Shown here: positions 1 to 64,000 of the stretch, in pieces
Numbering within the stretch: the stretch's first letter is position 1
Layout: each line of letters opens with the position of its first letter
Assembly (NCBI RefSeq): GCF_036287235.1
Contig: NZ_CP142850.1
Coordinates: 150,001-214,000, forward strand
Direction: 5' to 3'
DNA from: Exiguobacterium sp. 9-2
GTDB lineage: Bacteria; Bacillota; Bacilli; Exiguobacteriales; Exiguobacteriaceae
DNA: 64,000 bases
Made by a program: the position numbers and the translations under genes
The notes under the pieces: model-generated
Databases searched by the model: none
Told to the model about the DNA's origin: nothing
Seen by the model: only the letters and a program-made list of their open reading frames with translations

Positions 1-1390
<1,390 letters not shown>

Positions 1391-1438
1391 TAGCAGATGC
1401 TTGTTGATGACTTCAGTTTTGAGGGCGCGAGCCCGTCG

Positions 1439-1554
<116 letters not shown>

Positions 1555-1565
1555 AATTCATTTAT

Positions 1566-1640
1566 TCCGCAATAGCTCAGTGGTAGAGCAACCGGCTGTT
1601 AACCGGTAGGTCGTAGGTTCAAATCCTACTTGCGGAGCCA
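1566..1640 (+). tRNA. tRNA-Asn (GTT)
   Basis: A complete cloverleaf: acceptor TCCGCAA pairs with TTGCGGA, the anticodon loop is CTGTTAA with anticodon GTT, and the T-loop TTCAAAT sits in a paired stem. The 3' CCA is encoded. It is the first of seven tRNAs following the 5S gene. Confidence 0.97.
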
Positions 1641-1642
1641 AT

Positions 1643-1717
1643 GGCCCGTTGGTCAAGCGGTTAAGACACCGCCCTTTCACGGCGGTAACACGGGTTCGAA
1701 TCCCGTACGGGTCACCA
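1643..1717 (+). tRNA. tRNA-Glu (TTC)
   Basis: Acceptor GGCCCGT pairs with ACGGGTC (one G-U pair). The anticodon TTC lies in loop CTTTCAC, and the T-arm is ACGGG-TTCGAAT-CCCGT. CCA is encoded. It starts two bases after tRNA-Asn, so processing of the shared transcript is required. Confidence 0.96.
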
Positions 1718-1730
1718 TTATACTTTTTGT

Positions 1731-1803
<73 letters not shown>

Positions 1804-1841
1804 CTGTTTTTTCTCAATCGTATAAGTTTCCTAGACAAACT

Positions 1842-1925
1842 GGGGGGGTAGCGAAGTGGCTAAACGCGGCGGACTGTAAATCCGCTCCCTCGGGTTCGGC
1901 GGTTCGAATCCGCCCCCCCCCACCA
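1842..1925 (+). tRNA. tRNA-Tyr (GTA)
   Basis: A class II tRNA of 84 nt with a long variable arm. The acceptor is seven G paired with seven C, and the anticodon GTA is in CTGTAAA. T-arm and encoded CCA are present. Confidence 0.96.
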
Positions 1926-1929
1926 TGTC

Positions 1930-2002
1930 GAGCCATTAGCTCAGTTGGTAGAGCATCTGACTTTTAATCAGAGGGTCGCAGGTTCGAATCCTGCATGGCT
2001 CA
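1930..2002 (+). tRNA. tRNA-Lys (TTT)
   Basis: Acceptor GAGCCAT pairs with ATGGCTC. Anticodon TTT lies in CTTTTAA, T-loop TTCGAAT is in a GCAGG/CCTGC stem, and the discriminator A is at 2002. CCA is not encoded. Confidence 0.96.
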
Positions 2003-2008
2003 TTTCTT

Positions 2009-2080
2009 GCGGAAGTAGTTCAGTGGTAGAATACGACCTTGCCAAGGTCGGGGTCGCGGGTTCGAATCCCGTCTTCCGCT
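2009..2080 (+). tRNA. tRNA-Gly (GCC)
   Basis: Acceptor GCGGAAG pairs with CTTCCGC. Anticodon GCC is in loop TTGCCAA, the T-stem is CGGG/CCCG and the discriminator U is at 2080. CCA is not encoded; the gene runs straight into a T-rich spacer. Confidence 0.95.
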
Positions 2081-2089
2081 TTTTCTTTC

Positions 2090-2165
2090 GGGGCCTTAGC
2101 TCAGCTGGGAGAGCGCCTGCCTTGCACGCAGGAGGTCAGCGGTTCGATCCCGCTAGGCTCCACCA
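2090..2165 (+). tRNA. tRNA-Ala (TGC)
   Basis: Acceptor GGGGCCT pairs with AGGCTCC (one G-U pair). Anticodon TGC is in loop CTTGCAC, the T-arm is AGCGG-TTCGATC-CCGCT and CCA is encoded. It is the last tRNA of the block. Confidence 0.96.
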
Positions 2166-2252
2166 ATTTTATTTAAAGATCTTAAGCGAGTTTCGTTCGT
2201 CTTAAGTTTTTTTTATATGAAATGCCAAGCATAACCAGAGTACGTACGCAAG

Positions 2253-2283
2253 AACACCGTGATTCCCTTCACGGTGTTTTTTT
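2253..2283 (+). terminator. Terminator of the rRNA-tRNA transcript
   Basis: Inverted repeat AACACCGTGA / TCACGGTGTT with a short loop, followed by seven T. It is the only strong intrinsic terminator between the last tRNA and the arginase gene. Confidence 0.85.
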
Positions 2284-2309
2284 GTATATTCATGCGTTTT
2301 TTTGTTGAG

Positions 2310-2339
2310 TTGAACCACCTATTTGTTACCGCTTACAAT
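2310..2339 (+). promoter_or_regulatory. Sigma-A-type promoter for arginase
   Basis: TTGAAC at 2310-2315 and TACAAT at 2334-2339 are 18 bp apart, about 40 bp before the arginase start codon. This is a match by eye only. Confidence 0.5.
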
Positions 2340-2376
2340 ACATGTAGAAGTGACTATGACATAGGGGGAATATCGA

Positions 2377-3285
2377 ATGAATATCGCGTATATCAGCGTA
2401 CCGTACCGTTATGGACAAGGAAAGCCGGGCACTGAACACGGACCTGCTGCTGTCGAAAAAGCCGGTTTGTTAGCGACACTTGAAGCACGGGGACAAGAAG
2501 CAGTACGCTACGGGGAAGCGGCTGTTTTATCCGAGGATGCGGTCCGAGAAGAAGATCCGAAGCTAAAGCGTCTTGAAGGCGTCGTCCACACGACGAATGA
2601 CTTGCATCTGATTGTTCGCGATGCGTTATCAGAGCAACGCTTTCCGTTGTTAGTTGGTGGTGATCACAGCATGGCGATCGGAACGATTGCGGGGTTACGT
2701 CAGACTGTACCACGTCTTGGCGTCATCTGGTTCGATGCACACGGTGACTTGAATACACCGGAAACATCACCGTCTGGCAACATCCACGGTATGCCGCTCG
2801 CTGTAGCCCTTGGGGAAGGACATCAGCGTTTAACGGAAGTAGGAGGAACAGATGTTAAGCTGCAACCGGAACATCTCGTCTTCATCGGATTACGTGACGT
2901 TGATCCAGGCGAACAAGAACTGATTGATCGTCTTGGTATTCGTGTCTACGATATGGAAGCGATCCGAACTCGGGGGATGGACGCGATCATGGAAGAAGCG
3001 ATTGCCTATTTGAAGGAAACAACGGATGCATTCTATCTTAGTTTCGATATGGACGGTCTTGATCCATCGCTTGTCGTCGGTACAGGAACACGTGTTGCTG
3101 ATGGCATTTTCTTAGACGATGCGAAGACGGTGTTACAGCATTGTGCGGTAGCAGAAGATTTCATTGCAGCTGAATTTGTTGAAGTGAATCCTTTGCTTGA
3201 AGAAGGAAACGGAACCGCGGAACTTGCGAATGAACTGATCGGAGATTTACTTTTGGCAATGGAAACACATCGCTTAGTAAAATAA
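2377..3285 (+). CDS. rocF: Arginase
   Basis: Arginase hydrolyses L-arginine to ornithine and urea in the cytosol, the first step of the arginase route of arginine use. The 302-residue product has the normal bacterial length and all three metal-site signatures of the arginase/agmatinase family: GGDHSMAIG (about residues 95-103), WFDAHGDLNTP (about 118-128) and SFDMDGLDPS (about 224-233), which supply the His and Asp ligands for two Mn ions. The ATG start follows a GGGGG ribosome site at suitable spacing. The gene has its own promoter and terminator and lies directly before sigW. Agmatinase or another ureohydrolase is the alternative, but length and motif wording favour arginase. Confidence 0.93.
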   Translation: MNIAYISVPYRYGQGKPGTEHGPAAVEKAGLLATLEARGQEAVRYGEAAVLSEDAVREEDPKLKRLEGVVHTTNDLHLIVRDALSEQRFPLLVGGDHSMAIGTIAGLRQTVPRLGVIWFDAHGDLNTPETSPSGNIHGMPLAVALGEGHQRLTEVGGTDVKLQPEHLVFIGLRDVDPGEQELIDRLGIRVYDMEAIRTRGMDAIMEEAIAYLKETTDAFYLSFDMDGLDPSLVVGTGTRVADGIFLDDAKTVLQHCAVAEDFIAAEFVEVNPLLEEGNGTAELANELIGDLLLAMETHRLVK

Positions 3286-3292
3286 TGGATAG

Positions 3293-3328
3293 AACTTGAA
3301 CTCTTTTCATCGGGGTTCAAGTTTTTTT
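3293..3328 (+). terminator. Terminator after arginase
   Basis: AACTTGAAC (3293-3301) pairs with GTTCAAGTT (3315-3323), followed by a T run. Confidence 0.85.
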
Positions 3329-3347
3329 GTTACAATTTAAAAGGAGA

Positions 3348-3373
3348 TGAAACATTTATCGGTCGACTTCGTA
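3348..3373 (+). promoter_or_regulatory. SigW autoregulatory promoter
   Basis: TGAAAC at 3348-3353 and CGTA at 3370-3373 are exactly 16 bp apart. This is the Bacillus extracytoplasmic-function promoter form used by SigW. It lies 37 bp before the sigW start, as expected for autoregulation. Confidence 0.85.
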
Positions 3374-3409
3374 TAAGAGATTGACCGCATAGAGCGGGGG
3401 GTATTCAAA

Positions 3410-3973
3410 GTGGAAGAAACGACACTACGCTTAATTGAGCGAGTGAAACAGGGAGACCGTGATGCTTTTGCGGCACTTGTTGATCTATATAAGGAAGGTG
3501 CCTTTCTTGTGGCTTTCCGGGTCTTGCGCGATCGAATGGAAGCGGAGGATGCGACACAAGAAGCCTTCATCCGTGTATTTACGAAGATCGATTCGTATAA
3601 TGCACAATGGAAGTTCCGGACTTGGTTATACCGAATCGTTACGAACGTATCGATTGACCGATTACGGAAAAAGAAACCTGACTATTCTCTTGATGCTGAG
3701 ATGTCAGGTACTGAAGGACTGACATTGTATTCACAACTCGAAAGCAAGGACACCTTGCCGGAGGACCAAGTGGTCGATAACGAGCAACGAAGTGAAGTCG
3801 GGGATGCGATTGCAGCTTTACCAGAAAAATACCGCGTCCCACTCGTCCTGAAATATATAGAGGATCTTTCACTAAAGGAAATCAGTGAAATGATCGAATT
3901 ACCTGTCGCTACTGTCAAAACTAGAATTCATCGTGGACGGGAAGCGCTGAAGAAGCATTTTGCCAAACGATGA
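3410..3973 (+). CDS. sigW: ECF RNA polymerase sigma factor SigW
   Basis: SigW directs RNA polymerase to genes of the cell-envelope and antimicrobial-peptide stress response. The 187-residue protein has sigma region 2 (about residues 12-85, with DATQEAFIRVFTKI and the region-2.4 stretch WKFRTWLYRIVTNVSIDRLRKK) joined by a short acidic linker to region 4 (about 125-187, with LPEKYRVPLVLKYIEDLSLKEI and the HTH VATVKTRIHRGREALKKHF). The start is GTG at 3410, 8-9 nt after a GGGGGG ribosome site. The promoter at 3348-3373 matches SigW's own recognition pattern, and rsiW follows 16 bp downstream. Arginase immediately upstream is the Bacillus arrangement. This is a confident family call. Confidence 0.93.
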   Translation: MEETTLRLIERVKQGDRDAFAALVDLYKEGAFLVAFRVLRDRMEAEDATQEAFIRVFTKIDSYNAQWKFRTWLYRIVTNVSIDRLRKKKPDYSLDAEMSGTEGLTLYSQLESKDTLPEDQVVDNEQRSEVGDAIAALPEKYRVPLVLKYIEDLSLKEISEMIELPVATVKTRIHRGREALKKHFAKR

Positions 3974-3989
3974 GAAGGAGGAACTCACC

Positions 3990-4610
3990 ATGTCACGAGA
4001 GCATGTACATGAACGGATTCAGGATTATTTAGATCAAAACCAACCACCTGAGGAATTCGAGCGATTGGAAGCAGAGTTACGGGAAGCGGACGCGATGGAC
4101 GAGTTCGAAGAGTATCGACTCCTTGATGCTCGACTGCGTCAACTTCCAGCGCCCAAATTATCGGCAGATTTTACATCCCGCGTGCTGGCACAATTGCCCG
4201 ACCAGGTGGATACGCCGAGCGCTGCTTTACTGCACCAACCGCAACCGTCCCGTTTTGGAGGGAAGATGAAGCAATACCCATTGCTCGCGGCGGCGGCTGT
4301 TTTCTTACTTTTGTCGATCGGTAGCCTTGGTGGTTATATGGCACAGGAAGAACATGACTTATCTTATACAAATGCACCAGGCATCGTCGCTCAAAATGGT
4401 GAGGTCGTCGTGCCAAAAGGCGTCACGGTCGATCAAGATCTCTATGTCGAAGGCGGGAACGTCCGAATCGAAGGGAAAGTTAATGGCGACGTCATGACCG
4501 TTGACGGGAAAGCTTACACGGCGAGTGCCGGTAGCGTGACCGGAGAAATCAAGGAAATTGATCAATTATTCGAACGCGTTTGGTACGGAATCAAACGTCT
4601 ATTTCAATAA
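3990..4610 (+). CDS. rsiW: Anti-sigma-W factor RsiW, lacking the zinc-finger cysteines
   Basis: RsiW holds SigW inactive at the membrane until it is cut by PrsW and RasP. The start is ATG 3990, 8-9 nt after AAGGAGG, giving 206 residues. A cytosolic N-terminal part (1-95) precedes one membrane segment (about 96-117, Ala-rich). An outside part of about 90 residues carries stretches close to Bacillus subtilis RsiW as I remember it: SADFTSRVLAQLP at 58-70 and TASAGSVTGEIKEI at 177-190. The oddity is that the His-x3-Cys-x2-Cys motif of zinc anti-sigma domains is absent. By position the ligands would be E29, A33 and M36, and the protein has no cysteine at all. It is translated from the same transcript as sigW. 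Confidence 0.88.
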   Translation: MSREHVHERIQDYLDQNQPPEEFERLEAELREADAMDEFEEYRLLDARLRQLPAPKLSADFTSRVLAQLPDQVDTPSAALLHQPQPSRFGGKMKQYPLLAAAAVFLLLSIGSLGGYMAQEEHDLSYTNAPGIVAQNGEVVVPKGVTVDQDLYVEGGNVRIEGKVNGDVMTVDGKAYTASAGSVTGEIKEIDQLFERVWYGIKRLFQ

Positions 4611-4616
4611 TCAGAT

Positions 4617-4640
4617 GGGACGAGTCGAACTCGTCCCTTT
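4617..4640 (+). terminator. Terminator after rsiW
   Basis: GGGACGAGT (4617-4625) pairs with ACTCGTCCC (4629-4637), then TTT. The T run is short, so read-through into cdaA is possible. Confidence 0.6.
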
Positions 4641-4650
4641 GTGCTATAAT
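4641..4650 (+). promoter_or_regulatory. Extended -10 promoter for the cdaA operon
   Basis: TGCTATAAT ends at 4650: a perfect TATAAT with an upstream TG. No good -35 box is visible because that position is inside the rsiW terminator stem. Spacing to the cdaA start is about 37-40 bp. Confidence 0.5.
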
Positions 4651-4686
4651 GGAAACTGTTTAAATCAGATGAGTTAGGGGGCACGG

Positions 4687-5550
4687 TTGGTGAATTACTT
4701 CAGCTGGCAACCACTTCAATTTCAATTGTTGAAACTGGGAGAAAACGTACATTGGTACGATTATATTAATGATGTGATTGATATCGCGGTTGTGACGTTC
4801 GTTATTTACCGTCTCATGATCATCGTCAAAGGAACAAAAGCGGTCCAGCTCATTAAAGGGATTTCGGTCATTTTGATCAGTTGGTTCCTGAGTGGCTTTT
4901 TTGGACTCAAAACACTTCAATTCTTACTCAATCAAATTATCACCTATGGGTTACTGGGGATCATCATCATCTTCCAACCCGAACTCCGGCGTGGACTGGA
5001 ACACTTAGGACGAACGAGTAAATTCTTCTCACGTAGTGCGATCAGTGATGAAGATGAACAAGTTCGAATCGTCGATGCGCTCGTATCGTCTGCCCAGTAC
5101 ATGTCAAAACGCCGTATTGGAGCACTCGTGACGATTGAACGTGAGACAGGACTGAGTGAATACGTAGAGACGGGCATTCCGCTTGGTTCACAAATCACGA
5201 GTCAGTTGCTGATCAACTTATTCATTCCGAATACACCATTACATGATGGCGCTGTCATCGTCCAGCAAGGCAAGTTAGCAGCTGCCGCTTGTTACTTACC
5301 GTTGTCAGAAAGTGCACATATCTCAAAAGAGCTTGGAACACGTCACCGCGCTGCAATCGGTGTCAGTGAAGTAACGGATAGTGTTACGCTCGTCGTCTCG
5401 GAAGAAACGGGTGGTGTCTCACTCGCCATCAATGGACGTCTGTACCGGGAACTCGATGAAGAATCCTTACGGACGAAGTTGCTTGAGACGATCGTTAAGG
5501 TCGAACAGACGAATACTTCCTTCTTGAACTGGATGGGGGCGAAAAAATAA
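4687..5550 (+). CDS. cdaA: Diadenylate cyclase CdaA (c-di-AMP synthase)
   Basis: CdaA joins two ATP into cyclic di-AMP, the messenger that controls potassium and osmolyte balance and wall homeostasis. About 287 residues: membrane segments near residues 30-47, 57-75 and 82-97, then the DAC catalytic domain (about 100-270) with the DGA motif at 187-189 and RHR at 219-221, both required for catalysis. The start is TTG 4687 or the adjacent GTG 4690; the GGGGG site at 4676-4680 fits GTG slightly better. The last base of its stop codon is the first base of the cdaR start, so the two are translationally coupled. The order cdaA-cdaR-glmM is the conserved Firmicutes operon. Confidence 0.95.
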   Translation: MVNYFSWQPLQFQLLKLGENVHWYDYINDVIDIAVVTFVIYRLMIIVKGTKAVQLIKGISVILISWFLSGFFGLKTLQFLLNQIITYGLLGIIIIFQPELRRGLEHLGRTSKFFSRSAISDEDEQVRIVDALVSSAQYMSKRRIGALVTIERETGLSEYVETGIPLGSQITSQLLINLFIPNTPLHDGAVIVQQGKLAAAACYLPLSESAHISKELGTRHRAAIGVSEVTDSVTLVVSEETGGVSLAINGRLYRELDEESLRTKLLETIVKVEQTNTSFLNWMGAKK

Positions 5551-6836
5551 TGTTCGAAAAATGGTTCAATGAACGATGGTTTTTACGCATTGTTGCGGTC
5601 GTCTTAGCCGTCATGTTGTATTTGATGGTGGCAGGTTCGAATACGACAGGAAAGAGTGACGCCGCTAGTCTGTTGCCGATCGCAGGTCAAGGTTCGACGA
5701 AATTTGACGTGCCGGTCACGGTCCAGTATGATGAATCGCAGTGGGTCGCCTATAATATTCCAAATACGATGGAGGTAACCGTTAAAGGTCCATCGAGTAG
5801 CTTGACGATGCTTCGGCTTGTTCAGGATTTTGGGTTATCGATTGATTTAAAAGGACTTGACCCTGGCTATCATCGTGTCCGTGTCACAGCAACTGGCTTC
5901 GGAAAAGATGTCGAGGTGACGCCAAAGCAGGAGACGATTGAAGTCTTCCTCGATAAGAAGATTACAAAGGAAGTACCGGTACAAGTCGCCTTACTCAATA
6001 AAAACAAAATCGCTGAAGGATATGTCGCTGGGGAAGCGCAACCGAATCAACAAACCGTTGAAGTTACGGGAGGCGCAGAGAAGTTACAGGCGATTTCAGC
6101 GATCCAAGTACCGATCGATGTAACTGGTCGGGCAGAGACGTTTAAAGAGACGTTCAATGCCAAAGCGACCGATGCGAACGGGAATACGATCAATGCATCT
6201 TATCAACCGGAACAACTAGAAATCACAGTACCGATCTATAAGGAAAGTAAGACGGTACCGATCAATGTGCAGACAAAAGATGACGTCAAAAAAGGATATA
6301 CCGTCGTCAAGATCGTTCCCGTTACGACGGAAGCTCGTCTATATGGAACAAAAGAAGAGTTAGAGCGTATCGGTTCCGTTGATACGGAAGCGGTCTCGCT
6401 CAAAGGATTGACGAAGACGACAGAAAAAACCGTCAAACTTGTTGAACCGGAAAATGCGACAGCGATGGATCCGACACAGGTCACCGTCAATATCGTTGTC
6501 GAAAAGGAAAATGCGAAGTCGACGACGGAAACCGTCGAGGATCGGGCAGAGAAAACGATTCCCGGTGTGACGGTCACGTTAAATGGGTTTGATGAATCGA
6601 AGTATACGATTGATTACAACCAAACGATTGATGTCGTTGTCCGTGGGAAAGAATCTGATTTAGCATCGATCGATGCGACGGATATCAAAGCGGTCATCGA
6701 TGTGACGGGACTAAAAGAAGGAACGCACGGATTGCCGATTTCGTATCAGACGTCAAAAGCCTTTGATGTCCTGCGTCCGGATAATATGGATGTCACGCTA
6801 AAAGCTGTTCCGCGGACATCCGTTCCGACCAATTAA
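5550..6836 (+). CDS. cdaR: CdaA regulatory protein CdaR (YbbR-domain protein)
   Basis: CdaR binds CdaA at the membrane and tunes c-di-AMP synthesis. The 428-residue product has one N-terminal membrane anchor (about residues 11-28, RIVAVVLAVMLYLMVAG) and then four YbbR repeats on the outer face, each ending in a phrase such as VTVKGP, VEVTGG, ARLYGTKEEL or VVVRGKESDL. It overlaps the cdaA stop by one base and lies 29 bp before glmM. A predicted extracellular chain with no cysteine agrees with the family. Function is from family knowledge. Confidence 0.93.
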   Translation: MFEKWFNERWFLRIVAVVLAVMLYLMVAGSNTTGKSDAASLLPIAGQGSTKFDVPVTVQYDESQWVAYNIPNTMEVTVKGPSSSLTMLRLVQDFGLSIDLKGLDPGYHRVRVTATGFGKDVEVTPKQETIEVFLDKKITKEVPVQVALLNKNKIAEGYVAGEAQPNQQTVEVTGGAEKLQAISAIQVPIDVTGRAETFKETFNAKATDANGNTINASYQPEQLEITVPIYKESKTVPINVQTKDDVKKGYTVVKIVPVTTEARLYGTKEELERIGSVDTEAVSLKGLTKTTEKTVKLVEPENATAMDPTQVTVNIVVEKENAKSTTETVEDRAEKTIPGVTVTLNGFDESKYTIDYNQTIDVVVRGKESDLASIDATDIKAVIDVTGLKEGTHGLPISYQTSKAFDVLRPDNMDVTLKAVPRTSVPTN

Positions 6837-6865
6837 AACAAATTAGTGAAATGAGGAAATAACAC

Positions 6866-8221
6866 ATGGGTAAGTATTTTGGAACTGACGGCGTACGCGG
6901 CGTCGCAAACGTAGAATTGACACCGGAACTAGCATATCGCCTCGGTCGAACAGGTGGTTACGTGTTGACGAAACACGAAAGCACACGACCAAAAGTCTTG
7001 ATTGGACGCGATACACGTGTTTCTGGTCAAATGCTTGAGAACGCACTCATCGCTGGTCTTTTATCAATCGGTGCAGAAGTCATGCGTCTTGGTGTCATCT
7101 CGACACCGGGTGTCGCGTATCTGACAAAAACGATGGATGCCACAGCGGGAGTCATGATTTCTGCATCGCACAATCCAGTTGAAGATAACGGAATCAAGTT
7201 CTTCGGTTCAGATGGCTTCAAGCTCGATGACGCAACTGAGCTTGAAATCGAAGCATTGCTCGATGAAGCAGAAGATACATTACCACGTCCAGCCGGAAAA
7301 GAACTCGGTTTCGTTCACGATTACTACGAAGGTGCACAAAAATATCTTCATATGCTTCGCCAGACATCGGATGAAGATTTCTCAGGCATCCATGTCGCGA
7401 TCGACGGCGCACACGGTGCGACGTCAAGCCTCGCACCACGCCTATTCGGTGACTTGGAAGCAGAAGTATCGACGATCGGTACAACTCCGAACGGACTCAA
7501 CATCAATGATGGTGTCGGTTCGACACACCCAGAACATCTCGCTGCCTTCGTTAAGGAAAAAGGCGCAGATGTTGGTTTATCGTTTGATGGAGACGGCGAC
7601 CGCTTGATTGCAGTCGATGAGAACGGTGATATCGTCGATGGCGATAAAATCATGTTCATTTGCGGAAAATACTTGAATGAACTTGGTCGTCTGAAAGACA
7701 ACACGATCGTTGCGACGGTCATGAGTAACCTCGGCTTCCATAAAACTGTTGAAGAAAACGGGATGACGGCACTTCAGACAGCAGTCGGTGACCGTTATGT
7801 CGTCGAAGAAATGCGTAAGAACGACTACACGCTCGGTGGTGAACAGTCGGGGCATATCATCTTCATGGATTACTCAACGACAGGGGACGGCATGTTGTCA
7901 GGCGTCCAGTTGTTGCAAATCATGAAAGCGACAGGGAAAAAGTTATCGGAACTCGCAGCTGAGATGCCGATCTTCCCACAACGTCTCGTTAACATCCGTG
8001 TCTCAGACAAAAATGGTGCAATGAGCGGTCCTGCCGTACAAGCGATCATTGCAGAAGTCGAAGCAGAGATGGCAGGCAACGGACGTATTCTCGTTCGTGC
8101 GTCAGGAACAGAACCACTCGTTCGTGTCATGGCAGAAGCCCCGACACAAGAAGCGTGTGATGCATACGTCGAGCGGATCGCGAACGTCGTTCGTGAGAAC
8201 TACGCGTTACAAGAAAACTAA
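6866..8221 (+). CDS. glmM: Phosphoglucosamine mutase
   Basis: GlmM converts glucosamine-6-phosphate to glucosamine-1-phosphate on the way to UDP-GlcNAc and peptidoglycan. The 451-residue protein has the normal length. It shows the N-terminal FGTDGVRG signature, the phospho-serine loop SASHNP with catalytic S101, the magnesium loop DGDGDR (near 244) and the C-terminal phosphate-binding [12 protein letters not shown]. The ATG at 6866 follows GAGGAA at good spacing. In related bacteria GlmM also binds and restrains CdaA, in keeping with its place in this operon. A terminator follows at once and glmS, the preceding step of the same pathway, is next. Confidence 0.97.
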
Positions 8222-8228
8222 GCAGCCC

Positions 8229-8258
8229 GAAGCAGAGCGATTGCTCTGCTTCTTTTTT
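8229..8258 (+). terminator. Terminator of the cdaA-cdaR-glmM operon
   Basis: A 10-bp perfect stem GAAGCAGAGC / GCTCTGCTTC with loop GATT and six T. Confidence 0.92.
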
Positions 8259-8359
8259 ACAATTATTTTAGAAAAACAAATTGATATTTTTACAAAAAAT
8301 AGGGATTATGCGTATTGAATAGAAAAATATCGGGAATAGTTACAAATACGTTACCTTTC

Positions 8360-8388
8360 TTGCTTTTTCAGATTAAAGTTCGTATGAT
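8360..8388 (+). promoter_or_regulatory. Sigma-A promoter of glmS
   Basis: TTGCTT at 8360-8365 and TATGAT at 8383-8388 are exactly 17 bp apart. The predicted transcript would start near 8395, giving a 5' leader of about 30 nt before the ribozyme cleavage site. Confidence 0.7.
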
Positions 8389-8428
8389 GGTGAAGTCGGA
8401 CAGAAACGGGGTCGGACAGAAACAAGAA

Positions 8429-8595
8429 GCGCCAGGGCTTTCTCCGTAGGACGAAAGCTGACGAGGTGGAGGTTTATCGAATGATTCGGCGGATGCCTCC
8501 CGGTACCAGATCCATACCGTAAATCGTTCTGAAATCGTCCAAGTGATTGGGCGGACAAACAGACCGATCGGGATCCTCTCAACAAGAGCCGTTTC
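8429..8595 (+). ncRNA. glmS ribozyme (GlcN6P-sensing self-cleaving riboswitch)
   Basis: This RNA cuts its own mRNA when bound to glucosamine-6-phosphate and so lowers glmS expression. The conserved core is visible: AGCGCCAGGGCTT at 8428-8440, GACGAGGTGGAGGTTTATCGA at 8460-8480 with TTCGGCGGATGCCTCCCGG at 8483-8501, and the downstream P3-P4 region to about 8595. The expected cut is between A8428 and G8429, immediately 5' of GCGCC. The 411 bases between glmM and glmS are filled by the glmM terminator, an AT-rich stretch, the promoter and this ribozyme. The 3' boundary is approximate. Confidence 0.95.
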
Positions 8596-8632
8596 CTCTT
8601 CAGGGAAATACTTGTAAATGGAGAGATGTAAC

Positions 8633-10429
8633 ATGTGCGGAATCGTAGGTATGATTGGACAGGTCAACACGAAAGAAATTTTATTAAAAGGTCTCGAGAA
8701 GCTCGAGTACCGCGGCTATGACTCGGCAGGTCTTGCGTTCGTCAACGACGGCGTCCAAGTCCACAAAGAAGTAGGCCGGATTGCTGCGCTACGCGAAGTC
8801 GTTCCTGCAGATGCAGACGGCACAGTCGGAATCGGACACACACGCTGGGCGACACACGGTGTCCCAAGCGTACCAAACGCGCACCCGCACCAAAGTGCGT
8901 CAACACGTTTCACACTCGTGCACAACGGTGTCATCGAGAACGATGAGCAGTTGAAAGCAGAATTGAATGTCGATCTCCTCAGCGACACGGATACAGAAGT
9001 CATCGTTCAGATGATCGAAAAGAACTTCAACGAGACAGGTGATGTCGCGGAAGCATTCCGTCAAACACTCCGCGTCTTGCACGGTTCGTATGCCCTCGCA
9101 TTGATCGATGCTGAAAATCCAGACGTTTTGTACATTGCGAAAAACAAATCACCACTTCTCGTTGGTCTCGGTGACGGGACGTTCAACGTCGTCGCATCAG
9201 ACGCAATGGCAATGTTACAAGTAACGGATCAATTCGTTGAGCTGCATGACGGTGAGATGATCATCTTGACGCGTGATAGCGTTACGATTCAAGATCTCGA
9301 CGGTAACGTTCGAGAGCGTGAAGCATATACGGCTGAAATCGATGCATCAGATATCGAAAAAGGAACGTATGCGCACTACATGCTCAAAGAGATGGATGAG
9401 CAACCAGCTGTCATCCGCAACATCGTTCAACAATATCAAAATGAAGCAGGCGACATCACACTCGACCAATCGGTCCGTGATCTCGTACTCGGTCGTGACC
9501 GTGTCTACATCATCGGTTGCGGAACAAGCTATCATGCTGGTTTGATTGGGAAACAGTTGATTGAACAAATCGCAGGCATCCCGACAGAAGTGCACATCTC
9601 TTCTGAGTTCGGATACAACATGCCATTATTGACAGAGAAACCACTCTTCCTCTTCCTTTCACAATCAGGTGAAACAGCGGATAGCCGTGCGGTTCTCGTT
9701 GAAGCGAAGAAACTTGGTCACCCGGCACTGACGATCACGAACGTTCCAGGATCAACATTGTCACGTGAGGCGAACGCAACATTATTGCTCCACGCGGGTC
9801 CAGAAATCGCCGTTGCTTCAACAAAAGCGTATACAGCTCAAATCGCTGTCCTCGCTGTTCTTGCGTTTGACCTCGCTCAAGCGAAAGGGGTTGCTGTCAA
9901 CTTCGATCTCATGAAGGAACTCGGTAAAATCTCAAGTGCGATGGAATCGGTCATGTCTCAAAAAGATCGTTTCCAAGAAATCGCGACAGAGTACTTGTCT
10001 GAATCACGTAACGCGTTCTTCATCGGTCGCGGACAAGATGCATACGTCGGGATGGAAGGTGCATTGAAACTCAAAGAGATCTCGTATATTCAAGCAGAAG
10101 GATATGCGGGTGGCGAGCTCAAGCACGGTCCGATCGCTTTGATCGAAGATAACACACCGGTCATCGCACTCGTGACACAACCACACGTTCACCTCAACAA
10201 CCGTGGGAACGTCAAGGAAGTCGTCGCGCGTGGTGCAAACGCGTGTGTCATCGCAGCAGAAGGTCTTGAATTGCCGACGGATGCCTTCGTCATCCCAGCA
10301 GTCGAGCCACTCTTGTCACCGCTCTTGTCTGTCTTGCCACTTCAATTGATTTCATACTACGCGGCACTCGGTCGCGACTGTGACGTCGATAAGCCACGTA
10401 ACTTGGCGAAGTCAGTAACGGTTGAATAA
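8633..10429 (+). CDS. glmS: Glutamine-fructose-6-phosphate aminotransferase (isomerizing)
   Basis: GlmS makes glucosamine-6-phosphate from fructose-6-phosphate and glutamine and commits carbon to amino-sugar and wall synthesis. I place the start at ATG 8633, not at the in-frame ATG 8618, because the second residue must be the N-terminal nucleophile Cys2 (MCGIVGMIG) and GGAGAG at 8620-8625 serves as its ribosome site. The 598-residue protein has the class II glutaminase domain (to about 240) with GHTRWATHG, followed by two SIS sugar-isomerase domains containing [14 protein letters not shown] and [19 protein letters not shown]. The C-terminus [15 protein letters not shown] is family-typical. 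It is controlled by the upstream ribozyme. Confidence 0.98.
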
Positions 10430-10441
10430 GAAAATAAATCG

Positions 10442-10487
10442 ACTCCAAACGATAGGCGCGAAAGTGTCTGCCGTTTGGAGTTTTTTA
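10442..10487 (+). terminator. Terminator after glmS
   Basis: ACTCCAAACG (10442-10451) pairs with CGTTTGGAGT (10472-10481), followed by six T. Confidence 0.88.
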
Positions 10488-10504
10488 TATAGGAGGACAA
10501 CAAG

Positions 10505-11071
10505 ATGAATCGCTGGATCGCCGCATTTCCTAAACGATATGAACAGGACGTCCGAATCGTCCAAGCGTGTCTACCGTTTGCTTGGACGCGTTTATCACCC
10601 GGGGCGATCAAAGTAAATACAGAGCACGAACAGATACAGATTCCGACTCGCTTATATGTACCAGAGGTTGACTCGGAGCGGATTAAACAACTGACGTCGA
10701 CTCAAAAAACGATGTTATTTTGCCTTTACACCCGTCACCATGATGGTCACATCCGTGAACGTTATCTCCGTCAGTTACTCAAAACAAATCAACAAGATGA
10801 ATGGATACTCGTCTATATTCTTGAACTTGCTAGTGAATACGTCTGTGAAATCGTTGACATCATCGTACCTGTGATCGAGCAATGGGATCCGGAAGTGAAG
10901 CGGCGATTCGTCGAGGATGATCCGGCATACATGAAGCGAATCGAAGACCGGATGATCAGTTACTGGAATGCTTATTATCGGTCAAGTGGCGAACGACGAT
11001 CTGAAGCGGACTACCCAGGCTTTCAGATTATAAAATCGTTACGGGAGAATACTTCGGTAGAGGAAGTGTGA
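10505..11071 (+). CDS. Uncharacterised cytosolic protein
   Basis: I do not recognise this 188-residue protein. The start ATG 10505 follows AGGAGG. It has no signal peptide or membrane segment, is rich in charged residues, Tyr and Trp, and reads as mostly helical from residue 55 on (TSTQKTMLFCLYTRHHDG onwards). It has two cysteines at most per domain and no recognisable catalytic motif. It lies 23 bp before a carboxylesterase-like gene and the two probably share a transcript, but that context does not reveal a role. Confidence 0.75.
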   Translation: MNRWIAAFPKRYEQDVRIVQACLPFAWTRLSPGAIKVNTEHEQIQIPTRLYVPEVDSERIKQLTSTQKTMLFCLYTRHHDGHIRERYLRQLLKTNQQDEWILVYILELASEYVCEIVDIIVPVIEQWDPEVKRRFVEDDPAYMKRIEDRMISYWNAYYRSSGERRSEADYPGFQIIKSLRENTSVEEV

Positions 11072-11094
11072 AGAGATAAAAAGGAGGTGCGCCC

Positions 11095-11862
11095 ATGATC
11101 ACGAAATCAAAGGATCTGTACTTAGAAGGACCCGGACCTGCTGTTTTGCTGTTACATAGTTTTACTGGTAGTGCGAATGAGATGCGGGGGCTCGCTCGCT
11201 TTTTACATGTAGCCGGGTATACCTGTTACGCGCCCAATTACGCCGGGCACGGGGAATCGCCGGAGCGCTTGTTTGAGACGACGATCGAAGACGTCTGGCA
11301 GTCCGCGCAAGTCGGACTTGCGTTTTTACAAGATCGAGGACACAAAGACATCTTTTTGATTGGACAATCACTCGGTGGAGTGATGGCACTTCGACTGGCA
11401 GAACAGTCAGGATGTGCCGGACTCATCTTACTCTCGACGCCGATTCTTGAGCGGACGATTGCCGGACTTGAGCACCGCGTTCGTCGCTATACGGAACGGT
11501 ATTTTCAATTTGACGATCGTTCGCCGGAGTGGATCGCAGATTTTGTCGACCGTCATTTTCCACGATCGGAAAAAGATTTACGGGCACTGCAACAGTTCAT
11601 TCTCGACACAGGAGTCGTCTTGCCGAAGATCACACAGCCCATCGCTCTATTCCTTGGCGCCTTAGATGATGCGGTCTATCATGCCAGTCTCGAGCGAATC
11701 GAAACGACGGTGTCGAGCCGAGATCAGAAAAAGGTTCTTCTTCCGAACAGTAAACATTTACTGACGCTCGATCGGGACAAACAGCGTCTGTTCGAAGAAA
11801 TCCTCGTCTTCTTGAAGACGCATCCGGTAGATTCCTTGAAACCATCATCTGCTGTGCAGTAG
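11095..11862 (+). CDS. Alpha/beta hydrolase, monoacylglycerol lipase/carboxylesterase type
   Basis: A 255-residue serine hydrolase of the carboxylesterase family seen in Bacillus and Geobacillus (Est30-like). The oxyanion stretch LLLHSFTGS is at about residues 18-26, the nucleophile elbow GQSLGG at about 86-91, the acid residue probably in LGALDDAVYH (near 190) and the catalytic His in NSKHLLTLD (near 223). The start ATG 11095 has AAGGAGG 7 nt upstream. It has no signal peptide, so it should act in the cytosol on short-chain esters or monoacylglycerols. Substrate is not inferable. Confidence 0.85.
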   Translation: MITKSKDLYLEGPGPAVLLLHSFTGSANEMRGLARFLHVAGYTCYAPNYAGHGESPERLFETTIEDVWQSAQVGLAFLQDRGHKDIFLIGQSLGGVMALRLAEQSGCAGLILLSTPILERTIAGLEHRVRRYTERYFQFDDRSPEWIADFVDRHFPRSEKDLRALQQFILDTGVVLPKITQPIALFLGALDDAVYHASLERIETTVSSRDQKKVLLPNSKHLLTLDRDKQRLFEEILVFLKTHPVDSLKPSSAVQ

Positions 11863-11900
11863 GCTAGATAGGTAAGCGATACGTGAAAGGGGAAGGGATC

Positions 11901-12500
11901 ATGCGAATTTTAGTAGTAGGAGCAAGCGGAACGATTGGACAGGCAGTCGTCGAACGGCTGAGTGAGCGGCATGACATCATTCGTGCCGGACGAAGCGGAG
12001 CGGATGTGCAAGTCGATATTACGTCAGAAGCAAGTATCCGAGCGATGTATGAAACAGTCGGTTCTGTTGATGCTGTTATCAGTGCCACAGGTGGCGCTCA
12101 TTTTGGTCCATTGACGGACTTAACAACGGAGCTTAATCAAATCGGAATCGACAGTAAACTAAAAGGTCAGGTTAATCTGGTCCTACTTGGTTTACAGTCA
12201 GTACGAGACGGAGGAAGCTTTACGCTGACGACTGGCATCATGATGGACGATCCGATTCGCCAAGGCGCATCTGCTGCGCTGGCGAACGGTGGGGTCAAAG
12301 CGTTCGTTCATGCAGCGGCGATCGAGATGCCACGAGGCATTCGAATCAACAGTGTCAGTCCGAACGTACTGATTGAGTCGCTCGAGAAGTACGGACCCTT
12401 CTTCCGTGGTTTTGAAGCCGTTCCGGCGTCACGTGTCGCGACGGCGTTCGAAAAAAGTGTCGAAGGGGCACAGACGGGGCAAAACTACGAAGTTTATTAA
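11901..12500 (+). CDS. Short-chain dehydrogenase/reductase-like protein, atypical active site
   Basis: A small 199-residue Rossmann protein with the SDR cofactor motif VVGASGTIG (residues 5-13), the NNAG-equivalent SATGG (61-65) and the later SDR phrase RGIRINSVSPN (145-155). The YxxxK catalytic pair is not complete: lysine is at 133 (GVKAF) but the tyrosine position is N129. The start is ATG 11901 after AAGGGGAAGGG; the in-frame GTG 11883 lacks a ribosome site. It stands alone between two terminators or spacers. NAD(P) binding is likely, but standard alcohol dehydrogenase chemistry is doubtful. Confidence 0.8.
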   Translation: MRILVVGASGTIGQAVVERLSERHDIIRAGRSGADVQVDITSEASIRAMYETVGSVDAVISATGGAHFGPLTDLTTELNQIGIDSKLKGQVNLVLLGLQSVRDGGSFTLTTGIMMDDPIRQGASAALANGGVKAFVHAAAIEMPRGIRINSVSPNVLIESLEKYGPFFRGFEAVPASRVATAFEKSVEGAQTGQNYEVY

Positions 12501-12503
12501 ATG

Positions 12504-12541
12504 AAAAAGCAGGTAGCGAAAAATCGCTACCTGCTTTTTTT
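12504..12541. terminator. Bidirectional terminator between convergent genes
   Basis: AAAAAGCAGGTAGCGA pairs with TCGCTACCTGCTTTTTT around a short AAAA loop. T runs exist on both strands, and convergent genes end on either side. Confidence 0.9.
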
Positions 12542-12713
12542 ACAGACCGGATAGGATATAACGTTCGATTCCGAAAAGTAATAGAGTGATCCCGAGACAA
12601 ATGAGTAAGTTGCGTACGAACCAGCGACCTGTCATCGTCCGGTTCATGATCAGTTTCTCCAGTGTCAGATTGACGAGAAGCACACATAAGAAGATGACGC
12701 CAAACCAAATCAT
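12540..12713 (-). CDS. Small two-helix membrane protein
   Basis: A 57-residue hydrophobic protein with two predicted membrane segments: MIWFGVIFLCVLLVNLTL at the N-terminus, and LLICLGITLLLFGIERYIL near the C-terminus after a basic turn (RTMTGRWFVR). The start ATG 12713 (minus strand) has AAAGGA about 9 nt upstream; longer in-frame readings lack a ribosome site. I do not recognise a family and the neighbours give no hint of function. It ends inside the shared bidirectional terminator. Confidence 0.65.
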   Translation of the reverse strand: MIWFGVIFLCVLLVNLTLEKLIMNRTMTGRWFVRNLLICLGITLLLFGIERYILSGL

Positions 12714-12842
12714 CCAGACACATCCTTTCTTTCTTCTTAACGAATCCAATAGCTAAAAAGTTTCGCGCCCGTCAGGAGCAGGAAATCATTCAGATGAGCG
12801 GGAAGGAAACAAGCAGTCGATTTTACAAGGAGGAACATGACG

Positions 12843-13403
12843 ATGAAACAAGCGGTCCTAGTGATTGATTTTCAACAGGAACTCGTTGACGGAAACATCG
12901 AAGAACGTCCGGTATACTTAAAGGAACAAGTTGCGCACGTCATCGAAGCGGTCGTACTCGAAGCAGACGAACGGAACATCCCAGTCGTCTTTATTCGGGA
13001 TCTAGATGTCGCTGGCGGAACAGGACCCGGTTTTGCAGTCCATGATTCGATTCCCGTTCCAGCGTCCAGTGTCACGTTTGATAAAGCAGCGACGAATGCG
13101 TTTCATGGTACCCCATTGCTCGATCATCTACGCCAAGCATCGATTGAACATCTAATCGTCTTAGGTTGTAAGACGGAACACTGCATCGATACTGCGGTAC
13201 GCAGTGCGACAGTACATGGTTTTGATGTCACACTCGTTGCCGATGGACATACGACGAACGGTTCTGATGTATTGACGCCGGAGCAAATGATTGCCCACCA
13301 CAATCAAGTCTTGCACGGTCATTATAACGTCGAACACTTTTCGATCGTTCGTCCGTCAACGGAAGATGTCTTCACCCCAATCCACAATGACTACCGGACA
13401 TGA
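12843..13403 (+). CDS. Cysteine hydrolase, isochorismatase family
   Basis: A 186-residue isochorismatase-like hydrolase. The family triad is visible: Asp in VLVIDFQQEL (near residue 9), Lys in TFDKAATNAF (near 81), and the nucleophilic Cys in LGCKTEHCIDTAV (the second Cys, near 116). Members hydrolyse amides or vinyl ethers such as nicotinamide or isochorismate. Substrate cannot be told here. I prefer ATG 12843 over ATG 12837 because AAGGAGG at 12827-12833 is only 3 nt from the earlier codon and 9 nt from the later one. Confidence 0.85.
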   Translation: MKQAVLVIDFQQELVDGNIEERPVYLKEQVAHVIEAVVLEADERNIPVVFIRDLDVAGGTGPGFAVHDSIPVPASSVTFDKAATNAFHGTPLLDHLRQASIEHLIVLGCKTEHCIDTAVRSATVHGFDVTLVADGHTTNGSDVLTPEQMIAHHNQVLHGHYNVEHFSIVRPSTEDVFTPIHNDYRT

Positions 13404-13416
13404 AGAGGAGAATAAG

Positions 13417-13899
13417 ATGATTGAATTACGAAAAATGACAGCGTCCGATTACGATCGCTACGCGACGCTCGTCCAAGATGAACGTGTCATGCGTTACATC
13501 ACGGAACAGGCATTAACAGATACGGAAACGAAACAACGCTTTGAGCGAATCCTTGAACAACAGCAGCACGACCGACTCGGATCGTATCTGATTTATACCG
13601 AAGAGACATGGATTGGAATCGGGCACATGACCCGGAGTCAAACGCAACCGTTCGAAGCAGAGCTCGGTTACATGCTACTACCCGACCAGTGGGGACGCGG
13701 ATACGGCACAGCCATTGCAGAGCGTCTCTTACAGTTAGCGACAGAAGAAGAGCTACAGGTCGTCACGGCGACGATTGATCCAGCACATGAAGCGTCGCGC
13801 CGTATTTTGATCGGATTAGGTTTTGAATCGACCTATGTTGGACCGATTGACGGTCTACCAGGTGAAACGCTACAGAAAATAGTGGGAACGACGGAATGA
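13417..13899 (+). CDS. GNAT family N-acetyltransferase (RimJ/RimL type)
   Basis: A 160-residue acetyl-CoA-dependent transferase. Motif A is clear: ELGYMLLPDQWGRGYGTAIAERLLQLA (about residues 80-107), with the acetyl-CoA loop QWGRGYG; motif B follows with ASRRILIGLGFEST. The start ATG 13417 has AGAGGAG upstream; a longer in-frame reading has none. It overlaps the following kinase-like gene by four bases (ATGA), so the two are coupled. The acceptor is unknown: protein N-termini or small amines are both possible. Confidence 0.88.
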   Translation: MIELRKMTASDYDRYATLVQDERVMRYITEQALTDTETKQRFERILEQQQHDRLGSYLIYTEETWIGIGHMTRSQTQPFEAELGYMLLPDQWGRGYGTAIAERLLQLATEEELQVVTATIDPAHEASRRILIGLGFESTYVGPIDGLPGETLQKIVGTTE

Positions 13900-14789
13900 C
13901 GCGAGACGAATGGATTGAACATTTTCAACTCGACGTCGCAGTATGCGCGACTGTCGACGAATCGTATAGTTCTGAAGTCGATCGTCTCGTCCTAACGGAT
14001 GGTCAGGTCGTCTTCTTGAAGCGCCCGTATACGGCTGAAAAGTGGTACCGGGAACGTGGCTGGATTCATGCACTAGAAGAATTTGTACCCGTGCCGCACA
14101 TCTTAGCTGAAGCAACTCCCGGGCAGACGACCGGGGCGTTCGTACTTGCTGCCTTAGCGGGACAGGCACCGATCACGATGAATAAAAAATTGGCGTACGA
14201 AATTGGTCGAACGCTCGCAATGCTGCATACGTGTACAGGAGAAGATTACGGCGAGTATACGGAAGATGGATTTTATGCCTATCCGGTTCAGGACTGGCGA
14301 CGCTTCCGGAATGAAAAACTCGATGGATTCATGCCGTTCATCACGACCGAACTCGATCCCAGTTTTTTAGAGAACATCCAAACAGAGTTAGTCAGACGAG
14401 AACAGTCGTTACCGGAGCCTTCACGTCCCGTTGCCACACATTGTGACTTCCGCCTAGCAAATTTACTGACGGTAGGTGATCAAGTCACAGGGGTGATCGA
14501 TTTCGAGACGACCCGCTACGGGGCCGTCGAGATGGACTTCACGAAGATCGTCCGTAATCTCAATACGTTCGGTTCCATTTACGTCACGGCATTTCAAGAA
14601 GGATACGCGACATTACACCCAGACGTGCCGTTTGAGACGTATCTAGCATACTATCGTTTGTGGGAAGCACTCACGGCCGTCGGCTGGTGCATCAAACGTG
14701 GACTAGAAGAGCACCGGGTGTTCTTTGAGGAGAACATCATGCTTATCGAGCAGGAATTACAGATGACAAGCATATCGGACGGGTATTGA
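13896..14789 (+). CDS. Aminoglycoside phosphotransferase/choline kinase-like protein
   Basis: A 297-residue protein of the APH/kinase-like fold. The catalytic loop is HCDFRLANLL (HxDxxxxN form, about residues 181-190) and the metal-binding segment is GVIDFETTRYGAVEMDF (about 199-215). The N-lobe carries VVFLKRPY with the likely ATP-binding Lys. Family members phosphorylate small hydroxylated compounds (aminoglycosides, homoserine, choline, methylthioribose). Nothing here ties it to drug resistance. Its ATGA overlap with the acetyltransferase upstream suggests they modify or handle the same kind of substrate, which is an inference. Confidence 0.82.
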   Translation: MTRDEWIEHFQLDVAVCATVDESYSSEVDRLVLTDGQVVFLKRPYTAEKWYRERGWIHALEEFVPVPHILAEATPGQTTGAFVLAALAGQAPITMNKKLAYEIGRTLAMLHTCTGEDYGEYTEDGFYAYPVQDWRRFRNEKLDGFMPFITTELDPSFLENIQTELVRREQSLPEPSRPVATHCDFRLANLLTVGDQVTGVIDFETTRYGAVEMDFTKIVRNLNTFGSIYVTAFQEGYATLHPDVPFETYLAYYRLWEALTAVGWCIKRGLEEHRVFFEENIMLIEQELQMTSISDGY

Positions 14790-14853
14790 TTCACCCATGT
14801 CTTGGAAGAAACCTCTATACTTAGAGAAATGAGGAATATGAGGGGGAAGCGAG

Positions 14854-15846
14854 ATGACAGGGAAACGAATCGGAATCATCGGTGGTGGACTCGCCGGAAT
14901 CTTTGCGGCACGTCAATTGCAGGCAGCAGGACATGCTGTTGAAATCATCGAAAAAAGCCAGAGCGTCGGGGGGCGAATGGCGACTCGTCGGATTGATGAA
15001 GGAACAGCGGATCATGGTGCCGTCTTCTTCACGGTTCGGACGGAAGAGTTAGGACGCGAAGTCGACGACTGGCTTGAGAAAGGGTGGGTTCGTAAATGGT
15101 TCGGAACGGATTTTCCACGCTATGTCGCGACGGACGGCATGAATCAACTCGTACAAGCGATTGGTCGAGGGATTCCCGTCCAGTTGAATGAACAGGTCAC
15201 GCATATTACGGCAATGGAGGACGAACTCGTCACACAAGCGACGGATCATCAAGGTGCGTATGATGCGTTACTTGTGACGGCGCCTGTACCGCAAGCATAT
15301 GAACTGTTGCAGGCTTCTGATCTGGCGCTCGGAGAGGACGATCATGAGCAGTTACGCCAAGTGACGTTCGAGCCGACATTCGTGGGTCTGTTTGAAATCA
15401 AAGAGCGACTGACGATCGGGGAAGTCGGCCTACAAGACGAACAACTCGTCGATGGGATGTTAAAACTCGTCAATAATGCCGAGAAACAGATTTCGAAGAC
15501 GACACTCCTGAGCGTCTATATGACAGCTCGCTTCAGTGAAGACTGGTACGAGCGCCCAGAAGAAGAGACACTCGCGGAAGTCGAGCGTCTGTTACAACAG
15601 CAACTCGGACCAGTGACGATTATCTCCCGCCAGCTCAAGCGTTGGCGTTACGCTCAGGCACGCGCAGTTTACCGGACACCGCATTTGAAACTGTCGTCAC
15701 ATCCACTTTGGCTTGCTGGTGATGCGTTCCTTGAAGCCGATGATGCGTCAGGACGGACGCGCGTCGAGAGCGCTATCATCTCCGGATTACGTGTCGCAGA
15801 AGCGATCGACACCCACTTACGTCAGACGGTAACAGCGACGGAATGA
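14854..15846 (+). CDS. FAD-dependent oxidoreductase, renalase/amine-oxidase-like
   Basis: A 330-residue flavoprotein. The N-terminus GIIGGGLAGIFAARQL (residues 7-22) is the dinucleotide-binding fold, IIEKSQSVGGRMATRR (about 32-47) is the second FAD contact typical of amine oxidase and renalase relatives, and the C-terminal WLAGDAFLEADDASGRTRVESAIISG holds the closing GD motif. The start ATG 14854 follows AGGGGGAAG. It has no membrane segment. Substrate unknown; renalase-type NAD(P)H-isomer oxidation is possible but not shown. Confidence 0.82.
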   Translation: MTGKRIGIIGGGLAGIFAARQLQAAGHAVEIIEKSQSVGGRMATRRIDEGTADHGAVFFTVRTEELGREVDDWLEKGWVRKWFGTDFPRYVATDGMNQLVQAIGRGIPVQLNEQVTHITAMEDELVTQATDHQGAYDALLVTAPVPQAYELLQASDLALGEDDHEQLRQVTFEPTFVGLFEIKERLTIGEVGLQDEQLVDGMLKLVNNAEKQISKTTLLSVYMTARFSEDWYERPEEETLAEVERLLQQQLGPVTIISRQLKRWRYAQARAVYRTPHLKLSSHPLWLAGDAFLEADDASGRTRVESAIISGLRVAEAIDTHLRQTVTATE

Positions 15847-15855
15847 ACGAAAACA

Positions 15856-15898
15856 TGCACTTCTTTTCTGACTCGAGAAGAAGCGCATTTTTTTGTTA
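15856..15898. terminator. Terminator between convergent genes
   Basis: TGCACTTCTT pairs with AAGAAGCGCA with one mismatch near the base, followed by seven T. It lies between the plus-strand flavoprotein and the minus-strand HxlR gene. Confidence 0.7.
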
Positions 15899-15905
15899 CT
15901 CACGA

Positions 15906-16244
15906 TCATTTCACCTGAAAGTGTTGTTCACTCCAAGCTGCCATGTGATCAAGAATTGGTAAAAAACTATGACCAGCATCCGTTAGAGAATATTCAACAC
16001 GAGGGGGAACTTCGCCAAAGACGTGCCGTTGAATCAACCCATCCGCTTCAAGCTCACGTAGCTGACGTGTCAATGTTCCCTTAGAGATACCTGTTAATTG
16101 TTGCAGTTCATGAAAACGATGTGTCCCGTGTGTCAGGTGCCACAGCAAGATGATCTTCCATTTGCCAGCGACCATCTGTTGGACCCGAGTGACTGGACAG
16201 GCAGTGCGTTGATTGGTCGTTGTATCGAATACAGCCACATTCAT
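15906..16244 (-). CDS. HxlR-family transcriptional regulator
   Basis: A 112-residue winged-helix protein of the HxlR/DUF24 family. The family opening CPVTRVQQMVAGKWKIILLWHL (residues 16-37) carries the conserved cysteine that senses quinones, aldehydes or disulfide stress in several members (YodB, QsrR, HypR). The recognition helix region is ISKGTLTRQLRELEADGLI, and the wing is VPPRVEYSLTDAG. It is transcribed away from an NmrA-like quinone-reductase-type gene, an arrangement also found for Escherichia coli ytfH-ytfG. It probably represses that neighbour. The start could be ATG 16244 or GTG 16238. Confidence 0.88.
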   Translation of the reverse strand: MNVAVFDTTTNQRTACPVTRVQQMVAGKWKIILLWHLTHGTHRFHELQQLTGISKGTLTRQLRELEADGLIQRHVFGEVPPRVEYSLTDAGHSFLPILDHMAAWSEQHFQVK

Positions 16245-16270
16245 CCTCTCCCATTGGTTCGTTTTGAGGG

Positions 16271-16322
16271 ACCTAGTTTCAGATAAGTGCCTACTTTTTT
16301 TAGTGTATCACCTAGCGTATCA
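16271..16322. promoter_or_regulatory. Candidate operator region of the HxlR regulator
   Basis: The spacer between the divergent genes holds a dyad AAGT-GCCT-ACTT at 16285-16296, a direct repeat GTATCA at 16305-16310 and 16317-16322, and CCTAG twice (16272-16276 and 16311-16315). Clustered repeats of this sort suit a dimeric winged-helix repressor. No consensus was tested. Confidence 0.35.
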
Positions 16323-16360
16323 TGAAGAACAACATCAAACTTCAAAGGAGTGGTTTCATC

Positions 16361-17215
16361 ATGAAATGGTTAATTACAGGAGCAACCGGAAAATTAGGCG
16401 CGCGGATCGTGCAGCACCTCAGTGAACAAGTCGGCAACGAACATGTAGCGGTTAGTGTCCGCGACGTCGAAAAAGCAACAGAGCTTGCAGCACAAGGAAT
16501 CGATGTCCGATACGGAGACTTTGATCAGCCCGAAACACTCGGACAAGCGTTTCAAGGAATCGATCGATTGTTGATCATTTCGACGGACGGTGAAGAGGCG
16601 ACTCGGATCCGGCAACACCAAGCCGCTGTCACGGCAGCAAAAGAGGCAGGCGTCAAGCTGATCGGCTATACGAGCATCGCCAATGCGGCACACAGTACAA
16701 ACGGACTTGCTCGAACGCATCGTGTCACAGAGGAAGCGATTCAAGCGACAGGTATCCCGTATGTCTTTTTCCGTAACAACTGGTATCTCGAAAATGAACT
16801 CGGAACGATTGACGCCGTCGCGCAAGGCGCAGACTGGTTAACGGCAGCAGGCGAAGGGAAAGTCGGATGGGCGTTACAAGATGAGTATGCGTTAGCCATT
16901 GCGACGGGACTGACGCTTGAGCATCCAAACCCCATCTATGAACTATCGGGTCCGTTGCATACACAAGCAGAACTCGCGACTGCAGTCGGAACAGTGCTTA
17001 ACCGATCGGTCGCTTTAGATGAAGTGGATGAAGCGACATATGGTGAGCGGATGCAAGCAGCTGGCTTACCTGACTTCTTGATTCCAATGCTGACTGGTAT
17101 CCAGGCAGATATCGCAGCAGGGACTCTGGCAGTAGAAAGTACTGATTTTGAAGCATTACTTGGTCGTCCCGTGACGACGCTGGAAGAGGGAGTCCGTCTC
17201 CTTTTGAAAAGATAA
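16361..17215 (+). CDS. NmrA-like NAD(P)-binding protein (quinone reductase QorB type)
   Basis: A 284-residue atypical SDR of the NmrA/QorB class. The cofactor motif ITGATGKLGARI (residues 4-15) is followed by VSVRDVEKATELAAQGIDVRYGDFDQP, in which the Arg after the second strand suggests NADP(H). YTSIANA (near 104) and FFRNNWYLENEL (near 136) are characteristic of the QorB group. The start ATG 16361 has AAAGGAG at correct spacing. The divergent HxlR regulator supports a role in quinone or electrophile reduction. A longer in-frame start at 16322 is not supported by a ribosome site. Confidence 0.87.
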   Translation: MKWLITGATGKLGARIVQHLSEQVGNEHVAVSVRDVEKATELAAQGIDVRYGDFDQPETLGQAFQGIDRLLIISTDGEEATRIRQHQAAVTAAKEAGVKLIGYTSIANAAHSTNGLARTHRVTEEAIQATGIPYVFFRNNWYLENELGTIDAVAQGADWLTAAGEGKVGWALQDEYALAIATGLTLEHPNPIYELSGPLHTQAELATAVGTVLNRSVALDEVDEATYGERMQAAGLPDFLIPMLTGIQADIAAGTLAVESTDFEALLGRPVTTLEEGVRLLLKR

Positions 17216-17227
17216 GTTCATCTGAAC

Positions 17228-17253
17228 GTTTTCAGGATGAATGAGTAGGGTAA
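17228..17253 (+). promoter_or_regulatory. Possible sigma-B promoter of the PPK2 gene
   Basis: GTTTTC at 17228-17233 and GGGTAA at 17248-17253 are 14 bp apart, close to the general-stress form GTTTAA-N12-15-GGGTAT. An imperfect hairpin TTCATCTGAA / TTCAGGATGAA at 17218-17241 overlaps the -35 box and may end the preceding transcript. Confidence 0.4.
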
Positions 17254-17289
17254 ATCCCCTTTAGAAGCAATTAAAGGAGGAGCCCTACC

Positions 17290-18144
17290 ATGAAACTGTC
17301 ATCCTATCGTGTTAAGGAAGGCGAGCAAGTCTCGTTTTCGAATTACCCGACATCAGAAGAACATAAAATTTCGGAAGCAGAATTGCGAGAGAAACGGATT
17401 CCAAAAAGTGTTGAGACGTTACAAGAGTTACATTGGCGTTTGCATGCTGAAGAGAAAAATGGCGTCCTCGTCATCCTGCAAGCAATTGATGCAGCGGGGA
17501 AGGACGAGGCGATCAGCTATATCTTTTCTAACTTGAACGCACAAGGACTCCGAACGATTTCCGTCAAAAAACCGTCGGATACGGAGCAAAAACATGACTA
17601 CCTATGGCGGATCCACGAAGGACTACCAGAAAAAGGGGAAGTCGGCATCTTAAATCGCTCCTATTATGAGGAAGTCATTGCCCCACGAATCCATGATTTG
17701 CTCGAGGAGGAAGAAAAGCCGGATGAGGGTGACGTGTGGCAGATGCGCTATCGTCAAATTAATGACTTTGAACGCTATCTCGTCGAGAATGGCTTCCGAG
17801 TCGTCAAGTTCTTGTTCCATGTCTCAAAAGAGGAGCAACGGCAACGGCTGTTGACTCGTCTGAAAGATCCAACGAAAAACTTCGAATTCTCGTTTAATGA
17901 CATTGAGGAACGCAAGCACTGGGACGAATACCATGAGATTTTTGCTGAGCTTGTCTCAGCGACATCGACATCGTATGCACCATGGTATATCTTACCGGCA
18001 GATGACGAATGGTATTCCCGCTATATCGTCACCGAAGTCATGAATGACGTCCTGAAGGAAATTGATCCGCAATATCCAAAGCTATCAGAAGAGGATCAGG
18101 AACAGCTGGATGAAGCGATTAAACGACTGGAAGAAGAAGCATAA
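17290..18144 (+). CDS. ppk2: Polyphosphate kinase 2 family protein
   Basis: A PPK2-type kinase, which uses polyphosphate to phosphorylate nucleoside mono- or diphosphates. The 284-residue single-domain protein has the Walker A-like loop QAIDAAGKDEAI (about residues 65-76), the lid/Walker B region ILNRSYYEEVIAPRIH (about 120-135), and the conserved DPTKNFEFSFNDIEERKHWDEY (about 196-217). Both basic patches for the polyphosphate chain are present. The start ATG 17290 has AAAGGAGG upstream. Whether it acts on AMP, ADP or both cannot be told from sequence alone. Confidence 0.9.
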   Translation: MKLSSYRVKEGEQVSFSNYPTSEEHKISEAELREKRIPKSVETLQELHWRLHAEEKNGVLVILQAIDAAGKDEAISYIFSNLNAQGLRTISVKKPSDTEQKHDYLWRIHEGLPEKGEVGILNRSYYEEVIAPRIHDLLEEEEKPDEGDVWQMRYRQINDFERYLVENGFRVVKFLFHVSKEEQRQRLLTRLKDPTKNFEFSFNDIEERKHWDEYHEIFAELVSATSTSYAPWYILPADDEWYSRYIVTEVMNDVLKEIDPQYPKLSEEDQEQLDEAIKRLEEEA

Positions 18145-18164
18145 ACTATTTAAATACACCAAAT

Positions 18165-18199
18165 GCGATTGTTCTCTTGCTGAGAAGAATCGCTTTTTT
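18165..18199 (+). terminator. Terminator after PPK2
   Basis: GCGATTGTTCTC pairs with GAGAAGAATCGC (central G-G mismatch), then six T. Confidence 0.85.
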
Positions 18200-18242
18200 A
18201 ATACACTTAGAGTTGTATGAAATTCTATTTACTCATCATGAT

Positions 18243-18311
18243 TTCTGAACTTCTGAACATCGCGGGACAAATGTCCTGTTCAAATCAGAAGGACTCTCGT
18301 TAAATGAGAGT
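18243..18311. promoter_or_regulatory. Compound dyad upstream of the DMT-Crp-DMT-HAD operon
   Basis: A tandem repeat TTCTGAAC is at 18243-18250 and 18251-18258. TTCTGA at 18251-18256 is inverted as TCAGAA at 18285-18290, GAACA at 18255-18259 as TGTTC at 18277-18281, and GGACA at 18265-18269 as TGTCC at 18272-18276. A separate stem ACTCTC / GAGAGT is at 18293-18298 and 18306-18311. The symmetry suggests an operator, plausibly for the Crp/Fnr protein encoded by the second gene. Confidence 0.45.
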
Positions 18312-18338
18312 ATCATGGAAAAAGAGAGGAGTATGCAT

Positions 18339-18764
18339 ATGCGTGGTATCTTATTTGCGATTGCTGGTGGCTTTTTCTTAACGCTTCAAAGTGTCGCCAA
18401 TGCCCGGATCAGTCAAACGATCGGGACGTGGCAAGCAGCGACGATCACTCAGATGACCGGGTTCATCGTTGCGATCCTCTTAGCGGTCGTCTTACGGGAT
18501 CGTAGTTTTTCAGCGATGCGCCGTGTCAAACCGCTTTATCTAGCAGGAGGTGCCTTTGCGGCGATCATATTATTCAGCAACATGACGGCGGTCCACCGGA
18601 TGGGCGTGACCTTGACGATTTCGCTCTTTTTATTGGCGCAATTAGCGCTGGCACTCTGGATTGACGGAAGAGGCTGGTTCGGCGTCATGAAACGCCGACT
18701 GCGGGGGCCGCAGATCATCGGCATCTTGATGATGGTTGCAGGCATCTTCATCTTAAAGAGCTAA
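18339..18764 (+). CDS. Half-size DMT-superfamily transporter (DUF606/YdcZ type)
   Basis: A 141-residue membrane protein with four or five hydrophobic segments. The start MRGILFAIAGGFFLTLQSVANARI is the typical opening of DUF606 members, with the conserved N-A-R/K after the first helix. I choose ATG 18339, 7 nt after AGAGGAG, over two earlier in-frame ATGs. Members often come as two adjacent short genes that probably form a heterodimer. Here the partner is at 19452, with a Crp/Fnr gene between. Substrate is unknown. Confidence 0.82.
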   Translation: MRGILFAIAGGFFLTLQSVANARISQTIGTWQAATITQMTGFIVAILLAVVLRDRSFSAMRRVKPLYLAGGAFAAIILFSNMTAVHRMGVTLTISLFLLAQLALALWIDGRGWFGVMKRRLRGPQIIGILMMVAGIFILKS

Positions 18765-18776
18765 GGAGGAGAAGAA

Positions 18777-19439
18777 GTGACGGACATTGTGAGCTATTTG
18801 GAACGGTATCAGTTAACGCATGTCTTTGATGTATCGCTACGCAAGGCGATGCACATCCAGACGTTCGCACCGGGTGAGGCTTTATGCCGACAAGGCGATG
18901 TTGCGCATGAACTGTACCTGCTCGTCGAAGGGAAATTGAAGATTACGCATATGTCGGCAACGGGGAAACGTCTCGTGTTGTCCTTCAAGCATCCGTTTGA
19001 TCTCGTCGGCGATATTGAGTTTGTCCGAAAGATTGATTTGATGAACACGGTTGAGGCAGTGACACCAGTAACCGTCTTACGCATCGCCTATGCGGATTTG
19101 GAAGAGGCACGTGTACATCATTCTGCTTTTCTATTATTTTTACTCGAGACGATCACGAAAAAGTTTGAATTGAAATCGCATACGCTCAGCTTCAATCTGC
19201 TGTATCCGGTAGAAGTTCGGCTAGCCAGTTATTTGCTGTCGATGACACCTGATACGGATGCTTTTGCGAGTAAGGAACTGGTCGATGCGGCAGATTTGAT
19301 CGGGACGAGCTACCGTCATGTCAACCGTGTCTTACGTCAGTTCGTCGACGATGGGTTGATTCGCAGAACGCAGCATACGATTGAGATCATTGATCGAGAC
19401 GGATTGATGGAGCGCGTTGGAGAAAGCATTTACGAATGA
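18777..19439 (+). CDS. Crp/Fnr-family transcriptional regulator (YeiL-like)
   Basis: A 220-residue two-domain regulator. The cyclic-nucleotide-binding-like beta roll spans about residues 25-115 (FAPGEALCRQGDVAHELYLLVEGKLKI), and the HTH is LIGTSYRHVNRVLRQFVDDGLI (about 170-191). It lacks the four-cysteine cluster of Fnr; isolated Cys is at residue 38. The start GTG 18777 follows AAGGAGGAG. It sits between the two halves of a DUF606 transporter, with spacings of 12 bp on each side, so it is probably a local regulator of that operon. The effector is unknown. Confidence 0.87.
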   Translation: MTDIVSYLERYQLTHVFDVSLRKAMHIQTFAPGEALCRQGDVAHELYLLVEGKLKITHMSATGKRLVLSFKHPFDLVGDIEFVRKIDLMNTVEAVTPVTVLRIAYADLEEARVHHSAFLLFLLETITKKFELKSHTLSFNLLYPVEVRLASYLLSMTPDTDAFASKELVDAADLIGTSYRHVNRVLRQFVDDGLIRRTQHTIEIIDRDGLMERVGESIYE

Positions 19440-19451
19440 AAGAGGTGCGAC

Positions 19452-19922
19452 ATGGTTACGGGAATCATCCTTGCTCTTTGTGGGGGCATGCTCGTTTGTA
19501 TTCAAAATACGTTTAACGCAAAAGTCAAAGAACATGTCGGTGCTTGGGCGACGACGACGCTAGTCCTTGGACTCGGGTTCCTCGCTTCACTGACGATTGG
19601 TTTGATCGTCGAAGGGTCACAATTGTTTGCACTCGAACAGGCGCAAACTTGGTTTTGGTTCAGTGGGATCATCGGTGTCGGTGTCGTCCTCTGTGTGACG
19701 CAAGGAGTTCAACAACTCGGACCAAGTCGAGCGATTTCGATCGTCATGGTGTCGCAAATCTTATTTGCCTTACTGTGGGATACGCTCGGTTGGTTCGGGT
19801 TACAAGCCGTTCCATTTACGTGGACGAAAGCACTCGGTGTGTTGCTGATTGGTGGGGGCGTACTGTTATTTCAACTGGGCGGGAAAACAACAACTGTACG
19901 ACAAGTACGTAAAGGAGCTTGA
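19452..19922 (+). CDS. Half-size DMT-superfamily transporter (DUF606/YdcZ type), second subunit
   Basis: A 156-residue membrane protein with about five hydrophobic segments. The opening GIILALCGGMLVCIQNTFNAKVKEHVGAW closely parallels the protein at 18339, including the N-A-R/K motif, which marks it as a DUF606 partner. The start ATG 19452 has AAGAGGTG upstream. Its C-terminal tail is basic. The following HAD gene begins 2 bp after its stop, so all four genes are likely one operon. Confidence 0.82.
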   Translation: MVTGIILALCGGMLVCIQNTFNAKVKEHVGAWATTTLVLGLGFLASLTIGLIVEGSQLFALEQAQTWFWFSGIIGVGVVLCVTQGVQQLGPSRAISIVMVSQILFALLWDTLGWFGLQAVPFTWTKALGVLLIGGGVLLFQLGGKTTTVRQVRKGA

Positions 19923-19924
19923 AG

Positions 19925-20626
19925 ATGTTTTATACGACAGTATTATTCGATATTGACCATACACTACTTGATTTTGAAGCGACGGAACGGATTGCCTTTC
20001 GCCGCCTGCTCGAGCAACAAGATCTAACGTGGACGATTGAGCGAGAAGCGCGCTACAAGGAAATCAATCACGCGCTCTGGAGAGCACTCGAACGGGGTGA
20101 AGTGACACGTGAGGAAGTCATTCACTCGCGATTCGTGACGTTCTTTGCGGAAGAAGGACGAGAAGTCAACGGACGAGAAGTTGACGAAACGCATCGCGGA
20201 TACCTCGCGCAAGGGACGGAATTGATTCCGGGTGCGACTGCCCTGTTAGAGCAACTAGAAGGGAACGTCGAGATGTACGTCGTCACGAACGGGATTTCAA
20301 AGACGCAACGCGCGCGACTTGATGGCGCCGGATTAACGGACTTCTTTAAAGCGATTTTCGTTTCAGAAGAGACAGGTTTTCAAAAGCCGATGGCAGGATT
20401 TTTCGATCATGTGTTTGCGCAGATTCCACAATTCGACCCGGCGCGAACAATCATTATCGGAGATTCCTTGTCAGCTGATATTGCAGGTGGCAATCAAGCT
20501 GGTATCGCAACATGTTGGTTTAATCCAGAAGGAAAGCCGGCAACGGATATCAAGCCCACGTTTACGATTACCTCTTTAGCCGAACTACCTGCAGTGCTTG
20601 AAAACGCAGCAGTCCTTCAACAATGA
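19925..20626 (+). CDS. HAD-superfamily hydrolase, YjjG/YfnB-type nucleotidase
   Basis: A 233-residue HAD phosphatase with the catalytic motif I DIDHTLLDF (residues 8-16), motif II VVTNG (near 120), motif III Lys in GFQKPMAGFF and motif IV IIIGDSLSADIAGG. The helical cap after motif I and the length match the YjjG subfamily, 5'-nucleotidases active on non-canonical pyrimidine nucleotides. Start ATG 19925 is 7 nt after AAAGGAG; an earlier in-frame TTG at 19919 is badly spaced. Co-transcription with a transporter pair suggests a linked substrate, but that is inference. Confidence 0.87.
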   Translation: MFYTTVLFDIDHTLLDFEATERIAFRRLLEQQDLTWTIEREARYKEINHALWRALERGEVTREEVIHSRFVTFFAEEGREVNGREVDETHRGYLAQGTELIPGATALLEQLEGNVEMYVVTNGISKTQRARLDGAGLTDFFKAIFVSEETGFQKPMAGFFDHVFAQIPQFDPARTIIIGDSLSADIAGGNQAGIATCWFNPEGKPATDIKPTFTITSLAELPAVLENAAVLQQ

Positions 20627-20670
20627 ATCAAATCAGTCGATAGGAAAGAGAAGGAAAGGGGGCGATCACC

Positions 20671-20715
20671 GTGCAACGATGTGATCAACAGACGCTGGAG
20701 GCAACTCCCGTCTAA
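20671..20715 (+). CDS. Possible 14-residue leader peptide
   Basis: A GTG-started open frame reading MQRCDQQTLEATPV has an AAAGGGGG ribosome site 8 nt upstream and ends 18 bases before the next gene's start. It overlaps two dyads: GATCAC / GTGATC at 20664-20669 and 20681-20686, and AGACGCTGGAG / CTCCCGTCT at 20690-20713. The layout resembles a translated attenuation leader, but no sequestered ribosome site for the downstream gene is evident. Confidence 0.35.
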   Translation: MQRCDQQTLEATPV

Positions 20716-20733
20716 TTAAAAGGGGAAATGAAC

Positions 20734-21171
20734 ATGATTCAACTCGTACCGGTAACAGCAGAAAATTGGGAAGCTTGTTGTGAGCTGACGCTGACAGCAG
20801 AACAGCAGGACTTCATGGAAGCGAATGTCTATTCGATCGCGCAAGCGAAGTTCGAACCAAGCCTTGTCCTTCGGGCGATTATGATGGACGATACGGTTGT
20901 TGGTTTTGTGATGTACAACACGGAACTAGAAGAACTCGACGGTTACTGGATATACCGCATCATGATTGATCAGGCGCAGCAAGGGAACGGTATCGGGCGA
21001 TTAGCGATGCAAGCCCTGATTGAAGAGATGCGAATGTTACCTGCAGCGAAACGAATCGTCGTCGGCTATCGACCGGATAATCAGGCGGCGCACAGTCTGT
21101 ATGCGAGTCTCGGCTTCATCGACCACGGGGACCGATTCGGTCGGGAAATGGCAGTACGATTAGACATTTGA
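20734..21171 (+). CDS. GNAT N-acetyltransferase, BltD/polyamine acetyltransferase-like
   Basis: A 145-residue transferase. Motif A reads RIMIDQAQQGNGIGRLAMQALIEEM (about residues 71-95), with the acetyl-CoA loop QQGNGIG; motif B is VGYRPDNQAAHSLYASLGFID. The N-terminal ENWEACCELTLTAEQQDFMEANVYSIAQAKFEP matches the spermine/spermidine acetyltransferase group (BltD, PaiA-like). I use ATG 20734, 8 nt after AAAAGGGG, rather than ATG 20728. The leader at 20671-20715 and its hairpins may control it. A terminator follows. Confidence 0.85.
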   Translation: MIQLVPVTAENWEACCELTLTAEQQDFMEANVYSIAQAKFEPSLVLRAIMMDDTVVGFVMYNTELEELDGYWIYRIMIDQAQQGNGIGRLAMQALIEEMRMLPAAKRIVVGYRPDNQAAHSLYASLGFIDHGDRFGREMAVRLDI

Positions 21172-21178
21172 AGGATGG

Positions 21179-21211
21179 AAGGACTCTTGAAACGCAAGAG
21201 TCCTTTTCTTT
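21179..21211 (+). terminator. Terminator after the acetyltransferase
   Basis: A perfect 11-bp stem AAGGACTCTTG / CAAGAGTCCTT with a five-base loop, followed by a T-rich run. Confidence 0.92.
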
Positions 21212-21273
21212 TGGATATTTTTTGAAACTTTTTGTGACTCGTCATGCTCTAATAAGTAAAGGGAGGGAACACG

Positions 21274-21816
21274 ATGGACTTACGAAACGAGCACACGACA
21301 CTTGTCCGCCGTGCGATGAAGCACGATGAAGCGGCGTTCGAGCAATTGGTGCTCCTACATAGCGAACAACTCTACCGAACAGCATATCTTTATGTGAAGA
21401 ACGAACACGATGCCTTAGACGTCGTACAAGAGACAGTTTATAAAGCGTTCATCTCGATCGAACAAGTGAAGGAACCGAAACATTTCGTGACGTGGATCAC
21501 GAAAATTCTGATCCGTAATTGTTACCGCGCGTTGGAAAAACAACAACCAACAGATGATATCTTACTTCATGTTCCGGTACAGGAAGACCGATCGCGAGAC
21601 GAACACCTCGATCTCGTGCACGCGTTATCGCATCTGCGAAAAGAATACCGGGATGTCTTAGTTCTTTTCTATTTTCATGATATTCCGATGAAAGAGATTG
21701 CAAGCTTCATCGGGATCACCCTTAATACGGTGAAGACCTATTTAAAACGAGGACGCGAAGAGTTAAAAATACAGTTAGGAGGAATGGATTATGGCACAGC
21801 ACGATCTACAAAATGA
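21274..21816 (+). CDS. ECF-family RNA polymerase sigma factor
   Basis: A 180-residue group 4 sigma factor. Region 2 (about residues 12-80) contains LYRTAYLYVKNEHDALDVVQETVYKAF and HFVTWITKILIRNCYRAL; region 4 (about 110-165) contains LRKEYRDVLVLFYFHDIPMKEIASF with the HTH LNTVKTYLKRGREELKIQL. It resembles SigV/SigX-type factors paired with DUF4179 anti-sigma proteins. Its end overlaps the downstream anti-sigma gene by 26 bases, so both are coupled. The target promoter set is unknown: the TGAAAC at 21223 has no CGTC or CGTA at the normal distance. Confidence 0.9.
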   Translation: MDLRNEHTTLVRRAMKHDEAAFEQLVLLHSEQLYRTAYLYVKNEHDALDVVQETVYKAFISIEQVKEPKHFVTWITKILIRNCYRALEKQQPTDDILLHVPVQEDRSRDEHLDLVHALSHLRKEYRDVLVLFYFHDIPMKEIASFIGITLNTVKTYLKRGREELKIQLGGMDYGTARSTK

Positions 21817-23146
21817 CTACGAAAAAATTCCCGTACCGACGAACGCGTTACAAGATCGAATTCGTCAAGGAATTACGCAAGGCGTAGCGGAACGACAACA
21901 CGTACGTCCGCGCCGGAAACAATACGTAGCTATTGCCGGTCTTGCAGCATCGTTGTTCGTAACGACATTCATCGTCCCACCGTTTGCTTCCGCGATGTCA
22001 CACGTTCCGTTGATTGGTGGACTGTATCGTCCCTTTACAGAACAGGGGACAGTCGGAACTGAAATCGAGAAGAAACAGCTCGCAACAACAATTGATCAGA
22101 CGGTAACCGATCAAGGCATTACGATCAAGGTCGTCGACGCCTACTATGATGGTACGACGATCGGGATGAACCTGACGGCAACTGGTGTACCAGACGTCAA
22201 CGAAACGAAACGAGCTGCTTTTTATGAAGTGTTCAAAGGGGATAAACGATTCGAAGGTACTGAAAATCAAGAACTGGCACATTTCAAACAGGACGGTAAG
22301 GTATGGAAAGCACGAATCGAATATGATGTCGGCTTACAGAAATTAAGTGATTCCATGCAGGTGCCACTCGTGATTTCGGAAATGTTTGGTCTAGACGGAA
22401 ACTGGCAATTCGAGGTTCCGGTCAAACGATTGCAAGCGATTGAACAGACGTTTAATACGACGGTGAAGAATCCTGATTATGCAGTTGATGTCACATTGAA
22501 ACAGATGACAAAAGGACAGGCAAGTACGACGTTTGATTATACGGCGGTTTATCCGAAGTCATATGATTACCGAATCATATTTTCATTGTTTGATGATAGT
22601 GGGAAAGAAGTCATTCACAATTGGTCAGAAAGTACAGCCTTAGTAAGCCATACGAATACTTCATCCGAGCGAACCGATACGTCACGGCTTAGTCTAGGCA
22701 ACTATGTGATTCCGAGTGGGGCATACACATTGCATCCTCAATTAAGCATTACACCTAAAACAACGTTTATTCCATTGACGACATCGTTACCTTACGCGGA
22801 GCAGAATCCAACACATCCGTTAAAAATGACGACACAAAACATTAAGATTACGGACTCTCAAGTAATCGTCGATTTTGAAACGAATGCAGTCGAAATGTTA
22901 TCAAACATTAAATTGGATGCAGTGAGAAGCATGTTCTTGATTCAAGGAAACGAACCACCGGATGGGCGTGAAATCAAACCACACATCACGGTACGAGATG
23001 CGAACCAAAAGCAATTCCGAGCAACGTTTACGTTATCAGCTTCACAAATGGCATCCATTGACGAATTTTATCTGGAGACAGGTTACTCGAATATCATGAC
23101 GAACACACCAATCGACTTGAAACCGATTCTGTTCACCGTCGATTAA
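21791..23146 (+). CDS. Membrane-bound anti-sigma factor, DUF4179 type
   Basis: A 451-residue protein with a short cytosolic N-terminus (about 1-45), one membrane segment (about 46-68, YVAIAGLAASLFVTTFIVPPFASA) and a long outer part with a DUF4179 domain (about 50-170) and a beta-rich C-terminal domain. Families with this build are membrane anti-sigma factors coded directly after their ECF sigma gene, as here. The start ATG 21791 follows GGAGG within the sigma gene. There is no cysteine-type zinc anti-sigma motif. The signal it senses is unknown. Confidence 0.85.
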   Translation: MAQHDLQNDYEKIPVPTNALQDRIRQGITQGVAERQHVRPRRKQYVAIAGLAASLFVTTFIVPPFASAMSHVPLIGGLYRPFTEQGTVGTEIEKKQLATTIDQTVTDQGITIKVVDAYYDGTTIGMNLTATGVPDVNETKRAAFYEVFKGDKRFEGTENQELAHFKQDGKVWKARIEYDVGLQKLSDSMQVPLVISEMFGLDGNWQFEVPVKRLQAIEQTFNTTVKNPDYAVDVTLKQMTKGQASTTFDYTAVYPKSYDYRIIFSLFDDSGKEVIHNWSESTALVSHTNTSSERTDTSRLSLGNYVIPSGAYTLHPQLSITPKTTFIPLTTSLPYAEQNPTHPLKMTTQNIKITDSQVIVDFETNAVEMLSNIKLDAVRSMFLIQGNEPPDGREIKPHITVRDANQKQFRATFTLSASQMASIDEFYLETGYSNIMTNTPIDLKPILFTVD

Positions 23147-23151
23147 ACAGG

Positions 23152-23205
23152 AGACTCCTGACATGCTGTCGAACTAGAATCAGCATGTGAGCAACAAAGG
23201 AGTCT
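23152..23205 (+). promoter_or_regulatory. Hairpin that can sequester the ribosome site of the next gene
   Basis: AGACTCCT (23152-23159) is exactly complementary to AGGAGTCT (23198-23205), which contains the ribosome site of the acetyltransferase at 23212. Inside it a second perfect stem ACATGCTG / CAGCATGT (23161-23168, 23181-23188) holds the arms together. An alternative small hairpin CAGGAG / CTCCTG (23148-23160) would free the ribosome site. There is no T run, so it is not an ordinary terminator. Confidence 0.5.
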
Positions 23206-23211
23206 GATGAA

Positions 23212-23694
23212 ATGGAAATACGTCAAATGACAGCGGAAGATTACCCAGAAGTCGTTCGGATCTACGAACAAGGAATAAAGACGGAGAACGCGACGTTTCG
23301 CACGGAAGCATTACCGTACGAAGAATGGACGAGGCATCACCATGAACACAGTCGTCTCGTTGCGATTGAAGGCGAGCAACTGCTCGGCTGGGTTGCGTTG
23401 AGTCCATTTTCTTCGATTCCAGCATACGCTGGTGTCGCTGAAATCAGTCTTTATATTGCAGAAGAAGCACGCGGTAAAGGTGTCGGCACTCGCTTGATGG
23501 AAGACGTCATTGCAACAAGTGAAGCAGCAGGCATCTGGACCCTGCAATCGCAAGTCTTTCCGGAAAATCATGCGAGTCTGCGCCTTCATGAACGTTTTAA
23601 TTTTCGCGAAGTTGGTCGCCGGGAGCGAATTGGTCGGCTCGGAGGCAGATGGCGCGATACGGTATTGCTCGAGCGACGCAGCACATATCTCTAA
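23212..23694 (+). CDS. GNAT N-acetyltransferase, phosphinothricin acetyltransferase-like (YwnH type)
   Basis: A 160-residue transferase of the Pat/YwnH/MddA group. It shows IRQMTAEDYPEVVRIYEQGI at the N-terminus, the acetyl-CoA loop EEARGKGVGTRLMEDVI (about residues 82-98) and FPENHASLRLHERFNFREVGRRERIGRLGGRWRDTVLLER (about 112-151), a C-terminal pattern typical of the group. Relatives acetylate phosphinothricin-like or methionine-analogue substrates. Start ATG 23212 follows AAAGGAG, which lies inside a possible sequestering hairpin. Confidence 0.87.
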   Translation: MEIRQMTAEDYPEVVRIYEQGIKTENATFRTEALPYEEWTRHHHEHSRLVAIEGEQLLGWVALSPFSSIPAYAGVAEISLYIAEEARGKGVGTRLMEDVIATSEAAGIWTLQSQVFPENHASLRLHERFNFREVGRRERIGRLGGRWRDTVLLERRSTYL

Positions 23695-23791
23695 AATTCG
23701 GCAAGTGGACGCAATGTTCCCTTGCCTTCTTTGTGTTGAAAGCAAGGGATAACGGGAAAAGACAGACAGCAAAAGAAGGGGAGGGATCACG

Positions 23792-24859
23792 ATGGATGAT
23801 TTTTTTGGTGAGGGACTTGAGACCAATCAACAAAAGCGGAAACGCAAACTGGAGGAAATCTTTGATCAGTCGTTTGAATCGGAGCGCCGGGATTTTAATC
23901 AATCGTTGGAGCAGGACGTGACGGTTGCTCTGATCGGAGATGTCAATGCGGGAAAATCCTCGACCTTGAACGCAATTCTTGGTCGCGAAGTCGCAACGGT
24001 CGGAGCACGCCCAGGTGAAACGGTCCGCATCGATCAAGTAAGGCAACATCCGGAAGATAAAGTCATCTTTGTCGATACACCGGGACTAAATGATGCCAAT
24101 ACACAGAACTCGGAAGCGACATGGACGTATTATCAAAGTGCCGATGTCATCCTTTATTTTTTAAATGCGGCAGGTACTGTCTTGTCTGAGACAGAGACGA
24201 AGAATTTCCAGAAAATCTATCAACATAACCAAAATGTCTTGATCGTTGTCACGAAGATGGATGCGACGGATGATGTCGACACGATCGTTCGCCATATTGC
24301 AGAAAAACTACCAGGACCAAAAATCATTCCCGTATCAGCACGAGAAGGAACGAATATTGATCGGCTCCGCCGGGAGGTCCTCGATATCTTAAAAAAGTTC
24401 GACAAGGATAATGTGTTCGTTCGCCAGATGGATCCGACCGTTCGCGGGAAGATCGCCAACAATTGGATCGTGGGTGCCGGAACAGCTGCTGGTGCGATCG
24501 GTGCTGTCCCGTTTCCAGGAGCTGATATCATTCCGTTGACTTCAATTCAAATCGGCTTGATGCTCAAGTTATCAAATCTGTATGAACGGCAGTTATCCAA
24601 GGAGAGTGCCAAAGAGTTGCTTGTCGTGACAATCGTCGGAAACTCCGGAAAGACGGCTTTTCGACAAATAGCGAAACTGGTTCCGGGATATGGTGCCGTC
24701 ATTGCTGCGGGAGTCGCTTCGACCGCCACCCTTGCACTCGGATACGGAACGAAATATGTCTATGAGAATAAGCTCGAATTAACACCGGAACAACTAATGG
24801 GGTTCGTCAAACGATTCCGAAAGAAGGCGGAGGAGTCGTCAGAAGAGACAAACGAGTAA
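23792..24859 (+). CDS. GTPase with C-terminal DUF697-like domain
   Basis: A 355-residue GTPase. The G domain (about 40-205) has G1 GDVNAGKSS, G2 in the ARPGETVR stretch, G3 DTPGLND, G4 TKMD and G5-like SAREG. The C-terminal part (about 225-330) is a glycine/alanine-rich amphipathic region (GAGTAAGAIGAVPFPGADIIPL and PGYGAVIAAGVASTATLALGYG) as in DUF697/YcjF-linked GTPases, likely membrane associated. The final tail is charged. Start ATG 23792 follows GGGGAGGG. The family is linked in some bacteria to stress or membrane maintenance; no precise role follows from the context. Confidence 0.85.
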   Translation: MDDFFGEGLETNQQKRKRKLEEIFDQSFESERRDFNQSLEQDVTVALIGDVNAGKSSTLNAILGREVATVGARPGETVRIDQVRQHPEDKVIFVDTPGLNDANTQNSEATWTYYQSADVILYFLNAAGTVLSETETKNFQKIYQHNQNVLIVVTKMDATDDVDTIVRHIAEKLPGPKIIPVSAREGTNIDRLRREVLDILKKFDKDNVFVRQMDPTVRGKIANNWIVGAGTAAGAIGAVPFPGADIIPLTSIQIGLMLKLSNLYERQLSKESAKELLVVTIVGNSGKTAFRQIAKLVPGYGAVIAAGVASTATLALGYGTKYVYENKLELTPEQLMGFVKRFRKKAEESSEETNE

Positions 24860-24899
24860 TCTCCTTGCTATTCCATACAGCAATGAAGGGGGAGAACAT

Positions 24900-25559
24900 A
24901 TGACACGACTACTCGAAGAAATCAAACAATATCAATCGAAATTCCGACAAAAGGCACCTGCTGAGAAACAACGGTTGATGGCGGAAGCGACAGCTGAACT
25001 GGCTGCTTCTGGAGTCGTACAAGGTCTAGGTGTCGGTGACACAATCCCACACTTTACATTACCCAATGTATCTGGAGAACCAGTCGCAATCGAGACATTA
25101 CTCGAGCAAGGTCCTGTTATCTTAACGTTCTACCGGGGTGGCTGGTGTCCGTACTGCAATCTCGAGCTTCGCGCGTACGAACGGTAAATCGACCGAATCC
25201 GCGCTCAAAGAGCGACTGTCATTGCAATTAGTCCGGAGACAGCTGATTTTGCTGAGCAAACGGCGAATAAGAATGCGTTAAGTTTCCCTGTCTTAAGTGA
25301 CGTTGATTTACATGTATCCCGTCAATTTGATTTGGTGTTCGACTTGCCAGATTATTTGATTGAGATTTACAAAGCATCGGGACTTGATGTAGCGAAGCAC
25401 AATGGAAATGAGGATTGGCAGTTACCGAAACCGGCGACGTTTATCATTGATACGAATGGTGTGATTCGTTTCGTAGAAGTGCCGTCCGATTATACGAAAC
25501 GCGTTGATCCAGAACACATCCTCCAAAACCTTGAACAGAATAAAAAGTATGAAGATTGA
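24900..25559 (+). pseudogene. Peroxiredoxin-like (AhpC/TSA) gene interrupted by an in-frame stop
   Basis: The reading frame encodes an AhpC/TSA-type thiol peroxidase in two parts of the same frame, separated only by TAA at 25185-25187. The first part (95 codons) has the family's thioredoxin-like core FYRGGWCPYCNLELRAYER. The second part, from IDRIRAQ on, continues without any shift through VIAISPETADFAEQTANKNA to KPATFIIDTNGVIRFVEV and stops at 25559. A single C-to-T change of a CAA glutamine codon would explain it. The start ATG 24900 has AAGGGGGAG upstream. The total of 219 codons matches the family. It may be a true recent pseudogene or a sequence error. Confidence 0.85.
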
Positions 25560-25562
25560 CTT

Positions 25563-25608
25563 AAACGGTCTGGCTTCTCTCTACTTGTTGGGAGAAGTCA
25601 GACCGTTT
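25563..25608. terminator. Hairpin between convergent genes
   Basis: A long stem AAACGGTCTGGCTTCTC / GAGAAGTCAGACCGTTT with one mismatch. T runs on either side are short, so termination strength is uncertain, but it lies between two convergent 3' ends. Confidence 0.7.
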
Positions 25609-25619
25609 GAAGTTTCCCT

Positions 25620-26738
25620 TTATTTTGTATCAAGAAGTACTCGTCTCAGCCATTCTTGAAATTTGAGATCAGTCTGTTGCCAATCCATTGCCCGTGCAAA
25701 ATGATGAGCGGAGATGCGAATGGCTTCGTACTCCTCTGGATCTCGGAAGCAAGCTCGCATTTCGGCAGCGAGTGCACCAGGTGTTTTGTTTTTAGCCATG
25801 TAGCCTGTCATGCCGTACTGAACGGCGTCTCGTACACCAGGAGCATCATATACGATGGATGGTGTTCCGACCGCCGCCGCTTCAATAATAGAAAAACCTA
25901 CGCCTTCACGTATGGAAGGGAAAAGGAGAGCGGTGGCACGACTCATCATGCGGCGCGTTTCTGTTTCAGTGACTGAATCGTAATATGTGATAGCATCCTT
26001 CACTTCTTTAGGAAGGGGAAGTGTAAGGTATTGCAAAAGATGAGAGCTGTTACGAATACCAATCAGCCAGAGGCGTGTCTCAGGAAACTCACGTTGGACC
26101 ATGAGGAATGCCCCAATCGTATCTTGAAGTTCTTTTTCGTTCAGACGGTTGATATATAGAAAGGTTGGAACATGTTCTTTTAACTCCCATTCCTGTTCAG
26201 ACCACGGGGAAAAGGAAAGTCCTGGCGGCAACATCGTGATATGACTGTTAGTAAAACCAGCACTTTGTAGTTCATCTACAACAGAGGGGCTGACAGTCAA
26301 GGCATGACTATCTTTATACCAGCTTAACCGTCGAGTCTCTGTCCATTCGCCAAGCTTTGAAAAAGGAAAAACAAGTGTCGTCGACCAACGCTCACGAATC
26401 AATTGATAAAGAAATAAAGTTCGTTTATGACGTGGAACATAAAGTGGTGTGAAGAAATGAAACCCATTCAAATGATCCAGAACTAAATCAATCGTTTTAG
26501 CATAAGACCAGTAATAATAAAGTGCATATGGAATAAGAGAAGCTGTCGTACCATAACGGAGGTAAGTGATACCATCTCGATACTCCGTCGGTGATCCGCC
26601 CTTGAATGAGACAGACAAATGGGTAACTCGGTAGGTAGTACTGACACGCCGCAACATTTCATGAATAAAAGTTTCAGCTTCTCCGGCTTGTGGATGTCGA
26701 GCATCACGCCAAGATAAAAAAAGTAGATGAGGTTTCAT
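25620..26738 (-). CDS. Family 4 glycosyltransferase
   Basis: A 372-residue GT-B glycosyltransferase. The N-terminal domain opens with HLLFLSWRDARHPQAGEAETFIHEMLRR; the G-E-A-E turn resembles the acceptor-side GGAE loop of GT4 enzymes. The C-terminal domain carries LYINRLNEKE, the nucleotide-sugar motif FPSIREGVGFSIIEAAAVGTPSIVYDAPGVRDAV (about 275-310). Retaining sugar transfer to an envelope glycan, lipid or metabolite is likely. Start ATG 26738 (minus) has AAAGGAGG at good spacing. It stands alone, so the target is not indicated. Confidence 0.87.
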   Translation of the reverse strand: MKPHLLFLSWRDARHPQAGEAETFIHEMLRRVSTTYRVTHLSVSFKGGSPTEYRDGITYLRYGTTASLIPYALYYYWSYAKTIDLVLDHLNGFHFFTPLYVPRHKRTLFLYQLIRERWSTTLVFPFSKLGEWTETRRLSWYKDSHALTVSPSVVDELQSAGFTNSHITMLPPGLSFSPWSEQEWELKEHVPTFLYINRLNEKELQDTIGAFLMVQREFPETRLWLIGIRNSSHLLQYLTLPLPKEVKDAITYYDSVTETETRRMMSRATALLFPSIREGVGFSIIEAAAVGTPSIVYDAPGVRDAVQYGMTGYMAKNKTPGALAAEMRACFRDPEEYEAIRISAHHFARAMDWQQTDLKFQEWLRRVLLDTK

Positions 26739-26873
26739 GTCGTACCTCCTTTGCGTAGAAAAAATTGGATCCGAAAGATCGGTTCTGCTAATAATCTTCT
26801 CTAAAGTAGAAGGATATTCCTAGAAAATGCATCAAATCAATAGACTTCTGTTTCATCCATGATGTCCTGAAGC

Positions 26874-26898
26874 GTTACGTATAAAAGCTTTTGGGTAA
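26874..26898 (+). promoter_or_regulatory. Weak sigma-B-like promoter of the metallopeptidase
   Basis: GTTACG at 26874-26879 and GGGTAA at 26893-26898 are 13 bp apart. The -10 fits the general-stress sigma form but the -35 matches only at GTT. This is a weak call. The rest of the 193-base spacer 26739-26931 shows no clear element. Confidence 0.25.
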
Positions 26899-26931
26899 AG
26901 AACAATAACGAAACGGGTAGGAGGAAAGCGC

Positions 26932-27774
26932 ATGAAATGGAAGGGAAGAGAACGGAGTTCGAACGTCGAGGACCGGCGGGGAATGGGTGGGAAAGGAATC
27001 GCCGGTATCGGCGGTGGTGTCGGGATCATCCTGCTGATCGTCATCACTTTGATGGGCGGTAATCCAACTGAACTACTCGGAGACTTAACCGGTGGGGATC
27101 AGCAAAATACGACGTATGAGGAAACAGCGCAGGAAAAAGAAGCAGCGGACTTCGTCTCCGTCGTCTTGGCCGATACGGAACGAGTCTGGACGAAAGAATT
27201 TAAAGAAGATGGTAAGACCTATAAAAAACCGACACTCGTCTTATATACGGATCAAGTTAGTTCGGCTTGCGGACAAGCAGGGAAGTCCGTCGGTCCCTTT
27301 TACTGTCCCGGTGATCAGAAATTATACATTGATTTAAGCTTTTATGATGAACTGCAGACGAAATACGGAGCACCGGGCGATTTTGCGATGGCGTATGTCA
27401 TTGCGCATGAAGTAGGGCATCATGTCCAGACGTTACTTGGAAAATCGGATGAGATCATGCCACTTCGAAAGCAAATGAGTGAGGAGAAGTTCAATAAATA
27501 CCTCGTTCGATTCGAGCTACAGGCAGATTATTATGCCGGCGTATGGGCGCATCACGCGCAAGGAGAAAACTTGCTCGAAGAAGGCGATCTTGAAGAAGCG
27601 TTGACAGCAGCCAATGCTGTTGGGGACGATACGTTACAAGAGAAAGGACAAGGATATGTCGTACCGGAAAGTTTCACTCACGGCACATCGGCGCAACGAG
27701 AGCGTTGGTTCCAAAAAGGCTTTGATAACGGCACGATCGAAGGTGGAGACACATTCAAAGCGAAGAATCTATAA
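26932..27774 (+). CDS. Putative neutral zinc metallopeptidase (YpfJ family)
   Basis: A 280-residue membrane-anchored protein. An N-terminal basic and Gly-rich stretch is followed by one membrane segment (about residues 24-43, GIAGIGGGVGIILLIVITLM). The peptidase-like domain follows on the outer side, with the zinc site HEVGHH at about 162-167 and a downstream FELQADYYAGVWAHH in which E and D may supply further contacts. SACGQAGKSVGPFYCPGDQKLYIDLSFY is the family signature, with two Cys able to form a disulfide. Start ATG 26932 follows AGGAGGAAAG. Substrates are not known for the family. Confidence 0.88.
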   Translation: MKWKGRERSSNVEDRRGMGGKGIAGIGGGVGIILLIVITLMGGNPTELLGDLTGGDQQNTTYEETAQEKEAADFVSVVLADTERVWTKEFKEDGKTYKKPTLVLYTDQVSSACGQAGKSVGPFYCPGDQKLYIDLSFYDELQTKYGAPGDFAMAYVIAHEVGHHVQTLLGKSDEIMPLRKQMSEEKFNKYLVRFELQADYYAGVWAHHAQGENLLEEGDLEEALTAANAVGDDTLQEKGQGYVVPESFTHGTSAQRERWFQKGFDNGTIEGGDTFKAKNL

Positions 27775-27857
27775 AACGAAGTAAAGACATACCTTTTGAA
27801 ACATTTTCCAGTCGTTTCCGTAAAGAAGAGAGAAGGATTCAAAGGGGAGTGTCGAAG

Positions 27858-28025
27858 TTGAAGCACATCAGTCTATTTTTGTTGCTGTATACGGCTGTCG
27901 TCGTATTGACGTACATCGTGTCACGATTTGCGCCAAACTTGTTGGTCTACATGGTTTATATCGCGATTGCGTCGTTACTCGTCATCACGGGCTATTTATT
28001 GAAACGGCTTGTACTGAAACGTTAA
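27858..28025 (+). CDS. Small two-helix membrane protein
   Basis: A 55-codon open frame starts with TTG 27858, 8 nt after AAAGGGGAG. It reads as two hydrophobic helices: ISLFLLLYTAVVVLTYIV and LLVYMVYIAIASLLVITGYLL, with a basic C-terminal tail KRLVLKR. It lies 83 bp after the metallopeptidase with no terminator between, so co-transcription is likely. The good ribosome site and clean helix pattern support coding. I do not recognise a family. Confidence 0.55.
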   Translation: MKHISLFLLLYTAVVVLTYIVSRFAPNLLVYMVYIAIASLLVITGYLLKRLVLKR

Positions 28026-28032
28026 ATACCAA

Positions 28033-28279
28033 AAAGGGGCTGACTCACATGTCGTCCTCTACAAAGATAAGGGTGGCAGAATGATGATCTGCCACCCTTA
28101 TTTCGTAAAAAAAAGAATGACGCGTCACACGCCACTCCTACAGGAAAAAGCGCATTATGCGCTGCCAGAGACAAATAAGACCCGCTTTCCTGCTTGAATG
28201 AAGCAGGAAAACTGGCTTGTGTCTCGCCTGAGGAAAGGGGGTGAAAAGACGCGTCATTCTTTTTTGAGTCAGCCTCTTT
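28033..28279. repeat. Nested 247-bp palindromic intergenic element
   Basis: Outer arms AAAGGGGCTGACTCA (28033-28047) and TGAGTCAGCCTCTTT (28265-28279) match at 14 of 15 positions. Inner arms AAAAGAATGACGCGTC (28111-28126) and GACGCGTCATTCTTTT (28248-28263) match perfectly over 16. Inside are AGCGCATTATGCGCT (28149-28163), GAGACA / TGTCTC, and TTTCCTGCTT / AAGCAGGAAA (28186-28208). A separate 14-bp stem ATAAGGGTGGCAGA / TCTGCCACCCTTAT (28067-28080, 28088-28101) lies between the outer and inner left arms. There is no open frame of note. It may be a MITE-like repeat or a strong bidirectional transcription barrier. Confidence 0.75.
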
Positions 28280-28297
28280 CGCTATTTAAAAGCAATC

Positions 28298-28666
28298 TTA
28301 TGAACGGAACATCGTCGGATCATCTGGAACGTTCTCCAGGTAAGTGATCCGTCCGTTTTCATCGAGACGTGCGATATCTTTTCCGTCCTGCGTGAAGACG
28401 CTACCGTCTGCCCGTTTTCCGCAAACTGCCCAGCGTGTTTCATACGTTCCTGGTGTTGTTTCTTCCCAGCCGGCGTACATGTGCTTAATATCCTGATTCG
28501 CCGTGAACACATGACGGACGAATTGTTTCCAGGCGTCGATGCCGTGCTTTGGTTGTCCGTTCAGAACGAACGTGATGTCTGTCGTAAACAAGGAAACGAG
28601 ATCCTCGAACGCTTGTGCGTCCGTGCGTGACGCGTCGAATAAGTCGAAATAACGATTCAATACCAT
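28298..28666 (-). CDS. Nuclear transport factor 2-like (SnoaL-type) protein
   Basis: A 122-residue cone-fold protein. The pattern VLNRYFDLFDASRTDAQAFEDLVSLFTTDITFVLNGQPKHGIDAWKQFVRHVF followed by beta strands (TYETRWAVCGKRADGSVFTQDGKDIARLDENGRITYLENV) is typical of the NTF2/SnoaL superfamily, which includes isomerases, cyclases and many proteins of unknown role. It lies 22 bp downstream of an Rrf2 regulator on the same strand and is probably its operon partner. Start ATG 28666 (minus) has AGAGG upstream. Confidence 0.8.
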   Translation of the reverse strand: MVLNRYFDLFDASRTDAQAFEDLVSLFTTDITFVLNGQPKHGIDAWKQFVRHVFTANQDIKHMYAGWEETTPGTYETRWAVCGKRADGSVFTQDGKDIARLDENGRITYLENVPDDPTMFRS

Positions 28667-28688
28667 AGTAAAAACCTCTTTCTGTTCA

Positions 28689-29174
28689 TTAAAAAAGTGT
28701 CATCATCCGATCTGTGATTAACGCATGCAACCGTTCTAAATGTTCCGGTGGACAGGAGGTATCGATTGCTTGACGGATCGAGCCGATTGATTCGCGCTTC
28801 AACGTCGATTGCCAAGCATCTTCTGCCTCTGTCATCAGATTCGAGAGCAGACCGATCTCCTGTTCCTGAATCCCCATCAAATCTTCAAAGACACCACTTG
28901 ACGCGTACAATGTCTGTTTGCCCTCAATGGCTTGATAGACATCGAAGATTTGAATTTCTTCTGCCGGACGTCGCAAGCGAAAGCCCCCTTTGACACCAGG
29001 TACGGAATACAACAGATCCGCCTGAACGAGTTTTCGTAAGAGCTTTTGGAAATAGGTCGGTGAAGCACCGAGTTGCTGACTAATGAACTCACCGGACAAA
29101 ACGGCGCGCTCCGGCAGGAAGGTTAAGAGCAACATCGCATAAACGGATTGCTCGACTCCTGTTTTCATTTGCAT
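28689..29174 (-). CDS. Rrf2-family transcriptional regulator
   Basis: A 161-residue winged-helix regulator. The Rrf2 signature is clear: YAMLLLTFLPERAVLSGEFISQQLGASPTYFQKLLRKLVQADLLYSVPGVKGGFRLRRPAEEIQIFDVYQAIEG (about residues 12-84). The three cysteines that hold iron-sulfur clusters in IscR or NsrR are absent; only one Cys, in TSCPPEHLERL, is near the C-terminus, as in some redox- or thiol-sensing members. Start ATG 29174 (minus) has GAAAGGAG upstream. It likely regulates itself and the NTF2-like gene through the palindrome at 29198-29214. Confidence 0.9.
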   Translation of the reverse strand: MQMKTGVEQSVYAMLLLTFLPERAVLSGEFISQQLGASPTYFQKLLRKLVQADLLYSVPGVKGGFRLRRPAEEIQIFDVYQAIEGKQTLYASSGVFEDLMGIQEQEIGLLSNLMTEAEDAWQSTLKRESIGSIRQAIDTSCPPEHLERLHALITDRMMTLF

Positions 29175-29197
29175 AGAAAGACTCCTTTCGTTAAACG

Positions 29198-29214
29198 TGG
29201 ATAATGTATATCCA
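29198..29214. promoter_or_regulatory. Palindromic operator candidate of the Rrf2 regulator
   Basis: TGGATA-ATGTA-TATCCA has perfect 6-bp arms. On the minus strand it directly follows TATTAT (29215-29220), a possible -10 box, so it would cover the transcription start of the Rrf2 gene, about 24 bp before the start codon. Confidence 0.5.
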
Positions 29215-29330
29215 TAATAGTTCGATGATGAAAAATTGTCGAATGATATGCTCTCACAAAACCGTCACACCTTTTCGACAGCATCTGCATAGCATCCCCG
29301 TTCCGGATTCGGTATACTAAATGTACGATA

Positions 29331-29369
29331 TGTGAAAATATTCACTAAAAGTCGTTCACACTTTGTGAA
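29331..29369. promoter_or_regulatory. Rex- or Fnr-like operator before cydDC
   Basis: TGTGAAAATATTCACT at 29331-29346 fits both the Rex form (TGTGAA-N4-TTCACA, one mismatch) and the Fnr/Crp form (TGTGA-N6-TCACA, one mismatch). A further pair TTCACA (29355-29360) and TGTGAA (29364-29369) follows. It lies just upstream of cydD, and TATACT (29313-29318) or TACGAT (29324-29329) could be its -10 box. Confidence 0.55.
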
Positions 29370-29382
29370 AGGACGTTTGTAT

Positions 29383-31113
29383 ATGAATCCATTAAAAGGA
29401 ATCGTCCAGATTCCACGTAGTATTCTCATTCAATTCATCATTGCGGCTTTCTTAATGGGGGTCGCGGTCGTCGGTCAGTCATACGGCATCGTGTTGACGG
29501 TCGATCGCATTTTCCTAAAAGAACAACCGTTTGAAGCCGTCATTCCTTTACTGCTCGTCGTTCTCGGGATGCTGTTGCTCCGAGTCGCTGTGACGTATTG
29601 GAACGGTCGTCTCGGTACGACGTTATCGGCACACATGAAGCAGGCGCTTCGGGAAGCACTCGTTGCGAAATATACGAGTCGCTCAGTCGAGATGATGCTA
29701 CAAGGGCAAGCGGGACAGAAGGTCAGTGTCTTGCTCGATGCAGTAGACGAGATGGACAGCTACTATAGTCAATATTTGCCGAAAGTCGTCCAGACGACGA
29801 TCGTTCCCTTGATGGTCTTGATTGCGGCATTCAGCTATGACTGGATCACGGGTCTTGTCATGATGATCACGGCGCCGTTCATTCCGTTGTTTTACATCAT
29901 CATCGGCATCATGACGCAAAAGCGGGCCGATGCTCAACTCGAGAAGATGACGGCATTCTCAGGAACGTTCCTCGATACGTTACAAGGACTGACGACCTTG
30001 AAGTTATTCGGTCGCGCGAAACGACAGCGTGACGTCATCGAAAAAAGCAGTCTCGATTTCCGAGATGCGACATTAACGGTCTTGAAGCTCGCCTTCTTGT
30101 CGTCATTGATGCTTGAGTTCGTCTCGATGCTCAGCATGGGAATGATTGCACTTGAAGTCAGTCTGCGTTTGATTCTGTTTCAAAGCATCACCTTTATCCC
30201 AGCGTTCTTGATGCTCGTGTTGGCACCAGAATACTATCTTGCCTTAAAAGAGATGGGGGCTGCTTTCCACACGGGACGCGGTAGTGTGGCAGCAGCGAAA
30301 CAAATCGCAGCCGAATTGACGGCAGACGATCGTCCTGTTGCATTCGGTCAATCGGAACTCACGATGAATCGTCCACCACAAATCGTCTTGGATGAAGTCG
30401 GCTTTACGTACCAAGAAGGACGTTTTGCCTTGCAAGATATCGGGCTTACGATTGAGCCGTATCAAAAGGTAGCGTTGATCGGTCGCAGTGGGGCCGGTAA
30501 ATCGACCGTCTTGCAGTTGATTGCCGGACTCGCGAATCCACAAGAAGGACGGATTCTACTCGACGGAACCGAGCGCGGTCAGGTGGAGGAAACAAGCTGG
30601 TTCCGTCAGTTGAGCTACATTTCTCAACATCCGTATCTGTATGCCGGAACGCTGGCAGAAAACATCGCGATTGGTGAGCTTCGTCAAGCGACGCCGGAAG
30701 AGATTTTCGAAGCGGCGCAGGCGGCAGGGCTCGAGGAGTTGATTGCGACGTTGCCTGAAGGGATCGACACGGTGATCGGAGAAGGTGGACGCGGTCTATC
30801 GGGTGGCGAAAAACAGCGTGTTGCGTTAGCACGAGCGTTCTTGAAACGACCGAACGTCGTCGTCTTTGATGAACCGACGACTGGACTTGATGTCAAAACG
30901 GAGCGACTGCTCCAACAAGCGATTGAGCAACTCGGACAATCGGCAACGGTCATCACTGTCGCGCACCGTTTGCATACGATTGAACGATCGGATCAAATCG
31001 TCGTTCTCGACGGCGGACGAATCGTCGATCGTGGCACCCATGATGAATTGCTTGGTCGCGATTCGGAATATGCGCGGATGCGTAGCGTCCAGAGAGGGGA
31101 GGAAACACGATGA
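29383..31113 (+). CDS. cydD: Thiol reductant ABC exporter subunit CydD
   Basis: CydD and CydC form the heterodimeric ABC exporter of glutathione/cysteine or haem-related cargo needed to assemble cytochrome bd oxidase. The 576-residue protein has a six-helix membrane domain (about 10-310) and an ATPase domain with Walker A GRSGAGKST, Q-loop SYISQHPYL, signature LSGGEKQRVALARAFL and Walker B VVVFDEPTTGLD. I choose ATG 29383, 9 nt after AAAGGA; the upstream in-frame extension would run through the operator. Its stop overlaps the cydC start (ATGA). No cydAB genes are in the window. Confidence 0.93.
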   Translation: MNPLKGIVQIPRSILIQFIIAAFLMGVAVVGQSYGIVLTVDRIFLKEQPFEAVIPLLLVVLGMLLLRVAVTYWNGRLGTTLSAHMKQALREALVAKYTSRSVEMMLQGQAGQKVSVLLDAVDEMDSYYSQYLPKVVQTTIVPLMVLIAAFSYDWITGLVMMITAPFIPLFYIIIGIMTQKRADAQLEKMTAFSGTFLDTLQGLTTLKLFGRAKRQRDVIEKSSLDFRDATLTVLKLAFLSSLMLEFVSMLSMGMIALEVSLRLILFQSITFIPAFLMLVLAPEYYLALKEMGAAFHTGRGSVAAAKQIAAELTADDRPVAFGQSELTMNRPPQIVLDEVGFTYQEGRFALQDIGLTIEPYQKVALIGRSGAGKSTVLQLIAGLANPQEGRILLDGTERGQVEETSWFRQLSYISQHPYLYAGTLAENIAIGELRQATPEEIFEAAQAAGLEELIATLPEGIDTVIGEGGRGLSGGEKQRVALARAFLKRPNVVVFDEPTTGLDVKTERLLQQAIEQLGQSATVITVAHRLHTIERSDQIVVLDGGRIVDRGTHDELLGRDSEYARMRSVQRGEETR

Positions 31114-32819
31114 AGGAATTATTAGGAGTCTTTCGGTTGATGGTGCATCAAAAACGCGATATCGCCTGGTCGATCTTCTTCGGTGTCCTCGCCGGTGTGA
31201 CAGCGGTCGGTTTATTCGCAGCAAGTGGTTACCTGATTTCAAAGGCAGCCTTGTTGCCACCGATCCAGACACTCGCCGTCTTGATCGCCCTGCAAAAAGT
31301 GTCGAGTCTGACGCGCGCCGTCAGTCGGTATGCGGAACGTTACTATTCGCACCGGGCGACGTTTACGATCCTTAGTGACATCCGAACGTCATTTTACCGT
31401 CGTCTCGAGCCGCTTGCGCCAGGGATTTTTGGTAAGTACCGCAGTGGTGACTTACTTGCGCGGATCGTCGGGGATGTCGAGAGTCTACAAAATACGTTCT
31501 TACGTGTCCTCTATCCACCGATCGTGTTACTGCTCGTTTTCTTCTGTACGATTTTTTTCGTCAGTTTCTTCTCATGGACGATTGCCGGGATTCTGTTGCT
31601 TGGTTTAATTTTGACCGGTTTCTTGATTCCGGGATGGTTCGCGTACCGTGAACAACGCTTCGCCCGTTCAGTCCGTGTTCGACGTGGTGACTTGTCGACA
31701 GAAGTGACAGAGTTATTCCAAGGCTATCGTGATTTGAAGATTTACCAACAGCTCGACCAAAAGGAACAGGACTTGAATGCCGTCGCGAAACGGTATGTCG
31801 AGGAAGAGAAACGTAATGGTTTACACGCTGTCTCGAACCTGGCCTTAAATACGATGGTGACGTTGATCATCTCTTGGCTTGTCCTCGGTGTGGGTGCCTA
31901 TCTCGTCGCAAGCGGACAACTCGAGGGAGTTTTCCTCGCTTTACTCGTCATGACATCGCTGACCGTCTTTGAAAATGCGGCACCGATGGCGATCTTACCC
32001 GGCTTTTTTGAAGATAGCCGCCATGCTGCGAAACGACTCGATGAAGTCGTGACTGAGCAAGAGGAGCCGACGTACGCTCCGTTCGTCCTCGATCAGGCAC
32101 CGTCCTTTGAAACGAATGCGCTGACGTTTACGTTTCCTGATGCACCCCGTCCAGTCTTACGTGACGTCACTGTTTCGATTCCGGCTGGTAAGAAGACGGC
32201 AATCGTCGGAGCGAGTGGTTCCGGGAAATCCACGTTACTTCAATTGATGTTACGGATGTATCCGACGGACGGATTAACGATTGCTGGACAGGACAGTCAG
32301 ACGGTTGATCCGGAAGGACTCTGGCAGCACGCGAATGTCGTCCTGCAACAAAATCACTACTTTTATGGAACACTTCGTGATAATCTACTTCTCGCAAACG
32401 AAGCAACGACGGACGAAGCGATGCGACAAGCACTCGATGATGTCGGATTAACGACATTCGAGTTGAGTGATCGTGTGTTTGAAAAAGGAGAGAACTTATC
32501 CGGAGGAGAAAAACAGCGGCTAGCGATTGCCCGCGTGCTCTTGCGAGAAGCATCGCTTTACTTGCTTGACGAACCGACGTCCTCCGTTGATGCTTTGACG
32601 GAACAGATGATTCTCAAGCGACTGTTTGCGCGAGCAATGGACGCGACACTCGTCCTCGTCAGCCACCGCTTAGCGGGTCTTGAAGCGATGGACCAAATCA
32701 TCGTCATGGATCAGGGTCACGTCATCGAAGTCGGAACGTATGCCGAATTGATGGCACGACAAGGGGCGTTTTATGAGTTAAAACAAGTCGAGCAGTCGGT
32801 GTTTGCTCCGATTGGATAA
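31110..32819 (+). CDS. cydC: Thiol reductant ABC exporter subunit CydC
   Basis: The second half of the CydDC exporter, 569 residues. The membrane domain (about 15-305) starts IAWSIFFGVLAGVTAVGLFAASGYLISKAAL, an opening typical of CydC. The ATPase domain has Walker A GASGSGKST, signature LSGGEKQRLAIARVLL, Walker B LYLLDEPTSSVD and the H-loop VSHR. Its start overlaps the cydD stop by four bases. A terminator follows at 32829. Expression should follow the Rex- or Fnr-like site upstream of cydD. Confidence 0.93.
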   Translation: MKELLGVFRLMVHQKRDIAWSIFFGVLAGVTAVGLFAASGYLISKAALLPPIQTLAVLIALQKVSSLTRAVSRYAERYYSHRATFTILSDIRTSFYRRLEPLAPGIFGKYRSGDLLARIVGDVESLQNTFLRVLYPPIVLLLVFFCTIFFVSFFSWTIAGILLLGLILTGFLIPGWFAYREQRFARSVRVRRGDLSTEVTELFQGYRDLKIYQQLDQKEQDLNAVAKRYVEEEKRNGLHAVSNLALNTMVTLIISWLVLGVGAYLVASGQLEGVFLALLVMTSLTVFENAAPMAILPGFFEDSRHAAKRLDEVVTEQEEPTYAPFVLDQAPSFETNALTFTFPDAPRPVLRDVTVSIPAGKKTAIVGASGSGKSTLLQLMLRMYPTDGLTIAGQDSQTVDPEGLWQHANVVLQQNHYFYGTLRDNLLLANEATTDEAMRQALDDVGLTTFELSDRVFEKGENLSGGEKQRLAIARVLLREASLYLLDEPTSSVDALTEQMILKRLFARAMDATLVLVSHRLAGLEAMDQIIVMDQGHVIEVGTYAELMARQGAFYELKQVEQSVFAPIG

Positions 32820-32828
32820 AAAGTATGG

Positions 32829-32866
32829 AAGGCAATGAATCAAGTAAGGTTCATTGCCTTTTTTAT
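32829..32866 (+). terminator. Terminator of cydDC
   Basis: A perfect stem AAGGCAATGAA / TTCATTGCCTT with six T after it. Confidence 0.92.
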
Positions 32867-32943
32867 TTACCTTGGAAAAACTGAAAAGACATGACAGTCT
32901 ACTTCTGAAATGGTAAAGTCTAGAAAAAACGTAGGGGGATTTC

Positions 32944-33582
32944 ATGCATATCACACAATCATCCATCGTCGTCGATCAGACGACCGTTTCATATGATCAT
33001 TTTCAAATGGGATCCAAACAGGTCTGCTTCTTGATTTCGGGAGCATCGTACGTATACGACCATCCATACTTTTACTACAGTCGAATGGCATTACTCGCGC
33101 GAGGCATCGATGTCATCTGCATTCACTATGTGACAGAAGATCTATTTTCAATGTCAGACGCTGAATCAAATGCCTGCATGACGCGCCGGGTTGACTCTGT
33201 CGTCTCGGAAGTGCTGACAAAGCATCCATACGAAAACGTTCAGTTTATCGCAAAATCGTTAGGCACGATTCCGCTTGCCGCGTTACTTGCTAAGCCGAGT
33301 CTACAGACAGCGCGCTTCGTTTTCTTAACACCCGTCCTAAATGAAGTGGTCGAACAAATCGCCACATCGACGCAAGCTGGACTGATCGTCATTGGCACGG
33401 CCGATAAGTTTTATGATGAGGCAGCACTTGAAACGTGTCGGACATCACAATTAATGATCGATGTTATCGAAGGAGCGAATCATTCACTAGACCAAGGATT
33501 TGAGGTCGATTCGTCACTTGCAGTTCTCGGACATGTCATTCGTCAGATCGAAGCCAGTCTATTCGAACCGCTACATCAGTAA
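32944..33582 (+). CDS. Alpha/beta hydrolase-like protein
   Basis: A 212-residue protein with the outline of a small alpha/beta hydrolase: VCFLISGASYVYDHPYFYYSRMALLARGIDVICIHY, then the elbow QFIAKSLGTIPLAALL (Ser near residue 108), an acidic residue in LIVIGTADKFYD (near 158) and His in GANHSLD (near 179). The elbow reads K-S-L-G rather than the usual GxSxG. Start ATG 32944 has GGGGGA upstream. Cytosolic; substrate unknown. Confidence 0.72.
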   Translation: MHITQSSIVVDQTTVSYDHFQMGSKQVCFLISGASYVYDHPYFYYSRMALLARGIDVICIHYVTEDLFSMSDAESNACMTRRVDSVVSEVLTKHPYENVQFIAKSLGTIPLAALLAKPSLQTARFVFLTPVLNEVVEQIATSTQAGLIVIGTADKFYDEAALETCRTSQLMIDVIEGANHSLDQGFEVDSSLAVLGHVIRQIEASLFEPLHQ

Positions 33583-33621
33583 AAAATCCGTCCAGCAGAG
33601 AGGCTGCTGGACGGATTTTTT
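33581..33621. terminator. Bidirectional terminator between convergent genes
   Basis: AAAAAATCCGTCCAGCAG pairs with CTGCTGGACGGATTTTTT, giving runs of T on both strands. It lies exactly between the hydrolase and kynB 3' ends. Confidence 0.93.
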
Positions 33622-34243
33622 AGTATGGACGAAGTAAGGCGCGAACGGGACTACCATCGCCGTCGACGAGCGGGAGCGGGACGGCATTCAAGTGGTAATC
33701 ACCAGGCGTGATCGCATCGAGGACGAGTCCTTCGAGGATATGGATTCCATGCTGTGCCAGTGCGTGATGGGCTGCCATTTCCTTGCTATCAATCGCATCG
33801 ACGCTTGGTAAGTCAAGACCAATCAGCGAAATCCCGAGTTCTCCGAGACGTTCAGCAAGACTTGGTGTCAACACAGGAATCGTCTCTGGGAAAGTCGATT
33901 TGTCGATCCAACCATCCGTTTTGATGATCAAGCGCTGGACGTCATTTAGCTCAAAGCCATCTAAATCAGCGGCTGTGATTTCTGTACGCCCTGGTAAGTA
34001 AATGACACGCGCATGTCCGATATAGAGGTTTGGATCCAGGTCGATGATTTTTTGTCCAGCATCATCAAAATGAAACGGCGCGTCGACATGGGTACCGGTA
34101 TGCAGACTCATCGTAACTTTGCCGACGTTAACGGAACCGGTGTCTGCCTTATTCCATGTCAATGTCGCTTCAAACGGTGTATCCCCCGGCCACGTCGTGA
34201 CGTGACGATCAAGTGGTTGTGAAACATCAATCCATCGTGTCAT
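33620..34243 (-). CDS. kynB: Kynurenine formamidase
   Basis: KynB hydrolyses N-formylkynurenine to kynurenine and formate, the second step of tryptophan breakdown. The 207-residue protein is a KynB-type metal-dependent cyclase/amidohydrolase with the signature SLHTGTHVDAPFHF (about residues 47-60), whose His and Asp residues bind metal, and WPGDTPF near the N-terminus. Start ATG 34243 (minus) follows GAGGAGG; the longer in-frame extension overlaps kynA and lacks support. It is the last gene of the kynU-permease-kynA-kynB operon. Confidence 0.93.
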   Translation of the reverse strand: MTRWIDVSQPLDRHVTTWPGDTPFEATLTWNKADTGSVNVGKVTMSLHTGTHVDAPFHFDDAGQKIIDLDPNLYIGHARVIYLPGRTEITAADLDGFELNDVQRLIIKTDGWIDKSTFPETIPVLTPSLAERLGELGISLIGLDLPSVDAIDSKEMAAHHALAQHGIHILEGLVLDAITPGDYHLNAVPLPLVDGDGSPVRALLRPY

Positions 34244-34256
34244 CGTTTCATCCTCC

Positions 34257-35102
34257 TCATAATGTCGTGCGGACCGACCACAGTTCCGGGAAGAACCGGT
34301 GGTCGAGCACACGCCGTAGATAACTGACACCAGACGAACCGCCCGTTCCTGGTTTTTGTCCGATGATCCGTTCGACGGTACTCATATGGTTAAAGCGCCA
34401 CATCTGTTGCTGGCTTCCGATATCCAGTAGTTTTTCACCGAGTTCATACAGATCCCAGTATTGCTCGACATCTCGATAGACGCTTGCCCAAGCGGCCTCG
34501 ACACTTGCATTCGGCGTCCAGTCTTCCGTGACATCACGCTCAAGGACGGACTCGTCGATCGGTAGTCCATGACGCGCCATCGCCCGGATCGTTTCATCGT
34601 AGATGCTTGGTGTCTTCAAGTCTTCGAGCATCATCGGATAGAGTGTTTCATCATGTGCATAGACTTTTAGCATCTGCTCATTCTTGAAACCGAGCGCGAA
34701 TTCGATTTGACGGTTTTGATACGACTGAAAACCGGACGAATGACCGAGCGCGTCACGGAATTCCAGATATTCGGCAGGGGTCAAGGTCGACAAGACATTC
34801 CACGACTGAATCAACTGGTGCTGAATCTTTGAGATCCGTGCGAGCATCTTAAACGATGATTCGAGATCATCGTTTGCAACGGCTTGCGTCGCTGCACGCA
34901 TCTCATGCAGGATCAGCTTCATCCATAGCTCGCTCGTTTGATGAATGATGATGAACAGCATCTCGTCATGATGCCCCGATAAGCGATGTTGACTCGTAAG
35001 CAATGGATCCAGTTGCAAATAATCCCCGTAGGACATATCTTTCTTAAAATCCGTTTGAATCGATGCTTCAATAGACGTAGGATCTGTCTTTGTCATTCCC
35101 AT
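34257..35102 (-). CDS. kynA: Tryptophan 2,3-dioxygenase
   Basis: A haem dioxygenase that opens the indole ring of L-tryptophan to N-formylkynurenine. The 281-residue length and motifs match bacterial [40 protein letters not shown] (the distal His near 53), [16 protein letters not shown], and [31 protein letters not shown] with the proximal haem His. Start ATG 35102 or ATG 35096 (minus), both after AAAGGGG. It lies 17 bp after the permease and 13 bp before kynB. Confidence 0.96.
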
Positions 35103-35119
35103 TCATCCCCTTTATCGAG

Positions 35120-36499
35120 TTAATTCAGTTTTCGTTTTTCAGCGGTCTTCAGTTGTTCTGGATGCGCCCGTTTCCAGAAGAAATAGGCGATAGATAAGAA
35201 CACTAACCACGGTATACCAAACTTCAAGACGATTTGGAAATCTGTGAACCATGTCGTCAGGACGAGTGCGAATAACAACAATGCACCGAGGGCCGTCAGA
35301 TACGGATAGCCCATCATCCGAACCGGTAATGTCCGTCCACCTTCACGTTCCCAGGCTTTACGGAAGTACAAATGGGAGATGAAAATCATGAACCACGTGA
35401 AGATCGCCCCGAACATCGAAATCCCCATCATGAACGGATAAGAGACGCTCGACTGACTGCTGATGATCGCTGCGAGAAAAATGCCGAGTGTTGATAAGGC
35501 GAGTGCAAAGAGCGGTACACCTTTTCGATTTAAACGACCAAATACTTTTGGCGCATACGTTGCCTTGGATAATGAATACATCATCCGTGTCGAAGCATAC
35601 AGCTGACTGTTCATCGCGGAGAGCGCTGCTGTCAGGATGATGAAGTTCATGATACCGCCTGCATATGGAATTGATAGCATCTCCATTACTTTGACGAACG
35701 GACTTTGATCGACGCCGCCTGCTTGTTGCCACGGGACAATCATCAACATTAAAGCAATCGTGACGACATAAAACGTCGAGAGACGGAAGACTGTCGCTTT
35801 CAATGCTTTCGGTACGGCAACGTCCGGGTCCTTTGCTTCACCGGCAGTGACAGCAATCAATTCCGTTCCGAGGAAACTGAACAGGGAGATGAAGATCGCA
35901 ATCCAGAGACCCGAGAAGCCGAATGGCATGAAGCCACCATCATTCGTGAAGTTTTGTGGACCGATCTCAGGGCTCGGACTACCGATGACCAAGTAAGCAC
36001 CAAGCAGGATGAACAGTAAGATGGCACTAATCTTAATGACCGAGAACCAGTACTCAAAGGTTGCGAACGTATTGACTGTCGTAGCATTGATGTAAATCAA
36101 CGCGGCAGCGAATACGAGAATCCAGACGACCCCGGGAACGTCCGGGAACCAGTATTTCATATAGATGGCGATCGCACTAACTTCAACGCCGATTGCGAGA
36201 ACGTTTGCGATCCAGTACGAATAGCGGACGAGAAAACCCGCGTACGGACTAATGTATCGTTCGGCAATCGTACCGAACGAGCCAGATGTCGGATGAGCGA
36301 CCGTCATTTCAGCCAGACAGCCCATTAAAAGTAGGACGATGAAGGCGCCGACTGCGTAACTGATCAAAACGCTCGGTCCAGCAAGCCCGATTGCAAGCCC
36401 ACTTCCGAGGAAGAGACCGGTACCGATCGCGCAGCCCATTGCAATCATCGTGAGTTGGCGTGTCTTGAGTTCACGCCGTAGTTCAGTAGGTTGTTCCAT
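35120..36499 (-). CDS. APC-family amino acid permease, probably aromatic/tryptophan
   Basis: A 459-residue permease with twelve predicted membrane helices. The helix 1 motif MIAMGCAIGTGLFLGSGLAIGLAGPSVLISY and FSFLGTELIAVTAGEAKDP in helix 6 are typical of the AAT group (AroP, ProY, LysP, GabP relatives). Start ATG 36499 (minus) has AAGGAG 6 nt upstream; an in-frame extension into kynU is not supported. Its place between kynU and kynA argues for import of tryptophan or kynurenine. The substrate is inferred from context only. Confidence 0.87.
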   Translation of the reverse strand: MEQPTELRRELKTRQLTMIAMGCAIGTGLFLGSGLAIGLAGPSVLISYAVGAFIVLLLMGCLAEMTVAHPTSGSFGTIAERYISPYAGFLVRYSYWIANVLAIGVEVSAIAIYMKYWFPDVPGVVWILVFAAALIYINATTVNTFATFEYWFSVIKISAILLFILLGAYLVIGSPSPEIGPQNFTNDGGFMPFGFSGLWIAIFISLFSFLGTELIAVTAGEAKDPDVAVPKALKATVFRLSTFYVVTIALMLMIVPWQQAGGVDQSPFVKVMEMLSIPYAGGIMNFIILTAALSAMNSQLYASTRMMYSLSKATYAPKVFGRLNRKGVPLFALALSTLGIFLAAIISSQSSVSYPFMMGISMFGAIFTWFMIFISHLYFRKAWEREGGRTLPVRMMGYPYLTALGALLLFALVLTTWFTDFQIVLKFGIPWLVFLSIAYFFWKRAHPEQLKTAEKRKLN

Positions 36500-36509
36500 G
36501 GTGTACTCC

Positions 36510-37787
36510 TTAAGCAACGACTTCGCGTTCATTCGCGAAACGTTCGTATTCTTTATCTTCCATGATTCGTTTAAGTGTCGCGACGACGTCATAGACATCG
36601 GTAAACGTGTTGTAAAGCGCGACGGGTGCTAGACGGACAATGTTCGGTGCCCGGAAATCGGGGATGATCCGATTTTCCTTGAGTGCTTTACAGATCCGCG
36701 CCGCTTCCGGGTGCTCGAGGCTGAGATGCGCCCCACGGCGTTTATCGTCAATTGGATTTCCGATGACGAAACCGTACGGTATGAGTTCCTGCTCGACAAG
36801 GTCCATCATGTACTGCGTCAGGGCGAGTGACTTCGTTCGGACGGCTTCAATACCGACTTCGTCAAACATCTCTAACGCACCGATTTGTGGGGCGAGACTT
36901 AAGACGTGTGGTGTTCCAATCTGGAAGGCACCTGCGTGCGCGGCCGGTGTCATCGTGTGATCCATGTCAAACTGCTTGTCCTTGCGCGAACCGAACCAGC
37001 CCGTCAGCCCAGGCAACGTTCCGAAATGACGTTCGTGGACGAATAATCCACCGACTGTTCCAGGACCGCCGTTCAAGTGCTTGTAATTACACCAGTAAGC
37101 AAAGTCGACGCCCCAGTCATGGAAAGCGTGCGGAACGGCTCCGACGGAATGACAGCCATCAAAACCAATCAAGATGCCGCGGTCGTGTGCCGCTTTCGTT
37201 AAACGCTCCATATCGAGAATCTGTCCGCTTCGGTACAGCACCGCCGGCAAGACAATCAAAGCGATATCGTCTGTCATCGCGGCAATGATATCGTCCTCCT
37301 CTAAAAAGCGACCATCATGACTTGGTACTTGGACGAGATGTGTCTCCGGATCCAGTCCGCGTAAACGAAGCTGACTTTGTAAAGCATAGATATCCGACGG
37401 GAACGTCAGCGCATCCGCTAAAATCTTATCTCGTCCTTCTGTTGGTTGGAAGAATGTCGCGACGAGTTGATGTAGATTGACGGTCGTCGAACCGGTGACC
37501 ATGACTTCTTCCGCTTGTGCGCCGACAAGCGGAGCGTTGAGGGCAGCGAGACGTTCTGATAATTCGAACCAAGGATGACGTCCTTTCATCCAGCCGTCGA
37601 TTCCGAGTTCTTTCCAGTCTGATAGCGACTCGAGCAACGTCTTCTCGGCACGCTTCGATAATAAACCGAGCGAGTTTCCGTCCATATAGATACTACCCGG
37701 TTGCAGATAAAACTCATCACGATAGGTGGACAATACATCTTGATCGTCCCGAGCAACGGCATCCGTCCGTTTTGCTTGTAATGTCAT
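36510..37787 (-). CDS. kynU: Kynureninase
   Basis: A PLP enzyme that splits kynurenine to anthranilate and alanine. The 425-residue protein carries [18 protein letters not shown] (about 34-51), [16 protein letters not shown], the PLP-phosphate and Asp region [24 protein letters not shown], and the Schiff-base Lys in [16 protein letters not shown]. Start ATG 37787 (minus) follows GAGGAGG. It is the first gene of the operon and faces a TetR regulator. With kynA and kynB it makes a full tryptophan-to-anthranilate route; no 3-hydroxylation genes are near. Confidence 0.96.
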
Positions 37788-37843
37788 ACGTCATCCTCCT
37801 CAAATGAATACTCAATCAATTTTGACAAAAGCGTAGCAAACAA

Positions 37844-37860
37844 ATTGACATTGTGTCAAT
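37844..37860. promoter_or_regulatory. Palindromic operator between kynU and the TetR gene
   Basis: ATTGACA-TTG-TGTCAAT has perfect 7-bp arms. The arms contain TTGACA on each strand. On the minus strand TTGACA is followed after 18 bp by TACGCT, a possible -10 box for kynU. A repressor bound here would block both divergent promoters. Confidence 0.65.
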
Positions 37861-37895
37861 ATTATCGAATAGAGAAAACAAAAGGAGTGAAGGAC

Positions 37896-38525
37896 ATGTC
37901 ATCTTCTCAACCAGAAAAAATCGATAAACGGCATCTGCGCACAGTGCGGACACGCGAAAAACTGTTGAGTGCGGCACGTGACGTCTTCTTAGAACAAGGG
38001 TTTCAAACGTCAACGATTTCACAAGTGATCAAACAAGCTGGCGTCGGCTACGGAACAGCCTACGTGCATTTTGAAGGGAAAGATGAGTTGCTCGTCGTCC
38101 TGATGGAAGATGTCATGAGTCGCTTCCATGCGATTGCGGAACGAACATTTGAACCGACGACGTCGCTAGAGGCAAAGGAACGTATCGTGACGCAAGCTAC
38201 GGATTTCTTACGTCTCGCGGAAGAAGAACGAGCGATGCTACGGATCGTTGAGCAAGCAATCGGCGTCTCTTACATCGTCCGTGCGAAATGGAAAGCGATT
38301 CGAGAACGCTTCATTGATCGGATCAGTCAGGACATTCAATATGCTCAGGAGACAGGACTCGCGCGACAAGATGTCGATTCGAAGCTCGTCGCCCGTGGCT
38401 GGTTCTTCGCGAACGAGATGTATTTATTCGAAGTCGTCCGTGAAGAAGCAACAGCGACGATTGAAGAGATCGCACACGTCTTAGCGACGATTTATACGCA
38501 AGGACTCTACCGGATCGAGGATTGA
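37896..38525 (+). CDS. TetR-family regulator, likely of the kyn operon
   Basis: A 209-residue regulator. The TetR DNA-binding domain spans about residues 16-62 (TREKLLSAARDVFLEQGFQTSTISQVIKQAGVGYGTAYVHFEGKDELL). The helical C-terminal part (about 70-200) would bind a ligand, plausibly tryptophan or kynurenine given the neighbours. Start ATG 37896 is 8 nt after AAAGGAG; an upstream in-frame start lies inside the operator. A fatty-acid regulator is the alternative, since TetR ligands cannot be read from sequence. Confidence 0.88.
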   Translation: MSSSQPEKIDKRHLRTVRTREKLLSAARDVFLEQGFQTSTISQVIKQAGVGYGTAYVHFEGKDELLVVLMEDVMSRFHAIAERTFEPTTSLEAKERIVTQATDFLRLAEEERAMLRIVEQAIGVSYIVRAKWKAIRERFIDRISQDIQYAQETGLARQDVDSKLVARGWFFANEMYLFEVVREEATATIEEIAHVLATIYTQGLYRIED

Positions 38526-38574
38526 TGAACGGACAGGAAGGGAACGTTTCAAAGTAGAAGGGAGCGTGACCGGG

Positions 38575-39027
38575 ATGGCGTTTGATTACGATCTCGATTT
38601 CAAGACGACGGATTTTCGTAAGGAGCCGGAAAAGTACCGGGTCGGACGCGGAGAGCAAGGCGTTTTGCTCGTCGAACCATATAAAAGTGAGATCTTGCCG
38701 CATTGGCGTTTTAAGACGCCGGACATCGCGAAGGAATCTTCCGAGAAAATTTATGAGATGTATTTAGCTTATAAAGAAGACGGAGACTTCGTCGGTATGG
38801 ATATGGCGCGGAAGTTCATTCAGATGGGACATACGCGCGCACGACGTTACGCGAACTATAAGGGTGGGCGTAAATATAAAGATAAAGAGACCAAAGAATT
38901 GCACACGCGCGAGATCGACGAAGAAAAAGCAAAATCTGCGGCTATCTTCCAAGAAAAATGGGATTTGATCCGGGCAGATGAAGAATACCTTGAACTTAAA
39001 CGTGCGCATCAAAAGCAGTACGGATAA
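38575..39027 (+). CDS. DUF4385 family protein
   Basis: A 150-residue soluble protein of a conserved family without known function. The sequence YRVGRGEQGVLLVEPYKSEILPHWRFKTPDIAKESSEKIYEMYLAYKEDGDFVGMDMARKFIQMGHTRARRYANYKGGRKY agrees with DUF4385 as I remember it: a compact, highly basic and aromatic middle part and a helical charged C-terminus. Start ATG 38575 is 10 nt after GAAGGGAG; GTG 38566 is too close. It lies 49 bp after the TetR gene. Confidence 0.78.
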   Translation: MAFDYDLDFKTTDFRKEPEKYRVGRGEQGVLLVEPYKSEILPHWRFKTPDIAKESSEKIYEMYLAYKEDGDFVGMDMARKFIQMGHTRARRYANYKGGRKYKDKETKELHTREIDEEKAKSAAIFQEKWDLIRADEEYLELKRAHQKQYG

Positions 39028-39094
39028 GTCATTTCAAAATAAAGGGAATCCATTCAAACCATGCGATACTGAAAAGAAAACGGGAGGCCTCGGT

Positions 39095-39394
39095 ATGAAT
39101 CGTTGGTGGGTTCCGCTGTATCCGATTGGTCTGTTTTTACTGGTCGATCACTTTTTCTATGATATTTCATTGATATGGCTTATCATGCTTGGTATTGTGA
39201 GCATCCTTTTAAGTATCCGTCCGAAGCGACGATCCTTTTCGTCATATCGTCCGTTAATGATTGGGACACTTTTGATCGGCTGTGGTCTGATACCGTGGTT
39301 GACGCTGGATTTTACAGGAATCGTCTTCGTCTTCTTGTTAACAGAAATCGTTGCGAAACTGCTCGTGTCAGGAACAGAGGAACAATCCGTATGA
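39095..39394 (+). CDS. Small integral membrane protein
   Basis: A 99-residue protein with about three or four hydrophobic helices: VPLYPIGLFLLVDHFFY, LIWLIMLGIVSILLSI, PLMIGTLLIGCGLIPWLTL and GIVFVFLLTEIVAKLLV. Start ATG 39095 follows GGGAGG; a longer in-frame start within DUF4385 is not supported. I do not recognise it. It is probably co-transcribed with the DUF4385 gene and ends before a bidirectional terminator. Confidence 0.7.
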   Translation: MNRWWVPLYPIGLFLLVDHFFYDISLIWLIMLGIVSILLSIRPKRRSFSSYRPLMIGTLLIGCGLIPWLTLDFTGIVFVFLLTEIVAKLLVSGTEEQSV

Positions 39395-39414
39395 CGTGCG
39401 AATATCGTTAAACG

Positions 39415-39465
39415 AAATAGCCTCGACTGCTCTGTCCGATGGGATGGAGCAATCGAGGCTATTTT
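39415..39465. terminator. Bidirectional terminator between convergent genes
   Basis: AAATAGCCTCGACTGCTC pairs with GAGCAATCGAGGCTATTT (one mismatch), with T after it on the plus strand and on the minus strand. Confidence 0.88.
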
Positions 39466-39473
39466 TAATGCGT

Positions 39474-40670
39474 TTAAGAACTCTGTTCGACTTTGGCAAT
39501 CAGTCGTGATTGACGTTTTTGCCAGATGAACGATCCGATGAACGTCACGACGAGGAAGATCAGACCAAGTGCGAATGGATAGAGAATGTTGACGTCATAC
39601 AGTACACCGGCAAGCGTTGGTCCGAGCACGTTCCCGATGCTCATATAGGCATTGTTCATTCCCATAGCAAAGCCTTGCTCATTACCAGCGAGCTTTGAAA
39701 TCATCGTATTCAAGACGGGGCGTAAAATCGATGTCGCAAGGAAGATGACGAGGGTAATCGCAAAGAATCCACCGTAACTTGATGTCAATAATGACAACAG
39801 GAAGCCGAGTGCTGCGATGAACAGGAACAGGTTCAGGACCTTTCCTTCGCCTAAATTACGGGATAACTTATCGACGATGAAGATTTGAGCAATGACGCTG
39901 ATGATTCCAGTTGACGTCACCATGATCGCGATGTCCTTCGGTGAAGCACCGAATTGATCATCAACGAACAGACCGAGTACCGATTCGTATGCCATGAGAC
40001 CAAAGCTCATGACGAGTGTAATGACGAGCGGTACGAAGTACGGTTTTTTAAACGATGTCCCCAGTTTCTTAAGCATCGACCCTTCATCTGGTGCCATCGC
40101 TGTTGCATCGTGTTGTTCGCTTTCTTGAAGTAACAGGACGCTGAATAAGACAGCTGCACCCGAGACGATCGCTGAGATGAGCAACGGCAATTTTAAGTCA
40201 TACTCGGCAAGGAATCCACCGATTCCTGGACCGATGACGATCCCGAGTGACATCGCAGCTGAGACATAGCTGTTTCCTTTTGCACGTTGATCCATCGTCG
40301 TGATGTCCGCAACGTAAGCAAAAATCGCTGGAATCAGAAGGGCGGCACCGGCACCACCGATTGCGCGCGAGATGTAGAGAACCGTGACAGAGTTTGAGAA
40401 ATAGAAGACAAACATCGAGAGCGTCAAGCCGATCAATCCATAGATGATCATCTTACGACGACCATATTGATCTGCCCATTTACCAGCAATCGGTGACATG
40501 ACGAGCTGTGCTCCGGCAAAGATGGCAATCATTAATCCAGCCGCCGTTCCACCTTGTCCAATCGACGCTAAGTAAGCGGGTAGAATCGGAATGATGATCC
40601 CGAAGCTCCCGACCGCAATAAACATATTGATCATGAGGACCGTTAATTTTTTTCGTTGATCCGCGTGCAA
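39474..40670 (-). CDS. MFS multidrug efflux transporter (Bmr/NorA type)
   Basis: A 398-residue, twelve-helix major facilitator protein. MNMFIAVGSFGIIIPILPAYLASIGQGGTAAGLMIAIFAGAQLVMSPIAGKWADQYGRRKMIIYGL holds the antiporter motif A (GKWADQYGRRK, about residues 63-73), and AYVADITTMDQRAKGNSYVSAAMSLGIVIGPGIGG holds the 12-helix drug-antiporter motif C. It resembles Bmr, Blt and NorA. The start appears to be TTG 40670 (minus), 5 nt after AAGGGG. No local regulator is evident. The substrate range is unknown. Confidence 0.85.
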   Translation of the reverse strand: MHADQRKKLTVLMINMFIAVGSFGIIIPILPAYLASIGQGGTAAGLMIAIFAGAQLVMSPIAGKWADQYGRRKMIIYGLIGLTLSMFVFYFSNSVTVLYISRAIGGAGAALLIPAIFAYVADITTMDQRAKGNSYVSAAMSLGIVIGPGIGGFLAEYDLKLPLLISAIVSGAAVLFSVLLLQESEQHDATAMAPDEGSMLKKLGTSFKKPYFVPLVITLVMSFGLMAYESVLGLFVDDQFGASPKDIAIMVTSTGIISVIAQIFIVDKLSRNLGEGKVLNLFLFIAALGFLLSLLTSSYGGFFAITLVIFLATSILRPVLNTMISKLAGNEQGFAMGMNNAYMSIGNVLGPTLAGVLYDVNILYPFALGLIFLVVTFIGSFIWQKRQSRLIAKVEQSS

Positions 40671-40776
40671 GGGGACCCCTTCTTTCGACCCGCTTTTTGT
40701 AAGCGGTTATTTGTTTCACCTTCATTATCTTAGATTCAAGCTAAAGCGTCTGTCAATGTAGACGAGTCGATGATTT

Positions 40777-40810
40777 GAAAAAGACTCTATCCTTCAAGAA
40801 GGATAGAGCC
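40777..40810 (-). terminator. Terminator of the acyltransferase gene
   Basis: On the minus strand GGCTCTATCCTT pairs with AAGGATAGAGTC around a four-base loop, then five T. Confidence 0.85.
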
Positions 40811-40819
40811 GGTTCAGAC

Positions 40820-41881
40820 TTATTGTTCTTTTTTGAATAACCATTTGACGTTCGGTGACAGCAACGGTCGGAAAATCGTCACGATAGGTCGACTCGACAG
40901 CAACCAGACGAATCCGGTAGCGAGTAAGAAAGAAAGTCCAATCAATAACAGTGGTGACTCCGTAATGGCTGGTGGAACCGAATCGCGGAACAAACGAACG
41001 ATGAACGAGTGGATCAAATAGATCGCGAGCGTCTGAATTCCGATCTGGTCGAACCGTTCACCGAACGACCGATGCGGTACGAGCAGGAGAACGGAGAAGA
41101 TCATGATAGTGCTGATGGCGTAAAGAAACAGTTGGATTGCCACTCCCTTGAGGAGCGGGACTTCGAATTCACCATACGTATCGCGGTAAAAGAGCCAGAC
41201 CGTGTCAAACCCGTTTTTTGTCCAGAGAATCATGAAGACGGCAATCAAGAGTGAGATGATCAGTCCGGTCAACCGCCCGATCGGTGCTGTCATCTGTTTT
41301 CGCCAGCCGGTATCAGTTAACCAGCCACGCTCCTTGACGAGATACCCCATCAAGAAGAACGGATAAAAGCTGACGACTTTTTGTAATGATAGGAAGTTCG
41401 TGATCGAATCTGGATTGGCGTTGATCAATAAGGCGAATAAGACACTGACGATCAGCGGAAAACGCATCGCTAGAAAAGCCGGTGTGACGGTCTGCCAAAT
41501 GATAATGCCGAGCAAATACCAAAGCGTCCAGTTCGGAACGAGTGGATGAAGTAATCCATCGAGCATTTCCCGTAAGGAGTCATCCTGCGTGTAAGATAAA
41601 TAAATTTCGTGAATCGACTGCCAGAGAAAATAGAGAACGACGAACGCGATGATTCGTTGTGGTCGCGCTTGTTTGAAGAAATAGCCACTCATGAAGATAA
41701 AGGCTGGCATATGCAACAGGTAAATGACGTTATACGCCATCTTGACGACATCATTTCCTGGTAAGTCACGGAACGTCTCGATCAAGTGACCAAAGACAAC
41801 CGTGAAAATGAGTAGCACTTTATAGTTTCCAAGCCAATGATCGTACATAGGAGCGGTCACTGGTTTGATAGCAGTAGTCAT
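40820..41881 (-). CDS. Membrane acyltransferase, acyltransferase-3 family
   Basis: A 353-residue protein with about ten membrane helices. WLGNYKVLLIFTVVFGHLIETF carries the conserved His of helix 1 (near residue 32), MPAFIFMSGYFFKQ the second signature, and WYLLGIIIWQ, FFLMGYLVKE and LAIYLIHSFIVRLF later family features. Members move acetyl or other acyl groups onto envelope sugars. It overlaps the teichoic-acid type transferase upstream by four bases on the same strand, so it may acylate a wall polymer. That target is an inference from context. Confidence 0.87.
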   Translation of the reverse strand: MTTAIKPVTAPMYDHWLGNYKVLLIFTVVFGHLIETFRDLPGNDVVKMAYNVIYLLHMPAFIFMSGYFFKQARPQRIIAFVVLYFLWQSIHEIYLSYTQDDSLREMLDGLLHPLVPNWTLWYLLGIIIWQTVTPAFLAMRFPLIVSVLFALLINANPDSITNFLSLQKVVSFYPFFLMGYLVKERGWLTDTGWRKQMTAPIGRLTGLIISLLIAVFMILWTKNGFDTVWLFYRDTYGEFEVPLLKGVAIQLFLYAISTIMIFSVLLLVPHRSFGERFDQIGIQTLAIYLIHSFIVRLFRDSVPPAITESPLLLIGLSFLLATGFVWLLSSRPIVTIFRPLLSPNVKWLFKKEQ

Positions 41882-43641
41882 TTTTTTTCACCAAGCAGAA
41901 TTTGATCGACGAACCGGGCACTTGATTTCCCGTCCTGATGCTCGAAGAAGTACTCCGCGAATGCTTTGACGTTGTGCATTTCGAAGTCTTGATTTTTAAT
42001 TCGCTCAATCAACTCTTCTGATGTCTTGACGATCGGACCAGGTACGAATTCCTCAAAATCATAGTAAAAATCGCGTTTTGAGATATAGTCTTCAAGATCG
42101 TACGCAAAGAACAACATCGGTCGATTCAATAGGGAGAATTCGAAGCACGTCGATGAGTAATCCGTGATTAAAATGTCTGAGACGAACAGCAATTCATTGA
42201 TTTCACGATGATCCGTCAAATCAAGGAAGAAGTCGGCATAGACTTCAGGAATCTCCATCCGACGACGGATGAACGGGTGGAGTTTTAGGACAAAGACATA
42301 CTCCTCATGAAGTGCTTCATACAATGCATCAAGATCCAGCTGATCAAAATCATAATAAGCACTCTTCGCACCATTTCCTCGGAATGTCGGAGCAAACATG
42401 ATGACTTTCTTTTGTTTGAAGATTGGATATTCCTCATAAATACGTGCTTTCGCTTCCTCGATGAACGGTTGATCGAAGAACATATCCGTCCGAGGAATAC
42501 CGGTCGCGATAACTTGGTCTTCCCGTAAACCAAAACCTTCTGCGTAATGACGGGCGACATTATGAGAGCTAACGATCGCTTTCGTGTAGTTCCGGTGACT
42601 GAGCGAGTTCGCACTTGGACCACCTGGTTTTCCGAGGCGACTGTAACCGAACGTCTTGAAAGCGCCAACGGCATGCCAGACTTGAACGAGGTCACTACCT
42701 TTACGAATATTCAACGGATAGATCATCGGATAGAAATCATCGACAAGAATCGTCTTTGCTGTCGCTAAGTGATACGGCAGCGCAAACTTATCACGCCAAT
42801 CACGGCGAGACTGGAGATTCGGTTTGAAGAACGTCTTCACGTCGAGATTGAGATTGCGCCGCTCGACTTCATCCAAGATATAGGCGAAGTTACCACTAAT
42901 ATCGCTTCGTGAGTCGGAAGCGAGGATGACTTTATTCTCTTGGATCGGTTGGGTCCATTTCGTGACGTTATAAATCGCCTTGAACGTAAAACGGCGGAAC
43001 TTGAACGCCCGCTTTTTCATGTTTTTCTTCCATTTCTTATACCGATCGATGACTTGAACTAAACGTTTCGATTCGCCTTTTTTCAGGGAATGGAAACCTA
43101 AAGAGTTGCTGTATTGTGAATACTGCACGACAAGTTCGTACTCAAGTAAGATCAACGCGTTACTATGTTTCGTATCAACGCGGTAAGCGATAGGAATGAG
43201 TGAACGTGTATCACCAAAAGGCGCTTCATGTAAGATCGTCTTTCCTTGCACGATGGCGAAAAAAGCATCAAAATAACCCATCGGCAACGGACGACCCGTT
43301 GGTGTAATGTGGTTCAAATTTAATTCGCCTGTAAAGGACTCTTCCGTCCAGTCTCCTTCAAATGGAAATCGGCAGATGAACGTCCGTTTATTTCGTTTGT
43401 TCCGAAAAACGATGGCACGTTCGAGTGGTACCGATACTTCAACAGGTTCAGACTGAATATAGTCGTCGACCGGTTCCTCGGAATCAGTTTGATGCGATAT
43501 AGAATTTTCAAATAATGTTTGTTCGGCGTGCAAAAAATCAGTCAATCCGCTTAAACGTGCTTCGAAACGAAACGTCGTTCCGGCTAATTCCAAGTAGGTG
43601 ACCTCGGCATGTAAAGTAGGCATAAGTGTCTCTTCTGTCAA
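41878..43641 (-). CDS. CDP-glycerol/CDP-ribitol phosphotransferase, long TarL/TarK-like form
   Basis: A 587-residue protein in two parts. Residues 1 to about 215 form a beta-rich region of unknown role (EVTYLELAGTTFRFEARLSGL). Residues about 225-580 are a TagF/TarL-type polyol-phosphate polymerase domain: DLVQVWHAVGAFKTFGYSRLGKPGG, ATGIPRTDMFF, MFAPTFRGNGAKSAYYDF, FVLKLHPFIRR, DILITDYSSTCFEFSLLNRPMLFFAYDLEDY and DFEEFVPGPIVKT. Staphylococcal TarL and TarK have a similar length and N-terminal extension. The ribosome site GGAGAG fits TTG 43641 better than ATG 43647. It is divergent from tarIJ, so a role in wall teichoic acid polymerisation is likely. Confidence 0.85.
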   Translation of the reverse strand: MTEETLMPTLHAEVTYLELAGTTFRFEARLSGLTDFLHAEQTLFENSISHQTDSEEPVDDYIQSEPVEVSVPLERAIVFRNKRNKRTFICRFPFEGDWTEESFTGELNLNHITPTGRPLPMGYFDAFFAIVQGKTILHEAPFGDTRSLIPIAYRVDTKHSNALILLEYELVVQYSQYSNSLGFHSLKKGESKRLVQVIDRYKKWKKNMKKRAFKFRRFTFKAIYNVTKWTQPIQENKVILASDSRSDISGNFAYILDEVERRNLNLDVKTFFKPNLQSRRDWRDKFALPYHLATAKTILVDDFYPMIYPLNIRKGSDLVQVWHAVGAFKTFGYSRLGKPGGPSANSLSHRNYTKAIVSSHNVARHYAEGFGLREDQVIATGIPRTDMFFDQPFIEEAKARIYEEYPIFKQKKVIMFAPTFRGNGAKSAYYDFDQLDLDALYEALHEEYVFVLKLHPFIRRRMEIPEVYADFFLDLTDHREINELLFVSDILITDYSSTCFEFSLLNRPMLFFAYDLEDYISKRDFYYDFEEFVPGPIVKTSEELIERIKNQDFEMHNVKAFAEYFFEHQDGKSSARFVDQILLGEKK

Positions 43642-43675
43642 AACCATCTCTCCTCGCTCGAATAATTACATTACA

Positions 43676-43704
43676 TTTACACAATAACGATAAAATTTTA
43701 AAAT
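43676..43704 (+). promoter_or_regulatory. Sigma-A-type promoter candidate for tarIJ
   Basis: TTTACA at 43676-43681 and TAAAAT at 43699-43704 are 17 bp apart. The leader to tarI would be about 230 nt, which is long. The 298-base spacer 43642-43939 is AT-rich and otherwise shows no clear hairpin or open frame. Confidence 0.45.
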
Positions 43705-43939
43705 GCAGTTGAACATAGTATAGTGAAACTAGAAATCACCACTCATTATATCGTGAGACATTAAAATTAATAGGAATTTCTTTATTTTTTTGTGTTTTTG
43801 TAAAATAACAGTTTAATACAGACTGGATCATTACAGATACCCTGAACGATAGGGAGAGAAAACCGACATACGATTATTTCATAAGGGAGGGAAGCAGGTC
43901 GTCTCGTGCGGAATAGGTAACGAGACACTGCGTCAGAAG

Positions 43940-44653
43940 ATGATTTATGCAGCCATTTTAGCTGGAGGAAAAGGAACACGAATGGGGAATGTCGATCGCC
44001 CGAAACAATTCTTATCGATCGGAGAACGTCCGATCATCGTCCATACAGTAGAAAAATTTTTGTTACATGAAGATTTTGACCGCATCATCATCGTCACACC
44101 GACTGCTTGGATTAACTATACACGCGATATTTTGGAAAAATACATCGGAAAAGATGACCGTCTTGTCATTACACCGGGTGGACAAGATCGAAATGAATCA
44201 ATCATGGCAGCGGTGAACTGGATTGAAGAGAAAAACGGTCTATCTGAAGAAGACATCATCGTCACACACGACGCCGTCCGTCCGTTCCTGACGCACCGCA
44301 TCATCAAGGAAAACATTGAAGCGGCGCAAGAATTCGGTTCATGTGATACGGTCATTTCTGCAATTGATACGATCGTCGCGTCAACGAACGGCAAAACGAT
44401 CACGGATATTCCAGTACGGGATCAAATGTACCAAGGACAAACGCCACAAAGCTTCCAAATCACGAAGTTAAAATCGCATTATGGGTCGCTTTCAACGGAA
44501 GAACGGGCGATTTTGACGGATGCGTGTAAGATTCTTCTTCTGAAAGGAGAAGATGTGGCGCTCGTCACAGGAGAACTGTTCAACATTAAAGTGACGACAC
44601 CATATGACCTACGGATCGCAAATGCTATCTTGAAGGAGCGGATTCATCAATGA
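43940..44653 (+). CDS. tarI: D-ribitol-5-phosphate cytidylyltransferase
   Basis: TarI makes CDP-ribitol from ribitol-5-phosphate and CTP. The 237-residue protein has the IspD/TarI nucleotidyltransferase build: LAGGKGTRMGNVDRPKQFL (residues 7-25), GGQDRNESIMAAVNW, VTHDAVRPFLTHRII and DTIVAS. IspD is the alternative, but the directly following ribitol-5-phosphate reductase with a 4-base overlap and the teichoic acid type transferases settle it for TarI. The ATG 43940 start has a weak ribosome site (GAAGA), or an earlier start may be used. Confidence 0.9.
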   Translation: MIYAAILAGGKGTRMGNVDRPKQFLSIGERPIIVHTVEKFLLHEDFDRIIIVTPTAWINYTRDILEKYIGKDDRLVITPGGQDRNESIMAAVNWIEEKNGLSEEDIIVTHDAVRPFLTHRIIKENIEAAQEFGSCDTVISAIDTIVASTNGKTITDIPVRDQMYQGQTPQSFQITKLKSHYGSLSTEERAILTDACKILLLKGEDVALVTGELFNIKVTTPYDLRIANAILKERIHQ

Positions 44654-45675
44654 TTAATCAAGTCTATCAACTCGTCGCCCCGCGTCAGATCGAAGTGACG
44701 TATGATGAGCGGTCTTTGAATACCGATCGTGTCGTCGTACGTCCAACATATTTATCGATTTGTCACGCCGATCAACGCTATTTCACAGGTAGTCGTAGTG
44801 CGGAAGTATTGGCGAAAAAATTACCGATGGCGATGATTCATGAGGGAATCGGAAAAGTCGTCCATGATCCAAGCGGTACATTCAAGAGGGGAACACTCGT
44901 CGCGATGGTACCGAATACACCGACAGAAGATGATGATATCATCGGTGAAAACTATCTGCGCACGAGTCGTTTTCGTTCGAGTGGATATGACGGCTATATG
45001 CAAGACTATGTGTTCTTGAAAGCGGATCGCCTTGTTGAGGTACCGGTCGATCTTGATCCTGAGGTCGCGGCATTCACTGAACTTGTCAGTGTATCGGTCC
45101 ATGCCTTGACTCGCTTTGAAAAGATTGCGCACCCGCGCCGTGAGACGTTCGGTGTTTGGGGAGATGGAAATCTTGGTTTCATCACGGCACTTTTGTTGCG
45201 TAAATTATATCCGGAAGCAAAACTACTCGTCTTCGGTAAAACCCAGTCGAAGCTCGACTACTTCTCGTTTGCGGACGAGACATATCACATCGACCAGATT
45301 CCAGCTGATGTCTCCTTCAACCACGGTTTCGAATGCGTCGGTGGAATCGGTAGCCAATATGCGATCAATCAGATGATCGATTACATTATTCCAGAAGGCA
45401 CGATGGCTTTGCTCGGTGTGTCAGAAGATGCCGTCGCGATCAACACGCGGATGATTCTTGAAAAAGGACTGCGTGTCTACGGATCAAGTCGAAGTACACC
45501 GGCTGATTTCGCACGGACGATGGAATTGTATCAAACTCATCCGGACATTCCAGCCTATCTATCGAATCTGGTTTCGGGCGTATTCCAAATCCGACAAATC
45601 GAAGATATTCATAAAGCGTTTGAAAACGATTTAACGAATCGCTTCGGAAAGACGGTCATGGAATGGTGCATGTGA
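44650..45675 (+). CDS. tarJ: Ribitol-5-phosphate reductase TarJ
   Basis: TarJ reduces ribulose-5-phosphate to ribitol-5-phosphate with NADPH for the next step, TarI. The 341-residue protein is a zinc medium-chain dehydrogenase: SICHADQRYFTGSR holds the catalytic Cys38, HEGIG holds the pair H64-E65, and FGVWGDGNLGFITALLL is the cofactor-binding glycine motif in place of the usual GxGxxG. The four structural zinc cysteines are absent, as is usual for this family. Its start overlaps the tarI stop (ATGA). Confidence 0.92.
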   Translation: MINQVYQLVAPRQIEVTYDERSLNTDRVVVRPTYLSICHADQRYFTGSRSAEVLAKKLPMAMIHEGIGKVVHDPSGTFKRGTLVAMVPNTPTEDDDIIGENYLRTSRFRSSGYDGYMQDYVFLKADRLVEVPVDLDPEVAAFTELVSVSVHALTRFEKIAHPRRETFGVWGDGNLGFITALLLRKLYPEAKLLVFGKTQSKLDYFSFADETYHIDQIPADVSFNHGFECVGGIGSQYAINQMIDYIIPEGTMALLGVSEDAVAINTRMILEKGLRVYGSSRSTPADFARTMELYQTHPDIPAYLSNLVSGVFQIRQIEDIHKAFENDLTNRFGKTVMEWCM

Positions 45676-45706
45676 TGATATGCGCTGAAAAAGAGGAGAA
45701 TCGTCT

Positions 45707-46909
45707 ATGAAACAAAAAATTCGGTTATTGCAACGACGGACGGTCCACTATTTGCTTGCTATGACATATTGGTTGACGAAGCGACTGCCGATCCAATCAA
45801 AGAAAGTCGTTTTTGCGACCTATCGTTCCGATCGTCTCGTCGATAACTTTCGTGCCGTCTACGATGAACTAGAGCGACGCGATTTAGGATATGAATACGT
45901 TTTTTTGTTGAAACGATTTCCTCAATCGTTGGTGGGACAAATTCAATACGTCTTCCACATGATGCGAGCGACGTATGAATTAGCGACTGCCCGTTATTTC
46001 ATCATCGATGATTATTATTATCCTGTATATGTCTCGTCCTTACGGAAAGGAACAGAAGTCATTCAGTTGTGGCATGCATGTGGTGCCTTTAAAAAGTTCG
46101 GCTATAGTGTTCTTGATAAATCCTATTCGCCGGATGACGATTATTTGAAGATGGTCCAGATTCACCGGAATTATAGCAAGGTCTATGTTTCCGGTGAAGC
46201 CTGCGTCGCACCATATGCGGATGCTTTCGGAATGACACAGGAACGGATTTATCCGTTAGGGGTTCCACGGACGGATCAACTACTGAATACAGTACGCCAA
46301 GCCCGTGTGCGAGAAAAGTTGTATGACCGATATCCAGAATGGCGTAAGAAACGAATCATCTTACTCGCTCCGACGTTCCGTGGAAACGGACAGACGACAG
46401 CACATTACGATCAAGAGCTCGATTTTGAGAAGTTTCGTCGTGAGCTTGGACCGGATACAGTCCTCTTGCTTCGCATGCATCCGTTTGTTCTTAATCCACC
46501 AATCGTACCGGACGCGTATTCGGATCAAATCATTAACATGACAGACTATCCGGACATCAATGATCTGATGCAGATTGCGGATATTCTGATCACGGATTAT
46601 TCATCTGTCATCTTCGAGTTTGCCTTGTTGCAGAAGCCAATGATTTTCCTTGTTAACGATCTGCAGTCGTACAAAGCAGAACGCGATTTCTATTTCCCGT
46701 ATGAATCCTTCGTACCGGGGCCGATTGTCTCGACGTTCGAAGACGTCATCGCTTGGATTAAACGCGGGCAATTCGATACGCAGAAGATCGAGACGTTCGC
46801 GAATCAGTTCTTTACGTATCAGGACGGGGAAGCAACCAAACGAATTGTCGATCATTTGTTATATGACACGATTCCGGAAGCACCTGTCTATACGAAAACG
46901 CCGGTATGA
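45707..46909 (+). CDS. CDP-glycerol/CDP-ribitol phosphotransferase, short TarF/TarL-like form
   Basis: A 400-residue member of the CDP-glycerol glycerophosphotransferase family without the N-terminal extension of the divergent homologue. It shows KKVVFATYRSDRLVDNFRAVYDEL, TEVIQLWHACGAFKKFGYSVLDK, YPLGVPRTDQLL, LLAPTFRGNGQTTAHYD, LLLRMHPFVL, DILITDYSSVIFEFALLQKPMIFLV and FVPGPIVSTFEDV. The size fits staphylococcal TarF-like primases, but the place straight after tarIJ is that of TarL. So the step it performs (priming or polymer extension) is open. It is peripheral to the inner membrane face by family. Confidence 0.87.
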   Translation: MKQKIRLLQRRTVHYLLAMTYWLTKRLPIQSKKVVFATYRSDRLVDNFRAVYDELERRDLGYEYVFLLKRFPQSLVGQIQYVFHMMRATYELATARYFIIDDYYYPVYVSSLRKGTEVIQLWHACGAFKKFGYSVLDKSYSPDDDYLKMVQIHRNYSKVYVSGEACVAPYADAFGMTQERIYPLGVPRTDQLLNTVRQARVREKLYDRYPEWRKKRIILLAPTFRGNGQTTAHYDQELDFEKFRRELGPDTVLLLRMHPFVLNPPIVPDAYSDQIINMTDYPDINDLMQIADILITDYSSVIFEFALLQKPMIFLVNDLQSYKAERDFYFPYESFVPGPIVSTFEDVIAWIKRGQFDTQKIETFANQFFTYQDGEATKRIVDHLLYDTIPEAPVYTKTPV

Positions 46910-46914
46910 ACACA

Positions 46915-46972
46915 AAAAAACGTTCCGATTGCGTCTCCATTTGGGGAGAGAGACGTCATCGGAACGTTTTTA
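46915..46972 (+). terminator. Terminator of the tar operon
   Basis: AAAACGTTCCGATTGCGTCTC pairs with GAGACGTCATCGGAACGTTTT (few mismatches), then T-rich sequence. Confidence 0.85.
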
Positions 46973-47028
46973 TTTTGAATTGGGGCTTGATTGGCGCGAG
47001 CAGGGGTAGCTCGCAGAATGCGCACCTC

Positions 47029-47586
47029 TTAAAAGTGCGTCAACTTGTCCTTCAGGGACGTTCTCGGTTTGACAGGTGGAACGAGGGCTGGCCAGCCGAT
47101 TTGAATGACGCCGAGAACCCGTTCATTTTCTGAAGCGTGAACGATTGAAGCATATTCTGGTGTAAACCAATGTTTTCCGCTCTTCCAGCAGCAACCAAGG
47201 CCGCGCTCTGTCGCCACCAACTGTAGATTTTGAATCATGGCAGCTGTTGCGAGTGTATCCTCTAGCTGTTGATCCGGTGTCCCTTGTACCTGACAAAGTA
47301 CTGTTAAGTAAACCGGGACTTCCCGTAATTTTCGTTCAGCCTGTTGACGTTGTTCAGATGTTTTCGTCTCGAATTGACCACGCGCTGTCAGTAACTCCAT
47401 CAAAGCATCGACGTACCGAGTTTGTCCCTCTTCGATTGCGAGAACAAAACGCCAAGGTTCTCGTAATTTATGATTCGGGGCATACATCGCCGTTTCGAGT
47501 AATGCCTCTACTAATTCGACTGGAACTGGTTGTTCCGTATAAGACCGGATGGACCGGCGTGTTTCAATCACTTGTTGGACATGCAT
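47029..47586 (-). CDS. Nitroreductase-family flavoprotein, Fur-controlled
   Basis: A 185-residue FMN nitroreductase-like protein: VIETRRSIRSYTEQPVPVELVEALLETAMYAPNHKLREPWRFVL (about residues 7-50) is the FMN-binding N-terminus, and TAAMIQNLQLVATERGLGCCWKSG (about 113-136) the second contact. Start ATG 47586 (minus) is 9 nt after GAGGAG; the longer in-frame start would overlap the Fur box. A near-perfect Fur box at 47625-47639 lies directly upstream. I recall that Bacillus subtilis YfhC, a nitroreductase-like protein, is also in the Fur regulon. A role in iron or siderophore reduction is possible but unproven. Confidence 0.87.
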   Translation of the reverse strand: MHVQQVIETRRSIRSYTEQPVPVELVEALLETAMYAPNHKLREPWRFVLAIEEGQTRYVDALMELLTARGQFETKTSEQRQQAERKLREVPVYLTVLCQVQGTPDQQLEDTLATAAMIQNLQLVATERGLGCCWKSGKHWFTPEYASIVHASENERVLGVIQIGWPALVPPVKPRTSLKDKLTHF

Positions 47587-47624
47587 CCGTTTCATCTCCT
47601 CACTGAGTACTTTTTCACTATAGA

Positions 47625-47639
47625 TGATAACGATTATCA
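47625..47639. promoter_or_regulatory. Fur box
   Basis: TGATAAC-G-ATTATCA matches the 7-1-7 Bacillus Fur consensus TGATAATnATTATCA at 13 of 14 arm positions. Flanking bases GA and TTGTCA extend the symmetry. It is 38 bp upstream of the nitroreductase start on the minus strand. Confidence 0.8.
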
Positions 47640-47663
47640 TTGTCAATGTTATTTGTCAGAAAA

Positions 47664-47695
47664 CAAAAAGACGATTCCTAAGAAGAAATCATCTT
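47664..47695 (-). terminator. Terminator of the membrane-protein gene
   Basis: On the minus strand AAGATGATT pairs with AATCGTCTT (one G-U), followed by TTTTTG and a T-rich run. Confidence 0.6.
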
Positions 47696-47709
47696 TCGTT
47701 GAATTTGTA

Positions 47710-48261
47710 TTAAGAGGCTTTTCGTTCCTCTTCTTGAGCAACAGTCGTTAGTTTCTTTTTCATGAGACGAATCCGGTACAACGCAAATAAATAATGGGCG
47801 AAATAAATCGTGAATCCCAGGAAAAGCGTTAATGCTACATGAATCTGAACGCCAGGAACAGCATGAAGCTGAATGAAGAGCAAGACAGCCATTGCCATCG
47901 TATAGAGCACCATTTCCACCGATTGTGGCATGACGCGTTGACGTTTTAGGAAAAAGGAACGCATGAGTGGTAGGACGACGAGACTGACGAGACGATCGAC
48001 CAGACCGATGACGAGCACACTGATCACCATCGCTAAACCATTTTCAAAAGTGATTAATCGTGGAAAAACAAGATATGTGACGAGTAATAGTGGTCCAACT
48101 AACAAAAAGATTGAAATCGAGGCACGTGCAAAGACGAAGAGCCCGTTGACACTTGTTAAAAAGGCGCGAAAAATCTTTTGCGACCAAGGCGATGGTCGAC
48201 CGACTTGCCAAGCAAAACAACAAGCAAAGATAAACGCATAAAATTGCAGAAAGGCAACCAT
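47710..48261 (-). CDS. Uncharacterised multi-pass membrane protein
   Basis: A 183-residue protein with five likely membrane segments: LQFYAFIFACCFAWQV, ISIFLLVGPLLLVTYLVF, LAMVISVLVIGLVDRLVSLVVLPL, VLYTMAMAVLLFIQLHAV and VALTLFLGFTIYFAHYLFALY, then a basic and charged C-terminal tail. Start ATG 48261 (minus) has AAAGGAG 9 nt upstream. I recognise no family. Single gene with its own terminator; the neighbours do not explain it. Confidence 0.75.
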   Translation of the reverse strand: MVAFLQFYAFIFACCFAWQVGRPSPWSQKIFRAFLTSVNGLFVFARASISIFLLVGPLLLVTYLVFPRLITFENGLAMVISVLVIGLVDRLVSLVVLPLMRSFFLKRQRVMPQSVEMVLYTMAMAVLLFIQLHAVPGVQIHVALTLFLGFTIYFAHYLFALYRIRLMKKKLTTVAQEEERKAS

Positions 48262-48351
48262 AAAGCATCTCCTTTAGATATGAAACTCATTGTCCCTAGT
48301 GTATCGATTTTAAGAGAGAAGTGCAAAGAAGAACTTTTCACGAAGTATAGC

Positions 48352-48382
48352 AAAAGACCAGCTGATATGACATCAACTGGTC
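48352..48382 (-). terminator. Terminator of the efflux operon
   Basis: On the minus strand GACCAGTTGAT pairs with ATCAGCTGGTC (one mismatch), then TTTTG. It lies 9 bp after the stop of the transporter gene. Confidence 0.75.
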
Positions 48383-48391
48383 CTTCATGAA

Positions 48392-50083
48392 TCAATCCAG
48401 ATTTGGTTCTTTTTTTCCGTGCAAGAAGAAGGACAGAATCAATGCGAGCGCAGATAAAACGGTCGCAATCCAGAACGCGTCAGTGATCCCTTGGATCGTT
48501 GCTTGTTTTGTCAGCATCGTAAACCAACTCGTTGAAGCAGCTTGTGAGCTACCCAGCTGTTGTCCAAGATCGTTTAAATGTTGCGAAAGCGTCGGGTCGA
48601 GCGTCGTGAACTGATTCGCATCGTCTGCCAAGTGAGCCGTCGTTTGACGGGTCATGACGGTGACGAGAATTGCCGTTCCGATGGAGCCGGCGACTTGACG
48701 AAGTGTGTTTTGGGTTGCGTTTCCGTGCGGGATCATCTTCATCGGTAAAGCGTTCATACCGGCAGTCATGATCGGCATCATGATGAATGCCATACCGAAT
48801 GACCGAAGCATGTAGATGCCCATGATGGAATAATACGACGTATCCATGTTTAATTGCGTCAATTCCCATGTCCCGTACGTCATCAACGTCAAACCGAAGA
48901 TAGCGAGCGGTCGAATACCGAAGCGGTCAAATAAACGACCGGCAATCGGTCCGGTGATTCCCATGATTAGTGATCCGGGCAAAAGGAGAAGACCTGAATC
49001 GACCGGTGAAAAACCGCGAATGCTTTGAAGGTAAATCGGTAAAAGCAACATCCCACCGAACAACGCCATCGTGACGATGACATTGATGAAGAGGGTAAAT
49101 GAAAATTCTGGAACCTTCAAGACGCGAATGTTTAACATCGGATCTTCCATCGACAGCTCACGCATTGCAAAAGCAGCAATTCCAATTAAGCCGATGACGA
49201 TCGTGCTGATGACGATCGGGCTATCCCAGCCGTCATTCCCGGCTTCACTGAATCCATAAAGGAGACTGCCGAACCCAATCGTACTGAATAATACACCAAG
49301 TGCATCAAAAGAAGGTTTCGAGAGTGGCTGTGTCAGGCGGAACCAGGCCGTACCGAGTAGCAATGTCACTAATCCAAAGAACGACATCGCATAAAACATG
49401 ACGTGCCAATCATAGTTTTGGATGACATATCCCGTGATCGTTGGTCCGACTGCTGGAGCGAGAATCATCGCGATTCCGAGCATTCCCATGGCAGCGCCAC
49501 GCTTATGCGGTGGGAACAATGTCATGAAGACATTTGATCCGAGTGGCATCAAGATACCAGCACCTGCCGCCTGAACGACACGCCCGATCATCATGACCGG
49601 GAAGTTCATCGCCATCGAACAGATGATTGATCCAAAGAAAAAGAGTGTCATCGACGCGAGGAACAACTGGCGGAACGTATAACTGCGCATTAAAAAAGCA
49701 CTGATCGGAATCAAGATCCCGTTGACGAGCATGAAACCTGTCGTCAACCACTGGGCAGTGGACGTCGACACGTTGAAGTCATTGATTAGAACCGGTAACG
49801 CGACATTAATCAACGTTTGGTTCAAAATAGCAATGAACATACCAATCAGTAAGACCGTCAGTACTTTCGGAATACTGACGTTTTCAGTCGATACTTGTTT
49901 TGAAGGTGCTGCGACTGGTGGTGTCACGGTCATCGTCGGTTCCGTCTCGAGGGACTCCTCAAGTGTCGGTCCGTCAGTGGCCAGTGCGATGTCGGATTGA
50001 CGATTCCGGCGGGCGATCCAGTTGACGCCGATGATGATCAGAATCGTGAACGCACTATATCCGAACAAGAAGGTAGTAGACAT
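48392..50083 (-). CDS. DHA2-family (EmrB/QacA) multidrug efflux transporter with N-terminal extension
   Basis: A 563-residue MFS protein with about 14 core helices. Motifs include VLTVLLIGMFIAILNQTLINVALPVLINDF (D1-like), GRVVQAAGAGILMPLGSNVFMTLFPPHKRGAAMG (motif region about 165-200) and LAPAVGPTITGYV (motif C). Unusually, before the core there is an additional membrane segment (residues 5-23, FLFGYSAFTILIIIGVNWI) and a Pro/Thr/Glu-rich linker up to about 70. Start ATG 50083 (minus) has AAGGAGG. It lies 12 bp after an EmrA-like gene, and a TetR gene is divergent. Together they look like a two-part pump. Confidence 0.88.
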   Translation of the reverse strand: MSTTFLFGYSAFTILIIIGVNWIARRNRQSDIALATDGPTLEESLETEPTMTVTPPVAAPSKQVSTENVSIPKVLTVLLIGMFIAILNQTLINVALPVLINDFNVSTSTAQWLTTGFMLVNGILIPISAFLMRSYTFRQLFLASMTLFFFGSIICSMAMNFPVMMIGRVVQAAGAGILMPLGSNVFMTLFPPHKRGAAMGMLGIAMILAPAVGPTITGYVIQNYDWHVMFYAMSFFGLVTLLLGTAWFRLTQPLSKPSFDALGVLFSTIGFGSLLYGFSEAGNDGWDSPIVISTIVIGLIGIAAFAMRELSMEDPMLNIRVLKVPEFSFTLFINVIVTMALFGGMLLLPIYLQSIRGFSPVDSGLLLLPGSLIMGITGPIAGRLFDRFGIRPLAIFGLTLMTYGTWELTQLNMDTSYYSIMGIYMLRSFGMAFIMMPIMTAGMNALPMKMIPHGNATQNTLRQVAGSIGTAILVTVMTRQTTAHLADDANQFTTLDPTLSQHLNDLGQQLGSSQAASTSWFTMLTKQATIQGITDAFWIATVLSALALILSFFLHGKKEPNLD

Positions 50084-50095
50084 GAACGTCCCTCC

Positions 50096-50791
50096 TTAAT
50101 CCTTATGAATGCGGACGGTCACATTCATACCAGGTCGAATGTCGAGTGATTTTTCTTGCGAGAGTGATACTTTAACTGGAATGACTTGTGCGACTTTCGT
50201 GTAGTTCGCATTTCCGTTTGAAGAAGGCATCATCGAGAACGTCGAAGCTGTCGTCATTCCGATCTGTTCCACTTCACCAGAAAGTGTCGTGTCAGGATAG
50301 CTGTCGACATACACGTCAACGGTTTGTCCGACTTTGATTTCATCGATTTCTGTTTCTTCGATGTTCGCTGTGACCCAAAGGTCGTTTAAGTCAAAACCAT
50401 AGGCAAGTGGTGTACCGGCTGCGACGAAGCCGTTCTTTGTCGCCATCGACTGAACGATCGTTGCCTTCGCAGGCATCGAAACAGAAAGATCTGTTGGTTT
50501 TTGTCCAGCTTGCGCAGTCATGATGTGACCAAGTGTTGCACCGCTGTCGAGCGATTCGCCTGTTTTAGCAGACCAGTCCGTTAATTTACCAGCGCTTGGG
50601 CTAGCAATCGTTATCATTTTGCCATCGATTTTCGCATTGTCTGTTTTGACATAGCTTGTTGCTTGATCGTAATAGTAGTATCCGACGACCCCACCACCGA
50701 TCAAAACGATGAGTGTAACGATATTAATGATTAATAATTTTTTCATACTCATGGGTGTGTTAGCATCCTTTCTTGTGTACAATCGATTCAA
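50096..50791 (-). CDS. HlyD/EmrA-family efflux adaptor
   Basis: A membrane-fusion-type protein of 231 residues if started at TTG 50791, or 218 from ATG 50752. It has one membrane anchor (KKLLIINIVTLIVLIGGGVVGYYYY), then the lipoyl-like halves (KTDNAKIDGKMITIASPSAGKLTDWSAKTGESLDSG and PAKATIVQSMATKNGFVAAGTPLAYGFDLNDLWVTANIEETEI), then a barrel domain. The long alpha-helical hairpin of Gram-negative EmrA is missing, which is usual in Gram-positives. TTG 50791 has GAGGAG 8 nt upstream, but that site lies in a hairpin (50798-50819). ATG 50752 has only a distant AAAGGA. Confidence 0.86.
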   Translation of the reverse strand: MNRLYTRKDANTPMSMKKLLIINIVTLIVLIGGGVVGYYYYDQATSYVKTDNAKIDGKMITIASPSAGKLTDWSAKTGESLDSGATLGHIMTAQAGQKPTDLSVSMPAKATIVQSMATKNGFVAAGTPLAYGFDLNDLWVTANIEETEIDEIKVGQTVDVYVDSYPDTTLSGEVEQIGMTTASTFSMMPSSNGNANYTKVAQVIPVKVSLSQEKSLDIRPGMNVTVRIHKD

Positions 50792-50797
50792 AAAAAG

Positions 50798-50819
50798 TAC
50801 TCCTCTGGGGGGAGGAGTA
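50798..50819 (-). promoter_or_regulatory. Hairpin covering the ribosome site of the EmrA-like gene
   Basis: TACTCCTC and GAGGAGTA (50798-50805, 50812-50819) are perfect inverted arms. On the minus-strand mRNA the 3' arm contains GAGGAG, the ribosome site for TTG 50791, so folding would hide it. As DNA, the same dyad plus the AT palindrome TAATTA-N7-TAATTA (50818-50836) next to it could be bound by the divergent TetR protein. Confidence 0.5.
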
Positions 50820-50938
50820 ATTAATATAGTTAATTATATGGATAGTTAGATAACAAACAACCAACAATTTCCGACAAAATGTTGGAAAAATAAATGATAA
50901 CGGATTCATTTTTAAAAAGATGATGGAAAAGGAGTGAA

Positions 50939-51550
50939 ATGCACATGAAAGAGAGCCGTGATCCACGACCAAAACGGTCACGTGACCGTATTACGATGGA
51001 ATTGTTTCGTTTACTGAAGACAAATAGCTTTTCGAGCATCACCGTCAAGATGCTGACGGATGGGGCGGGTGTGAACCGCTCGACCTTTTATGCGCACTAC
51101 ACAGATAAATATGATTTGCTTGACCAAATCGTTGAGGAACAGATGATGGCGCTCGAACAAGCGATTCGGATTACAGGTACAGGCACTGTATTTCCGACAG
51201 TCGAACAGGTCAGTCGTTATTTTGCTCGTTTGTTCATTCACATTGAAGAAAACGAATTGTTTTACCAGACGATGCTCGTTCAAGGTCCTATCAAAACGTT
51301 CATCTCACGTTTTCTTGATACGTTGAAAGAAAATTATCGCCTCGTCTTTCGATCTCAAGTCGCAGAAGATGCGACTTTCGTCGATCGGGATTTGTTACTG
51401 AACTATGTCATTGGTGGACAGTTAGGATTATTGATTTCCTGGTTGCGAAACGGTCGACCATATTCATCCGCATATATGGCGGAGCAATTGAGCCGGATGA
51501 TCGTCTTTGGAACGGTTGAAAGCATCGGTTTTCCGAAAGAAACGGAATAA
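50939..51550 (+). CDS. TetR-family regulator of the efflux operon
   Basis: A regulator of about 203 residues. The HTH domain (about residues 15-65) reads RITMELFRLLKTNSFSSITVKMLTDGAGVNRSTFYAHYTDKYDLL; the C-terminal part contains LDTLKENYRLVFRSQVAED and NYVIGGQLGLLISWLRNGRPYSSAYMAEQLSRMI, the TetR_C_33/DhaS-like pattern. It is divergent from the EmrA-DHA2 pair across a 147-base spacer with two dyads, so local repression is the obvious model. The start is ATG 50939 or ATG 50945; the AAAAGGAG site is 4 or 10 nt away respectively. Confidence 0.88.
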   Translation: MHMKESRDPRPKRSRDRITMELFRLLKTNSFSSITVKMLTDGAGVNRSTFYAHYTDKYDLLDQIVEEQMMALEQAIRITGTGTVFPTVEQVSRYFARLFIHIEENELFYQTMLVQGPIKTFISRFLDTLKENYRLVFRSQVAEDATFVDRDLLLNYVIGGQLGLLISWLRNGRPYSSAYMAEQLSRMIVFGTVESIGFPKETE

Positions 51551-51591
51551 GGTCATAGAAAAAGACAATCCCGCTAGGAAGTGTCTCGTAT

Positions 51592-52695
51592 TCAAGCTTG
51601 TCGGAAGGCAAGTTCCTTCGTATAAATCGTACTTCGGTTTCGTCCGCTTTCTTTTGAGTAATACAACGCTTTATCTGCTTGTTGTAATGCTTCAAGAGAC
51701 GTATGGGAACCACTAGAATGTGCAATCCCAAGCGAAATCGTGATTTGCAGATCAGGTACGTCTGCCGTCGGGAACAGGTTGCGTGCGACTGTCATCCGAG
51801 CCAACTCTGCGATTTTTTGAGCTTCTTTAGCTGTAGTGCTTGGTAAAATGATCAAAAACTCTTCACCACCGTACCGTCCGACGAGGTCATCCGGTCGTGT
51901 TAAGGAAGCGAGTGTCATGCCGAGTTGACGTAGGACATCATCCCCGGCGTCATGACCATATGTATCATTGACGTGCTTGAAGAAGTCGATATCAATCAAG
52001 ACAAGTGAATACCCTTGATCCGTTGAACCGACAAGTGACAGTGAATCATCGAGACGGCGCCGATTGGCAAGTCCAGTCAAAGCATCCGTCATCGCTAGTT
52101 TTTGTTGATACTGAATGTTTTCGAAGTGACGGCGTAATTCCGTCAGCAGTCGAAAAGCAACAAAGCCAGCCAATAGATTAAAGAAGATATAAGCGATTGA
52201 AATTTTAAAGAATGTCGACCAGCTGTTTGTCAGGATATAGATGGCAGGTAACGAATAGAGAACACCAATTGACACCAATAATTGAAAATGGCGTGTCGAG
52301 ACATGAACGAATCGACGTACGATTCCGATCGTCGTAATGATTAAGACGATAATCAGTGTGGACAGATAAAAACCCTCCATTTGATCGACGGGTGTCAAAA
52401 AGTAACGTGTCCCGATGATCATTATACCGGCGACGATGGCGCTCGGGAAACCACCGAATAGCATAGCGATCGCGACTGGGATGATTCGTAAATCCACACG
52501 GGCGACATCGATCTGAATGCCATTGAACATCAACAAAACTGCAATCAGACCACAGACAGTTCCCAATATGAGGCGTGTACTCCAGCTGGAATTCAGCGAA
52601 ATACGTGGTCGATTCCGAAATGGTAAGAATAAGAGAGTAATCGTCGTGAACAGTAGACAAAAGTTAATGATGAATTGATTCATGATGGACAACAA
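51592..52695 (-). CDS. Membrane diguanylate cyclase (GGDEF domain)
   Basis: Makes c-di-GMP from two GTP. The 367-residue protein has an N-terminal membrane sensor of about six helices (residues 5-183), resembling the 5TMR-LYT type (RIIPVAIAMLFGGFPSAIVAGIMIIGTRYFL), a short linker helix, and a GGDEF domain (about 200-360). The active site is GGEEF at 276-280, intact. The inhibitory site RPDD at 267-270 (RxxD, five residues before) is also present, so product inhibition is expected. The start TTG 52695 (minus) is close to GGGAGG; ATG 52683 is too far. No EAL partner is adjacent. Confidence 0.92.
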   Translation of the reverse strand: MLSIMNQFIINFCLLFTTITLLFLPFRNRPRISLNSSWSTRLILGTVCGLIAVLLMFNGIQIDVARVDLRIIPVAIAMLFGGFPSAIVAGIMIIGTRYFLTPVDQMEGFYLSTLIIVLIITTIGIVRRFVHVSTRHFQLLVSIGVLYSLPAIYILTNSWSTFFKISIAYIFFNLLAGFVAFRLLTELRRHFENIQYQQKLAMTDALTGLANRRRLDDSLSLVGSTDQGYSLVLIDIDFFKHVNDTYGHDAGDDVLRQLGMTLASLTRPDDLVGRYGGEEFLIILPSTTAKEAQKIAELARMTVARNLFPTADVPDLQITISLGIAHSSGSHTSLEALQQADKALYYSKESGRNRSTIYTKELAFRQA

Positions 52696-52792
52696 ATCCT
52701 CCCAACTCCCCCAGCTAACAGATTTCCATATATATACTCCAGTATACTCATCTAGGTAACGGTTAGACAGAGGTAAATGTTTAGATAAAACA

Positions 52793-52822
52793 TAAAAAAC
52801 GGTAGAAAATCTACCGTTTTTT
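52793..52822 (-). terminator. Terminator of the MarR gene
   Basis: AAAAAACGGTAGA pairs with TCTACCGTTTTTT around an AAA loop, with T runs on both strands. It overlaps the stop codon of the MarR gene. Confidence 0.88.
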
Positions 52823-53276
52823 ATGAAGACGAAGTGAGCGTATCCTCATCCATCGTCAGTAAAATCTTATCGAAGACGCGAATCATCGTTTCCAGTTCTT
52901 CTTCTGTTAAAGTTCCGAAGCGATCTTGTAAATAGTTTCTTCGGACGACCTCGAGTTCCCGAAAAGCACGCTCTCCGTCATCCGTCAAAGCGAGGACAAT
53001 CGAGCGACGATCTTCCGTCGAACGCGTCCGTGTGACATATCCTTGTTTATAGAGCTTATCCGTTAAAGCAGTGACTTGACTCGTCGCCAGCTCAAATTGT
53101 TCCGCAAGAAGTGTCGGACGCTGAGGACCGTTTTCTGAAAGACTTCGTAAGATGAAAAATTCGCTTCGGGTCGCTGTTCCTTCAAATAGTCGATTAAGTT
53201 CACGTCGCAGGGTACGAAGAATGACACGCATTTGTTCCTCGAGTCGGTAAGTCAGCAAATCACGTTCCTGTGGCAT
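52821..53276 (-). CDS. MarR-family transcriptional regulator
   Basis: A 151-residue winged-helix protein. The MarR core is visible: ATRSEFFILRSLSENGPQRPTLLAEQFELATSQVTALTDKLYKQGYVTRTRSTEDRRSIVLALTDDGERAF (about residues 35-104), with the wing R-S-T-E-D-R-R-S. There is no cysteine in the protein, so an OhrR-like peroxide sensor is ruled out. Start ATG 53276 (minus) with GAAAGGA upstream. The target is unknown; neighbours are a diguanylate cyclase and the lysine permease with its riboswitch. Confidence 0.9.
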   Translation of the reverse strand: MPQERDLLTYRLEEQMRVILRTLRRELNRLFEGTATRSEFFILRSLSENGPQRPTLLAEQFELATSQVTALTDKLYKQGYVTRTRSTEDRRSIVLALTDDGERAFRELEVVRRNYLQDRFGTLTEEELETMIRVFDKILLTMDEDTLTSSS

Positions 53277-53372
53277 GCAAGCAGCATCCTTTCTCTCAGT
53301 GGACTTCTATCATTTAGTGTACTAAACATATCGGATTTTTACCATCTACTACCCCAGATTCAAAAAAGGCAA

Positions 53373-53402
53373 TTGACAATTTCGTGGCGGTTTGTGTAAT
53401 AT
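53373..53402 (+). promoter_or_regulatory. Sigma-A promoter of the lysine riboswitch transcript
   Basis: A perfect TTGACA at 53373-53378 and TAATAT at 53397-53402, with 18 bp between. Confidence 0.75.
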
Positions 53403-53443
53403 GGCGTAGTAATAACTAATTTAATTCAGTTCTCACTCAACCA

Positions 53444-53632
53444 GTGGGATGGAGGTTGCAGTTCTTAAGAGTACGGTTACGGATGTCGTCAAGCGACAAA
53501 TGAAGTGACCTGAAAGGAAGAATTGCCGAAATCAATCATCGCTTTGAAGATGATCGATTGGGATTAGATCGAATAGGTCTAATACTGTCACAAGTCGGGT
53601 ATCACTTACTTGTGGAGAGCTATCTTTCACGA
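53444..53632 (+). ncRNA. Lysine riboswitch (L box) aptamer
   Basis: The conserved L-box pieces follow in order: GGATGGAGGTTGCA with TTAAGAGTA (53448-53475), CTGAAAGG and AATTGCCGAAAT (about 53512-53532), the P3 hairpin arms, TACTGTCACAAG (about 53583-53594), and GTGGAGAGCTATCTTTCAC (53612-53630) that closes P1 with GTGGGATGG at the start. The wording is very close to the Bacillus lysC leader. It fills most of the 485-base gap before the permease. Confidence 0.95.
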
Positions 53633-53639
53633 CGGTAGA

Positions 53640-53712
53640 ATGAGGCGCATTCATTTTATTATGTTGCGTTCTCATCTTCCATCTGGAAGATGAGGGCGCT
53701 TTTTGTTTTTTC
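53640..53712 (+). terminator. Riboswitch-controlled terminator and antiterminator
   Basis: Terminator: CTCATCTTCCA pairs with TGGAAGATGAG (53671-53694), extended by GCG / CGC, followed by TTTTTGTTTTTT. Antiterminator: TGAGGCGCA (53641-53649) can pair with TG..GCG..CTCA (53662-53674) and so removes the left terminator arm. Lysine bound to the aptamer should favour termination. Confidence 0.85.
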
Positions 53713-53761
53713 ATTCAAAAAGTGTCCTCTCAAAAAATCTAAACAGAGAGAAGCGAACGAA

Positions 53762-55243
53762 ATGAACAAACTAGATGTGAAACAAACAACAGATTCGACA
53801 GCCGAAGGATTAAAACGTGGATTACAAGCCCGTCATATGTCGATGATCGCCATCGGTGGGGCAATCGGAACAGGACTTTTCATCGCGTCCGGTGCTTCCG
53901 TTGCAGCAGCAGGACCAGGTGGTGCACTCCTATCGTATGCAATCGTTGGTCTGATGGTCTACTTCCTAATGACGAGTCTTGGCGAAATGGCGGCGTATAT
54001 GCCTGTCGCCGGATCCTTCTCGACATACGGGACAAAATTCGTCGATCCATCATTCGGCTTTGCACTCGGTTGGAACTACTGGTACAACTGGGCGGTCACG
54101 ATCGCAGTTGAGCTCGTTGCAGCACAAATCGTTATGACGTATTGGTTCCCGGACGTTCCTGGATTTTACTTCAGTGCCTTATTCCTTTTACTCATGATCG
54201 GCTTGAACTACTTCTCCGTTAAAGGTTTTGGGGAAGCGGAATATTGGTTCGCCATGATTAAAGTCGTCACTGTCATCGTCTTCTTAGTCGTCGGTGTTGC
54301 GATGATTTTCGGTGTCTTTACATCGGAGCCACCGGTTGGCTTTAAAAACTTTGCTCTCGGGGATGCGCCGTTCGTCGGTGGTATTCCTGCCGTCATCGGG
54401 ATCATCCTCGTTGCTGGATTCAGTTTCCAAGGAACGGAACTAGTCGGAATTGCCGCAGGTGAATCGGAAAATCCGAAAAAAAACGTTCCAAAAGCAGTCA
54501 AACAAGTCTTCTGGCGCATTTTACTCTTCTACATCCTTGCGATTTTCGTCATCGGTATGCTTATTCCGTATACGAGCCCGAACTTGGTTTCCAATGACAT
54601 CACGGACGTTGCCGTTAGTCCGTTTACGCTCGTCTTTGAAAAAGCAGGTCTTGCGTTCTCGGCAGCACTCATGAACGCCGTCATCTTGACATCTGTTCTA
54701 TCTGCTGGTAACTCAGGTATGTATGCTTCCACACGGATGCTGTATACACTTGCTCGTCAAGGAGATGCACCAAAGTTCTTTGCAAAAGTGTCGAAAAATG
54801 GGGTACCGCGTAACGCCTTGCTTGCAACAGGAGCAATCGGTGCGCTCTGTTTCTTAACATCGATGTTCGGTGGACAAGTCTATCTGTGGTTACTCAATGC
54901 TTCAGGTATGACAGGATTCATCGCATGGCTCGGAATTGCGATCAGTCACTATCGTTTCCGTAAAGGATTCCTTGCACAAGGTCATTCGTTGAAAGATTTA
55001 CCTTACGTGGCACCAGCGTTCCCGTTCGGTCCGCTGTTTGCATTCGGTCTTTGTTTCCTTGTCATCGTTGGTCAAAACTATGCAGCATTCCTTGCTGATC
55101 GAATTGATTGGGTCGGGATTGCCGCGACGTATGTCGGAATTCCGTTGTTCCTTGCCTTCTGGTTAGGACACAAATTCAAAAACCGGACGTCGATTGTTCG
55201 TTACGAAGAGATGGACTTCCCAGAACATCCACGTCAATCGTAA
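53762..55243 (+). CDS. lysP: Lysine-specific permease
   Basis: A 493-residue APC-family amino acid permease with twelve helices: MIAIGGAIGTGLFIASGASVAAAGPGGALLSY (helix 1), ELVGIAAGESENPKKNVPKAVKQVFWRILLFYI (helix 6 to 7) and LLNASGMTGFIAWLGIAISHYRFR. The upstream lysine riboswitch and terminator identify the regulated metabolite as lysine, which supports LysP over other cationic amino acid permeases. Start ATG 53762, though the ribosome site GAGAG is weak. It stands as a single gene followed by a terminator. Confidence 0.92.
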   Translation: MNKLDVKQTTDSTAEGLKRGLQARHMSMIAIGGAIGTGLFIASGASVAAAGPGGALLSYAIVGLMVYFLMTSLGEMAAYMPVAGSFSTYGTKFVDPSFGFALGWNYWYNWAVTIAVELVAAQIVMTYWFPDVPGFYFSALFLLLMIGLNYFSVKGFGEAEYWFAMIKVVTVIVFLVVGVAMIFGVFTSEPPVGFKNFALGDAPFVGGIPAVIGIILVAGFSFQGTELVGIAAGESENPKKNVPKAVKQVFWRILLFYILAIFVIGMLIPYTSPNLVSNDITDVAVSPFTLVFEKAGLAFSAALMNAVILTSVLSAGNSGMYASTRMLYTLARQGDAPKFFAKVSKNGVPRNALLATGAIGALCFLTSMFGGQVYLWLLNASGMTGFIAWLGIAISHYRFRKGFLAQGHSLKDLPYVAPAFPFGPLFAFGLCFLVIVGQNYAAFLADRIDWVGIAATYVGIPLFLAFWLGHKFKNRTSIVRYEEMDFPEHPRQS

Positions 55244-55249
55244 TCAACT

Positions 55250-55282
55250 AGCCGCCTTCTATTTATAGAAGGTGGTTTTTTG
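55250..55282 (+). terminator. Terminator after lysP
   Basis: GCCGCCTTCTAT pairs with ATAGAAGGTGGT (wobble near the base), followed by six T. Confidence 0.85.
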
Positions 55283-55292
55283 TTCCTAAAAA

Positions 55293-55306
55293 AGAAAACG
55301 TTTTCT
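55293..55306. promoter_or_regulatory. CcpA catabolite-responsive element (cre)
   Basis: AGAAAACGTTTTCT is a perfect 14-bp palindrome that fits the low-GC Gram-positive cre pattern (TGWAANCGNTNWCA) in its centre. It is 88 bp before the symporter start. Confidence 0.65.
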
Positions 55307-55394
55307 AAAATATAGTTTTGAAAAAGTATAAAAAAGGAATCAATGAATACATATTTGAGAATAGGAATTTTGAAAAAGAGAGGGAGGGAGATAC

Positions 55395-57155
55395 ATGACT
55401 ACATCTGAATTATTTTTTACATTAGGTTCTGCAGCATTTTTCATGTTGCTCGTTGCCTACATATCGTACCGGTTGACGCGCGGGAAAACACAAGGTGTTG
55501 ATGAGTACTTCTTAGCAGGTCGAGGGCTAAGTGGCGTGTTCATTGCCGGCTCGTTACTGCTGACCAATTTATCAGCAGAGCAGTTGATTGGGCTCAATGG
55601 GCAATCCTTTATGGGGAACATGTCAAGTATGGCATGGGAAGTCACAGCGGGCTTTGCTGCGATCATCATGGCCATCTATCTACTTCCGAAGTTTCTTGGA
55701 CTTGGTATCTCGACGTTACCGGAATACTTAAGTCACCGTTATGATGAGACGGTTCGTCGGATGACAGTTTTACTCTTTTTACTCGGATATATGTGTGTCA
55801 CGATCCCTTCAATGCTGTACTCAGGTGGGATTGCTGTCTTGCAGTTGTTCGATGTCCCTGAGTTGTTCGGCCTCAGCTATACGCAGTCCCTCTGGTTAGT
55901 CGTTTGGGTCGTCGGGATCATCGGAGCGATTTATGCGATTTTTGGAGGACTACGTGCGGTGGCTGTCTCCGATACGTTGAATGGGATCGGACTCGTCTTC
56001 GTTGGATTCTTAGTTCCAGTACTTGGCTTTATTGCGCTTGGTGACGGGAATCTCCTTCAAGGGATGAAGACGATTGCAACTGTGCAACCGGAGAAGCTGA
56101 ACGCAATCGGAAGCTCAACCGATGCCGTTCCGTTCTTCTCGATATTTACGGGAATCTTATTCGCAAATTTATTCTATTGGTCACTAAATCAATATGTCAT
56201 TCAGCGTGTGCTCGGCGCAAAGGATTTAAAAGAAGGTCAAAAAGGAGTCTTAATGACAGGATTTTTGAAGTTGTTAGTTCCAGTCTTCATGCTGATTCCT
56301 GGAATCATTGCTTATCACTTGTATGGAAATACACTGACGAGCGGTGATTTATCATATCCTCGACTGATTACAGAATTGCTGCCAGTCTCGATGATGGGAT
56401 TTTTCTTAGCTGTCTTACTCGGAGCCGTCTTCAGTTCGTTTAACTCGCTTTTAAACAGTATTGCAACACTTTTCGTACTGGATGTCTATCAGCCAGTGTT
56501 TGCGAAAGAGGCAAGTGATGAACATCTGATTCGCGTTAGTAAATGGTTTGGAACGATCGTTGCCTTGATTTCTTTCATCATTGCGCCGTTCTTAATGTAT
56601 GCACCGGACGGCTTATGGAGTTTAATCCGACAATTCACAGGATTTTTCAACATTCCGATTCTTGTTATCGTATTAATGGGGATTTTCATGAAACGAATCC
56701 CGGCGATTGCAGCGAAAATCGTCATCATCTTTCACGTGTTCGCATATTACTTATTCGTCTTCGGTTTCAAACAACTGTTCGGTTGGGATCATGGCATTAG
56801 CTATATTCATGGGTACGGTATTCTACTCGTGATTGAAGTATTGTTCATGGTATTCATGGGGTATCGTTACCCAGCAGTCCAGTCAAAAAAGGTCAATCGA
56901 CTACACTCTGTCGAGCTCATTCCATGGAAATTCGCGATTCCAGTCTCAATCCTATTATGTACATCTATCGTTTGGACGTACGTTTTGTTCTCAAAGATCG
57001 GACTAGCTTCGACAGTAGGCATCGTATCAACTTGGTTTTGGCCGGTTACGTTGGGGCTTGCTATTGCAACGATCATATTATGGCGTGTGTCGCTAAATGC
57101 TTGGGAAGCGAAGTACCGGACCTATCTCGAAGAAGAGTACCGTCAAGCTGAATAA
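55395..57155 (+). CDS. Sodium:solute symporter (SSS family)
   Basis: A 586-residue protein with about 14 helices, of the SSS group that holds vSGLT and YidK. DEYFLAGRGLSGVFIAGSLLLTNLSAEQLIGLNGQSFMGNMSSMAWEVTAG (residues 35-85) carries the family's sodium-site helix 1 and the glutamine and tryptophan of the sugar site; LFYWSLNQYVIQRVLGAKDLKEGQKGV is the characteristic SSS signature. A perfect cre element upstream suggests catabolite control, so a sugar or polyol substrate is likely. Start ATG 55395 follows GAGGGAGGGAG. Confidence 0.88.
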   Translation: MTTSELFFTLGSAAFFMLLVAYISYRLTRGKTQGVDEYFLAGRGLSGVFIAGSLLLTNLSAEQLIGLNGQSFMGNMSSMAWEVTAGFAAIIMAIYLLPKFLGLGISTLPEYLSHRYDETVRRMTVLLFLLGYMCVTIPSMLYSGGIAVLQLFDVPELFGLSYTQSLWLVVWVVGIIGAIYAIFGGLRAVAVSDTLNGIGLVFVGFLVPVLGFIALGDGNLLQGMKTIATVQPEKLNAIGSSTDAVPFFSIFTGILFANLFYWSLNQYVIQRVLGAKDLKEGQKGVLMTGFLKLLVPVFMLIPGIIAYHLYGNTLTSGDLSYPRLITELLPVSMMGFFLAVLLGAVFSSFNSLLNSIATLFVLDVYQPVFAKEASDEHLIRVSKWFGTIVALISFIIAPFLMYAPDGLWSLIRQFTGFFNIPILVIVLMGIFMKRIPAIAAKIVIIFHVFAYYLFVFGFKQLFGWDHGISYIHGYGILLVIEVLFMVFMGYRYPAVQSKKVNRLHSVELIPWKFAIPVSILLCTSIVWTYVLFSKIGLASTVGIVSTWFWPVTLGLAIATIILWRVSLNAWEAKYRTYLEEEYRQAE

Positions 57156-57215
57156 TCCTCTCGCAGAAGGTATGACATATCGGGTAAGATGAAAGAAAAA
57201 CAGGAGGCGATCTTC

Positions 57216-57398
57216 GTGAATTACTGGTACCACTTTAAGCGTGCCTTCTTACCGATCGCATTATTGCTTGTGACGCTTGCCTTGTACCAAATGATTTATC
57301 GTTTGAATAACATCTGGTACTCGCTTGGAGGACTTCTTCTTGTCTTCGCGGCAATTTACTTCGTCATGCGTCGCCTAAAAACGAATCCAGAGGATTGA
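57216..57398 (+). CDS. Small two-helix membrane protein
   Basis: A 60-residue protein with two hydrophobic helices: AFLPIALLLVTLALYQMIY and IWYSLGGLLLVFAAIYFVM, with a short basic turn and a charged tail RRLKTNPED. The start is GTG 57216, 8 nt after CAGGAGG; the earlier ATG 57189 would place that ribosome site inside the gene. I do not recognise a family. It lies 60 bp after the symporter and 69 bp before msrAB. Confidence 0.68.
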   Translation: MNYWYHFKRAFLPIALLLVTLALYQMIYRLNNIWYSLGGLLLVFAAIYFVMRRLKTNPED

Positions 57399-57467
57399 AT
57401 GAGCAGGAAAGTCGAGTCCATTCTCTGAACGCGGTAAAATAGAGACATACAGAGGAGGGGAAGATAG

Positions 57468-58415
57468 ATGGCAAAAGCAATATTTGCAGGTGGTTGTTTC
57501 TGGTGCATGGTCAAGCCATTCCATAAATATGATGGGGTAGAGCAGGTCATTTCAGGATATACCGGTGGTCATACAGAGAACCCGACTTATAAAGAGGTCT
57601 GTTCGGAAACGACAGGTCACTTGGAGGCGGTTGAAGTCACGTACGATCCGTCCGTCATTACGTATGAAGAATTACTCGATATCTTCTGGCGTCAAATCGA
57701 CCCGACAGATGGCGGTGGTCAATTCAATGACCGTGGTGAATCATATCAGCCGGCCATTTTTTATGTCGATGAAGCGCAGCGTGAAGCAGCTGAACGTTCG
57801 AAAGCAGAGCTTGACGCATCAGGACGTTTCTCGCGTCCGGTCGCAGTAGAGATTCGTCCGGAAAAGCCGTTTTGGCCAGCAGAAGAATATCACCAAGATT
57901 ATTATAAAAAGAATCCGTTCCGTTATCAGATGTATAGCGTCGGCTCAGGTCGCGCGAAATTCGTTAAGGAAGCGTGGAAGGATCATGGTAAGGAAAAAGA
58001 ACTAAAAGAGCGCCTGACACCGATTCAGTATAAAGTCACACAAGAGAACGGGACAGAACCCGCTTTTCGTAACGAGTACTGGGATGAAGAACGTCCAGGT
58101 CTTTATGTCGATATCGTCGATGGTACACCACTCTTCACATCAAAAGATAAATTCCAGTCAAACTGCGGTTGGCCGAGCTTCGCTAAACCGATCTCAGAAG
58201 ACAAGATGGAAGTCGAACTCGACACGAGTCATGGGATGACGCGGACGGAAGTACGCTCTGCGAATGCAGATAGTCATCTTGGTCACATTTTCGATGATGG
58301 TCCGACAGAGCTTGGTGGTCTACGCTATTGTATCAACTCAGCAGCGTTACGATTTATTCCGGTAGAAGAGCTTGATTCGGCAGGATACGGGGAATATAAA
58401 AAACATTTCGAGTAA
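57468..58415 (+). CDS. msrAB: Bifunctional peptide methionine sulfoxide reductase MsrA/MsrB
   Basis: Repairs oxidised methionine of both stereo-forms. The 315-residue fusion has an MsrA domain (about 1-165) with the catalytic GCFWC (residues 9-13, Cys10) and [14 protein letters not shown], then an MsrB domain (about 180-305) with [10 protein letters not shown] and the catalytic [11 protein letters not shown]. The MsrB part lacks the two CxxC zinc pairs, so it is a zinc-free form. Start ATG 57468 follows AGAGGAGG. It has no signal peptide and should act in the cytosol. A terminator follows. Confidence 0.95.
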
Positions 58416-58423
58416 CATGTAGG

Positions 58424-58461
58424 GAGCAGTCAAACGATTTCGTTTTGACTGCTCTTTTTTT
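58424..58461 (+). terminator. Terminator after msrAB
   Basis: GAGCAGTCAAA pairs with TTTGACTGCTC, followed by seven or more T. Confidence 0.92.
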
Positions 58462-58483
58462 CAAATGGAAAGGAGAGGATCAG

Positions 58484-59779
58484 ATGTTTCAGTCCGTGTA
58501 TGAAGAGATTCGACAGATGACGATTGCAAAGGTACTTGATTTCTATGATCATGAAATCCGTCAGCTCGATGAGAAAGCACGTCAAGAAAAGTACGACAAG
58601 ATGAGTTTGAGTCCATTTCGTTTTTTTCGGGGGAGTTCGCATCTTTTTTATTACGATGTGACCCGGATTCCGCTTGGTTTTGACACACCTCGTGATAAGC
58701 CAACTTGGATCCAAGGTGATCTTCACTTTGAGAACTTCGGTGTCCATGGCAATGCAAAAGGAGAAATCATCTACGACGTCAACGACTTTGATGAAGGATA
58801 CTTAGGATCGTATTTATACGATTTGATTCGCATGGCAGTCTCTGTGCGATTATTCGCTGAAGAGGCAGGATATGATTCAGTCCCTGCAATTCGTAATTAT
58901 GTTCTTGAATACTTACATGATTTAAAAAAGTATGCACTTGGAAAAGATCCAAGTGATGTTTGTTTTACAAGAGATAATACAAAAGGGCCAATCAAGAAAT
59001 TAATCAAGAAAGCAGAAAAAAAACGTGAAGAATTAATGGGGGAGCGAACGGAACTGGTAGATGGCGTGAGACGATTTTGTACACTCCCGGATATGGAAGT
59101 AGTAGATGATGCGACACGAGCAGCAATTGAGTCTGCCTGGCCTTCCTACATCGAGACAATCGACACCGAGGATCGCCGTGAGGAATCGTTCTATACGATC
59201 AAGGATATCGTTCGTAAGCTAGACAGCGGAACAGCATCCATTGGTCTCGAGCGCTATTACATCTTGATTGAGGGCGAAGGGGGAGAAGAAGATTTGATTC
59301 TTGAGATGAAACAAGCGCAAACGTCTGTCCCTTCGTTATTCCTGCCCGTTTATCGTCCAGAAGCAGAAACCGTTCATCAAGGGAGACGGGTCATCACGTC
59401 GCAAAAGGCGATGCAGGCACATGAAGATCCATATCTTGGTTATCTGACGATTGAAAAAAAGGAATATTATGTACGCGAGCGCTCACCGTACAAGAAAAAA
59501 CTAAAGGCGAAGCATATAAAAAGTCAGGAAGACCTTGAGAACGTGTTATGTATTCAAGGTCAAATTACCGCGAAAATCCATGCGCGGGCAGATCAAGATG
59601 CGGGAATTCAAGAAAAAATATTAACCCATCATGCGGATGTTGAAATCATTCGAGCTATCGGTGTTTCCGATACCGCTTTTTTGGAGCAGATCGAGCGTTG
59701 GTCAGAAGCTTATGTCATGCGAACAAAGCTGGATTACCAAGTGTTTTTAGAATGGATGAAGACGCGGAAAACGACTTAA
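58484..59779 (+). CDS. DUF2252 family protein
   Basis: A 431-residue protein of the DUF2252 family, distantly related to the protein-kinase/APH fold. Visible signatures are MSLSPFRFFRGSSHLFYYDV (about residues 39-58), the catalytic-loop-like WIQGDLHFENFGVHGNAKGEIIYDVNDFDEGYLGSYLYDLIRMAVSV (about 75-121) and DSGTASIGLERYYILIEG. The GDLHxxNFG and DFDE motifs are equivalent to the HGDxxxxN and DxD metal sites of small-molecule kinases. Substrate unknown. Start ATG 58484 follows AAAGGAGAGG; the longer in-frame start overlaps the msrAB terminator. Confidence 0.87.
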   Translation: MFQSVYEEIRQMTIAKVLDFYDHEIRQLDEKARQEKYDKMSLSPFRFFRGSSHLFYYDVTRIPLGFDTPRDKPTWIQGDLHFENFGVHGNAKGEIIYDVNDFDEGYLGSYLYDLIRMAVSVRLFAEEAGYDSVPAIRNYVLEYLHDLKKYALGKDPSDVCFTRDNTKGPIKKLIKKAEKKREELMGERTELVDGVRRFCTLPDMEVVDDATRAAIESAWPSYIETIDTEDRREESFYTIKDIVRKLDSGTASIGLERYYILIEGEGGEEDLILEMKQAQTSVPSLFLPVYRPEAETVHQGRRVITSQKAMQAHEDPYLGYLTIEKKEYYVRERSPYKKKLKAKHIKSQEDLENVLCIQGQITAKIHARADQDAGIQEKILTHHADVEIIRAIGVSDTAFLEQIERWSEAYVMRTKLDYQVFLEWMKTRKTT

Positions 59780-59799
59780 AACGTGGACTGAAAAAGGAG

Positions 59800-59841
59800 A
59801 AAAATATCGGTATGTAACAGATGTTACATGCCGATATTTTT
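59800..59841 (+). terminator. Terminator after the DUF2252 gene
   Basis: AAAATATCGGTATGTAAC pairs with GTTACATGCCGATATTTT (one mismatch), then T. Confidence 0.85.
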
Positions 59842-59894
59842 GAAGTGATTTTTATTCTTTAATAGATGAAAGCGTCACGCAAAAAACAAATAGG

Positions 59895-59971
59895 TATAAT
59901 GACCTATATCAATTTATCTGAAAACTTCGTAAATTTTTGATTAAGTTCTTACGAACGACTCGCTTCGTAAG
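59895..59971 (+). promoter_or_regulatory. Promoter and CodY-like box before the BcaP-type permease
   Basis: A perfect TATAAT is at 59895-59900 (the -35 is poor). ATTTATCTGAAAACT at 59912-59926 matches the CodY consensus AATTTTCWGAAAATT with three mismatches and lies just after the start point, as for repression. A stem CTTACGAA / TTCGTAAG at 59948-59971 sits in the leader. TAGGT / ACCTA around the -10 is a further small dyad. Confidence 0.5.
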
Positions 59972-60004
59972 ACAAATCACAACGGATATAGGGGGAAGTA
60001 CATC

Positions 60005-61441
60005 ATGAGTTTGACGCGGAAAAAAGATGTTTCCGCTATGATTGCTGCAAGTAAACGCAACAGTGGACTTGCTCGAAATCTTGGCGCGATGGATTTAACG
60101 TTTTTAGGAATTGGCGCCATCATCGGTACCGGAATCTTCGTTTTGACGGGAACAGGAGCGTTGACTGCAGGACCAGGACTTATCGTATCATTCATTCTAT
60201 CTGCCATCGCCTGTGGTCTAGCTGCTCTTGCTTACGCTGAATTTGCATCAACGATTCCGGTCAGTGGATCCGTCTATACGTATACGTATGCAACGATGGG
60301 AGAGATCTTCGCTTGGATCATCGGTTGGAACTTGATTCTCGAATATGGACTCGCCTCCAGTGCCGTAGCAGCCGGTTGGTCAGGTTACTTCCAGTCTTTA
60401 CTCGCAGGATTTAATATCCATGTGCCAACAGCTCTCTCAGCAGCTCCAGGAGCAGTAGAAGGAGCCAAGACATACTTCAACCTTCCAGCCTTCCTGATCC
60501 TCTTTGCCATTACGGCATTGTTGTCGATGGGAATCAAGGAAACGAAACGTGTCAACAACATCATGGTCGTCATCAAATTAGCAGTCGTCGTGTTGTTCAT
60601 CGTCGTCGGTGTTGGCTACGTTGAACCATCAAACTGGACACCATTCACTCCATTTGGTTGGGGAGGCGTCTTCTCGGGTGCTGCGATCGTCTTCTTCGCG
60701 TACATCGGTTTTGATGCTGTTACATCAGCAGCGGAAGAAGTCCGTGATCCACAAAAGAACTTACCACGTGGTATCATCGGTTCACTTGCTGTCTGTACAA
60801 TTCTTTACGTCATCGTCGCAGCCATCATGACAGGGATCGTCCCTTACAAACAATTCGCTGGTATCGATCACCCGGTCTCACTTGCGATTCAAATGGCAGG
60901 TCAAAACTGGGTCGCTGGTTTCATCGATCTCGGTGCGATTCTCGGGATCACAACGGTTATTCTCGTCATGACATACGGAATGGTGCGTCTCGCGTTTGCG
61001 ATCTCGCGTGACGGGATGTTCCCTAAAGTATTCTCCGAAGTGCATCCGAAATACCAAACACCATTCAAGGCGACTTGGATGATCGGACTTGGTAGTTCAC
61101 TCGTCGCTGGATTCGTTCCACTCGATGTCATCGCGAACCTCGTCAACATGGGTACACTCGCAGCATTCGTCTTAATCTCTGTCGCTGTCTTGATTCTTCG
61201 TAAAACACAGCCGGATCTCCCACGTGCATTCAAATGTCCGGGTATGCCATATGTGCCAATCGCAGCGATCGCTGCATGTCTCTTCTTGATGTTCAACTTG
61301 AAACTCGAGACATGGATTGCTTTCGGAATCTGGCTTGCAATCGGTTTAGTGCTTTACTTTACGTTTGCGCGTAAGCGTTCAAATCTACACCCAGGAAACA
61401 TGCCGGCAGCGGAACTTGCTGCTTCAAAAGAAGAAGAGTAA
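60005..61441 (+). CDS. bcaP: APC-family amino acid permease, BcaP/YhdG-like
   Basis: A 478-residue permease with 12-14 helices of the cationic amino acid transporter group: DLTFLGIGAIIGTGIFVLTGTGALTAGPGLIVSFILSAIACGLAALAYAEFAS (about 30-82), FFAYIGFDAVTSAAEEVRDPQKNLPRGIIGSL (about 232-263) and RAFKCPGMPYVPIAAIAACLFLMFNL near the end. It resembles Bacillus subtilis YhdG (BcaP), a branched-chain amino acid permease that is a strong CodY target. The CodY-like box upstream supports this. Start ATG 60005 follows AGGGGGAAG. The transported amino acid is inferred. Confidence 0.85.
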   Translation: MSLTRKKDVSAMIAASKRNSGLARNLGAMDLTFLGIGAIIGTGIFVLTGTGALTAGPGLIVSFILSAIACGLAALAYAEFASTIPVSGSVYTYTYATMGEIFAWIIGWNLILEYGLASSAVAAGWSGYFQSLLAGFNIHVPTALSAAPGAVEGAKTYFNLPAFLILFAITALLSMGIKETKRVNNIMVVIKLAVVVLFIVVGVGYVEPSNWTPFTPFGWGGVFSGAAIVFFAYIGFDAVTSAAEEVRDPQKNLPRGIIGSLAVCTILYVIVAAIMTGIVPYKQFAGIDHPVSLAIQMAGQNWVAGFIDLGAILGITTVILVMTYGMVRLAFAISRDGMFPKVFSEVHPKYQTPFKATWMIGLGSSLVAGFVPLDVIANLVNMGTLAAFVLISVAVLILRKTQPDLPRAFKCPGMPYVPIAAIAACLFLMFNLKLETWIAFGIWLAIGLVLYFTFARKRSNLHPGNMPAAELAASKEEE

Positions 61442-61449
61442 ACACATCA

Positions 61450-61482
61450 AAAGACCCAGTCGCCTTCAGGCGATCGGGTCTT
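61450..61482. terminator. Bidirectional terminator between permease and glpD
   Basis: AAGACCCAGTCGCC pairs with GGCGATCGGGTCTT around TTCA, with some T or A on both flanks. Confidence 0.8.
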
Positions 61483-61488
61483 CTTGTG

Positions 61489-63150
61489 TTAGGAAAGTGG
61501 AACAGGACCTTTGACGCGAACCGCATCAAATTCACGACGAATGCTTTCATTGGCTTTCGCTTCATCTTCTGCCGACCAGCCGAGTTCGCTACGCATCAGG
61601 GCAAGAACACCGTCTGCGTATTGTTCAGCATGTGGGAAATCAAAGAAGACGGCTGAAGCACGACGGTTCAAGAAGTCACCGGGTTGCATGACGAGCTCTG
61701 CTTCTAGACCATACAGAAGGGCACCGAACCAGTGTAACGGTAATTGATAACGAGCGGCTTCGTCACCGCGTGTCCGAATCAATTCGAAGACACGTTCGAC
61801 ATTCGTACCGTAGCGCTGGATGAGCCATGTCGTCTCATTCGGTGACAACCCAAGTGCTTCGCCTTTTGGTTGTTGTTCCTTCATGTAACGCGCGAATCCT
61901 TTACTTCCTTGTGGATGACCACCACCAAGCAAGATATCGTGCGTACGGGAAGCAAGATAAATTCGATTTTCTTCTGTCTTGAATTGCTCCGCGACCATAT
62001 CGATGATTCGTTCTGCCATCTTCCGGTACCCAGTCAACTTACCACCGGCGATTGACATCAGACCGGATTTCGAAACGAAGATTTCGTCTTTTCGGGACAG
62101 TTCACTTGGATCTTTTCCATCTTCATGAATGAGTGGACGTAGTCCAGACCACGTTGATTCGACATGCTCAGGTCGTAACTCGACGTTGAACATTTGATTC
62201 GTCGCCTCTAGGATGTAATCCTGATCCTCGACGGTGACACCAGGCTCAAGAATATCTCCTTTATAGTTCGTATCCGTTGTTCCGACATACGTTTTCCCTT
62301 CACGTGGAATCGCAAAGATCATCCGACCGTCTGGAACATCGAAGTAAACGGCTTGTTGCAACGGGAAATGTACTTGATCGATGACGAGATGAATCCCTTT
62401 TGTCAGGTGTAATGACTTTCCAGACTTCGAACCGTCTTTTTCGCGCAGTTCATCGACCCAAGGACCCGTCGCATTAATGATCTTCTTCGCCCGAATCGTA
62501 TACGTTTTACCACTTAAGACGTCGCGGACTTCGACACCAACGACTTTTCCATTGTGGTAGACAAGCGATTCCGCTTTCGTATAATTGACGGCACGTCCGC
62601 CGTAACCGATGGCTGCTTTTAAGACTTCGACCGTCAGTCGAGCGTCATCCGTTTTATATTCGACATACCGACCACCACCGACTAAGTGTTCCGAGCGTAG
62701 CAGTGGTTCGTAACGTAATGTTTCTTCTTTGCTAAGCATCGTCCGACGTTCATGGCGTTTGACACCAGCGAGTTGGTCATAGACACGTAAGCCGATCGAG
62801 GTCGAGAAGCTACCGAATGTACCACCTTCGACAAGTGGAAGCATCATCCACTCCGGTGTCGTCACATGCGGTGCGTTCTCATACACGATGGCACGTTCTT
62901 TCCCGACTTCGGCGACGAGTTTAATCTCGAACTGCTTCAGATAACGCAATCCACCATGGACAAGTTTCGTCGATCGGCTCGATGTCCCTTCGGCGAAGTC
63001 CTGCATTTCAATCAAGCCTGTTCGCATGCCGCGACTTTGTGCGTCAAGCAGAATACCAGCTCCCGTGATACCGCCCCCGATGACGAGGACGTCTAGAAGT
63101 TCTTGTCCCATCTCTTCTAACCATGCTGTCCGTTCCGTACTTGAAAACAT
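61489..63150 (-). CDS. glpD: Aerobic glycerol-3-phosphate dehydrogenase
   Basis: GlpD oxidises sn-glycerol-3-phosphate to dihydroxyacetone phosphate and passes electrons to the quinone pool at the membrane. The 553-residue flavoprotein has the N-terminal FAD motif VLVIGGGITGAGILLDAQSRG (about residues 21-41), the glpD signature DFAEGTSSRSTKLVHGGLRYL (about 50-70), INATGPWVDEL, and GGKLTGYRKMAE towards the C-terminus. Start ATG 63150 (minus) follows a GGGGGAAG site. No glpF, glpK or glpP is beside it; neighbours are a permease and a MocA-type oxidoreductase. Confidence 0.96.
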   Translation of the reverse strand: MFSSTERTAWLEEMGQELLDVLVIGGGITGAGILLDAQSRGMRTGLIEMQDFAEGTSSRSTKLVHGGLRYLKQFEIKLVAEVGKERAIVYENAPHVTTPEWMMLPLVEGGTFGSFSTSIGLRVYDQLAGVKRHERRTMLSKEETLRYEPLLRSEHLVGGGRYVEYKTDDARLTVEVLKAAIGYGGRAVNYTKAESLVYHNGKVVGVEVRDVLSGKTYTIRAKKIINATGPWVDELREKDGSKSGKSLHLTKGIHLVIDQVHFPLQQAVYFDVPDGRMIFAIPREGKTYVGTTDTNYKGDILEPGVTVEDQDYILEATNQMFNVELRPEHVESTWSGLRPLIHEDGKDPSELSRKDEIFVSKSGLMSIAGGKLTGYRKMAERIIDMVAEQFKTEENRIYLASRTHDILLGGGHPQGSKGFARYMKEQQPKGEALGLSPNETTWLIQRYGTNVERVFELIRTRGDEAARYQLPLHWFGALLYGLEAELVMQPGDFLNRRASAVFFDFPHAEQYADGVLALMRSELGWSAEDEAKANESIRREFDAVRVKGPVPLS

Positions 63151-63183
63151 CTTGTCTTCCCCCTGTTCGTCTGAAATGAATAG

Positions 63184-64000
63184 TTAGTCTACTTCTATCC
63201 ATGTACCCACTTTTGCACTCTTTTGAGCACGATCAATGATTTTCATGACGAGTTCAGCCTGTTTCGCAGAGACAGGTGGTGTGGTTCGCTTACGGATGGC
63301 TGGAGCGAGATCCGTATAATAATCCCCAAAATGACCGGAAACAAAAGGGAAGTCTTGCAGAGGTCCATTTGCTTCAGCCAATTGATAGGTCGTCCGTTTT
63401 GTATCGACTTCATCAACGAAGTAACTCGCCTGTGTTCCGTGCACCATCAGGGAGGGACCAACAGCTGGAACGATGGAACCGATATGCAAAATAGCGCGTC
63501 GCGTGCCAAAGGCTAAAATTAGATGTGTATAGTCATCAACGATCCCATCTTGTCGTTGAATCGTTTGATCACAAAAGACACGGTCTGGAATTTCATCGAA
63601 GGCGACGAGTGCTTGATCGATCAAGTGTGAACCAAGGTCGTACAATAGTCCGGCACCAGGAACGTCCTGTTCGCGCCAACGCTCCTGCACATCGGGACGG
63701 TAACGGTCATAATGCGCTTCGAACGTCTGGAGCGTACCGAGTCGTCCAGATTTCAATAAGGTCATCAGCGTCCGAAAGTCCTTCGTGTACCGCCGATTAT
63801 GATAAACTGTCAGTAACCGACCGTATGTCCGTGCTAGTTCTGTCAACGTTTCGGCTTCTTCGAGCGTGACGGTGAACGGTTTCTCGACAAGTACATCACA
63901 GCCCGAGAGCAAGGCGAGACGCGCGAGTGGATAATGCAGATCATTTGCCGTCGCGATGACGACTAAATCGATTTGTTCCGCTTCAAGTAATGCTTCAAGT
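63184..64000 (-). CDS. Gfo/Idh/MocA-family oxidoreductase (partial, 5' end outside window)
   Basis: The frame is open from 63184 to the window edge (about 272 codons seen; the first 70-80 residues are missing). Visible parts are DLVVIATANDLHYPLARLAL, the EKP motif CDVLVEKPFTVTLEEAETL with the conserved Lys, and the C-terminal domain HNRRYTKDFRTLMTLLKSGRLGTLQTFEAHYDRYRPD and LYDLGSHLIDQAL with the substrate-site Asp and His. These enzymes oxidise or reduce sugars, inositols or related polyols with NAD(P). The nearest relatives could be YvaA/IolX-like. It lies 33 bp upstream of glpD on the same strand, so it may share its transcript. Confidence 0.9.
   Translation of the reverse strand, partial: LEALLEAEQIDLVVIATANDLHYPLARLALLSGCDVLVEKPFTVTLEEAETLTELARTYGRLLTVYHNRRYTKDFRTLMTLLKSGRLGTLQTFEAHYDRYRPDVQERWREQDVPGAGLLYDLGSHLIDQALVAFDEIPDRVFCDQTIQRQDGIVDDYTHLILAFGTRRAILHIGSIVPAVGPSLMVHGTQASYFVDEVDTKRTTYQLAEANGPLQDFPFVSGHFGDYYTDLAPAIRKRTTPPVSAKQAELVMKIIDRAQKSAKVGTWIEVD

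Follow-up and report, generated by a model that had tools for sequence, protein, structure and literature searches.

The gene directly 3' of sigW in a 64,000-nucleotide stretch of Exiguobacterium sp. 9-2 DNA (contig NZ_CP142850.1, positions 150,001 to 214,000; hereafter the window) raises the question of whether an RsiW-type anti-sigma factor can lack its entire zinc site and remain a functional partner of SigW. In Bacillus subtilis, RsiW wraps around SigW and zinc ties together its three-helix bundle (PMC5358783). The four ligands of this CHCC site (viz. Cys3, His30, Cys34, and Cys37) are all missing from the window protein. The features of the locus are as follows.

3348..3373, + strand: SigW-type promoter motif TGAAAC-N16-CGTA (exact match), likely the auto-promoter of sigW
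3410..3973, + strand: sigW, ECF sigma factor, GTG start, 187 aa (NF007223 and TIGR02948 over cut-off; 5wuq_A, E 1.1e-63)
3990..4610, + strand: rsiW, anti-SigW factor without zinc ligands, 206 aa (open reading frame, gene order, homology)
3990..4199, + strand: cytoplasmic anti-sigma domain of RsiW, residues 1-70 (AlphaFold2 model of residues 1-85; alignments)
4278..4340, + strand: membrane helix of RsiW, residues 97-117, including the Ala-rich stretch (full-length model, mean pLDDT 70.7; sequence)
4350..4607, + strand: extracytoplasmic part of RsiW, with short strands in the model, weakly bactofilin-like, and a C-terminal helix
4687..5550, + strand: cdaA, diadenylate cyclase (DAC PF02457, E 8e-43)
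5550..6836, + strand: ybbR/cdaR (YbbR PF07949, E 6.8e-45)
6866..8221, + strand: PGM_PMM domains, presumably glmM, a name taken from the B. subtilis gene order
8618..10429, + strand: SIS and GATase domains, presumably glmS

Identity of the gene and of its sigma factor partner

The rsiW reading frame begins with ATG, is preceded by AAGGAGG, and starts 16 nt after the stop codon of sigW. It lies before cdaA-ybbR-glmM in the order sigW-rsiW-cdaA-ybbR-glmM-glmS, with all genes on the + strand, an order shared with B. subtilis. The initial annotation had recognised the protein as RsiW from its position after sigW and from features aligning in the RsiW order, and this identification is borne out; the sequence contains both SADFTSRVLAQLP and TASAGSVTGEIKEI as well as the Ala-rich membrane segment. 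When the window protein alone was used as the query against the PDB, no anti-sigma chain was present among the 6 rows returned. For a profile built from 36 RsiW proteins of the family Exiguobacteriaceae, the best PDB sequence match was B. subtilis RsiW (5wuq_C; E 3.3e-5, residues 11-79), and Escherichia coli RseA was the second (E 0.027). The homology to RsiW takes in the cytoplasmic, membrane and outer parts of the protein and, on the basis of this homology and the gene order, the frame at 3990-4610 is the RsiW orthologue.

The partner is likewise of the SigW type. The sigW product scores 295.7 bits with NF007223 (cut-off 209) and 259.2 bits with TIGR02948 (cut-off 243.1), and its assignment as RpoE was rejected because it failed the RpoE model TIGR02939 (118.3 vs. 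236.15 bits). The promoter motif upstream of sigW was found with a consensus that we take to be that of SigW promoters; two exact matches occur in the window, where 0.54 are expected and 9 of 100 shuffled sequences reach two, and in the whole genome the pattern with a spacing of 16-17 has 35 matches, compared with 7 for the reversed control. The second exact match (27797-27822) lies ahead of a short membrane-protein reading frame and just after a gene for a neutral zinc metallopeptidase (26932-27774, PF04228).

In common with B. subtilis RsiW (a zinc anti-sigma, or ZAS, protein; 5wuq/5wur), the window protein has SigW as its probable partner, a single membrane helix, an outer domain, and an acidic residue of helix 1 facing the basic patch of SigW. 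In the B. subtilis complex, helix 1 (D16) meets a patch consisting of K170, residue 174 and R177 (PMC5358783); K170, H174 and R177 are kept in Exiguobacterium SigW, and the acid is kept in RsiW of the family as Asp15 (Glu in the sister genus). Genes for PrsW and RasP are, as in B. subtilis, also present in the genome, both over their cut-offs. For E. antarcticum, sigW expression is described as differing between 0 and 37°C, although the direction of the change is contradictory within the sections concerned, a table and one sentence giving it as cold-repressed and a later sentence as up-regulated (PMC4247613). The outer part of the window protein (4350-4607) resembles Bactofilin (PF04519) below the cut-off (20.1 vs. 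27.9 bits), and such matches at E <= 1 are found in 36/36 RsiW proteins of the family and 53/54 zinc-type proteins, which suggests that a small beta-solenoid-like outer domain is common to RsiW.

Distribution of the CHCC site among RsiW proteins

The family Exiguobacteriaceae was sampled through 38 genomes, 19 from each of two genera. A protein search with the window RsiW found matches in 50 of 61 genomes, its own included (18 from the window's genus with 72-100% identity, 19 from the sister genus with 41-48% identity, and 13 from 13 other families), and the CHCC site was absent in 37/37 of the family proteins and present in 13/13 of the others. With one more genome of the window's species there are 38 family loci, and the whole site is missing in every one of them, in both genera. 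The absence of cysteine from the window protein, pointed out in the initial annotation, is a general property of these proteins; 37 of the 38 are entirely without Cys, the exception (L019) having a single one in the membrane segment. Loss of the Cys pair is thus lineage-wide and not local, as none of the 38 genomes retains it. The named records with the most similar proteins, at identities of up to 100%, belong to Exiguobacterium. A further 25 loci from such named Exiguobacterium strains do not constitute independent evidence, since 22 of them encode proteins identical to those of the survey; the other 3, like 3 loci from outside Exiguobacterium, are not part of the counts.

For a broader comparison, 398 genomes of the class were searched with SigW, of which 234 had a match at E <= 1e-50; most genera are represented by one or two fetched loci, and the sampling is not exhaustive. 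The 140 loci examined comprise the 38 of the family, 95 zinc-type loci, and 7 that were set aside. The zinc-type loci come from 94 genomes (L034 and L054 share one) and from 73 other genera according to a tally of genus labels, and they yield 93 distinct domains after trimming. Among the loci set aside, the wrong frame had been picked in L044, where CHCC was nonetheless seen, and the frame of L137 begins with SCEHC, its start being missing or its frame broken. In the remaining five (L165, L168, L169, L170, and L171), which belong to two families, no RsiW frame was recognised between a SigW-like gene and the cdaA gene after it.

Within the 93 distinct zinc-type domains, Cys34 and Cys37 are each retained in 93/93, and His30 and Cys3 each in 91/93. 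All four ligands are present in 91/95 loci, while the other four loci, from three genera, miss one ligand, which never belongs to the later Cys pair; complete loss of the site was not seen outside the family among these 95 loci. In two of the four, from one genus (L114:649-1281 and L149:638-1270), His30 is replaced by Asn and all three Cys are kept. In the other two (L119:631-1296 and L129:633-1226), the first Cys is absent and a His lies nearby, possibly as a replacement ligand of the kind found in HHCC-type domains; an HHCC site is given for ChrR (PMC5358783). The Pfam domain zf-HC2 separates the two groups in the same manner, with matches at E <= 1 in 0/36 RsiW proteins of the family and in 54/54 zinc-type proteins, the scan covering 54 of the 95 zinc-type loci. 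The zinc fold has not been lost in the lineage generally, since a second anti-sigma factor, with its CHCC site intact, is encoded in the window's genome (L001, C1:2579208-2579291).

The residues of the window protein that face the zinc ligands are R3, E29, either a deletion or A33, and either A35 or M36, depending on the alignment. The initial annotation had placed Glu29, Ala33 and Met36 at the ligand positions. This is one valid alignment and its Glu29 is firm, but when RseA is included E29 again stands opposite His30, a one-residue deletion falls at Cys34, and Ala35 is opposite Cys37; only the His position is therefore unambiguous. At the Cys3 position, the window's genus has Arg and the sister genus Pro.

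Trees of SigW (local support 0.998) and of the membrane and outer parts of 66 RsiW proteins (support 0.906) both recover the family as monophyletic. Support is 0.456 for the branch that links the family with its sister group, which makes any choice of a closest zinc-type relative tentative. From these sequences, one complete loss of CHCC on the stem of the family is the simplest reading. Pairwise dN/dS values for the N-terminal domain, taken only from pairs with 0.2<dS<1.5, have medians of 0.110 in the window's genus (113 pairs) and 0.052 in the sister genus (116 pairs), and the anti-sigma domain is under purifying selection.

Predicted fold and likeness to RseA

The full-length AlphaFold2 model is poor (mean pLDDT 70.7, pTM 0.38), and of the 68 rows that a Foldseek search with it produced at E <= 10, none reached E <= 0.001 and the best 50 contained no anti-sigma chain. 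Residues 1-85 were therefore modelled alone from 122 sequences (mean pLDDT 81.5, pTM 0.56), and this model predicts that the N-terminal domain retains four helices (residues 3-14, 20-32, 36-51, and 61-67). Foldseek returned five rows for the domain model, viz. two chains of RsiW, MucA, RseA, and the kinase inhibitor Sda, with a best E of 0.22. In VIA-align comparisons, Z was 5.6 for RsiW (rmsd 5.6, 69 residues), 4.6 for MucA (rmsd 3.8, 53 residues), 4.3 for Sda (rmsd 1.8, 39 residues) and 3.3 for RseA (rmsd 5.5, 50 residues). The alignment of the family profile to residues 11-79 of 5wuq_C and the four helices of the model mark a domain homologous to the four-helix Class I anti-sigma domains (ASDs), and 4/5 Foldseek rows are ASD chains, though with weak scores. 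As the scores are weak for small helical domains, the unrelated Sda is among the rows, and the alignment behind the model held zinc-type sequences, which partly builds in its likeness to RsiW, the comparison supports a shared fold without proving it. The expectation of the initial annotation that the fold holds without zinc is probably correct, in view of the four predicted helices and the purifying selection.

The N-terminal domain of the family has a measurable likeness to zinc-free RseA. RseA_N (PF03872) matches 35/36 of the family proteins at E <= 1 within this domain (best E 7.3e-6), and it is absent among the best 25 of 57 families listed for 54 zinc-type proteins. The window protein itself is below the gathering cut-off (20.4 vs. 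24 bits), which is passed by 5/398 genomes of the class, all of the sister genus (5/38 of the family) and all at rsiW. At E <= 0.1, the match lies at rsiW in 33/38 family genomes, of which two show an additional weak match at another place, and the other five have no match at this threshold. Outside the family, 26/360 genomes match at E <= 0.1, none over the cut-off; in the 16 of these with a listed sigW place the match is never at rsiW; for nine of the remaining 10 no SigW is listed, and in the other one SigW lies at a place that is not listed. Compared with E. coli RseA, domains of the window's genus have a median identity of 27.5%, those of the sister genus 23.5%, and the zinc-type ones 13.5%.

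This likeness is narrowly localised. Scored with an HMM of four RseA proteins, the window's genus has a median of 9.3 bits, the sister genus 12.6, and the zinc-type domains (92 of 93 scored) 1.3, with overlapping ranges (7.8-10.3, 9.9-23.8, and -1.4 to 10.0 bits, respectively). The gap remains when the four ligand columns are masked (medians 9.9, 7.2, and 0.8) and disappears when the columns of Tyr42, Leu45, Asp46, and Leu57 are masked as well (0.9, 1.0, and 0.6), so that the likeness rests on about four columns. These columns hold Tyr, Leu or Ile, Asp, and Leu in 33/33 distinct family domains, mostly Leu, Thr/Ser, Ile/Val, and Ala in zinc-type domains, and Tyr, Ile, Arg, and Leu in E. coli RseA, which agrees with the family at all but the Asp46 column. 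In profile-profile comparison with RseA, the match probability of the whole family is 45.5; the sister genus by itself reaches 63.7 and the window's genus by itself 3.5, and the zinc-type domains give 1.3. Between the family and zinc-type RsiW it is 97.8. The profiles point to a likeness to RseA that is real but local, the family being overall nearer to zinc-type RsiW than to RseA.

The window protein differs from B. subtilis RsiW in its lack of CHCC, a helix 2-3 loop shorter by one residue, the replacement of His12 by Gln, and the presence of these four residues in place of those of the zinc type. With RseA (1or7) and MucA (6in7), whose systems work by regulated proteolysis, it presumably shares a zinc-free anti-sigma domain; it differs from them in having SigW and not RpoE/AlgU as partner, an RsiW-type outer part, and cdaA instead of rseB as the next gene. 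Tyr42, Leu45, Asp46, and Leu57 sit on helix 3 and the linker that follows, and their change coincides with the loss of the zinc site, a covariation whose sample size is one, as all members of the family derive from one event. We infer that these four substitutions compensate for the missing zinc. The initial annotation had tentatively suggested a dense acidic-hydrophobic helix pattern as the stabilising element; this is not supported, and the comparison singled out these residues instead. Asp46 and Leu57 may reflect sigma binding rather than stability of the fold, since they occupy positions that touch SigW in B. subtilis RsiW. As a group, the substitutions may stabilise the fold or adjust SigW binding.

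Explanations for the loss and its significance

The explanation that we favour, with a probability of roughly 0.6, is that the protein is a true RsiW in which protein packing has replaced zinc. The structural CHCC site would have been lost whole in the common ancestor of the family, probably once, and the three-helix bundle would be held by packing alone, like that of zinc-free RseA and MucA. RsiW of Exiguobacterium would keep SigW inactive at the membrane and would be removed through proteolysis by PrsW/RasP, as in B. subtilis. We infer, from the features that the proteins have in common, that it still binds SigW and that control of SigW release is still proteolytic.

A different explanation, possible although clearly less probable, is that zinc is dispensable in RsiW, the ligands having drifted off neutrally and the helix-3 changes being an unrelated adaptation to a diverged SigW. 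The zinc-free, oxidised SigW/RsiW complex of B. subtilis is indeed described as having the same structure (rmsd 0.8 Å), with binding in the absence of zinc (PMC5358783), and the statement of the initial annotation that the ZAS fold usually needs its ligands is too strong for RsiW; however, the zinc-free form carried a C3-C37 disulfide (PMC5358783), which is impossible in the window protein. Zinc-free class I anti-sigma domains are also reported to be common (about 44%), and zinc and non-zinc forms are mixed within groups AS27, AS19-1, and AS33-1/AS33-2, where, as for Exiguobacterium RsiW, some relatives have the site and others do not; the passages concerned with the RsiW group, AS245, mention no zinc-free branch (PMC7406223). 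The loss of single ligands in four zinc-type loci (L114, L149, L119, and L129) likewise favours dispensable zinc, but the invariant Cys34 and Cys37 of the 93 distinct domains and the lack of any complete loss among the 95 loci outside the family argue against it. There are 27 listed columns at which SigW of the family departs from the zinc type, in favour of adaptation to a diverged partner; these columns are spread over both sigma domains, and SigW co-variation was not used as support for compensation.

The remaining alternatives carry less weight. It is unlikely that the binding mode has switched naturally within this orthologous pair, from the wrap-around of B. subtilis RsiW to an RseA-like sandwich. 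That other side chains still bind a metal, in the Glu/Asp-rich helix 2-3 stretch or through His5/His7 in some species, is very improbable: acidic residues do abound between helices 2 and 3 in both genera, but no candidate ligand set at the four positions is common to both, and within the window's genus the residues His5 and His7 are variable. Slightly less credible still is a recombination that exchanged the N-terminal domain for an RseA-like zinc-free one, for although the RseA_N matches to 35/36 members fall in this domain, the profile comparison places it far nearer to zinc-type RsiW than to RseA (97.8 vs. 45.5) and the likeness is confined to four columns. An error in sequencing, or a recent mutation confined to one strain, is refuted by the absence of the site from 38/38 loci, which come from two genera with 41-48% identity between their proteins and with low dN/dS, and by the retention of both later Cys in all of the distinct zinc-type domains.

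A search of open-licence PMC papers found none in which Exiguobacterium and RsiW occur together, and no zinc-free RsiW was present among the literature matches listed for zinc-motif loss, for sigW of Exiguobacterium, and for RsiW in connection with cysteine or absence of zinc (15 of 238 listed). Zinc-free class I domains were already known. Whether zinc has a structural, sensory or dispensable role in anti-sigma domains has been argued mainly by contrasting one family with another; Exiguobacterium adds a case in which a single orthologous pair, encoded in the same operon, occurs both with the zinc ligands (in the 73 genera sampled) and without them (in one family). Under the favoured explanation of zinc replaced by packing, RsiW of Exiguobacterium probably still works, perhaps through differently packed helices, and the few substitutions that accompany the loss narrow the residues that may stand in for the metal to a short list open to testing.
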